From Dehalococcoidales bacterium (GTDB taxonomy: Bacteria > Chloroflexota > Dehalococcoidia > Dehalococcoidales > RBG-16-60-22), in NCBI GenBank assembly GCA_016930185.1, contig JAFGHK010000029.1, positions 1-33,721 on the forward strand: 33,721 bases of DNA, written 5' to 3'. The notes under the pieces were generated by a model, which saw only the letters and a list, made by a program, of their open reading frames with translations, was not told where the DNA came from and searched no databases. Below are positions 1-33,721 of the stretch, piece after piece. Positions within the stretch are counted from its first letter, which is position 1, and the number at the start of each line of letters is the position of its first letter. The translations under genes were made by a program, and so were the position numbers.

Positions 1-1056
1 CTCGGTCAGCGTGTACTCCCCCTTAATCCTCCTCCCCCCTTGAGTGCCTAGCTGCGGAGCGGTCAGCATGATAAAGCTCCTCTCGAAGCCCGGCACGTAT
101 TTCTTCATAAAGTCGTAGGTAATCAACGCCCGCTTTCTGGCCTGGATATCTATCCTCGTCAGTTGCTCCACGTCCATGGCGTCGGTACGCCGGGACTGCG
201 GCTGCATGCAGTGGTACCAGACCGTGTTCGGCTGGCTTTTCAGGATGCCTTTAAAGAAATAGGGGTACCCGCCGAGCTTGCCCAGCTCCTGCATCAGTTC
301 CTTGTATTTTTCCGGCTGCGACGCTTTAAAGCGGTCGAATTTCTTAAGGTTGACGTTGGTCAGCCACCAGACAAAAGCCAGCCAGGCCGTCCGGCGCTTG
401 TTATCGCAATCGTTATCGAACTCCGCCCCCGCCGCCACGAACATGTCCCCGTCCCCCGTCGCGTCGATAATTACCTTTCCCAGGATTGCCTGCCGTCCGC
501 TCTTGCTCTCGAAGAAAACCCCCCTGACGGCGTTGTTTCTCATGATTACCTGCGTGCCCCAGGAGTGCAGCAGCAGCTCCGCCCCCGACCCCAGCACCAT
601 GTCGTTAAGCTCGTCCTTGAGTATCTCGGGGTCGACCACCGCCGAATACAGCACCCTCTGCACGCCGGTGTTGTGGTCCTTGCGCACGTAGAACCACCCC
701 AAATTGGCGTCGAGGTAATAGTCAACCGCCTTTTCCTCGGCGGAGCCGCGGTCTTTCTTTTTCGTGTAAGACGTCCCGCCCCGCTTGTCCAGTCGATTTA
801 AAAGCTCCGTGGTCAGCCCGTAGATATGCTGCCTGCCGCTGATATCGGAAAGATTGGGAATGATGTTAACTAGTCCCCCCGTCGCCATGCCCCCGAGGTG
901 CCCGTATCTTTCAATGAGTACCGTTTTCGCGCCGTTCCTGGCCGCGCTGATTGCCGAGGCGACGCCGCCCGGTCCCCCTCCCACAACTATTACATCCGCT
1001 TCACGCCATACCTTGATATCTCTAGCGGGTTCTCTGACAGTTTTCTTCTCTGACAT
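1..1056 (-). CDS. FAD-dependent oxidoreductase, partial (3' end beyond window)
   Basis: Reading the minus strand from an ATG at 1056 gives an open frame of 352 codons that runs off the window edge, which is why the ORF track lists only its shadows. The start is preceded by GGAGGTGGGAC. Near the N-terminus is a Rossmann FAD-binding motif (VVGGGPGG), followed by IERYGHLGGMATGG and further on IDATGDGD, the pattern of the FAD_oxidored family of flavoprotein dehydrogenases. It is a clear paralogue of the complete gene just upstream (1130-2560), with many stretches matching almost word for word, such as SKSGRQAILGKV. Both lie on the same strand 73 bp apart and probably form one operon. The substrate cannot be told from sequence. 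No signal peptide or membrane segment is seen, so it is probably cytoplasmic. Confidence 0.9.
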   Translation of the reverse strand, partial: MSEKKTVREPARDIKVWREADVIVVGGGPGGVASAISAARNGAKTVLIERYGHLGGMATGGLVNIIPNLSDISGRQHIYGLTTELLNRLDKRGGTSYTKKKDRGSAEEKAVDYYLDANLGWFYVRKDHNTGVQRVLYSAVVDPEILKDELNDMVLGSGAELLLHSWGTQVIMRNNAVRGVFFESKSGRQAILGKVIIDATGDGDMFVAAGAEFDNDCDNKRRTAWLAFVWWLTNVNLKKFDRFKASQPEKYKELMQELGKLGGYPYFFKGILKSQPNTVWYHCMQPQSRRTDAMDVEQLTRIDIQARKRALITYDFMKKYVPGFERSFIMLTAPQLGTQGGRRIKGEYTLTE

Positions 1057-1071
1057 GTCCCACCTCCAAAA

Positions 1072-1104
1072 CCAAGGGGGCAGTCTCTAGCTACCCCCCG
1101 TTTG
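1072..1104 (-). other. GC-rich hairpin between the two flavoprotein genes
   Basis: The 73-bp gap holds an imperfect inverted repeat, CCAAGGGGG against CCCCCCGTTTGG, with a loop of about 13 bases. On the minus strand it lies after the first flavoprotein gene and just before the ribosome binding site of the second. It has no clean U-tract, so it may be a partial terminator or an mRNA-stabilising hairpin that tunes the expression of the two paralogues. The structure is seen; the role is inferred. Confidence 0.35.
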
Positions 1105-1129
1105 GTTTTTGTATCTTGGTTATTCACGC

Positions 1130-2560
1130 CTAGTGTGGCGGAGTAAAAGAAGGCCCTACCAGTGCCGGGCCCTCGTATTTGTGATCGACTTTTTTATTAA
1201 CGTCCGGCAGGGGGACGCCTTGCTTGACCAGCTGTTTTTGCAGCGACTTGATATCCACGTTTTTGATGCCTACCCCGGCTTGCAGTGCCATAGCAGCGGC
1301 GGCGCCGGCGGCCTCCCCGAAGGCGATACAGTGCGGGATGAGGTTGAAATAGTCCTGGACATCCAAGTCCGATGAGAAAGCGCGGCAGGCCACCATGAAG
1401 TTATCCACGTTCTTGGGCAGCAGGCAGCGGTAGGGGATGTACATGTTGGGATGGTCCAGTGAGTCCTGCCCCCGGTCGAGGTCGGGGAAGATAGCGATAG
1501 TGTCCTTGAACGGCTGGTTGTCGGAGAGGTCTTTCTTGCCAAGCTGGTATTCGCCTACCATGCGGCGACTTGACCGCGTACCGAGTTGCGGGTCGGTCAG
1601 CACGAGGAAAGCCTTTTCAAAACCCGGCACGTTCTTACGGTAGAACTCAATGGTCTTGCCGGCGATTTTATGTCCTAGGAATTCAACGCGCGTAAGCTCT
1701 TCCACGTCTATCTGGCTCTTGTTGGGGTAGCGACTGTGGAACCACATTACCGATTCCTGGTCGGGCAGATTGCTGGGCATAAAACCGCCCTGCCCGCCGT
1801 ATTCGTTGGCTTTGCGCATCAACCCCATGAATTCCTTCATATTGTTCCTGCGGAAATCCATTGCCTTTTTGTAGTCTACCCCGGCAACCCAGAAGCAGAC
1901 AGCCAGATTGGCGATGCGGAAGTGGGCCGGGATAGCGGTTTCACATTCGATATTGGCATAAGGAAAGAGGTCGCCGTCCCCGGTGGAATCGATGACTACC
2001 TTACCGAGGATAGCCTGGCGACCTGACTTGCTTTCGATGATAACGCCCTTGCAGTGATTGCCTTCCATAATCGGCTCGGTGCCCCAGGCGTGTAGGTAGA
2101 CCTTGATGCCGGCTTCTTCGACCATTTCATTAAGGATAATTTTTGAAATTTCGGCGTCGATGAGGGCGGCATAGACCACCCGGTCGAGGCGTGTATAGAA
2201 AAAACTGCGTTCGAAGTAATACCTGACCAGCTCCTTGTCCAGGGAGCCCCAGTGCTCTTTCTTGGGCATATCTACTGCATTGCGGGTAATAAGTCGGTCA
2301 ATCCACTCCTGGGTAATGCCGGCAATCTGCTGTTTTCCTGTATAGTCGCAGAGCTGGGGGATAATCGTAACCAGGCCGCCGGTGCCCATACCGCCCAGGT
2401 GGCCGTAGCGCTCGATGAGGACGGTATCCGCTCCGTTGCGGGCGGCCGAGACCGCGGCGCCGATGCCCCCCGGACCCCCGCCAACGACCACCACGTCGGC
2501 ATGGCGGATGACTTTTGTGTCTCTGGCTTTTTCCCTGATATAATCAACGTTCTTGGTCAT
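1130..2560 (-). CDS. FAD-dependent oxidoreductase (FAD_oxidored family)
   Basis: This 476-residue flavoprotein starts at ATG 2560 behind GGAGGCAGAATT. An N-terminal dinucleotide-binding motif (VVVGGGPGGIGAAVS, about residues 24-38) is followed by IERYGHLGGMGTGG, and by IDSTGDGDLF near residue 190, which in this family contacts FAD. It resembles a large group of FAD-dependent oxidoreductases common in Chloroflexota and Firmicutes whose substrates are mostly unknown. It has no membrane segment or export signal. It is the first gene of a probable two-gene unit with its paralogue at 1-1056, suggesting either a heterodimer or two related substrates. The family call is firm; the substrate is unknown. 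Confidence 0.9.
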   Translation of the reverse strand: MTKNVDYIREKARDTKVIRHADVVVVGGGPGGIGAAVSAARNGADTVLIERYGHLGGMGTGGLVTIIPQLCDYTGKQQIAGITQEWIDRLITRNAVDMPKKEHWGSLDKELVRYYFERSFFYTRLDRVVYAALIDAEISKIILNEMVEEAGIKVYLHAWGTEPIMEGNHCKGVIIESKSGRQAILGKVVIDSTGDGDLFPYANIECETAIPAHFRIANLAVCFWVAGVDYKKAMDFRRNNMKEFMGLMRKANEYGGQGGFMPSNLPDQESVMWFHSRYPNKSQIDVEELTRVEFLGHKIAGKTIEFYRKNVPGFEKAFLVLTDPQLGTRSSRRMVGEYQLGKKDLSDNQPFKDTIAIFPDLDRGQDSLDHPNMYIPYRCLLPKNVDNFMVACRAFSSDLDVQDYFNLIPHCIAFGEAAGAAAAMALQAGVGIKNVDIKSLQKQLVKQGVPLPDVNKKVDHKYEGPALVGPSFTPPH

Positions 2561-2934
2561 AATTCTGCCTCCGATTGAACTTGCTTGATTTTTCTTAAAG
2601 AAATAGTGGCGCTTATAAAAAAGAATATAAGATTGGCTGGTTTGATGTCAAATTCGCCGGAGCGATTTTAATCACATCCTGCGATATCGCAGTTCGGTAA
2701 AATCTCCCGGGGAGAGCCTGGTAATCAACGTTCCCCCACTTGAGCTTCCGGTTGCTGAAACCCTTGGTTTCAAATTTGAAATATTTAACCAGACCTGCCG
2801 TTCAGGTGCAGTTCGGCTCTCTTGTTTTTTCCTCCGTGATGGACTATAATCCCACCCGAATGCCAGGCTGGGGGTGGTAATTCTAGTATCCCTAACAGGG
2901 TCATTTCGATAATAAAAATGTTGGAGGTGGAGAC
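2561..2934. other. Divergent intergenic region with two perfect palindromes
   Basis: This 374-bp gap separates divergent flavoprotein genes. It holds two perfect palindromes, TGCGATATCGCA (2680-2691) and TTTCAAATTTGAAA (2768-2781), both good candidates for dimeric repressor sites, and a good sigma-70 promoter towards the plus strand, listed separately. No further coding frame is apparent. Confidence 0.5.
2822..2850 (+). promoter_or_regulatory. Sigma-70-type promoter for the CoADR-like gene
   Basis: A TTGTTT box (2822-2827) and a perfect TATAAT box (2845-2850) are separated by 17 bp and lie about 85 bp upstream of the start codon at 2935. The TTTCAAATTTGAAA palindrome ends about 40 bp before the -35 box, a position suited to a regulator. 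Confidence 0.55.
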
Positions 2935-4284
2935 ATGTTGAATAGAGCTGATGTTGTAATAATAGGAGGCAGTGCTGCTGGGGCTACAGCAGCAATAAGC
3001 TGCCGAAGGCGATATCCGGATAAAAAGGTGATTCTCGTGCGCAAGGAGGAACAGGTTCTTGTTCCTTGCGGTATACCGTATATCTTCGGAACGTTGGGTA
3101 GCCCCATGAAAAACCTGATTCCGGATAAATTGTTGCATGATAATGATATCAATGTTGTTGTTGATACTGCACAACAAATTAATAAAGAGAGAAAGGTAGT
3201 ACATACCGATGGTGGCCAGGATATTGAATACGATAAGCTTATCATAGCTACCGGCGCAAATCCTCTAGCTTTGCCGATTCCCGGTAGTGAGAAGGAAAAC
3301 GTCTTCGTAATTGAGAAAGATATTGCTTATCTTCAGAATATGCTTGATGAGGTCAATAAGGCCAAGGATATAGTTATCATCGGTGGTGGCTTTATCGGGG
3401 CGGAGTTTGCCGATGAGTGCAAGAAAAACCGGGATAATAACGTAACTATTGTGGAAAGATTACCGCATTGTCTCCAGTTAGCCTTCGATGATGAATTTTG
3501 CATCGAGGCGGAAAAAATGCTTAATGATAGGGGAGTTAAAATCATAACCAATCAAACGATAGTTGAAATACTGGGGGACAAAAAGGTTAGTGCCGTACGA
3601 TTGTCTGACGGACGGGAGCTAAGGGCTGATGTTGTTATCGGCAGTATAGGGGTGCGGCCTGATGTGGAGTTGGCGGAGAAGTCGGGTATATTTATCAACC
3701 CTGCCACTAACAGCGTTGAGGTGGATCGTTATCAGCGGGTTATCAACTCTCAGGATATCTTTGCCTGCGGAGATTGTGCCGTTAAGATTTCATATTTCAG
3801 CGGGAGGCCTTCGAAGACGTGGTTGGCTTCGGTAGCTACCGAGGAAGCCAGAGTTGCGGCAGCCAATCTCTTTGGAGTATGTTACGCGGGTTTTTGGACA
3901 CTGGGGGTTTTTTCAACCCAGATAGGTGAGTTGGCTATCTGCGCCGCCGGGCTTACTGAAAGGCAGGCAAATCAGGAAGGATATAATACTGTCATTGGAT
4001 CGGCTAAAGCCACCAGCAAGCATCCTGGAAGTCTGCCGGGCTCATCTCCGACATCGGTAAAACTGGTCTTTTCTAAGTGTAACGGTATCATCCTTGGGGG
4101 AGAGGTCTCCGGGGATACCTGTGCCGGCGAACTGATAAATGTTATTAGTGCCTGCATACAGAACCGTATGACGGCTTGCGCTATCTCAACATTCCAGATG
4201 GGAACTCATCCCATGCTTTGCGCCTCTCCCATAGCCTACGAAATTGTGAACGCAGCGGAAGAGGCCTTTATTAAACTCAAATAG
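2935..4284 (+). CDS. Pyridine nucleotide-disulfide oxidoreductase, CoA-disulfide reductase / NADH oxidase-like
   Basis: This 449-residue FAD- and NAD(P)H-dependent oxidoreductase starts at an ATG behind GGAGGTGGAGAC. An FAD-binding motif (VVIIGGSAAGATAA, residues 7-20) is followed by VPCGIPYIFG, in which Cys45 sits where CoA-disulfide reductases and NADH oxidases carry their single redox-active cysteine. A second nucleotide-binding motif (IVIIGGGFIGAEFADE) lies near residue 147, and the second FAD contact, IFACGDCA, near 278. The length fits the family, and there is no C-terminal rhodanese domain. The likely role is thiol/disulfide or polysulfide reduction, or oxygen detoxification, in the cytoplasm. 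It is transcribed alone, divergent from the flavoprotein pair. Confidence 0.88.
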   Translation: MLNRADVVIIGGSAAGATAAISCRRRYPDKKVILVRKEEQVLVPCGIPYIFGTLGSPMKNLIPDKLLHDNDINVVVDTAQQINKERKVVHTDGGQDIEYDKLIIATGANPLALPIPGSEKENVFVIEKDIAYLQNMLDEVNKAKDIVIIGGGFIGAEFADECKKNRDNNVTIVERLPHCLQLAFDDEFCIEAEKMLNDRGVKIITNQTIVEILGDKKVSAVRLSDGRELRADVVIGSIGVRPDVELAEKSGIFINPATNSVEVDRYQRVINSQDIFACGDCAVKISYFSGRPSKTWLASVATEEARVAAANLFGVCYAGFWTLGVFSTQIGELAICAAGLTERQANQEGYNTVIGSAKATSKHPGSLPGSSPTSVKLVFSKCNGIILGGEVSGDTCAGELINVISACIQNRMTACAISTFQMGTHPMLCASPIAYEIVNAAEEAFIKLK

Positions 4285-4355
4285 AGCGAACTGTGGCATT
4301 CCTGTTAGTGATAGTAATACTACAAAATGTAGTTATTTTAAGTGGAAAATAAAGC

Positions 4356-4431
4356 TGGTGAGCCGCGGAGGACTCGAACCTCCAACCGGATGATTAAGAG
4401 TCATCTGCTCTGCCAGTTGAGCTAGCGGCCC
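4356..4431 (-). tRNA. tRNA-Lys (CTT anticodon)
   Basis: The minus strand folds into a full cloverleaf: acceptor GGGCCGC/GCGGCTC with one G-U pair, D stem GCTC/GAGC, anticodon stem GATGA/TCATC with loop CTCTTAA (anticodon CTT), T stem GGAGG/CCTCC with loop TTCGAGT, discriminator A. The 3' CCA is encoded (4356-4358), giving 76 nt in all. Confidence 0.97.
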
Positions 4432-4514
4432 GATTTGAATAACCGCCCATAATTCTATCATCTAAAAACGTGTTGAAGCAAGCGTAATCATGATTAAATA
4501 CGGCTTAACCAAAG

Positions 4515-4556
4515 AAAAGAGCCCCACATGCCTCTTACAACATGGGAAGCTCTTTT
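4515..4556 (-). terminator. Intrinsic terminator (possibly bidirectional)
   Basis: AAAAGAGC pairs with GCTCTTTT at the base of a longer imperfect stem. On the minus strand the stem ends in GGGGCTCTTTTCTTT, downstream of the 72-residue orphan gene. It may also work in the other direction. Confidence 0.6.
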
Positions 4557-4592
4557 CACCCGCCTGTTTACTCTTATTTTTAAGATAGTGTT

Positions 4593-4811
4593 TTAGTTTT
4601 GTATGTTTTCCGAGAGTTTTACCTGCTGAATCGGTGCCAGCAGGTTCTCATCGCCGGCCAGGATATCTTGCGGCTCAATGATATTAACATCCTGGTGTTC
4701 GAGTCGGAATCTTTTCATGATATCATCGTGTTCCTGGAAATCTCGGGTATCCTTCTTTTCGGTTAGATTATGCTTATCGGTTTTTCTTTTTCTAATCCAT
4801 AAAATAATCAT
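4593..4811 (-). CDS. Small hypothetical protein, 72 aa
   Basis: This short frame starts at ATG 4811 behind a strong GAGGAGG site and ends just before a hairpin terminator, both of which argue that it is real. The N-terminus is short, hydrophobic and then basic (MIILWIRKRK), followed by a charged, probably soluble helix. I recognise no domain. It lies 59 bp downstream of an exported protein gene and may be co-transcribed with it. Confidence 0.6.
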   Translation of the reverse strand: MIILWIRKRKTDKHNLTEKKDTRDFQEHDDIMKRFRLEHQDVNIIEPQDILAGDENLLAPIQQVKLSENIQN

Positions 4812-4870
4812 ATTTCCCTCCTCATGTTAAAGATTCCGTATATTCAGACTCCTTCTCTACTTTGGTTATA

Positions 4871-5377
4871 TTAACTCGCTGTGAGATAGAAACTTGGTAT
4901 CGCTATACTGCTACCCGGGGTAATGTAGTAACTGCGGTAACATCCGTTTTCAATCGTGACCTTGTATTTAGCGCTGCCCGGCAGCGTGAAGTTTACCAGT
5001 CCGTTCTGCATCGTCAGGTACATTTCCGGACAAGCCGTTACGCTCAATTTCTCCCAGTTGCCCGTACCGGTCTGTACGTAAATTCCCACGTTAAGGTTCA
5101 TGTACCGATAGCCGTGAACCAGTTCGTCGACGTTAGTTATATAAAGAGTGAAAGGCGTATCTACCGTTGTGCCGGAAACATCGATGTAAAATAGGTCGCC
5201 TGCTTCAACTCCCCCGATGGCATTGCCGAAAACCTCTATATTCGGCGTCAGCGCCGGGTCGGCCGGCTCGATTGTCATAGGGCTTTCGCCAGCACCGACT
5301 CCATCATAGGCATAGGCTGCGCCGCAGGGAATCAGCAGCAGAACCAGGATTGTGATGATAAAAAGTGATTTTTTCAT
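4871..5377 (-). CDS. Exported hypothetical protein
   Basis: This 168-residue protein begins with a clear Sec signal peptide: MKKS, a hydrophobic core (LFIITILVLLLIPC) and an Ala-x-Ala-type site (AAYA) near residue 23. A Cys near residue 18 raises the less likely option of a lipoprotein. The mature part is rich in beta-forming residues (for example FTLYITNV, YLTMQNGLVNFTLPG) and has two Cys that could form a disulfide outside the cell. I recognise no named domain; a small extracellular beta-sandwich is the best description. The ribosome binding site is weak. Confidence 0.75.
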   Translation of the reverse strand: MKKSLFIITILVLLLIPCGAAYAYDGVGAGESPMTIEPADPALTPNIEVFGNAIGGVEAGDLFYIDVSGTTVDTPFTLYITNVDELVHGYRYMNLNVGIYVQTGTGNWEKLSVTACPEMYLTMQNGLVNFTLPGSAKYKVTIENGCYRSYYITPGSSIAIPSFYLTAS

Positions 5378-5524
5378 TTCCGGCGACCTTATTGCTTGAT
5401 AAGGTTCTTTTTCCAGATTCCAGCTTATCTCTAAATTGGGTAATAAATGATAAATTGCGTACGTAAAGCCATAAACAAAAAATAAATATTCATCGTGGAG
5501 TAGCCCTTTCGACTTAAAAAAGAA

Positions 5525-5553
5525 AGGGCTTAGCTTTTTATCGGCTAAGCCCT
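5525..5553 (-). terminator. Intrinsic terminator of the stand-alone receiver gene
   Basis: A perfect 10-bp stem, AGGGCTTAGC/GCTAAGCCCT, is followed on the minus strand by a T-rich run (CTTTCTTTTTT). It lies about 25 bp after the stop of the receiver gene at 5579. Confidence 0.85.
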
Positions 5554-5578
5554 CGTTATTAATTGATTTAGAGGAGAT

Positions 5579-5989
5579 TTAGTTATTACTTACCCGTATG
5601 TTGCCCACGGCATCGTAAGCGGAGCGTTTTAGGGTATCCTCGATCCTCTTTTTCAAGGTATCGATATTGAAAGGTTCGGTAAGGTAGCTTTCCGACCCGA
5701 GGTTAAGCCCTCTTACCGTGCCGTTACTCGTATCCCACTTGCTTAACATCATGATGGGAGTCTGCGTCCACTGCCGGAGCTGCAGGCAGGTGCCGATGCC
5801 GTCGAGCGACGGCATGACGATATCCAGAATTATGAATTCCGGGGTTTCGGCTTCGACCACTTCCTTAAGATGGTGGTCGCAGTGCTCCGTATTGATAATT
5901 TCATAATTACCATCATTAAGCTCCTGCTGGAGCAGCGTCACCAGCGACTGGTCGCGGCTGATGGTAAGGATTTTCGTTTTTGCACTCAT
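5579..5989 (-). CDS. Stand-alone receiver-domain protein with degenerate active site
   Basis: This 136-residue single-domain response regulator starts at ATG 5989 behind AAAGGAGACTAAC. The phosphoacceptor Asp56 (ILDIVMPSLDG) is kept, but the acidic pair that binds magnesium is replaced by Ser11-Arg12 (ILTISRDQ instead of ILxVDDD), and the conserved Lys near the C-terminus is Glu (YLTEPF instead of YLTKPF). It therefore probably cannot be phosphorylated normally and may work by protein contacts, as known pseudo-receivers do. It has no output domain. It is monocistronic, ended by a clear terminator, and followed by the exported-protein gene. An inverted repeat, AAGATA-AA-TATCTT (6077-6090), lies upstream and may be an operator. 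Confidence 0.88.
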   Translation of the reverse strand: MSAKTKILTISRDQSLVTLLQQELNDGNYEIINTEHCDHHLKEVVEAETPEFIILDIVMPSLDGIGTCLQLRQWTQTPIMMLSKWDTSNGTVRGLNLGSESYLTEPFNIDTLKKRIEDTLKRSAYDAVGNIRVSNN

Positions 5990-6154
5990 GTTAGTCTCCT
6001 TTAAGTCAGAATGTTCGGTTTTCTGCTATAAGACTAACATCGTCGCGGTAAACGGGGCATAAACGGCAATAATCATAAGATAAATATCTTGTTAATGATA
6101 GGGGGATTAAGCCAAGCATTTAAAACAATCGTAAAAATCGTAATAATATAGGTA

Positions 6155-6640
6155 TTATACCTCCTCGTCGCCAGAGGTCCTGGTGTAATCGGTGCCGTTG
6201 CCGGCCGTCCAGAAGAAAATGGGGTAATCAATCCTCTTGAGCGTGAGGGGCAGGTGTTTCATGCCGCGGGGGACATAAATCAGGCAGCTTTTAGTGATGG
6301 TGAATTTCTCATTTTCCAGCCACAGGTCCATCTCTCCGCCCAGCTCCTGCGGCTTTCCAGGTACGGTGCCGATGAACCCCAGTGTCTCGTCAAAGTCGTG
6401 CGTGTGAGCAATCTCGATATCGAGCGGTTCCGCTCCATGCTTTTTCCACAGCCAGACGCAGTTAGTATAGAAAGCCCCGGCGGCTATTCTGTTATCCAGC
6501 GCGAACATCCACGTGGCGTCGAAGTAATTGCCTTTGGCCCGCGCTTCTACAAGGCGCTTGGGCTGCGGGAAGGGCTTATCGCCCGGCTTCGGCTGCGGAG
6601 GTTCGTAAACGATGTATTTGCTATATTTGGATTCGGCCAT
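6155..6640 (-). CDS. Cupin-like protein (1)
   Basis: This 161-residue protein has the two short cupin motifs: HTHDFDETLGFIG (His-x-His and Glu) and, about 50 residues later, VPRGMKHLPL (Gly and the third His), which together would bind a metal. It starts behind GGAGAG. It is the last gene of a three-gene unit with a second cupin (6669-7115) and a SnoaL-like protein (7152-7898). The two cupins are paralogues. Small cupins beside SnoaL-like proteins are often ascribed to breakdown or modification of small organic acids or aromatics, but the substrate is unknown here. Confidence 0.75.
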   Translation of the reverse strand: MAESKYSKYIVYEPPQPKPGDKPFPQPKRLVEARAKGNYFDATWMFALDNRIAAGAFYTNCVWLWKKHGAEPLDIEIAHTHDFDETLGFIGTVPGKPQELGGEMDLWLENEKFTITKSCLIYVPRGMKHLPLTLKRIDYPIFFWTAGNGTDYTRTSGDEEV

Positions 6641-6668
6641 TTTCTTCTCTCCTTAACTATGATAAAAG

Positions 6669-7115
6669 CTAGACCTTTTTCTTTGGCTTCTTCGACGGTT
6701 TCTTTTCCGGCGGCGGCCCGGTCGGTTTCCAGATTCTGGTGAGAGATACCTCCATAAATATAAAGGACTTGGTAACCTTTTTAATGACGATAGGGCAGTG
6801 CTCCACTCCGCTCGGGATAGAGACGACCGCCGTGGTATTGATGAGGTGCTTTTCGCCGCTTATGGTGAACTCGATTTCCGCCCCCAGGTCGGTGATATCC
6901 AGCGGATTGCCCCCGATGAAGCACAGCATCTCTGGGAAGTCGTGGGAATGTACATGGTCGAAGGACATTGGCTTGGAGATGCAGTGATACCCCAGGGAGC
7001 AGTCGGCATCCAGTTCGCCATCGTGCGCCACGATTGATTTTCCGCCGTAATGCGGTATCTCTTTTATCAGGTCTCCGGTATGGAAGCATTTCCCGTATTT
7101 GCTTTTCGTTGCCAT
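6669..7115 (-). CDS. Cupin-like protein (2)
   Basis: This 148-residue protein has the cupin motifs HVHSHDFPEMLCFIG and IPSGVEHCPI, so all expected metal ligands are present. The start at 7115 has AAGGAG about 10 bases upstream. The C-terminus is Lys/Pro-rich (KKPSKKPKKKV), resembling the basic tail of its neighbour at 7152, and might bind nucleic acid or acidic partners. It lies between the SnoaL-like gene and cupin 1 with short gaps, so co-transcription is likely. The function is otherwise unknown. Confidence 0.75.
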   Translation of the reverse strand: MATKSKYGKCFHTGDLIKEIPHYGGKSIVAHDGELDADCSLGYHCISKPMSFDHVHSHDFPEMLCFIGGNPLDITDLGAEIEFTISGEKHLINTTAVVSIPSGVEHCPIVIKKVTKSFIFMEVSLTRIWKPTGPPPEKKPSKKPKKKV

Positions 7116-7151
7116 CGTCTAAACACTCCTTAGCATCTGCAATCGGTCTGG

Positions 7152-7898
7152 CTATTTCTTTTTAGATTTAGGCTTTGACGCCAGCATGTCTTCAGCTTTT
7201 TTAGCCGCGGCTTTTGCATTCTTTAACAGCCTGTCGTTCTTGGCTTTTTCCGAGGTAGGTTTGCCTGTCACCGGGTGATTATAATGGAACGGGAAAATAT
7301 AGCCTGATACGAACCGGGGGTCGTTGGCTATCGCCTTGACGTCTGGCTCCGGTCCTTTGAAGTTGGCTATCATCTTACCGAGTTCTTCTACCCTCGTCCA
7401 CGAGTCCGGAGAAATCTTAATGCTCAAGGGTATAATCCAGTCCACCTTCCACATTTTCCAGACGCCGTTTTGCTTGATATATTCGATTTCATAAAGACCG
7501 CCGACGATAGATGGCATGGTCTTGCCTGTTTCCTGGTTGGGCACGGCCACGCCGCCGAAGGAATACCAGCGACCCTTGGCATGCTTCCCATCGGGGTCTA
7601 CATCTACTACACCAGCTATTGGCATTACCTGGTGTAGGAAACCGGGTGGGGGTTCGGGGCGGTCGGTGCCCACGCCGAAATAGCGGTTGACGCCTTCCTT
7701 ACCGCGCCAGGTGCCTTCCAGCCAGTGCAGGGTAACGTCCGGGTCGTCGGCGAAGCAGTCGGCTATCTCGTCGCGCATCATGTGCATTACGTAATAGCTG
7801 TACACCCGGTGCAGCCTTTTTACTTCGTTAACGTCCTCCAGAAGACCGACCTTCTTTTCCAGGGCTTTGATTCTGGCTTCCATTTCTTTAGCTGTCAT
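7152..7898 (-). CDS. SnoaL-like / NTF2-fold protein
   Basis: This 248-residue protein opens with a short coiled coil (ARIKALEKKVGLLEDVNEVK). The following stretch, with YSYYV, CFADDPDVTLHW and GKEGVNRYFG, fits the SnoaL-like fold (cone-shaped alpha+beta, polyketide cyclase/isomerase/dehydratase relatives). The tail is basic (KSKKK). It is the first gene of a three-gene unit with two cupins, behind AAAGGAG. These proteins often bind small hydrophobic molecules, but the reaction here cannot be assigned. Confidence 0.75.
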   Translation of the reverse strand: MTAKEMEARIKALEKKVGLLEDVNEVKRLHRVYSYYVMHMMRDEIADCFADDPDVTLHWLEGTWRGKEGVNRYFGVGTDRPEPPPGFLHQVMPIAGVVDVDPDGKHAKGRWYSFGGVAVPNQETGKTMPSIVGGLYEIEYIKQNGVWKMWKVDWIIPLSIKISPDSWTRVEELGKMIANFKGPEPDVKAIANDPRFVSGYIFPFHYNHPVTGKPTSEKAKNDRLLKNAKAAAKKAEDMLASKPKSKKK

Positions 7899-7973
7899 GA
7901 GATACTCCTTTTACAGAAAATTGAAAAATGTTTAACTGATTTTACTCTAAAATAATGACAACAAACAAATAAA

Positions 7974-7997
7974 AAAGGGAGCTTTAAAGCTCCCTTT
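7974..7997 (-). terminator. Intrinsic terminator after the OmpR-type regulator
   Basis: The perfect palindrome AAAGGGAGCTTT-AAAGCTCCCTTT is flanked by an A-run on the plus strand, so the minus-strand transcript ends in a U-rich tail. It lies about 30 bp after the stop at 8026 and closes the phosphorelay operon. Confidence 0.8.
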
Positions 7998-8025
7998 AAT
8001 AGTTGATGGAAATATTTAGGGATAA

Positions 8026-8733
8026 TTAGGTGACTGAAGCCGGTGAAGTCGCTATGTGATAGCCCACGCCGGGGATAGTCTGGATGTACTTGGGGTTCTT
8101 GGGGTCGGGCTCCAGCTTCCGCCGCAGCCGCCCGACGAATACGCGCAGGTACTCCTTTTCCGATGAGTATTCATTTCCCCAGACGCTTTGCAGCAGCATG
8201 TTATGGGTCAGAACTTTATCCGAGTTGACCGCCAGGTGCTGCAGCAGGGCAAATTCCGTAGGCGTAAGCGTTATCTCCTTGCCGTCTACCGTCACGCGCC
8301 GCTTGGCGTAGTTGATTTCCAGCCCGTCGCAGGCAAACGTAGCCTGGGCAGGGGCTACGGATGGGTCGCCGCGGTGGCGGAAGGCGGTCTTAATCCTCGC
8401 CAGAAGCTCGGCAATACCGAAAGGCTTCGTTAGATAATCGTCCGCGCCCAGCTCGAGGCATTTTACCTTATCGTTCTCGTCGCCGCGGGCGCTAAGGATA
8501 ATTATAGGTACGTCCGACCACTCCCTTATGCGGCGGCAGACTTCAACACCGTCAACTTTAGGCATCATCAGGTCCAGGATAATCAGGTCGACGAAATCTC
8601 TCTGGACCGCTTCCAGTGACTCTTCTCCGTCGGTGGCGGTGTAGATTTCATAACCCCGCGCCTTGAGATTGGTGCTAAGTAGCCTCAATATCGCCGGGTC
8701 GTCATCCACGATGAGTATATGTTTCTTGTCCAT
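8026..8733 (-). CDS. OmpR/PhoB-family response regulator
   Basis: The real start is ATG 8733 (MDKKHILIVDDD), with AAAGGGGG just upstream; the ORF track extends 37 codons too far, into the kinase gene. The 235-residue protein has a canonical receiver (acidic residues 10-12, phosphoacceptor Asp54 in LIILDLMMP, Lys in YLTKPF) and a C-terminal winged helix (TPTEFALLQHLA, then VFVGRLRRKLE and IQTIPGVGYHI), so it binds DNA when phosphorylated. It is the last gene of a four-gene signalling operon, 14 bp after the hybrid kinase and ended by a terminator. This bacterial type of regulator is one sign that the window is not archaeal. Targets are unknown. Confidence 0.95.
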   Translation of the reverse strand: MDKKHILIVDDDPAILRLLSTNLKARGYEIYTATDGEESLEAVQRDFVDLIILDLMMPKVDGVEVCRRIREWSDVPIIILSARGDENDKVKCLELGADDYLTKPFGIAELLARIKTAFRHRGDPSVAPAQATFACDGLEINYAKRRVTVDGKEITLTPTEFALLQHLAVNSDKVLTHNMLLQSVWGNEYSSEKEYLRVFVGRLRRKLEPDPKNPKYIQTIPGVGYHIATSPASVT

Positions 8734-8747
8734 GGCTATGTCCCCCT

Positions 8748-10364
8748 TTAGTCCAGTGGAAGACTGAAACTGAATTTTGCCCCACTCCCCGGTTTGCTTT
8801 CCACCCAGATTTTTCCCCCATGAGCTTCGATAATGCCCTGGCAAATGGCCAGCCCCAGTCCGGTTCCCTTTCTCCGTCCGGCCTTGCGCCCGTCTCCCTG
8901 GAAAAATCTCTCGAATATCTTCTGGTGCAGTTCCGGACTGATGCCGATGCCTTCATCGGCCACGCTGATTGTTGCTTTTTTATTATTATGAGTAGCTTTA
9001 ATATAGATATCTGTATCGTCATCGGAGAACTTTACCGCGTTTTCCACGAGGTTGGTAAGCACTTCACCGATGCGGCCTTCATCGATGTTTAGCGTTGTTA
9101 TTTCTTTGGCAATATTAATGTGGAGGCGGTGCTTGACGGTCAGGTTGTCCAGCCGGTCTTTAATAGCCTTTATAACATCGGATAAATTGACTTTCTTTTT
9201 CTTGACTTCCAATGCATTGGCTTCCAGACGGGATATCATCAGGAGGTCATCTACCAGTCGTGTTAGCGTATCGGCGTCCTTATCGATAGATAGCAGGAAA
9301 TCACGCCGCGTCTGGTCGTCAAAAATAACGTCCGGCTGCAGCAGGCTGTTGGCGGAGCCTTTTATCACCGCAAGGGGCGTGCGCAGTTCATGCGATACGT
9401 TGGCCAGGAAAGCGGTGCGCATGGAGTCCAGTTCCCGTAATGCTCTGGCGCTGGAGGCTTCTTCATATAGCTGTGCGTTCCTTACGGCAATGGCTATCTC
9501 CCTCCCGATGCCGTTAAGCAGGTCTATATTGTTGGGACTGAAAATCTGGTTAAAGTCCGTGGCGATTCCCAGCACCCCGATATTTTCGCCCAGAATCGTC
9601 AGAGGCACGCCGGCGAAGGAGCGGTAGTCCGCCTTTTTAAGGAATTTTAGGTCGGACTCCTCGAGCTTTGCCATGTCTTCTATAATCATTGCCCCGGACT
9701 GCTCGGTAAGGTTGCTGAATATGCCCTCCGTACCGGAGACCTTTTTAGGTATGTCCTTGATTATTGTCATCGGCAGTCCGTGGTGGCCCATGAATTTCAA
9801 ATGGTCTTTTTCCCGCAGGTACACGAAGCTAGCTTCCACGCCGGTGCACTCGGCCACTTTTTCCAGGGCGGTATCGATTATTTCCTGCAGGTCCAGCGTC
9901 TGCGCCACTGCCTGTGAAACCGTGAGGAGTGTGTTGGTGATATGATTATGGCGCTCAAGCTCGTTCACCAGCTGGCGGTTTTCAAAGACCAGACGTTGTT
10001 TTTCCAGGCCTTTGTTAATGACTGTCAGAAGATTTTCCGGGTCTACGGGTTTTTCAAGATAGGCGAAAGCGCCCCGGTTCAGCGACTGCACGGCGTTTTT
10101 CACCGATGAATGCCCGGTCAGCATAATCGTGACGATATCCGGATGCAGTGCTAGAATATTGGAAAGAAGTTCCGTACCGTCGGCATCGGGCAGGCTAATA
10201 TCCAAGATGGCAGCATTATAGAAGCCCTTTTTCAGCAGTGATATCGCCTCGCCGGCCGAAGGTACAGCGCTGATTTTATAACCCTTCTTTTCCAGTATCT
10301 TGCGGATAATGTCCAGGAAATCCCGGTCGTCATCCACTACCATTATGCTTTCGTTGGTTTTCAT
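8748..10364 (-). CDS. Hybrid sensor kinase: receiver-GAF-HisKA-HATPase
   Basis: This 538-residue soluble kinase starts with an intact receiver (VVDDDRDF, phosphoacceptor in AILDISLPD near residue 55, Lys in YLEKP). A GAF-like sensory domain follows at about 150-300, then a dimerisation/phosphorylation helix with SHELRTP (His about 325) and an ATPase domain with N-box (LTNLVENAVKFS), G1 (ADEGIGIS), F-box and G2 (GTGLGLAI). The ATG abuts the stop of the double-receiver gene (TAAATG), so translation is coupled. The domain order suggests it is controlled by an upstream phosphorelay as well as by a GAF ligand, and passes phosphate to the OmpR-type regulator next door. Confidence 0.95.
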   Translation of the reverse strand: MKTNESIMVVDDDRDFLDIIRKILEKKGYKISAVPSAGEAISLLKKGFYNAAILDISLPDADGTELLSNILALHPDIVTIMLTGHSSVKNAVQSLNRGAFAYLEKPVDPENLLTVINKGLEKQRLVFENRQLVNELERHNHITNTLLTVSQAVAQTLDLQEIIDTALEKVAECTGVEASFVYLREKDHLKFMGHHGLPMTIIKDIPKKVSGTEGIFSNLTEQSGAMIIEDMAKLEESDLKFLKKADYRSFAGVPLTILGENIGVLGIATDFNQIFSPNNIDLLNGIGREIAIAVRNAQLYEEASSARALRELDSMRTAFLANVSHELRTPLAVIKGSANSLLQPDVIFDDQTRRDFLLSIDKDADTLTRLVDDLLMISRLEANALEVKKKKVNLSDVIKAIKDRLDNLTVKHRLHINIAKEITTLNIDEGRIGEVLTNLVENAVKFSDDDTDIYIKATHNNKKATISVADEGIGISPELHQKIFERFFQGDGRKAGRRKGTGLGLAICQGIIEAHGGKIWVESKPGSGAKFSFSLPLD

Positions 10365-11111
10365 TTACTTCTCGTTTTTATTCTTCTTTCCGGTTATTTT
10401 CTTGACAAGCTCGGCGGCGATGGAGGGGTCGAAGGGTTTGTAAAGACAGGTTATCGCAGATGCCGCCTGTGCTTTATCCAGTGCTTCCTTTACTTCGTTG
10501 CGGAATCCGGTCATCATTATCACGATGATATCCGGGTTTATTTCCTTTAGCCTTAACAGCGTTTCCAGACCGTCTATCTTCGGCAGCTTGATATCGATAA
10601 AGGCTATCTGAAAGGATGTACCCTTTGTCATCGTCACTGCCTCTTCTCCGCTCTTGGCTGATAAGACTTCATATCCCTGTACCTCAAGGATTTGCGTTAA
10701 AGTCTCGCAGATGTCCGCGTCGTCATCCACGATGAGAATCGGCTCGTTGCCGGCTGTCTCATTTATCAGGTCGATTAGCTGGTCGATATGTATCGGTTTA
10801 TGGATAATCCGGCGGGCGCCCTCGTTTTTAGCGTTTTGAATTAAATCCTCGTCGGAATAGGCCGTCATTAGAATAATCGGCGCTTCCGGCTGTATTTCCT
10901 TAATTTTCTTAAAAGCATCGACGCCGTTCATCTCTGGCATCACGATATCCATCAATGTGACGTCAAAATTCTGCTCTTTAAATTTATTAATAGCAGACAC
11001 CCCATCATTGGCTGTCTGGACATAGTATCCCCGACGCTTTAGAATCATGGCGAAAGTTTCCAGTAAGTCCTGGTTGTCATCGACTACGAGAATCGTCGGT
11101 TTGTTTTTCAT
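10365..11111 (-). CDS. Tandem double-receiver response regulator
   Basis: The preferred start is ATG 11111 (MKNKPTILVVDDN) with AAAGGAG inside the last codons of the upstream kinase; the track uses a TTG 24 bases earlier. The 248-residue protein is two receiver domains without an output domain. The first has VVDDN, a phosphoacceptor in TLMDIVMP and Lys in IIHKPI; the second has IVDDDAD, FIDIKLPKIDG and LYKPFD. Both active sites look intact. It lies between two kinases and most probably works as a phosphate-transfer or phosphate-sink protein between them. Confidence 0.93.
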   Translation of the reverse strand: MKNKPTILVVDDNQDLLETFAMILKRRGYYVQTANDGVSAINKFKEQNFDVTLMDIVMPEMNGVDAFKKIKEIQPEAPIILMTAYSDEDLIQNAKNEGARRIIHKPIHIDQLIDLINETAGNEPILIVDDDADICETLTQILEVQGYEVLSAKSGEEAVTMTKGTSFQIAFIDIKLPKIDGLETLLRLKEINPDIIVIMMTGFRNEVKEALDKAQAASAITCLYKPFDPSIAAELVKKITGKKNKNEK

Positions 11112-11118
11112 AGTAATT

Positions 11119-12621
11119 TTAGCTCCTTTGCTCAATCGGTAGTTTCACGGTAAACTTTGTGCCCTTGCCCACCTGGCTTGATACTTCCATTTTTCCGCCG
11201 TTTTGCTCGACTAGTCTCTTGGAAATAGCCAGGCCCAGACCGATACCTTTGGGCTTGGTGGTGAAGAGGGGCTCGAATATCTTTTCTAGATTTTCCTTGG
11301 GAATGCCGCAGCCGGTGTCCTGGAAAATAACCGCTACGTGGTCCCTGTCTGTTTCAGTACTTATATTCACTTCTCCGGCCTTCCCGTTCATTGCCTGCAC
11401 GGCATTGGAGATGAGGTTGGAAAAGACCCGGTTCATCTGCTCGGGGTCGGTCTTTATAAATTTTGGCTGACCGTTCAGGTTCACGTTTACAGTTACATGT
11501 TCCGTTGGGGTAATCCAGGATAGACTCTCGTCGATTAAGCTCTTTAAATCGGCCTTGACTTGGGTCGGCGGTTTAATACGGGTGAAGTCCAGCAGGTCGG
11601 ACACTATCTTATTAGCAATATCGATTTGTTTGTCCAGCACTTTCAGCGTATTTGTGGCCTCTTCATCGGATTTTTCAGCCAGGGCCATATTCAGCAGATA
11701 GGCGCAATTCCTGATTACGTTCAAAGGATTACGCAGTTCATGCCCGACGCCTGAAGCCAGTTCACCCACTGCGGCCAGCCGCTCCGAGCGGATAAGCTTT
11801 TCCTGCACATGTTCCAGGTCTTTGGTCCTGTTATCCACCTCTTTTTCCAGTTGTTCGTAATAGCCGCGCAGCGACTGCTCTAGTTCCACCTGGCGGATGG
11901 CGCCCCCGATTCTCTCGGAGAGCGTTTTGGTCAGGTGGTTTTTCTTCTTTAAATAGGGATTATCGCGGTTGGAATATATCTCCACGATGCCGGTGTTTTC
12001 CCCGTTAATCATCAGGTTCTCGGATACTTTGTTGGTATTTTTCTGGAAGTTGGGGCTTTTATATACCTGGTCGTGGAAAGTGATTCTTACGCTGGTTCCT
12101 TCCGGGTATTGTGTCGCCCGGGGGATTATGGCTACTACTTTACCCAGGAACTCATCGACAGAGTTGCTGTCTCCAGCCGCCTTGCCGATGTCATAAAGGC
12201 ATTTCATCTCCTTTATTCTCTGCTGGTGCTCCTTTTCGCTCTTTTGCAGCATAGCCACAACCGCGCCTACTGCGCTAAGGATGATGACGAATGCCGTGGG
12301 TTTAAAAAGGGCGTTGGGGTATGTGTCTATAAGAATAGCATGAGGCAGTAGGACAAACATCGACACCAGCGCCGTTAATATAGATGGTATTACGCCTAGA
12401 AAATAGGCTGAATATACAACCGGTGCAAAAAATACCAGACCCAGGAAGTCGATCCCGTATAAGTTGTGGAGGTTATTAAGTGAATCTTGGACGCTTATAA
12501 AGCCGAGACGCCCGCTAATCGTGGGTAAATAGTAGATAATTGCACAGAGCGCCATTAGGGCTATAACATAACGCAGTTGTTTATTAGCCCATATTCCCTT
12601 TTTATTACGTTTATAACTCAT
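11119..12621 (-). CDS. Membrane sensor histidine kinase
   Basis: This 500-residue kinase has about four membrane segments in its first 125 residues (for example YVIALMALCAIIYYLP, LGLVFFAPVVYSAYFLG, FVIILSAVGAVVAML), a GAF-like linker around 140-240 and a coiled coil. A HisKA domain with GHELRNPLNV (His about 294) and an ATPase domain with N-box, DTGCGIP and GIGLGLAI follow. It is the first gene of the phosphorelay operon that continues with the double receiver, the hybrid kinase and the OmpR regulator. It lies just downstream of the archaellum operon in the same direction, about 215 bp away, so control of motility is possible but unproven. Confidence 0.95.
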   Translation of the reverse strand: MSYKRNKKGIWANKQLRYVIALMALCAIIYYLPTISGRLGFISVQDSLNNLHNLYGIDFLGLVFFAPVVYSAYFLGVIPSILTALVSMFVLLPHAILIDTYPNALFKPTAFVIILSAVGAVVAMLQKSEKEHQQRIKEMKCLYDIGKAAGDSNSVDEFLGKVVAIIPRATQYPEGTSVRITFHDQVYKSPNFQKNTNKVSENLMINGENTGIVEIYSNRDNPYLKKKNHLTKTLSERIGGAIRQVELEQSLRGYYEQLEKEVDNRTKDLEHVQEKLIRSERLAAVGELASGVGHELRNPLNVIRNCAYLLNMALAEKSDEEATNTLKVLDKQIDIANKIVSDLLDFTRIKPPTQVKADLKSLIDESLSWITPTEHVTVNVNLNGQPKFIKTDPEQMNRVFSNLISNAVQAMNGKAGEVNISTETDRDHVAVIFQDTGCGIPKENLEKIFEPLFTTKPKGIGLGLAISKRLVEQNGGKMEVSSQVGKGTKFTVKLPIEQRS

Positions 12622-12836
12622 CTTTGGCCCTCCCAGGGTTAATTCAGGGTCTGGTTGCTTCGTTCCCCAGGCGCGTATTTAGCCCAACGTATAATACGGG
12701 CAATTTTATCCAAATTACTCTCATTATCAGGCTACTACTGCTAGCTACGACGGGCAACCATGATAACCCCCTTCTTTCATTGGGGTATTCACCCACACTT
12801 AAAAATAGGTGTTTTAGTTGAATGCTCATTGCCTGC

Positions 12837-13379
12837 TTATTTATTCTGCCAGTCACTGATGATATCCTTTATTTCCTTCAGGTCATCCATCAATTCATCA
12901 ACACTTACATCCGGCAGCGAAATTATCAGGCCGGCCAGGGGATTTTCCTCCTCCTCTTCGCTTGTGAACAACGCCTTTAGTGATTCTGCGTCAAGCTGTT
13001 TATCCGGCTTTTTCGTTGATGTCGCAGCTTTGCTTTCAGGTTCTGTTTCAGCCGCTTTAGCATTCGCTGGTTTTTCTTCTGGTTCGGCGCTGGTATCCTC
13101 TTCTTCGTCGGCATCTACACCGCTAAGAGAGTCCTCGGGCTCAATCGAAAGCTCACCGATAGGCCCGTGAGGCTGGAGTTCGGAAGTCTCCGTTTCTTCC
13201 AGTTCGACTATCTTCCCGGAGAGCTTCTTCAGCTTCATCTCTGTCTGCGCCAGGTCGTCGGTCCGGTCTTTAAGCTGTTCTTCCAGACCGGTTATATCTG
13301 TGGAAGCAGCGGCATCCGCCGGTGTTCCCTCTTTTTCTTTTTTCTTATTCTTTCCAAATTTAAATTTATTTAAAAACAT
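12837..13379 (-). CDS. Acidic coiled-coil protein at the end of the archaellum operon
   Basis: This 180-residue protein starts behind GGAGAG, 47 bp after ArlI, and is the last gene of the archaellum operon. It has a basic N-terminus (MFLNKFKFGKNKKKEK), a short coiled coil (about 28-65), a long acidic, Ala/Glu/Pro-rich and probably disordered middle, and a C-terminal amphipathic helix (DVSVDELMDDLKEIKDIISDW). I recognise no family. The layout resembles the acidic ArlD/E-like protein of the same operon, so a role in the cytosolic ring or as a chemotaxis adaptor is a reasonable guess. An unrelated hitchhiker gene is the alternative. Confidence 0.8.
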   Translation of the reverse strand: MFLNKFKFGKNKKKEKEGTPADAAASTDITGLEEQLKDRTDDLAQTEMKLKKLSGKIVELEETETSELQPHGPIGELSIEPEDSLSGVDADEEEDTSAEPEEKPANAKAAETEPESKAATSTKKPDKQLDAESLKALFTSEEEEENPLAGLIISLPDVSVDELMDDLKEIKDIISDWQNK

Positions 13380-13426
13380 CTCAACTCTCCTTCCTGTGAG
13401 ACGGCTTGTTGTTATGTTCCAGTTCT

Positions 13427-15238
13427 TTAGCGGAAATATCCCTCACGGTATGCTTTAGATAATATAGAATAGACTTCATAAAAATTAGTTTTTCTCTGTT
13501 CGGTAATGCGTTTTAAGACCTCTGCTCTTTGTCGTACCATCCTGTATATTTGGCGGCGCTTTCCTTCCGGGAAACCGCGCCGCGGTGCAATCTTGTTTTC
13601 CAGTAAATAGGAGTTCTGGTTGCCGCGGAAAATAAAGGTATCATCCAGCGGATTCCAGTTGAAAATTTCAATGAAAGAAAATGCGTCGGCTATAGAATCA
13701 TAGTTTACGATTTCATTAATGCTGGTAAGGCGCCTGGCTAGATGACCGCTTGAAAGGCGCACCTGCTGGCAGATAGCAATCACGTTAAGGTTATCCACAT
13801 ATGATTTCGGTACGTTAATAGGGTTGCCGGTAATACGCTGGATAAGCTTGGCAACCGAAGCGGCGTGGAAGGTGCTCATGCAGGCGTGGCCTGTCTGCAT
13901 CGCCTGAAAAGCAACGGAGCCTTCGACACCACGAATCTCACCCACGATAATAAGGTTAGGTCTTTGCCGCAGGGCAGCTTTGAGGAGGTCGAACATAGAT
14001 ATTTCGGCAGCATCACTTTGTTTACCGGTACCGCGAGTAACCCCGCGAATCCAGTTATGGTGCGGCACCTGCACTTCAGGGGTATCCTCGATACTCACTA
14101 TCTTGGATTCCGGGGGGATGAAGGTGGTCAGCGCATTCATCATGGTGGTCTTGCCGGAGGCCGTTTCCCCGGATACCCAGATATTCATACCTTCCTGGAT
14201 TACAAGTGATAGATAGGCGGCCATTTCATAATTAAGTGTGTTGAACTGGATAAGCTCCAGTATGCTCATCGGTGTATCGCTGAATTTACGAATAGTAAAG
14301 TTGCTTCCCCTTTTAGAGACATCGTTACCATAAACGATATTGATACGGGAACCGTCGGGCAAGGTAGCGTCGACTACCGGCACACGGAATGTCACGGGAT
14401 GCTTGATGCTTTCGGCCAGTTCGATAACGAATTTATCCAGTGAATCCTCGGACTCGAACCCGATATTGGTGCGCAGACCACCGAAAATTTTATGCTCCAC
14501 GAAGATATGGCCGAGACCGGAACATGAAATATCTTCAATATACGGGTCATGTATCATCGGGTCTAGGACACCCATGCCTTCCAGCTTGCGCTTAAGTAAA
14601 TACCGCAGGCTGTTGTACTGGAACCGGGTAACTGGTATTCGCCCCTGTACTTCCTTTTTTGATAGTTGGGATTCATCCCCGTTTTTCTTGCTCTTGATTT
14701 TACCGGTAAGATTCTTGTGACCGTTGTTTTTAGTCTTCCCGGTTTTCTGACGGGCTACTACCTTTCCGTTATCGGAAACATATACAATTCTATCGACTAT
14801 GTCCATGATAACATTCAGTCGGTTTGATGATTCAAGTATATCGGTTAGTTCTTCTACATGTTCCGCCAGATGTAATTCTGTTTCTTCAAGGATATTTTCA
14901 TGAGTGTCAATAATGCTGGGCTCGATGGCAATGTAATAATCCCTGATATCTTCAGAATTAGGCATGATGTGAATGTACACTCCGTTATCGGTTTTGTAGA
15001 TAATATTTGGGTCTTTCATGCCCAGCATTTTCAGCGTTATTTTTTCATAATATTTGGGTATTTCCATTGTATCGAGGGGCAGCATGTACAGGTATTGGAG
15101 TAGATGCAAATTACTCTTACACTCATTCTGTAAGTCCTCCGGCAATTTCTGGTATAAAGGACACTTATCCAGTTTGGTGCCGCAGGTACCGCCGCATTCC
15201 TGGGGGCATGGTTTTATTTCAAAGGGATAATAGTTCAC
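13427..15238 (-). CDS. arlI: Archaellum motor ATPase ArlI (FlaI)
   Basis: This 603-residue protein of the type II/IV secretion ATPase superfamily is the hexameric motor that drives archaellum assembly and rotation. It starts at GTG 15238 with AGGAGAG upstream (an in-frame ATG is absent). Walker A is GETASGKTT near residue 360, the Asp box is SIEDTPEVQVP, Walker B is PNLIIVGEIRG, and the His box is GHACMSTFHA. The first 40 residues carry five Cys (11, 15, 19, 26, 40: CPQECGGTCGTKLDKC), an unusual cluster that could hold zinc or an iron-sulfur centre. A Lys-rich insert lies near 165-190. The gene follows ArlH with overlapping signals. ArlI is preferred over a pilus ATPase because of the neighbouring archaellins, ArlH and ArlJ. 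Confidence 0.93.
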   Translation of the reverse strand: MNYYPFEIKPCPQECGGTCGTKLDKCPLYQKLPEDLQNECKSNLHLLQYLYMLPLDTMEIPKYYEKITLKMLGMKDPNIIYKTDNGVYIHIMPNSEDIRDYYIAIEPSIIDTHENILEETELHLAEHVEELTDILESSNRLNVIMDIVDRIVYVSDNGKVVARQKTGKTKNNGHKNLTGKIKSKKNGDESQLSKKEVQGRIPVTRFQYNSLRYLLKRKLEGMGVLDPMIHDPYIEDISCSGLGHIFVEHKIFGGLRTNIGFESEDSLDKFVIELAESIKHPVTFRVPVVDATLPDGSRINIVYGNDVSKRGSNFTIRKFSDTPMSILELIQFNTLNYEMAAYLSLVIQEGMNIWVSGETASGKTTMMNALTTFIPPESKIVSIEDTPEVQVPHHNWIRGVTRGTGKQSDAAEISMFDLLKAALRQRPNLIIVGEIRGVEGSVAFQAMQTGHACMSTFHAASVAKLIQRITGNPINVPKSYVDNLNVIAICQQVRLSSGHLARRLTSINEIVNYDSIADAFSFIEIFNWNPLDDTFIFRGNQNSYLLENKIAPRRGFPEGKRRQIYRMVRQRAEVLKRITEQRKTNFYEVYSILSKAYREGYFR

Positions 15239-15246
15239 ATGCTCTC

Positions 15247-15963
15247 CTAGACTCTGGCTTTAGCCAGAGGAATAATTCTCATCCCAAGCCTGGGCTCGAT
15301 ATTAAAGCTGACCACGTCTCCGGTGGGACGGTCAGCACCGCGTACTTTCAATACCTCCATTAGCTTTATCATGCTTTCGCCGACCTGTTCCAGGCGCAAC
15401 TTAAAACGTGCATCGCAAAGCGAGCGTGTTCTCGAAAGAATGTCCTCCTCAAAGGCGTAAGAATGTGCCACAACGATTATCGTCTTCCCCTGGTCGCACA
15501 GGGATTTGCATCTGGAAAAGAAATCAATAATTGCCACCGGCTCGCTGTGCGCCACCAGCAGGGTAATCGAATCGATAATTATCAGCTTGAATTCTTGAGG
15601 GAGATTGGAAAAATGGTGTGTCAGCACCAGGAAGGGTTTGTGCCCGTGAGGCAAACCGCTGCGGAAAGTCAGCGGGAAAATTCTCAAGCGGTCAGCCAGA
15701 AAATGGTCCATGATATTCATGTTAAGGGAGTCCATCTGGCTAATCAGGCTTCTGATATTATTTTCCGTGGTGTAATAGGCTACTGAAATTTCCGCGTTTA
15801 GTAGCGTGCCGTTTGTAAGATGCTGGCATAATACGCTTTTACCGGCATCGGAGTGTCCTTCAACGAGGCAGAGAGAACACAGCGGAATGCCTCCGCCTAG
15901 TTTATCATCAACTTCAACTATTCCGGTAACTATGGCTTCTTTCTTTTTATCGCTTTTAAACAT
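15247..15963 (-). CDS. arlH: Archaellum regulatory ATP-binding protein ArlH (FlaH)
   Basis: This KaiC/RecA-like protein partners ArlI in archaella and acts through nucleotide binding. The start is taken as ATG 15963 (MFKSDKK) because GGAGAGGTG sits at the right distance; the track's GTG at 15972 overlaps that site. This gives 238 residues. Walker A is GHSDAGKSVL near residue 36 and a Walker B-like strand is LIIIDSITLL near 130. The overall pattern (GGGIPLCSLCLVEG, then the P-loop, YYTTEN, VVAHS) is that of ArlH. It lies between the ArlD/E-like gene and ArlI, its partner in the motor. Confidence 0.92.
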   Translation of the reverse strand: MFKSDKKKEAIVTGIVEVDDKLGGGIPLCSLCLVEGHSDAGKSVLCQHLTNGTLLNAEISVAYYTTENNIRSLISQMDSLNMNIMDHFLADRLRIFPLTFRSGLPHGHKPFLVLTHHFSNLPQEFKLIIIDSITLLVAHSEPVAIIDFFSRCKSLCDQGKTIIVVAHSYAFEEDILSRTRSLCDARFKLRLEQVGESMIKLMEVLKVRGADRPTGDVVSFNIEPRLGMRIIPLAKARV

Positions 15964-16004
15964 ATAAATCACCTCTCCTGCCGGAGCATACGTTTTTCCT
16001 GCAG

Positions 16005-17042
16005 CTAACTATCAACATTCTCTTCCGGTGTCAGATTGATACAGAACTCCTTGCTTTTACCGTTGCCTCCGGGAAATACAAGCTTTAGTTTCGCCGATTT
16101 CTCCTTGTTTTTATCAACTTCGATTATTTCTTCATCGGACAATGCTTCCGCTTCATCGCTGATGTCCACCCAAGACGGTATTACCGGATTAAGCGGGGCA
16201 TCACCGCCGGTAAGGACCCCATGCAGCGATAATATGGACTGGCTCCAGATTTCGGGTTCGTTAGCTACTTCGGAATAGTCATTAACTATTTCAGCAAGAT
16301 GAAGAATAATGTCCTTCATCTCCGGTGACAGGTGGCCGCTCGTGCCATAGACCTCCAGTAATGCCGGGAGCTGTTCGCTCCCTATTTCCTGCCTGGCTTT
16401 CGCTACCCAGTTTATCAGGTTAGCCAGCATGTTGACCTTAGGTATTCCCCGGGCCTCTTCACTAACGGGTTGGTTATATTCCATAGGTTGTACCTCCTCT
16501 AGGGGTAACTCCGGTTCTTCTTCGGGTAACTCCTCGTTTTCGTCCTCTGTATTGTCGTCCGCCTCCTCTTCGTCAAGTTCATCTTCAGGCGGAAGCTCTT
16601 CTTCGGGTGAATTATCCTCTTCATCCTCATCAAATTCGTCGGGTAAATCTCCAGCTGCTTTCATGCTTTCAGGCGGCTGGTTTTCTTCAAACATACCGTC
16701 GTCAGGCTTTTCTTCGGGATATTCGTCTGTCTTATTATCCCCCTCCTCGAAATCAAGCATTTCTTCGTATTCACCCGGTTCTGCTTCATTTACGAGATTA
16801 TCATCTATTTTCTCCGGTTCAGGCATACCCCCTAATTTGTCGTTATCGACATGACTGTCAACATCCATCTTTTGAGGTTCTGCGTTATCACCGGCAAGAG
16901 CCGCTAAAATAGTTGAAAATTCCGAGGACGGCAATTCCATGTTCAGAAGATAATCACGAACACTCGCGAGAGAGTTTTTAACTTCCGCTTTTAGTAACTT
17001 GATTTCATCCTGTAGTATGTCAAGTCTGCTCTCTTCCACCAT
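16005..17042 (-). CDS. ArlD/E-like cytosolic ring protein with long acidic linker
   Basis: This 345-residue protein starts behind AGGAGG, which lies inside the last codons of the 57-residue gene upstream. It has a coiled coil at residues 1-45, a very acidic Glu/Asp/Pro-rich linker at about 55-195, and a folded domain at about 200-250. The domain's pattern (LINWVAKARQEIGSEQLPAL, then LEVYGTSGHLSPE) matches the archaeal FlaD/E domain, where W, G, L and Y-x3-G-x-[IL]-S are conserved. In Euryarchaeota ArlC/D/E proteins form a cytosolic ring that joins the motor to chemotaxis. The first 40 residues resemble those of the 57-residue neighbour (SVRDYLLNMELP against DIRAYLMEAQTP). The call rests on pattern and context; no profile search was possible. 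Confidence 0.75.
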   Translation of the reverse strand: MVEESRLDILQDEIKLLKAEVKNSLASVRDYLLNMELPSSEFSTILAALAGDNAEPQKMDVDSHVDNDKLGGMPEPEKIDDNLVNEAEPGEYEEMLDFEEGDNKTDEYPEEKPDDGMFEENQPPESMKAAGDLPDEFDEDEEDNSPEEELPPEDELDEEEADDNTEDENEELPEEEPELPLEEVQPMEYNQPVSEEARGIPKVNMLANLINWVAKARQEIGSEQLPALLEVYGTSGHLSPEMKDIILHLAEIVNDYSEVANEPEIWSQSILSLHGVLTGGDAPLNPVIPSWVDISDEAEALSDEEIIEVDKNKEKSAKLKLVFPGGNGKSKEFCINLTPEENVDS

Positions 17043-17048
17043 GGTACC

Positions 17049-17222
17049 TTACCTCCTTCCTGCCTCAAGCTCATCGCGCAGTTTTTCCTTTTCCAGGTCG
17101 TTAGGAATGGGTGTTTGTGCTTCCATTAAATATGCACGGATATCAAATAACATGTCTCTTAAATCCTCTTTAACTTCCTGCAATTCCAATTCCATTTCCT
17201 TTAGCTGTTCTTTTTCATCCAT
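17049..17222 (-). CDS. 57-aa coiled-coil protein, ArlC-like (missed by ORF track)
   Basis: Between ArlJ and the ArlD/E-like gene, the minus strand encodes MDEKEQLKEMELELQEVK... ending in GRR and TAA. The start has a perfect AAGGAGG seven bases upstream, directly after the ArlJ stop, and its own last codons (AGG AGG) make the ribosome binding site of the next gene, so it is surely translated. It is one long charged helix with a conserved-looking DIRAYLMEAQTPIP stretch that resembles the start of the downstream ArlD/E-like protein. It may be a detached ArlC-type coiled coil of the cytosolic ring. At under 60 codons it fell below the track's limit. Confidence 0.88.
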   Translation of the reverse strand: MDEKEQLKEMELELQEVKEDLRDMLFDIRAYLMEAQTPIPNDLEKEKLRDELEAGRR

Positions 17223-17234
17223 GTTGTTTCCTCC

Positions 17235-18746
17235 TTACATGTTGGAGACGGTAGTAAATAGCTGATTGGCCAGTGCCGGCAAAACAAGAAGGGCTGTGCC
17301 GGAAATGGCCGCTGTAATTCCCAGATTGCTGAAAATTTTATATTTACTGCCCCCCTCCGCCAGAGTCGGCACTATCGCATTTGCAACAGTAAATATTATT
17401 ACCAGAGGCAGCACCAGGTGTTGCATAATTTCCAGACCGGACAGGTTGAAACTGGAAAAAGTAGTTACGGTTTGCGTACTACCCATATTGGGTACGTCAG
17501 TCTGGGCTTGTGATAACAATCTTCCGAAGGCAACTATTACCTCGGTGATAAAGATTAAAATGGCAATAATCGCGGTATGCATGGTAATACAGAGCCAGCG
17601 GAAGGGACCGGATACCGTTCTGCGATGAGCGCGGAGCAGTGATAATTTATTGGCGAACAAAGCAGCCTGATTACCTGCCTCATCTGCCGAACCCCCCACT
17701 TCTATCGCGTCGTAGAACATACCTACGCTGCGGTTAGCCAGTTCGCTGCCGGTTTCATCTATAAACATTTTCCATGATAATCTTGATTTAATTCCGGCAG
17801 TGAGTCTGGTATGCAAATTCTTGACAGATGAACGTAAAATGTTGATGGCGTTAAAATCAATTCGTCCCAGAGCTGTGCTAACCGTTGTCTCCAGTGATGA
17901 ACAAACGCCTCCCAGAGAGCGTAAAAACGTCCCGACCTCATTGTCCCGCTTTATTATTTTTTTATCGTCCTTGGTCATGATATAACCGAGAGGGAAGACT
18001 ATAGCCGCAACTATGAGCAGTGCCACGCCAATATTTAGACCGGTAACTAAAAACACAATACTTACACCGATTGCTGCCGCCAGAACCGGCTTAAATAGCT
18101 TATTCGCAATTTTTTGTTCTTTAGAGCCTGGCCAATTCAGGATAATTTTTTCTTTCGGCGATACTACCCATATCAGCCAGACGCCGGTGGCAGTTACGGT
18201 CACAGAGATAAAAGCCATGGCTATTATGAGCGCTGTCTCGATTTTCCATATCATCGTTGAAACTATACCGATAACCACTACCAGAATTGCCGAAAGAATC
18301 AAGGAAACATAGGCATCCGTCCACATTTTCATCGCTTCCAGGTTTCTTTCATATTCGTTTTCATAGTCTTCGGCACGGGTAGTAGCTTCTCTGGAGAGGA
18401 AATCGGCTTCCGGTTCACCGGAAATCAGCGAACTGGAAAAACGCAGCAGCAGGCCTTTCATCTCTTCGTCTTTAGCCGGCTCTCCTATTGCCTGGCAAGC
18501 GCGAGCGTAATCATACTTCAACTGCCGGCGTGTTAGTTCCACTCTTTTAAAGTATTCGGCTGACGAGCATTGAATCTCGGCGGAGCGTTCGAAAATCTGG
18601 TCGCGCGGCACACCGGAAGCGGCTATCGTTGACATATAAGAGAGCTGATAATACAAATCAAAGCTCAACGCGATCTTACCGCGTTTCTTGCCCTTTTCAT
18701 CCTTGGCAAAGAACGGGAGTGCTCGTATCATTTTTACTATTTTCAT
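17235..18746 (-). CDS. arlJ: Archaellum membrane platform protein ArlJ (FlaJ)
   Basis: This 503-residue polytopic membrane protein is a relative of the type II secretion F / TadC platform. A cytoplasmic N-terminal part (about 1-140) precedes membrane segments near 145-200 and 215-260 (SLILSAILVVVIGIVSTMIW, LLIVAAIVFPLGYIM). A second charged cytoplasmic loop (about 262-380) and C-terminal segments (WLCITMHTAIIAILIFITEV, HLVLPLVIIFTVANAIVP, GITAAISGTALLVLPALA) follow, the two-loop layout of ArlJ. It anchors the ATPase ArlI and the growing filament. The ATG lies two bases after the stop of the long ArlF-like gene, so translation is coupled. In most archaea arlJ follows arlH-arlI; here it comes before the ring genes and H-I. 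Confidence 0.9.
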   Translation of the reverse strand: MKIVKMIRALPFFAKDEKGKKRGKIALSFDLYYQLSYMSTIAASGVPRDQIFERSAEIQCSSAEYFKRVELTRRQLKYDYARACQAIGEPAKDEEMKGLLLRFSSSLISGEPEADFLSREATTRAEDYENEYERNLEAMKMWTDAYVSLILSAILVVVIGIVSTMIWKIETALIIAMAFISVTVTATGVWLIWVVSPKEKIILNWPGSKEQKIANKLFKPVLAAAIGVSIVFLVTGLNIGVALLIVAAIVFPLGYIMTKDDKKIIKRDNEVGTFLRSLGGVCSSLETTVSTALGRIDFNAINILRSSVKNLHTRLTAGIKSRLSWKMFIDETGSELANRSVGMFYDAIEVGGSADEAGNQAALFANKLSLLRAHRRTVSGPFRWLCITMHTAIIAILIFITEVIVAFGRLLSQAQTDVPNMGSTQTVTTFSSFNLSGLEIMQHLVLPLVIIFTVANAIVPTLAEGGSKYKIFSNLGITAAISGTALLVLPALANQLFTTVSNM

Positions 18747-18748
18747 TT

Positions 18749-19840
18749 TTACGCTTCTATTCTCGTCTGGTCTGCAATAGGCAATTCATCATTATCTATG
18801 TCTATTAATACGTATCCACTATTTATCTTTTCTTTAGTTTCCCCGTAAAATTCAATAACCAGATAATCGTTCTCGTCCACCACCGTATAATCGGAAAATA
18901 TATAATTGCTGCTTACCGTTAACCACGTGCCTAGTTGGTCTCTATTAAACGTAACTTCGGCAGCCGGGGAGCCGTTGATAGTAGCTCTTACTGCACCGTA
19001 CGCAGACATTATCTTTATATCGATGTTTAAATAAAACCTGTCATTTACGGCGGTTAAAAATCCGGGTGAAAGGTAACAGCGGTAATTGACTGTCCAGGTA
19101 GCTGCCGGTATCTGGTCGATACCCACGAGCGGGTAGATAAACTGCGCCGGGCGGGTGGGTTGAGATTCGTTATAAAGCAGTTTCCTGGCAATCTCATTTT
19201 GTGCAAAATCTGCCATCATAATCATCGCTCTTCCGTCTGCCGGTGCCGCTTCCACCAGTTCGTAATATTCAGTGTTTGCGATGGTGATGTTCTCTGATTG
19301 GGGAGTAAGCCTTGTGTAGCCGAGATTCAAAAACGGCAGCGATGTATAAACACCGTTCGGAGCGGCAATGGCTACACTCCCGCTGGTGGCATTCCCCGAT
19401 AGCGGGTCCAGATAAACCAGGGCAACCATTTCCTCCAGCGGATTTAGAATGCCGGGCTCGAAGAACTCTATCGGCCCGTTAAGACCGATTCTGGACTTGA
19501 ACCATTCATTATTCAGCGGCAATGTAGTGCTGTAGGGCAGCCATATTGTATTTAAAGCACTGCCGTCATCTTCATATTTCACAATAAAGTCCCATTTATC
19601 ATAACCGGCCAGCTTGGTCTGGCCGTCGTTCTTTACCGTCACTCGTACGTAGTCCCCCCAGGAGAGCTTAACGGCACGTAGAATAGTCAGGTCCGTCCGT
19701 ACTATTTCACTCTCCAGGACACTTATTTTGTCGAAGTTAATTGCCGCTGTATCCGCCGATGTCAGTAAACCCTGTGACAACGCCATACCTCCCACCATAA
19801 TCATTGCGATACATATTACCGTTACTACTGCTGCTGCCAT
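18749..19840 (-). CDS. Long ArlF-like stator protein with extra C-terminal domain
   Basis: This 363-residue protein has one N-terminal membrane helix (VVTVICIAMIMVGGMALSQG). The next ~150 residues clearly parallel its neighbour ArlF (VKNDGQTKLAGYDKWDF against LKNTGQTKMADFEKWDV; FEPGILNPLEEM against FEPNVLNPGEEI). After about residue 170 come some 190 residues not present in the neighbour, probably an extracellular beta-rich domain (YLNIDIKI, YLVIEFYG, GYVLIDID). ArlF/G form the extracytoplasmic stator that in archaea touches the S-layer. The extension may bind this organism's own wall or S-layer. The start has GGGGAG upstream, and the gene is coupled to ArlJ. Confidence 0.82.
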   Translation of the reverse strand: MAAAVVTVICIAMIMVGGMALSQGLLTSADTAAINFDKISVLESEIVRTDLTILRAVKLSWGDYVRVTVKNDGQTKLAGYDKWDFIVKYEDDGSALNTIWLPYSTTLPLNNEWFKSRIGLNGPIEFFEPGILNPLEEMVALVYLDPLSGNATSGSVAIAAPNGVYTSLPFLNLGYTRLTPQSENITIANTEYYELVEAAPADGRAMIMMADFAQNEIARKLLYNESQPTRPAQFIYPLVGIDQIPAATWTVNYRCYLSPGFLTAVNDRFYLNIDIKIMSAYGAVRATINGSPAAEVTFNRDQLGTWLTVSSNYIFSDYTVVDENDYLVIEFYGETKEKINSGYVLIDIDNDELPIADQTRIEA

Positions 19841-19929
19841 GTAATCGACTCCCCGCCATGCTCCTAGCGGTACCAGCTTAATTTAAATGTAATTTTCATT
19901 TTCATGTTGCCGCTGCTCATTTAATTTCT

Positions 19930-20454
19930 TTAGGGTGAAAAGTAAGTTGAACTCGATATTCCGCTGGGCGTGGTTACCACCACCATATTGGTCGTACCCG
20001 GGCCTAATGACGGGTCGAGCCACGTTCTTATCATTATCTCTTCACCTGGATTCAATACATTCGGCTCGAACTTTTCGGCTGCGCCGTCCAGCCTTATCCA
20101 GCCTACTTCCCACTCGTAAATTCCGGCACCTCCCGGAGCGTAGGGCAGCCATTCCACGTGATAAACGCCGGAATCGTCATAATACTGGATGATAACATCC
20201 CATTTTTCAAAATCGGCCATCTTGGTCTGGCCTGTATTCTTGAGCACTATATCCAGAGGGTCCGCGCCAGCGATTAGTGATACATTTGTACTCATCGGTG
20301 TCAGCTCGGTTCTCATTATTGTTTCTGTTCTCTGTTCGATTTCACTAAGCCCTGCGGTACTGGAATCGACTGATGTCATAAATCCATGGGACATTGTCAT
20401 GCCCCCGAAAATCATCAGGGCTATGCAAATTAAAGAAATTATCGCAGTTTCCAT
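19930..20454 (-). CDS. arlF: Archaellum stator protein ArlF-like
   Basis: This 174-residue protein has an N-terminal membrane helix (AIISLICIALMIFGGMTMS) followed by a beta-sandwich-like domain. DIVLKNTGQTKMADFEKWDV fits the ArlF/archaellin-type strand pattern (x-N-x-G-x-T-x-L). The ATG at 20454 has GGAGCAGGAA upstream and lies 11 bp after the ArlG stop. It should sit on the outer face of the membrane as part of the stator around the filament. The domain is duplicated in the longer next gene. Assignment to ArlF rather than ArlG rests on the neighbouring gene, which fits ArlG better. Confidence 0.8.
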   Translation of the reverse strand: METAIISLICIALMIFGGMTMSHGFMTSVDSSTAGLSEIEQRTETIMRTELTPMSTNVSLIAGADPLDIVLKNTGQTKMADFEKWDVIIQYYDDSGVYHVEWLPYAPGGAGIYEWEVGWIRLDGAAEKFEPNVLNPGEEIMIRTWLDPSLGPGTTNMVVVTTPSGISSSTYFSP

Positions 20455-20465
20455 TTCCTGCTCCG

Positions 20466-20942
20466 TTACATGCTGAAATAAAACTCATCATATATTCCGT
20501 TAGGAATAATAAACTTGGCAAAATATGTTCCGGCACCCGGGTCGCTATCATATGTAACCGTTACTTTTATCGTAGCGCTGGTTCTCCATTCCGTATCATT
20601 TTCCAGTTCAAAAGACCAGCGTGGATAATCGCTGCCGGCATCAGTCAAGTAAGGAACGCGTTCGAAGTCATCCTCCTGCCCGAAGAACAGGTCGCTCTCC
20701 TCGACAGCCAGAATACGCTGGGTGCCTACGTTCTTTATCCATAAATAAACCACTGTACGGGTGGAGTTATTTGCCGCATGAACAATGTTAATCCGACTCT
20801 TCATCCGTTCGTCGACCTGTTCGGCCATGCTGGTCATAGCCTCGCTTGAACGGTTTATCATCGGATATACACTATTAAAGATAAATATCATACACACAAC
20901 CCCCGCTATGATTAGTAGAGCTGTTGTGATAGCTTTGTCCAC
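20466..20942 (-). CDS. arlG: Archaellum stator protein ArlG-like
   Basis: This 158-residue protein starts at GTG 20942 with GGAGG six bases upstream. It has an N-terminal membrane helix (ALLIIAGVVCMIFIFNSVYP), a helical stretch, then a beta domain with VYLWIKNVGTQRI and DLFFGQEDDFERVPY, which closely follows the archaeal ArlG pattern (KNxG, D-[VL]-F-[FL]-G, F-x-R-I/V-P-Y). It ends with FIIPNGIYDEFYF. In archaea ArlG filaments, capped by ArlF, anchor the motor outside the membrane. It is the first gene after the archaellins, behind a gap with a strong hairpin. Confidence 0.87.
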   Translation of the reverse strand: MDKAITTALLIIAGVVCMIFIFNSVYPMINRSSEAMTSMAEQVDERMKSRINIVHAANNSTRTVVYLWIKNVGTQRILAVEESDLFFGQEDDFERVPYLTDAGSDYPRWSFELENDTEWRTSATIKVTVTYDSDPGAGTYFAKFIIPNGIYDEFYFSM

Positions 20943-21042
20943 AAAAGACCTCCGTTATTCCTTTGGAGCAGATGCTTGCGGCAAACATCTACGCTTCTCA
21001 CAGCTGTTAGAAAGCGTATCATACCCACTAAAAACCACGGTT

Positions 21043-21078
21043 CGGGGTGGGGCTCCGTTAATGGAGGCCCCCACCCCG
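21043..21078 (-). terminator. Strong hairpin between archaellins and stator genes (attenuator?)
   Basis: CGGGGTGGGGCTCC pairs with GGAGGCCCCCACCCCG around a 6-base loop, with a two-base bulge. It lies about 30 bp after the arlB3 stop, and on the minus strand a short T-run (GGTTTTTAG) follows some 10 bases later. It may stop part of the transcription, or block decay, so that archaellin mRNA exceeds that of the motor genes. Confidence 0.6.
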
Positions 21079-21104
21079 CGTGTTAAGCTTTAGACCAATT
21101 CGCC

Positions 21105-21737
21105 TTAGCGCAGGTTTATTATCTTATCGATATATGGCGGCGTTGTCCGCTCAATGGTGAGTATTGCACCGATTGGTGTCATCACCGTGATACTGAATCT
21201 TTGGTTAACGCTGAGGTCAGGGGCGAGTGCTTGTACAAGATTTCCTGCCGCTCCGCCGTCAATATCTCCTACGGTTATCTGGAATTTCTCACCGGTTTCC
21301 AGCAGATAATCGCCGTCATCGTTCCCCATCTTGTCAACGGTCCAATATAGGTCCGTTATCTGTTGAGCGTTATCGATGTAATTGATAACAACCTTATGGT
21401 CATTTCCCGTAGCTATACCAGCTGCACCGCCGGAAGGTTGGGTGAAGTCAACCGGTTCGCCACCGAGTACATTGGCTACGGTGAATGTCAATTGTCCGAT
21501 AGAACCACTGGCACCCGTAACGTTACCGGTAGCAATTATCCCTCCCTTGAGTTCCAGGGTGCTCTGGGCTTCTTTAAGCCCGGAATAGACCGCTTCCTGC
21601 GCTTTCTGGGTAGAAAAGAGGCCTGCGGAAAGGGCGGTGTAGGCAAAGACCGCGGCTACTACTACAAAGGCTATCAGGATAATAGCTGTCTCCAGCCCGG
21701 TGATGCCCTTTTCCTTCCTTAAGAACTTTCCATACAT
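21105..21737 (-). CDS. arlB: Archaellin ArlB3
   Basis: This 210-residue archaellin is a filament subunit. It has an 11-residue class III signal peptide ending KEKG, then ITGLETAIILIAFVVVAAVF, the archaeal consensus; cleavage is expected between Gly11 and Ile12. The hydrophobic helix continues as AYTALSAGLFSTQ and QEAVYSGL. The globular part has an NVT sequon near residue 72, and the C-terminus is TPPYIDKIINLR, again archaellin-like. It shares the first ~63 residues almost exactly with the two upstream copies. It is the third gene of the operon and is followed by a strong hairpin. There is no bacterial flagellin similarity. Confidence 0.95.
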   Translation of the reverse strand: MYGKFLRKEKGITGLETAIILIAFVVVAAVFAYTALSAGLFSTQKAQEAVYSGLKEAQSTLELKGGIIATGNVTGASGSIGQLTFTVANVLGGEPVDFTQPSGGAAGIATGNDHKVVINYIDNAQQITDLYWTVDKMGNDDGDYLLETGEKFQITVGDIDGGAAGNLVQALAPDLSVNQRFSITVMTPIGAILTIERTTPPYIDKIINLR

Positions 21738-21776
21738 ATTTTCTCCTTTTCCTGCAAAACCTAAGTCAAAGGTTGA

Positions 21777-22403
21777 TTAGCGCAAGTTCATGATTTTGTC
21801 GATGTAAGGCGGGGTAATTCTTTCAATCGTGAGTACAGCACCGAACGGTGTCATTATCACTAGACTGAAAGTCCTGTTAACGGTCAGGTCATCACCAAGA
21901 GCGTCAACGAGGTTTCCCTGTCCGCTCTGGCTGCCGACGGTAATCTGGAATTTTTCGCCGGTCTCCAGCAGCGAGTCGCCGTCATCGTTCCCCAGTTTGG
22001 TAACTGTCCAATAAAGATTGTCTATTGCTTGGTCGGAATCAAGATAGTTAATCACTACCTTATGGTCATTACCTGTAGCTATACCCCCTGCACCGTTTGA
22101 AGGCGGGGTGAAGTCAACAGGCTCGCCGCCGAGCACGTTGGCTACGGTGAAGGTGATTTCGCCAATACTGCCGGAATCACCGGTAACATTACCGGTAGCG
22201 ATTACAGCTCCCTTGAGTTCCAGGGTGCTCTGGGCCTCTTTAAGCCCGGAGTAGACTGCTTCCTGGGCCTTCTGGGTCGAGAAAAGACCCGCAGAAAGGG
22301 CAGTATAGGCGAAGACCGCGGCTACCACCACGAAAGCAATCAGGATGATAGCGGTCTCAAGGCCCGTAATGCCTTTCTCTTTTCCGATAAACTTCTTAAG
22401 CAT
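21777..22403 (-). CDS. arlB: Archaellin ArlB2
   Basis: This 208-residue archaellin has the signal peptide MLKKFIGKEKG followed by ITGLETA; cleavage is expected after Gly11. The body is most like ArlB3 (both have ATGNVTG, IATGNDHKVVINY and NDDGD-LLETGEKFQITVG). It has two N-x-T sequons, NVT near residue 72 and NRT near 177. Its C-terminus is TPPYIDKIMNLR. It lies 35 bp after ArlB1 and 39 bp before ArlB3, each with an AAGGAGAAAA-type ribosome binding site. At DNA level its 5' part is nearly identical to that of ArlB1, suggesting gene conversion. Confidence 0.95.
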   Translation of the reverse strand: MLKKFIGKEKGITGLETAIILIAFVVVAAVFAYTALSAGLFSTQKAQEAVYSGLKEAQSTLELKGAVIATGNVTGDSGSIGEITFTVANVLGGEPVDFTPPSNGAGGIATGNDHKVVINYLDSDQAIDNLYWTVTKLGNDDGDSLLETGEKFQITVGSQSGQGNLVDALGDDLTVNRTFSLVIMTPFGAVLTIERITPPYIDKIMNLR

Positions 22404-22438
22404 TTTTTCTCCTTTTCCTTCGCTTCTCTAATATTTAT

Positions 22439-23086
22439 TTAGCGAAGATTCATTTTTGTATCTATGTAGGGTGGTGTGGTCCGTTCGATGACCAGTACAG
22501 CACCGATAGGCGTCACTATCTCAAGTGTGAAAGTATCGTTGACCGATAGGGCTTCGACGGATAGAGCATCGAGCAGGTTGCCGCCGTTTAACGTCTGGTC
22601 GTCAGAACCTATGGTAATCTGGAATTTCTCACCGGTCTCCAGCAGGTCATCGCCATCGGTGGTGCCTAGCGGAACGTATTCCCAGTAAAGATTGGTGACT
22701 ACCTGGTTCGCATCGATATAATTGATGACCACTTTGTTTGAACTGTTGTCTGCAGCTATACCGTTGTTAGTTGCGTCTTGATTTGGCATCGTGAAGTCAA
22801 CCGGCTCACCGCCGAGGACATTGGATACCACAAGAGTCAACTGCTTTATAGTACCGGTAGCGCCGGGAGTCCCGGCCGTAGCGATAATGCCGCCGCGCAG
22901 CTCTAACGTGCTCTGGGCTTCCTTAAGCCCGGAATAGACTGCCTCCTGGGCCTTCTGGGTCGAGAATAGACCCGCGGAAAGGGCGGTATAAGCAAAGACC
23001 GCGGCTACCACCACGAAGGCAATCAGGATGATAGCGGTCTCAAGGCCCGTTATACCTTTCTCTTTCTTAAAGTATTTGTCGTACAT
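22439..23086 (-). CDS. arlB: Archaellin ArlB1 (first gene of operon)
   Basis: This 215-residue archaellin starts at ATG 23086 behind AGGAGGAAAC. The signal peptide ends KKEKG, before ITGLETAIILIAF. Its globular part diverges most from the other two: it has NSSNK and a longer loop with DDQTLNGGNLLDALSVEALS, and sequons NSS and NDT. Its C-terminus is TPPYIDTKMNLR. Being first and most diverged, it may be the major filament protein or one with a special position, such as near the cell; which cannot be told here. Confidence 0.95.
   Translation of the reverse strand: MYDKYFKKEKGITGLETAIILIAFVVVAAVFAYTALSAGLFSTQKAQEAVYSGLKEAQSTLELRGGIIATAGTPGATGTIKQLTLVVSNVLGGEPVDFTMPNQDATNNGIAADNSSNKVVINYIDANQVVTNLYWEYVPLGTTDGDDLLETGEKFQITIGSDDQTLNGGNLLDALSVEALSVNDTFTLEIVTPIGAVLVIERTTPPYIDTKMNLR
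22900..23056 (-). repeat. Archaellin 5' repeat (copy 1 of 3)
   Basis: The segment coding from the signal-peptide cleavage site to about residue 62 occurs three times, here and near 22217-22373 and 21551-21707. The encoded protein is almost identical in all three. Between copies 1 and 2 a run of about 55 bp (ending AAGGCCCGT on the plus strand) differs by one base, while copy 3 carries many synonymous changes. Confidence 0.8.
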
Positions 23087-23101
23087 GTTTCCTCCTAAGT
23101 C

Positions 23102-23212
23102 TTAGGTATTTTGTTTTTTTGTGATGCTTTCGGTTAATGAATCTGTTGTAAGGATATAGATGATTATCTTTTTAGAATCACCCCCTTCCAATTTTTTGCT
23201 TTCAATTTTCAT
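23102..23212 (-). CDS. Possible 36-aa leader ORF before archaellin genes
   Basis: The minus strand has an ATG (23212) behind AAAGGTCAAGC and a 36-codon frame (MKIESKKLEGGDSKKIIIYI...) ending 15 bp before the arlB1 start codon. It has no recognisable domain. It could be a small protein, a leader that couples translation to archaellin expression, or chance. The track's length limit excluded it. Confidence 0.35.
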   Translation of the reverse strand: MKIESKKLEGGDSKKIIIYILTTDSLTESITKKQNT

Positions 23213-23278
23213 GCTTGACCTTTATTAGGATTACTGCTTAACATCTTTGTTATATGGTTGTAAGCAGACGTAAATTCG

Positions 23279-23569
23279 CTAATTAAGTGATATTTCTCCA
23301 CCGGGGAATACGCTAAACGATTCGCTCTCTAACACAACAACAGTGCGGGGTATAAAGGGCGAAACGTTTATTTTTCCCTGGGGGAGTTTATCATCTGCAT
23401 GAATAAAAATTTGAGCCGCGGCGGCCAGTTTGCAAAGTAAATCAGCGGCAATAGTTTCACCGCTTTTAACTGATTTCTTTATATTGGTAACGATAGATTT
23501 ACCAGCTGTTTTAAAACTGGTGAAATCCTCGCATTTACCAAATGCCTTACCAGCCAACCGATGCATCAC
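23279..23569 (-). CDS. Hypothetical protein upstream of archaellum operon
   Basis: This 96-residue frame has either GTG 23569 or ATG 23566 as start, with AAAGGAA upstream. The sequence is mixed alpha/beta, with SGETIAADLLCKLAAAAQIF as a likely helix and IPRTVVVLES then FSVFPGGEISLN as strands. There is no signal peptide. I recognise no family. It is on the same strand as the archaellum operon and ends about 190 bp before arlB1, so it may be the true first gene of that unit. The evidence for translation is moderate. Confidence 0.5.
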   Translation of the reverse strand: MMHRLAGKAFGKCEDFTSFKTAGKSIVTNIKKSVKSGETIAADLLCKLAAAAQIFIHADDKLPQGKINVSPFIPRTVVVLESESFSVFPGGEISLN

Positions 23570-23962
23570 TCAAAGTTCCTTTCATGGCATGGATAATACT
23601 AATTTACCCCCGCTAGCTTTCGCTGAACACCAGACCATCCCCAATCTTACCGAATCCTTTTCCTAAAATAGGCTAGGGGAATCATTTAGTTTTAAAGTAA
23701 AAAAATCCCCATACAAAATTGGGTGGCAGCATCTATTGTAAATTAGGAACAATGGTGGCAGAATCAAAAGGCGTATGCTATTTTCACGTGGCAAACCTTT
23801 GCCAGATGGCGAAAATAAACGAAAATTAATGGAATATTAATGTATTGTTTATGAAATTTTATTCCTATCTTTATATAACTAGACTACAATTTTAATGTTA
23901 TTTAACCTGATACGGTGGCTGTGAGGAAGTAAAAACTAGTTTAAAAACAGAAAGGTAAAGAC
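23570..23962. other. Divergent regulatory region between archaellum unit and NarL-type regulator
   Basis: This 393-bp, AT-rich gap contains the perfect inverted repeat TGGCAAA-CC-TTTGCCA (23789-23804), a likely operator, about 160 bp upstream of the regulator gene. On the minus strand, towards the orphan gene, CCCCTAGC and GCTAGCGGGG could pair over about 55 bases around a GNRA-like AGC-GAAA-GCT, a hint of a structured leader. I could not match it to any known riboswitch. No good -35/-10 pair was found. Confidence 0.4.
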
Positions 23963-24694
23963 ATGATGCAGTCAGATTCCGATAGCATAAGTCTGTTAGT
24001 AATCGAGGAACAGGAAATCTTTCGGGAGTTGTATACCTATGTATTACCAAGAAATGCTAATATCGATGTACTGCGTGTCTCCGGCAATGGGGCAAAAGGC
24101 TCAATGATAAGGGCGGTCGCGGAACTCACTCCAGGCGTAATGCTCTTAAGTATTAAAAAACTGGATAACGATATTATCGAAGAACTGGAAAAGATCAGGA
24201 ACTCACACCCCAAGATGGGTATCGTAATATTAATCGTGAGTTACAGCTCGCAGGATATCGAGCTGTTACGCCGATTAGCACTCTGCGGTGAAAGCGGTAT
24301 GGCTCTATTCTTGAAGCAGTCCCTTGATAAAGTCGATCAGCTTTGCCAGACGGTTCTAGCAGTCAGCCAGGGGCAGGTCATTCTCGACCCACCGCTGGCT
24401 ACTTTTATGTTCGCCGGTAAACCAGAATGCCCCTTCCTGAAACAACTCACCACCCGCGAACTGGAAATTCTAAGCCTGCTCTCGCAGGGCTACACCAACT
24501 CGTCAATCGCCGATACCCTCTTCATCGATATCAAAACGGTGGAGCATCACCTTAACAGCATGTACAGCAAGCTCAAGGCCGACCCCGACTATAATACCAA
24601 GCACTTGAGAGTTAGCGCCGCCAGGTTATACCTGGAAAAAATGGGTGTGCTGTATCAGAAGGAAGAAACACTCGCTCAAGTCGGCTCCAAATAA
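23963..24694 (+). CDS. NarL/LuxR-family regulator with degenerate receiver
   Basis: This 243-residue protein starts at ATG 23963 behind AAAGGTAAAGAC. The N-terminal 130 residues have the receiver fold, but the phosphoacceptor is Ser63 (VMLLSIKKLD where VLLDIKMPxxD is usual) and the acidic pair is Glu15-Glu16; the Lys near 107 (FLKQS) remains. The C-terminus is a full LuxR-type helix-turn-helix (LTTRELEILSLLSQGYTN to IKTVEHHLNSMYSKL), so it should bind DNA. It cannot be switched by ordinary aspartyl phosphorylation. It is transcribed away from the archaellum operon and is the best candidate for its local regulator. Its stop codon abuts that of the convergent DUF5658-like gene. Confidence 0.92.
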   Translation: MMQSDSDSISLLVIEEQEIFRELYTYVLPRNANIDVLRVSGNGAKGSMIRAVAELTPGVMLLSIKKLDNDIIEELEKIRNSHPKMGIVILIVSYSSQDIELLRRLALCGESGMALFLKQSLDKVDQLCQTVLAVSQGQVILDPPLATFMFAGKPECPFLKQLTTRELEILSLLSQGYTNSSIADTLFIDIKTVEHHLNSMYSKLKADPDYNTKHLRVSAARLYLEKMGVLYQKEETLAQVGSK

Positions 24695-25012
24695 TTACTG
24701 AACTAAAAAGACAGCCAGCTCCTTGACATTCCAGATAACGACGAGCGCCAGCAGTAGAATTGAAGGAAGTAATAATTTGCCTGGTGAAATCCAGGCAATT
24801 ATTATTGGTATAAAAAACTTAACTAACACGAATAAGGCTGGTATTTGAATCAGGTATATAACCAGCGGATTTATCTCGGATAGCCCCAGGTTTATCGCCA
24901 CCAGCGTAAGAACCAGGTCAAGGACTCCCAGGAGAATGAATAAGACTTTCTCCCCGGTACATTTCTTAAAAGTTGCGGTGGAGTCCCAAAGACCTGCTAA
25001 TATCCTGCTCAT
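24695..25012 (-). CDS. Small integral membrane protein, DUF5658-like
   Basis: This 105-residue protein has three hydrophobic segments: VLFILLGVLDLVLTLVAI, VIYLIQIPALFVLVKFFIPIIIAW and LPSILLLALVVIWNV. The motif D-x4-L-x6-G-x-x-E-x-N-P-L (DLVLTLVAINLGLSEINPL) matches the DUF5658 pattern of small membrane proteins of unknown function. The ribosome binding site (AGAGGTGAT) is modest. It lies 33 bp after the EthD-like gene and may be co-transcribed with it. Confidence 0.75.
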   Translation of the reverse strand: MSRILAGLWDSTATFKKCTGEKVLFILLGVLDLVLTLVAINLGLSEINPLVIYLIQIPALFVLVKFFIPIIIAWISPGKLLLPSILLLALVVIWNVKELAVFLVQ

Positions 25013-25045
25013 AGGGCTTTATCACCTCTACCCTTGTAAGAGAGT

Positions 25046-25381
25046 TTAAGCCTCCCAGCTTTGTATCGGCTCGCAGCTGACCGCCCACTTGATATCAATC
25101 ATCTCGTCTTTCCAGGTTTCCTGCATCTCTCCGATGGCTGCTTTAAATTCGGGACTGACGGAAAGTCCGTCTAAATCTTCCCTCGTATCGAATTCATAAA
25201 TCGCTATATATCTGGGTTTTTTCGTTTTTTCATCCAGTATCTTGTAGCGGGTCACTTTCTTAATTCCCTCGTACTTCATCAGCAGCGGAATGTGCACTTC
25301 GTTATACCACTGATTAAACCTCGCATCGTTTTTTGTGGTGCATTCCGTAGCCACTATGTTTAAAACTCTGGATTTAGACAT
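25046..25381 (-). CDS. EthD-like dimeric alpha/beta-barrel protein
   Basis: This 111-residue protein has the ferredoxin-like fold pattern of the EthD / dimeric alpha-beta barrel group. FNQWYNEVHIPLLMKYEGIKK has the N-x-x-H-x-P helix typical of EthD-like proteins, followed by YIAIYEFDTREDL and a C-terminal helix and strand. It starts behind AAGGAG. Such proteins act on or carry small aromatic or polyketide-like molecules, often next to dehydrogenases; a divergent zinc alcohol dehydrogenase lies about 160 bp away. The substrate is unknown. Confidence 0.8.
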   Translation of the reverse strand: MSKSRVLNIVATECTTKNDARFNQWYNEVHIPLLMKYEGIKKVTRYKILDEKTKKPRYIAIYEFDTREDLDGLSVSPEFKAAIGEMQETWKDEMIDIKWAVSCEPIQSWEA

Positions 25382-25541
25382 GGTCGCTCCTTTCCAGACA
25401 TATTAATCATTTTCCCCGCTCCCAATATAATGATAAGTTCTAATATCTTTCATTGTCAAATAAGCCGGGGTGAATTTGACTTTATTCCTCGGGGTAAATA
25501 GACTGGTGATACTGATACGAAAGGACTTAAAGGAGGACGAC

Positions 25542-26618
25542 TTGAAAGCCGCAGTCTGTTATGAAGTAGGTAAGCCGCTGGTTGTTGAAGAAATAGATCT
25601 GGACCCACCTGAAGCAGGCGAGGTAAAAGTCAGGATAGCAGCCACCGCCGTCTGCCATAGCGATATCCATATATTAAGGGGCGACCTCCCCGAAAAACTG
25701 CCGACTGTCGGTGGACATGAATCGGCCGGCTGGGTGGAGGATATAGGCAGGGGAGTGACTGGTTTCAAGAAGGGAGACCCCGTTGTTGTCTCGCTGCTGG
25801 TTTCCTGCGGCAAGTGTAAGTACTGTCAGACGGGCCGCAGCCACCAGTGCAACGCTGCCTGGCCGATGGACACCGGGACGCGTATACATAATAAAAAAGG
25901 GCAAGACCTTTCCATGCTGTTTAAGACTGGCAGCTTCGCCGAATATACCGTCGTCAACCAGTCCCAGTTGGTGAAAATACCCGCTGACATGCCGATGGAC
26001 AGGGCCTGCATGCTGGCTTGCGGTGTTATTACCGGGTTTGGAGCGGTCGTCAATCGCGCCAGAGTGCCCGTGATGAGCAGCTGCGTTATCATCGGTAACG
26101 GTGGCGTCGGCCTTAACGCGGTGCAGGGAGCCGCCATATCCGGGGCGAATCCGGTTATTGCCGTTGATATATCCGATAAAAAACTGGAGGCTGCCAAAAC
26201 TTTCGGAGCTACGCATACGGTCAACGCCTCAAAGGTTGATGCGGTTAAGGAGGTTCAGAAGATAACCGGAGGCGGGGCCGAATACGTCTTTATTACCGTC
26301 GGCAGCACCGACGCCATATCCCAGGGACTTGCAATGTCCGGGGTGCAGGGCATGACCGTAGTCGTCGGCCTCCCTAAAATCACCGATTCCCTGGATATAT
26401 CTCCTTTAATGTTTATCAAGGATGAAAGAACGCTTACCGGCAGCTACATGGGCAGTACCCAGCTGCATACGGAGATACCAAAGCTCGTGGACCTTTATAA
26501 GGCCGGCATTCTCAAGCTGGATGAATTAATCACCGCCCGTTATCCCCTGGAGCAAATCAATGAAGCCATCGAGTCGGTGGAAAATGGCGAAGCCCTGCGC
26601 AACATAATTGTCTTTTGA
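25542..26618 (+). CDS. Zinc-dependent alcohol dehydrogenase (MDR superfamily)
   Basis: The likely start is TTG 25542 (LKAAVCYEVG), which has AAAGGAGG six bases upstream and matches the usual N-terminus of the family; the track's start 24 codons earlier gives an extra stretch without similarity. The product is 358 residues. The catalytic zinc ligands are Cys in AVCHSD, His-Glu in GGHES and Cys in ACGVITG; the structural zinc site is CGKCKYCQTGRSHQC. The NAD-binding motif is IIGNGGVGLNAVQ. It oxidises alcohols or reduces aldehydes with NAD(P) in the cytoplasm. The transcript ends at a strong terminator just downstream. Confidence 0.93.
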   Translation: MKAAVCYEVGKPLVVEEIDLDPPEAGEVKVRIAATAVCHSDIHILRGDLPEKLPTVGGHESAGWVEDIGRGVTGFKKGDPVVVSLLVSCGKCKYCQTGRSHQCNAAWPMDTGTRIHNKKGQDLSMLFKTGSFAEYTVVNQSQLVKIPADMPMDRACMLACGVITGFGAVVNRARVPVMSSCVIIGNGGVGLNAVQGAAISGANPVIAVDISDKKLEAAKTFGATHTVNASKVDAVKEVQKITGGGAEYVFITVGSTDAISQGLAMSGVQGMTVVVGLPKITDSLDISPLMFIKDERTLTGSYMGSTQLHTEIPKLVDLYKAGILKLDELITARYPLEQINEAIESVENGEALRNIIVF

Positions 26619-26639
26619 AATATAGTGAAACAAAAGGGT

Positions 26640-26668
26640 AGGGGCGAACCTGACTCGCCCCTTTTTTA
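26640..26668 (+). terminator. Intrinsic terminator after alcohol dehydrogenase
   Basis: AGGGGCGA pairs with TCGCCCCT around a seven-base loop, followed by TTTTTT. It lies 21 bp after the dehydrogenase stop, in a convergent gap with the molybdoenzyme operon. Confidence 0.9.
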
Positions 26669-26699
26669 TTAATCGTAATCAACTATTAGATAACGACAG

Positions 26700-28838
26700 T
26701 TATTCTTCTTTTTCGTCTTCCGCCTTATATACTTTACATAATAGTGCAGTTAGGTCCGGTGAGCCGTACATGGGGTCGCAGTGATTGTTGTCCGTCAGCA
26801 CATTGGGGTTGGACTTTAAAAGTCCGTGTAGCGGCCCTGGCGATTCTGGATAGAAGCAGTTGGCTGTCGCCATGACAACCCCAGGTAAAATACCCGGGAA
26901 AAGTCGCGCTTTCTGCTTGATTTTACCGCGCGGACTTTCAATCCACGCCCAGTCACCGTCCTCGATGCCGAACTCACTGGCAGTATCGGGGTGTATCTGC
27001 ATCACCGGGTCTTTCTGGAAGCTGCGCAGCCACGGTATGTTCCGATACTGCGAAAGGAAGTAGAAAGGCTGGCGGTAGCCCGTAGTAAGGACCAGCGGGT
27101 ATTCCTTGGCCAGTTCCGGGGTTGATAAGGGGCTCTCTCCCGGCTCCTGGAAGTAGGGCAGCGGGTCGTAGCCAAGGTTCTCCAGCACCGTCGAGTACAG
27201 CTCCATCTTGCCGGTCGGCGTGGGGAACCCCCCGCCCTTCCGCCAGTAATCGGTCTTGTATTTGTAATATATCTGGTCTTTGCCCATCCGTGCGTGGACG
27301 ACTTTCTTGCTGAAGTCTTTCCAGGTCATGTTGCCTTTTTTAAGCTGGTAGTCCAGCATCTTTTCTACGTTCTCGAACCAGTATTCAGGCGCTACCCTTT
27401 TGCCCACCTCGTTGAATATCTTGCTGTCCTGCCAGGCTTCTCCTGGTGGGTCCACCACTCTATTGTGGGCTTCTATCATGAATCGCGGATGCATATCGAA
27501 AATATCGTCGATTTCCAGCCAGTGTGCTGCCGGCAGGACGATATCGGCGATTTCCGCCATCGGTCCCATGAACTGGTCGGCGTGGACAAGGAATTCCACA
27601 TTCTTCAATGCCTGCATTACCTCTTTGGTATTGGCTAGATGTAATATCTGCTGGCCGCCTACGCTGAACCATACCTTGATAACCGAGTTGCCGTTTAACA
27701 GTTGCTTGATGACTGTATCCGAGTGCGCGGTGCGGGCGGCGCCCATTTTGTATTGCTCGCTCCCCACGATGCCCCTGCGCATCTCGTCGGTAATCGGTAT
27801 TTCTGTGAAGAAGTCCTCACGCTGGCCGGTATCAGGCGGCACCCAGGAAATCATGCTGCCCGGTCGCTCGATGTTGCCGGTCACGCCGAGCAGGCAGATA
27901 ATCGACCTTATTGTCTGGCCGCAGTTAGCCTGCCGCTCCAGCGAGCTGCCTATCTGTATGCAGCCCGGCGTGTCGATGGCGAACATTCTGGCGGCCTTGA
28001 CGATGTCCTCGGCCTTCAGCCACGTTATTTTCGCGGCGCGTTCCGGCGTGTATTCCTTCACTCTTTCAGCGAGCTTGTCGAAGCCGTAAGTCCATTTCTC
28101 GACGAACTCTTTATCTATCAGTCCATCGTTGATGATGACGTTAATCATCGCCAGTGCCAGGGCGGCGTCCGTTCCCGGCCTGATCTGCAGCCAGAGCGTC
28201 GCTCTTGAAGAAAGCGCCGTTTCCCGCGGGTCAACGACGATGAGGTTCTTGACGTGTTTCAGGCTGTTTAAAAACCATACCGCCATTTCGCCGTCGGCGC
28301 TGCTTATTTCCAGTTGCTTTGCCCAGGATATCTGCGTCTTGGGGAACTCCCCGCCCCACCCGTGGTAGTCGCAGTAAAGCCTGCCGTAGCCGGTGACCAG
28401 CCCGTAAAGGCCCAGTCTCGGACTGTGGCAGATGTACCCGGGCGTGATGATATTGGCTGTGCCGATGGAGCGGGCAAAGCGGTGGGTGTATTCGTTATAG
28501 CCCCTCCCCGTTCCCTGTGATACGGCGATTGAGCTGGGCCCGTGTTTAGCGATGGACTCCTTCATCTTCTGCTCGATTGTGTCCAGAGCCTCGTCCCAGC
28601 TGATGCGCTTCCATTTACCTTCGCCCTTTTCACCCGTCCTCTTGAGGGGGTAAAGCAGCCTGTCCGGGTGGTTGACGTGCTGGATGCTGGATAGCCCCTT
28701 GGAGCACATCGTGCCCAGGGTCGGTGCTTCCGGGTTGCCCTCTATATGGATGATTTTCCCGTCCTCAACGGTTGCCAGTACGCCGCAGCCTCCGTGACAG
28801 CTCTTGCAGGTTGTCTTGATTACTTTTCTTTCTCCCAT
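26700..28838 (-). CDS. Molybdopterin oxidoreductase catalytic subunit (DMSO reductase family)
   Basis: This 712-residue protein has an N-terminal 4Fe-4S site (C11-x2-C14-x3-C18-x26-C45) followed by typical family landmarks: RISWDEAL, SQGTGRGYNEY, IICLLGVTGNIERPG and, in the C-terminal molybdopterin-binding domain, LVLTTGYRQPF. Cys in YICHSPR is the likely molybdenum ligand. No twin-arginine signal is visible: the protein starts MGERKVIKTTC, so it may work on the cytoplasmic side or be cut short at the start. It lies downstream of its FeS (29796) and membrane (28919) subunits, making a three-part respiratory oxidoreductase of the polysulfide/thiosulfate reductase type. The substrate is unknown. 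Confidence 0.92.
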   Translation of the reverse strand: MGERKVIKTTCKSCHGGCGVLATVEDGKIIHIEGNPEAPTLGTMCSKGLSSIQHVNHPDRLLYPLKRTGEKGEGKWKRISWDEALDTIEQKMKESIAKHGPSSIAVSQGTGRGYNEYTHRFARSIGTANIITPGYICHSPRLGLYGLVTGYGRLYCDYHGWGGEFPKTQISWAKQLEISSADGEMAVWFLNSLKHVKNLIVVDPRETALSSRATLWLQIRPGTDAALALAMINVIINDGLIDKEFVEKWTYGFDKLAERVKEYTPERAAKITWLKAEDIVKAARMFAIDTPGCIQIGSSLERQANCGQTIRSIICLLGVTGNIERPGSMISWVPPDTGQREDFFTEIPITDEMRRGIVGSEQYKMGAARTAHSDTVIKQLLNGNSVIKVWFSVGGQQILHLANTKEVMQALKNVEFLVHADQFMGPMAEIADIVLPAAHWLEIDDIFDMHPRFMIEAHNRVVDPPGEAWQDSKIFNEVGKRVAPEYWFENVEKMLDYQLKKGNMTWKDFSKKVVHARMGKDQIYYKYKTDYWRKGGGFPTPTGKMELYSTVLENLGYDPLPYFQEPGESPLSTPELAKEYPLVLTTGYRQPFYFLSQYRNIPWLRSFQKDPVMQIHPDTASEFGIEDGDWAWIESPRGKIKQKARLFPGILPGVVMATANCFYPESPGPLHGLLKSNPNVLTDNNHCDPMYGSPDLTALLCKVYKAEDEKEE

Positions 28839-28918
28839 GGTTCTCTATCTTTCCAAAAAATATTATACTTTATTGCTTAACTAATGTGGATAGTGCGTGT
28901 TCGTTGTTCGGCTGGCCG

Positions 28919-29794
28919 CTATTGGGGTTTGGCGACCAGCGGTTTATAGGCGCCGGCCTTAAGGACGACGTATCTCAATGCCAGACCGCCGATAATCTCG
29001 CAGACGACGCCAGTAACAAGGACAATCGAGGACATATCGTTCAATATCATTCCGGCCAGTGCGATTCCCAGCGGTATTATGATGCCCAGTAAAACGATGC
29101 CTATCCAGAATATAGGCGCGCTGTGACCGCGCAGCTGCTCCAGGACCGACTGCTTGCTGGTGCCTTCTTTAACTGATGCCTGCCAGAGGTAGATGCCGAT
29201 TAACAGCACGTTGGCTAACAGCAGCCACCGACTCCCCGTTTCGGCGGCGGCCAGGTTGATATCGCCCCCGTTGAGCGCGATAATCACCGATAGCCCGAAT
29301 CCGCCCAGCAGTCCGCAAAAAATAAACAGTATTGGCAAAAGGGTTGAGTTCCAGAACGGCACCCCTTTGATGTTTTTCAAAATTATGCCGGTGTAAAGCG
29401 CCACGGCAAAGGCCATGATTCCGGCCAGCGTCTTGAAAGCGATTTCGGCGGCGCTACCGGGTAGCCAGTGGGTCAGCATCATCTGTATTGCCCCGAAGAT
29501 AACGAAAAGCATCACGAAGATAAAACCCCTCGCCAGCCATGAAGTCTGCGGCCTGGTAATAATCCTCCAGAACCGCAGCGGCTTACCTAGGTAAACAAGG
29601 TGTGTTCCCCCCTTGATGACGGCGATTATCAGCCAGCTTACCAGCATGCCCCACAGGCTGTTGAAATAAAGCGATACTAAATATAAACCCCCGCCCAGGC
29701 CCCCGGCGTAGAAAGCTATCCAGAGGAATATCCCCCGGCGGTCTATCCACTCCGTCTGGCGGGTGTAGTTAATCATCCATTGATGTGCTTCCAC
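28919..29794 (-). CDS. NrfD/PsrC-type membrane subunit
   Basis: This 291-residue, strongly hydrophobic protein has about eight membrane segments, and an N-terminal Trp-x-Asp-x-Arg-Gly (WIDRRGIFLWIAFYAGGLGGG) typical of NrfD/PsrC anchors that exchange electrons with quinones. The frame begins at GTG 29794, one base after the stop of the FeS gene; ATG 29776 is an alternative start and neither has an ideal ribosome binding site, so translation is probably coupled. It anchors the molybdoenzyme complex in the membrane. Confidence 0.9.
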   Translation of the reverse strand: MEAHQWMINYTRQTEWIDRRGIFLWIAFYAGGLGGGLYLVSLYFNSLWGMLVSWLIIAVIKGGTHLVYLGKPLRFWRIITRPQTSWLARGFIFVMLFVIFGAIQMMLTHWLPGSAAEIAFKTLAGIMAFAVALYTGIILKNIKGVPFWNSTLLPILFIFCGLLGGFGLSVIIALNGGDINLAAAETGSRWLLLANVLLIGIYLWQASVKEGTSKQSVLEQLRGHSAPIFWIGIVLLGIIIPLGIALAGMILNDMSSIVLVTGVVCEIIGGLALRYVVLKAGAYKPLVAKPQ

Positions 29795-29795
29795 T

Positions 29796-30521
29796 TTACT
29801 CGCCCACTCCTATCGCTTCGGGTTCTTTTTCCGGTTTGTCATCGACCTTTGGTTCGTCCGACTGTCCTATTTTCCCGTCTATAAAGAAAACGGAGGGGTC
29901 AGTATTGTATTCAGGATGCAGCTGGAAACCCTTCTTTTCGCGTATCAAACGGGATACCTCGCTGTCGGGGTCGTCGAGGTCTCCGAATGTCAGTGCTCTG
30001 GCCGGGCAGGTGTTCACGCAGGCGGGCGTGGCCTCGCGGTCGACACCCGGTTTAAGTCCTTTGGCCAGACCGGCGTCGATTCTCTCGGCGCAGAAATTGC
30101 ATTTTTCGGTCGTCCCTATCTGGTGCTTATAGAGCTTCTTACCCGCTTTTTCAAAGTCGGTAACTACTCTGCCCGGGAAAAAGCCCTGGTCTTTGTCTTT
30201 GGAGAGAAAAGTGCGGTTCTGGTAGGGGCAGGCTACAATGCAGTAGCGGCAGCCGACACATTTGTCCTGGTCCACCGTTACTATGCCGTCTTCGCGGCGC
30301 GTTGTGGCCCCGGTCGGGCATACCTCAACGCAGGGCGCGTCCTTACACTGGTTGCAGCGTACGGAATACGTCGATACGGTAGGGCTGTCGCCTCCCGTCT
30401 CCATTGCCACCAGCCTGGGCCAGTTTATGCCCATCGGCAGGAAATGCTCGATTCTGCAGGCTGCAATACAGGCATAGCAGCGCACGCATTTAGATAAGTC
30501 AACTACCATTCCCCATCTCAT
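29796..30521 (-). CDS. 4Fe-4S ferredoxin electron-transfer subunit (PsrB/DmsB type)
   Basis: This 241-residue protein has four cysteine groups for four 4Fe-4S clusters: CVRCYACIAAC, CNQCKDAPCVEVCP, CVGCRYCIVACP and CNFC...CVNTCP. This is the pattern of the electron-transfer subunit of complex iron-sulfur molybdoenzymes, linking the NrfD-type anchor to the molybdenum site. It is the first gene of the operon, with AGGAGG upstream of ATG 30521 and a near-consensus promoter only about 20 bp further. The C-terminus is long and acidic. Confidence 0.94.
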   Translation of the reverse strand: MRWGMVVDLSKCVRCYACIAACRIEHFLPMGINWPRLVAMETGGDSPTVSTYSVRCNQCKDAPCVEVCPTGATTRREDGIVTVDQDKCVGCRYCIVACPYQNRTFLSKDKDQGFFPGRVVTDFEKAGKKLYKHQIGTTEKCNFCAERIDAGLAKGLKPGVDREATPACVNTCPARALTFGDLDDPDSEVSRLIREKKGFQLHPEYNTDPSVFFIDGKIGQSDEPKVDDKPEKEPEAIGVGE

Positions 30522-30541
30522 CGTAGTTTACCTCCTTGTTT

Positions 30542-30570
30542 ATAATATCATAATGCATAGTAGTTGTCAA
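30542..30570 (-). promoter_or_regulatory. Near-consensus sigma-70 promoter for the molybdoenzyme operon
   Basis: On the minus strand TTGACA (30570-30565) and TATTAT (30547-30542) are 17 bp apart. Transcription would start near 30535, giving a very short leader of about 14 nt. This is the best bacterial promoter in the window and an argument that the contig is bacterial. Confidence 0.8.
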
Positions 30571-30580
30571 TAGTTAATAA

Positions 30581-30653
30581 TCAAAACGTAGAAATATTAT
30601 CAAATATATGTGCAAAGCTGGTATTAATATCATAATATAATGCTCAAAACGTA
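30581..30653. repeat. Direct repeat TCAAAACGTA (two copies) in divergent promoter region
   Basis: TCAAAACGTA occurs at 30581-30590 and 30644-30653, 63 bp apart. A second repeat, TAATATCATAAT, occurs at 30543-30554 and 30625-30636. They flank the promoters of the molybdoenzyme operon and the esterase and may bind a shared regulator. Confidence 0.45.
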
Positions 30654-30688
30654 ATTTGGTTGTACGATTTTTCCATTGCACAAACGAA

Positions 30689-30697
30689 TGGTATAAT
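30689..30697 (+). promoter_or_regulatory. Extended -10 promoter for carboxylesterase
   Basis: TGGTATAAT is a full extended -10 element (TG-N-TATAAT) with a poor -35 region, 42 bp upstream of the start codon at 30740. Confidence 0.6.
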
Positions 30698-30739
30698 AGA
30701 CCGACAACTTTTTAGTTAAAACAGTATACGGAGGTATTG

Positions 30740-32287
30740 ATGAGCGCTGAAAAACAGGCTATTGTAACGACTAAGAACGGTAAACTTGAGGGCTATACTC
30801 AAGACGGTCTCTATGTTTTCAAGGGGGTTCCATACGCCGCCCCGCCCGTGGGTAGCTTACGCTGGCTGCCGCCCCAACCCCCCGAATCTTGGAGCGGCGT
30901 TCGGCCTGCCAAGGAATTCGATGCCATTGCCCCACAGAACGCCATGCCATTTAAAGCTCCCGGAATGTTCGCTTTTGATGAGCAGCTTCAGGATGAAAGC
31001 TGCCTTTTCCTGAATATCTGGACGCCCGGCCTTGACGGTGCCCGTCGTCCTGTCATGTTCTGGATTCACGGCGGTGCCTTTATCATCGGCTCGGGCACCG
31101 AGCCTTTCCTTGAAAACGGCGAGCTGGTCAGGCGCGGCGATATCGTCCTGGTCAGTATCAACTACCGCATGGGCGCGTACGGATTTATGAACCTTAAAGA
31201 ACTAACCGGGGGTAAAATACCGGCCACCGGTAATGAAGGATTGCTCGACCAGGTTGCGGCGTTGGATTGGGTGCATGATAACATCGCCGCCTTCGGGGGC
31301 GACCCGGATAATATCACTGTATTTGGTTTTTCTGCCGGCGGTATGAGCATCGGCTGTCTCTTGGGCATGCCTGCGGCCCGCGGCAAGTTCCACAAGACCA
31401 TTAACCGCAGCGGCGCGGCTAATACTGTCGATACGCTGGATAGCGCCGTTAAGATATCGAGGGGTTATTTAAAAATACTAAATGTGAAAGAAAATGATAT
31501 CGATTCTTTGCGTAAACTGACCACACAGCAGCTTATGGATGCACAGCAGGAGCTGGGCAACAGGCTGCGGGAGACGGAATACCGTATTACCCCGTTCCAG
31601 CCCGTTGTCGACGGAGAGGTTATCCCGGAATGGCCTCTCGAAGCTATCAGGAAGGGCTCGGCTAAAAACGTTTCCGTTATGGCCGGTAATATGCTCGATG
31701 AGATGAAGGCGATGACGATGATGGACCCCGCCACGAGTAATATGAGTGAAGAGGATTTGCTCAAGAGGCTAAACGACCTGCTACCGCTGGAGTCAGTGCC
31801 AGACATAGTAAAGCTTTACCGTGGAATTTTGGAGAAACGCGGCGAAAAACTGTCTCCGGCTAATATCATGGGCACCTTAAATGTCGCCCTTATGTTCCGT
31901 ATTCCGACCATCCGACTTATCGAGGCCCAGCGAGACGTCGGTGCGCCGGCTTATAATTACCTGTTTACCTATAAATCGCCGGCGATGGGCGGCGTCCTGG
32001 GCGCGATGCACGGGGTTGATAATCCCTTCCTCTTCGGGCAGCTCGACCCCAATTTAACCGGTAACGGACCGGAAGCCCGGAGTCTTGCCGTAAGAGTGCA
32101 GGATGCCTGTGTTGCCTTTGCCCGCACCGGCGACCCGTCATGTAAAAGTGCCGGGAAATGGCCGGTCTATGGCAAAGACCGCATGACGATGATTTTCGAT
32201 GTCAATACCCGCGTCGAGGCTGACCCGTATCAAGAGGAACGCTTGGCCTGGGAGACTAATAGACTGACACACACCCGGCCGCTGTAA
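30740..32287 (+). CDS. Type-B carboxylesterase
   Basis: The start is taken as ATG 30740 (MSAEKQ), with GGAGG five bases upstream; the track uses the TTG just before. The 515-residue protein has the type-B carboxylesterase landmarks: FKGVPYAAPPVGSLRW, ESCLFLNIWTP, PVMFWIHGGAFIIGSG (oxyanion hole), the nucleophile Ser in VFGFSAGGMS, and a His in AMHGVDNPFLFG near residue 418. The usual GESAGG is GFSAGG here. No signal peptide is present, so it is probably cytoplasmic. It hydrolyses carboxylic esters; the natural substrate is unknown. Confidence 0.93.
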   Translation: MSAEKQAIVTTKNGKLEGYTQDGLYVFKGVPYAAPPVGSLRWLPPQPPESWSGVRPAKEFDAIAPQNAMPFKAPGMFAFDEQLQDESCLFLNIWTPGLDGARRPVMFWIHGGAFIIGSGTEPFLENGELVRRGDIVLVSINYRMGAYGFMNLKELTGGKIPATGNEGLLDQVAALDWVHDNIAAFGGDPDNITVFGFSAGGMSIGCLLGMPAARGKFHKTINRSGAANTVDTLDSAVKISRGYLKILNVKENDIDSLRKLTTQQLMDAQQELGNRLRETEYRITPFQPVVDGEVIPEWPLEAIRKGSAKNVSVMAGNMLDEMKAMTMMDPATSNMSEEDLLKRLNDLLPLESVPDIVKLYRGILEKRGEKLSPANIMGTLNVALMFRIPTIRLIEAQRDVGAPAYNYLFTYKSPAMGGVLGAMHGVDNPFLFGQLDPNLTGNGPEARSLAVRVQDACVAFARTGDPSCKSAGKWPVYGKDRMTMIFDVNTRVEADPYQEERLAWETNRLTHTRPL

Positions 32288-32295
32288 ATTATACT

Positions 32296-33721
32296 TTAGA
32301 CCGAGGCCAGTATTACATCGAGAACTGCGGTTTGCCCGCCGCGTACGATATCCATGCATTCCTTTAACGCCCCGGGGACTTCGGCGGGGTTGTCCACCAT
32401 GCGTCCGTAGGCGTTATTGGCGCGGGCAATCATCGTGTAGTCCGGCGGACTGGCGATATCGGCGCCCATGTTGTCCACGTTGTAGCTTTCTTTGAATAAC
32501 CCCTTGATTGCCCCGTAGCCTTGGTTATCGTAGATGATGGCTAGGAAAGGCGCTTTATAAAAGTTTGCCGACCATAAGGTGGCTTCCGGGCAGCCGTAGA
32601 TGAAAGCGCCGTCTCCCATCAGGCTGATAACTGTCTTATCTGGCGAAGCTAGCTTGGCCCCCAGCGCCGCCCCGGGCGCCCAGCCGATACACCCCCCCGG
32701 ACATGATAGCAGTGTGCCGGGCTTGCTTCGGTGTATCAGGTGTGCCACCGTCGTTACCGGTGAAATCGTCTGGTTCACTATAATCGTATCATCGTCGATT
32801 ACCTTATCGATGCAGTAGCTAAGCCAGTGGGAGGTAATTGGTTTTTGGGAGGCATGGCTTTCTGCAAGCTTTCTCCACTCACCATTGAGTTTATTATGTT
32901 CGGCGGCCAGCGTTTCGTAGCGTTTCTTTAACTGTTCGCGCCTTTCGCCGGTCAGTTTGTTCTTTATTATCTCCGTCAGGGCAGGTATCGCCTGGGAGGA
33001 GTCGGCTTTGATTAGCATATCCGGTTTTTTGTCCCAGAGCGGCACGCCCTTTTTCACGGTATCTATATCTATATGTATGATTTTTGCGCCGGGGTCGGGT
33101 GAGACCGTCGGTGCCGCGTAATGCATGTCGTAATCGATAGCCAGGATGACGTCGGCTTGAGTCAGCAGGGGATTGCCGAAACCTACTGCTGAAGAAAGGT
33201 AGGCAGCCATCGGGTGCGTGTTGGGGAAGTTCACCCTCGTATCGGATGTCATTACCCGGGCCGCCAGCGTTTCCGCCAGCTTTACCAGCGACGCCACGGT
33301 ATCGAGGTTTCTTCCGGAATATCCGGTCACTACCAGCGGGCTTTCCGCGTTAATTAGAATTTCGGCGGCTCTGGCAAGAGCATTTTCATCTGCTTTCGGC
33401 GGTGCTTCCTTGGTGGCTTGATAGGTTTTTGGCGCGGACGTCTTTCCCTTGTCCCAGAGGACTCCCCTTGGCAGCGTTAAATACACCGGACCGCACGGCT
33501 CGGTCGTGGCGATGCGGAAAGCCTGACTGAATACCTCCCCGATATCCTCCCCGTGTTCAAGCTGGTGGTCCCACTTGACGAAGTTCCGCACCATCATGCC
33601 CTGGTCGAAAGGCTCGTCACGCCAGTCGCGGCGTTCCAGCGGCTCCTGGACTTCCGTGAAAAATACCAGCGGCACTTTGCCCCATTGCACGTTATGCAGT
33701 GAGCCGCCTAGCTGCAGCACC
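32296..33721 (-). CDS. Thiamine-diphosphate-dependent enzyme, partial (5' end beyond window)
   Basis: An open frame of 475 codons enters from the window edge; the track's first Met is an internal GTG, so the real start lies outside and roughly 90-100 residues are missing by family length. The central domain has VTGYSGRNL, and the C-terminal one has the ThDP-binding motif GDGAFIYG to IYDNQGYG. This is the acetolactate synthase / benzoylformate decarboxylase superfamily. The specific reaction cannot be told. It is convergent with the esterase, with only eight bases between the stop codons. Confidence 0.9.
   Translation of the reverse strand, partial: VLQLGGSLHNVQWGKVPLVFFTEVQEPLERRDWRDEPFDQGMMVRNFVKWDHQLEHGEDIGEVFSQAFRIATTEPCGPVYLTLPRGVLWDKGKTSAPKTYQATKEAPPKADENALARAAEILINAESPLVVTGYSGRNLDTVASLVKLAETLAARVMTSDTRVNFPNTHPMAAYLSSAVGFGNPLLTQADVILAIDYDMHYAAPTVSPDPGAKIIHIDIDTVKKGVPLWDKKPDMLIKADSSQAIPALTEIIKNKLTGERREQLKKRYETLAAEHNKLNGEWRKLAESHASQKPITSHWLSYCIDKVIDDDTIIVNQTISPVTTVAHLIHRSKPGTLLSCPGGCIGWAPGAALGAKLASPDKTVISLMGDGAFIYGCPEATLWSANFYKAPFLAIIYDNQGYGAIKGLFKESYNVDNMGADIASPPDYTMIARANNAYGRMVDNPAEVPGALKECMDIVRGGQTAVLDVILASV

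Follow-up and report, generated by a model that had tools for sequence, protein, structure and literature searches.

In archaea the stator protein ArlF (FlaF) binds the S-layer, as reviewed in PMC8667602 and PMC13319060 and as said in the earlier note on this DNA. The archaeal models and structure that we used for comparison (S. acidocaldarius 4p94, 4zbh, 5tug and 6pbk; NCBIfam NF052590; PF22201) are only 137-146 residues long. They have an N-terminal helix without signal peptide, an Ig-like domain and an adjoining ArlG gene, all of which are shared by the protein that we describe here, which is nevertheless about 190 residues longer and stands beside a normal ArlF as an additional copy. Claims that such components are required have to be weakened, because T. 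acidophilum has no ArlG and archaea without an S-layer still swim (PMC12448462). In bacteria, the closest described case is the Chloroflexota archaellum of Litorilinea aerophila, which according to the available text of PMC12488501 and PMC13319060 is encoded by the same imported arl2-type locus. The same portions of these papers already note that arlF is duplicated in some Chloroflexota, and they mention no extra ArlF domain, whereas our protein carries one. Peptidoglycan is present in L. aerophila, for which a PilN/PilO-LysM anchor has been proposed, while the Dehalococcoidales lineage would not need such an anchor; how the archaellum is held in Chloroflexota without PilN/PilO is stated as an open question in the accessible part of PMC13319060.

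The window, that is, the whole stretch of 33,721 nucleotides analysed, belongs to a 1.81-Mb metagenome-assembled genome (MAG) of the order Dehalococcoidales (Chloroflexota). The relatives compared were also MAGs, and the order also has groups whose genomes, of 1.4-2.1 Mb, are complete in a single contig. On the minus strand we found a complete archaellum locus with three arlB genes, arlG, arlF1, arlF2, arlJ, an acidic gene at the arlCDE position, arlH and arlI, as follows:

22439..23086, minus strand: arlB archaellin copy 3 (69% identity to copy 1)
21777..22403, minus strand: arlB archaellin copy 2 (81% identity to copy 1)
21105..21737, minus strand: arlB archaellin copy 1 (PF01917, 1.1e-23)
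20466..20942, minus strand: arlG, 158 aa (NCBIfam ArlF/ArlG and Pfam; matches the G genes in relatives)
19930..20454, minus strand: arlF1, standard-size ArlF, 174 aa (Pfam Arch_flagellin / FlaF_Ig-like; F1 clade 100/96)
18749..19840, minus strand: arlF2, enlarged ArlF paralogue, 363 aa (ORF; ArlF profile 196 bits; kept in 12 family genomes)
19751..19840, minus strand: N-terminal membrane helix, ArlF2 residues 1-30 (hydropathy peak at residue 3; without class III signal peptide)
19325..19750, minus strand: ArlF Ig-like (archaellin-fold) domain, ArlF2 residues 31-172 (identity to ArlF1; profile match to 4p94)
18752..19324, minus strand: extra domain, probably a jelly roll, ArlF2 residues 173-363 (extension profile, viral homologues, models, Foldseek; viral homology from residue ~178)
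17235..18746, minus strand: arlJ membrane platform (NCBIfam ArlJ, 3.4e-112; start 2 nt past the arlF2 stop)
16005..17042, minus strand: probable gene of the arlCDE position (by its position and by BLAST matches to its counterpart in relatives; no Pfam match)
15247..15972, minus strand: arlH (NCBIfam ArlH, 1e-55)
13427..15238, minus strand: arlI motor ATPase (NCBIfam archaellum ATPase, above cut-off)

The arlF2 reading frame was confirmed with an ATG start. The gap to arlF1 on its upstream side is 89 nt and that to arlJ on its downstream side 2 nt, and judging from this spacing the gene is almost certainly transcribed within the arl operon; the order G-F1-F2-J is also found in relatives with intact loci. 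Some other features of these loci can be mentioned here. The gene at 16005-17042 has a long and very acidic low-complexity middle, and its conservation between families is confined to the C-terminal part. Directly downstream of arlI, positions 8026-12621 hold a two-component cluster of two histidine kinases and response regulators. Seven other arl loci (L034, L035, L042, L043, L045, L046 and L047) have two tandem arlI-type ATPase genes, against one in the window.

As the earlier note had seen, the first part of ArlF2 resembles the adjacent ArlF: residues 1-170 align to ArlF1 with 38% identity (E 3.6e-34). The ArlF profile gave 196 bits on ArlF2, although residues 1-168 of F2 are themselves one of the 21 rows of this profile, and the ArlG and ArlB profiles gave no match on it. 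Among PDB sequences the best match was S. acidocaldarius FlaF 4p94, with E 7e-4 for the F2 family profile and 1.9e-10 for the ArlF set, whereas the NCBIfam ArlF model reached 16.6 bits against a cut-off of 110; ArlF1 was likewise below the cut-off. The protein starts with MAAAVVTVICIAM, with the helix at residue 3 and no class III signal peptide. Thus, ArlF2 has an Ig domain of the ArlF type, a position in the arl locus beside arlG and the signal-peptide-free helix of an ArlF, but its 363 residues exceed the usual 140-175 with one Ig domain, and we therefore regard it as a variant ArlF and not as a plain member. One difference from ArlF1 is at residue 2, where the acidic residue (E) is kept in all nine ArlF1 proteins and is gone from all nine F2, so that F2 may assemble in a different way from ArlF1. 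The N-terminal stretch is the only one of transmembrane grade by hydropathy, which would place the extension outside the membrane.

Residues ~177-363 form a single beta-rich domain of about 185-190 residues. The earlier note had called this part new, and probably extracellular and beta-rich, and our searches agree that it is new: there was no match in Pfam, NCBIfam, PHROG or PDB sequences, including any CBM family in Pfam, NCBIfam or the PDB, which is why we do not file the extension as a CBM. Pfam and profile searches gave no LysM, SLH or SPOR-type match in it either, and no OmpA-like or other peptidoglycan-binding domain. An AlphaFold model of the extension alone, built with only three sequences, showed eight beta strands (pLDDT ~60-79 over residues ~231-350, pTM 0.57); the model of the whole ArlF2 was poor (pLDDT 45) and the Foldseek list obtained from it was mostly noise. 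Against solved structures, Foldseek matched the extension to the jelly rolls of CBM22, CBM4-2, Fbs1/Fbs2 and BcsB, with probabilities mostly of 0.96-0.99 and TM scores of only about 0.25-0.3. These galactose-binding-like and CBM jelly rolls (PepX_C is another) have a similar strand arrangement, but given TM scores of about 0.25-0.35 for the group and no sequence match the likeness is only at the level of the class. Among viral models the extension matched tailed-phage proteins of the tail-fibre, baseplate and collagen-repeat kinds, at a probability of 1.0 and with E values as low as 3.8e-6; for several of them the rmsd was 3-5 A across ~120 residues. That the structural matches are modest is explained by the three sequences usable for the model. 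A second archaellin/Ig copy, arising from a tandem duplication of the ArlF domain, was rejected, since hhalign against the ArlF domain gave a probability of 0.1%.

A sequence relationship was found in viruses. Scanning IMG/VR with the family alignment returned four contigs (L081-L084) with full-length homologues of the extension at 32-37% identity, and hhalign between the extension family and the viral proteins gave E 9.6e-36. Two of these contigs were checked and are genuine tailed viruses, one with a major capsid protein and a terminase and the other with a terminase, portal and tape measure. In the viral proteins, which have at least 640 residues and lie in the virion gene region, the domain is N-terminal, while in ArlF2 it is C-terminal. 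The ArlF2 extension is thus a full-length sequence homologue of a domain family of the tail region of tailed viruses. No phage or plasmid homologues were found in INPHARED and PLSDB, and beyond ArlF2 and the four viral contigs the only homologue was in one 1050-aa ArlF-like protein of another family (G776). Sequence and structure agree in pointing, with modest confidence, to a jelly roll of the viral-tail kind, the model itself being of low to medium confidence; sugar binding is suggested by the fold.

The same fusion, proposed by the earlier note as something to look for in other bacterial arl loci, was present in 12 family genomes (the host and 11 others), although the gene is partial at a contig end in some of them; in one further genome (G485) F2 ends with the contig at residue 162. 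Full-length F2 proteins in relatives had 39-78% identity. In the unsaturated within-genus comparisons the dN/dS of the extension was 0.14-0.20, similar to that of the ArlF domain, which indicates purifying selection. The recurrence of F2, the low dN/dS and the predicted strands mean that the extension is neither a chance reading frame nor disordered. The extension profile hit the host genome once. Within the order it picked out 12 of 156 genomes (one copy each, always on F2); among 393 genomes sampled across the class it picked out no others than the host and G776, and among 400 sampled from the phylum the host alone. The idea of a frequent, mobile surface domain in the host was therefore rejected. 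A tree built from 50 ArlF domains placed F2 in one clade (100/98) and F1 in another (100/96), so a single duplication or a single acquisition would explain the whole set; its support is for the two clades and does not extend to their deeper order. Two genomes of the same family (G481 and G482) have a complete arl locus with a single normal 174-aa ArlF and no extension, and the window itself retains a normal ArlF1; the extra domain is therefore not required, and the needed adaptation that the earlier note had supposed is not borne out.

Regarding the envelope, MraY was absent from all 31 family genomes searched, whereas 12 of 14 control genomes matched, 10 of those above the cut-off. It has been reported that peptidoglycan synthesis was lost before the Dehalococcoidales and that the outer layer in their class is an S-layer (PMC10284905). 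Therefore, the envelope of the host is archaea-like, contrary to the different wall assumed by the earlier note, and its reason for a new wall anchor fails. Its proposal of a local anchor survives in part: envelope binding is the likeliest role of the extension, because an extra beta-rich domain outside the membrane is of the type found in surface-binding proteins, but an anchor to peptidoglycan was rejected on account of the missing MraY and of an extension without any wall-binding domain.

Other ArlF proteins of the class are also altered. In the class sample, 9 of the 56 genomes with an ArlF match had an ArlF longer than 300 residues, and the order search added three more (G428, G430 and G451). 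Unrelated propellers or jelly rolls enlarge ArlF in at least five other Dehalococcoidia lineages, which was unexpected. Reading of the repeat pattern, with no Pfam match, suggests beta-propeller-like repeats between the helix and the Ig domain in G428 and G430 and after the Ig domain in G451. The ArlF of G594 (658 aa) has Kelch repeats and a loop insertion and adjoins a normal ArlF, that of G639 (923 aa) has a PD40/TolB-like propeller and adjoins a 357-aa ArlF, and G627, G679 and G698 have other insertions that look beta-rich, the G627 copy adjoining a normal ArlF. The G776 protein (L065:5341-8493) lies outside any arl locus and has several jelly-roll-like repeats, one of them matching PepX_C, with a split copy of the ArlF2 extension near its end. 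Except for this last part, hhalign found no homology between the extra parts of the other enlarged ArlFs and the ArlF2 extension. The Chloroflexota archaellum literature, in its available text, has no mention of recurrent enlargement, PMC12488501 having only 'duplication of arlF'. Tentatively, we consider it possible that ArlF in the peptidoglycan-less Dehalococcoidia is a repeatedly re-tooled anchor, to which independent lineages would have added viral-tail-type jelly rolls, beta-propellers and Kelch modules, often on a duplicate copy, matching fast-changing S-layer or surface-glycan partners as virus tail fibres do.

ArlF with unrelated large insertions or C-terminal additions was seen in the arl loci L034, L035, L066, L068, L069, L070 and L071. 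In family f11 the arlF of four genomes (G638, G822, G082 and G806; loci L100, L101, L104 and L105) lies in two frames, split at the same place by a conserved nine-T run, gcCTTTTTTTTTCCAGG, while arlF is intact in two relatives, which lack the T run and are one base shorter; we read this as probable programmed slippage of a stator gene, a shared homopolymer error being less likely.

The reading of ArlF2 that we prefer, to which we give about an even chance from its position, family and fold, is as follows. One duplication of arlF would have given ArlF1 and ArlF2, and the ArlF2 copy would have gained a C-terminal jelly roll of ~185 residues, of a domain family otherwise found in tail-region proteins of tailed viruses. 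Both proteins would belong to the ArlG/ArlF stator, where ArlF2 would cap ArlG with its jelly roll facing outward, gripping the S-layer or its glycans and contributing to torque; the gene, its locus, the duplication, the conservation, the homology of the domain and the missing MraY are observed, whereas the placement in the stator, the ligand and the role in torque are what we infer. The locus position, the monophyly of F1 and F2, the dN/dS, the fold, the viral homologues and the lack of peptidoglycan count for it. Against it count the two relatives without the extension, the loss of the acidic residue in F2 and the modest fold matches, and also that an N-terminal domain in the viral proteins could be the part attaching to the virion and not the one binding a receptor. 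The chief rival, which we consider improbable but deserving attention, takes ArlF2 for an adhesin or a sensor at the cell surface. The duplication would have set this stator paralogue free to display its tail-fibre-like domain around the motor and to bind external glycans or particles, without taking part in torque. The missing acidic residue in nine of nine F2 fits this, as do an extension of viral-tail or sugar-binding type, the many unrelated modules added to ArlF in other lineages and the G776 relative outside an arl locus, but ArlF2 is strictly inside the arl operon and is kept only beside arlF1. The unchanged ArlF1 and the complete loci without extension fit both a grip on the S-layer and an adhesin or sensor.

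It is unlikely that the extension serves only the structure of an enlarged stator cap, making contacts among ArlF1, ArlF2 and ArlG or setting the spacing in the pseudoperiplasm, and binds no envelope component: many of its conserved residues are of buried type (I, L, V, F) and no other host protein carries the domain, but its fold class is mostly ligand-binding and relatives with a single ArlF have no counterpart of it. Decorated pilins are common, and ArlF2 shares its fold family with the archaellins, so we also weighed whether it belongs to the filament as a minor subunit, at the tip or hook or as a decorated archaellin, and not to the stator; the missing class III signal peptide and a strong ArlF profile match next to none for ArlB make this very doubtful. 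An anchor to peptidoglycan or a bacterial wall is already largely refuted by the envelope results and by the lack of a LysM, SLH or SPOR-type match, and we give it hardly any credence, even though the host is a bacterium and PMC13319060 proposes PilO-LysM as an anchor of this kind for L. aerophila.

The ArlF2 extension is a concrete and conserved candidate for an anchoring part, and it sits on precisely the subunit that in archaea holds on to the S-layer. A natural comparison is provided by the family itself, in which some members have the extension and others lack it, and since ArlF has been enlarged repeatedly in the class, stator anchoring can be tested directly. Finally, the relationship with viral tail proteins suggests a mode of gripping the cell surface that may be shared by the motor and the virus.
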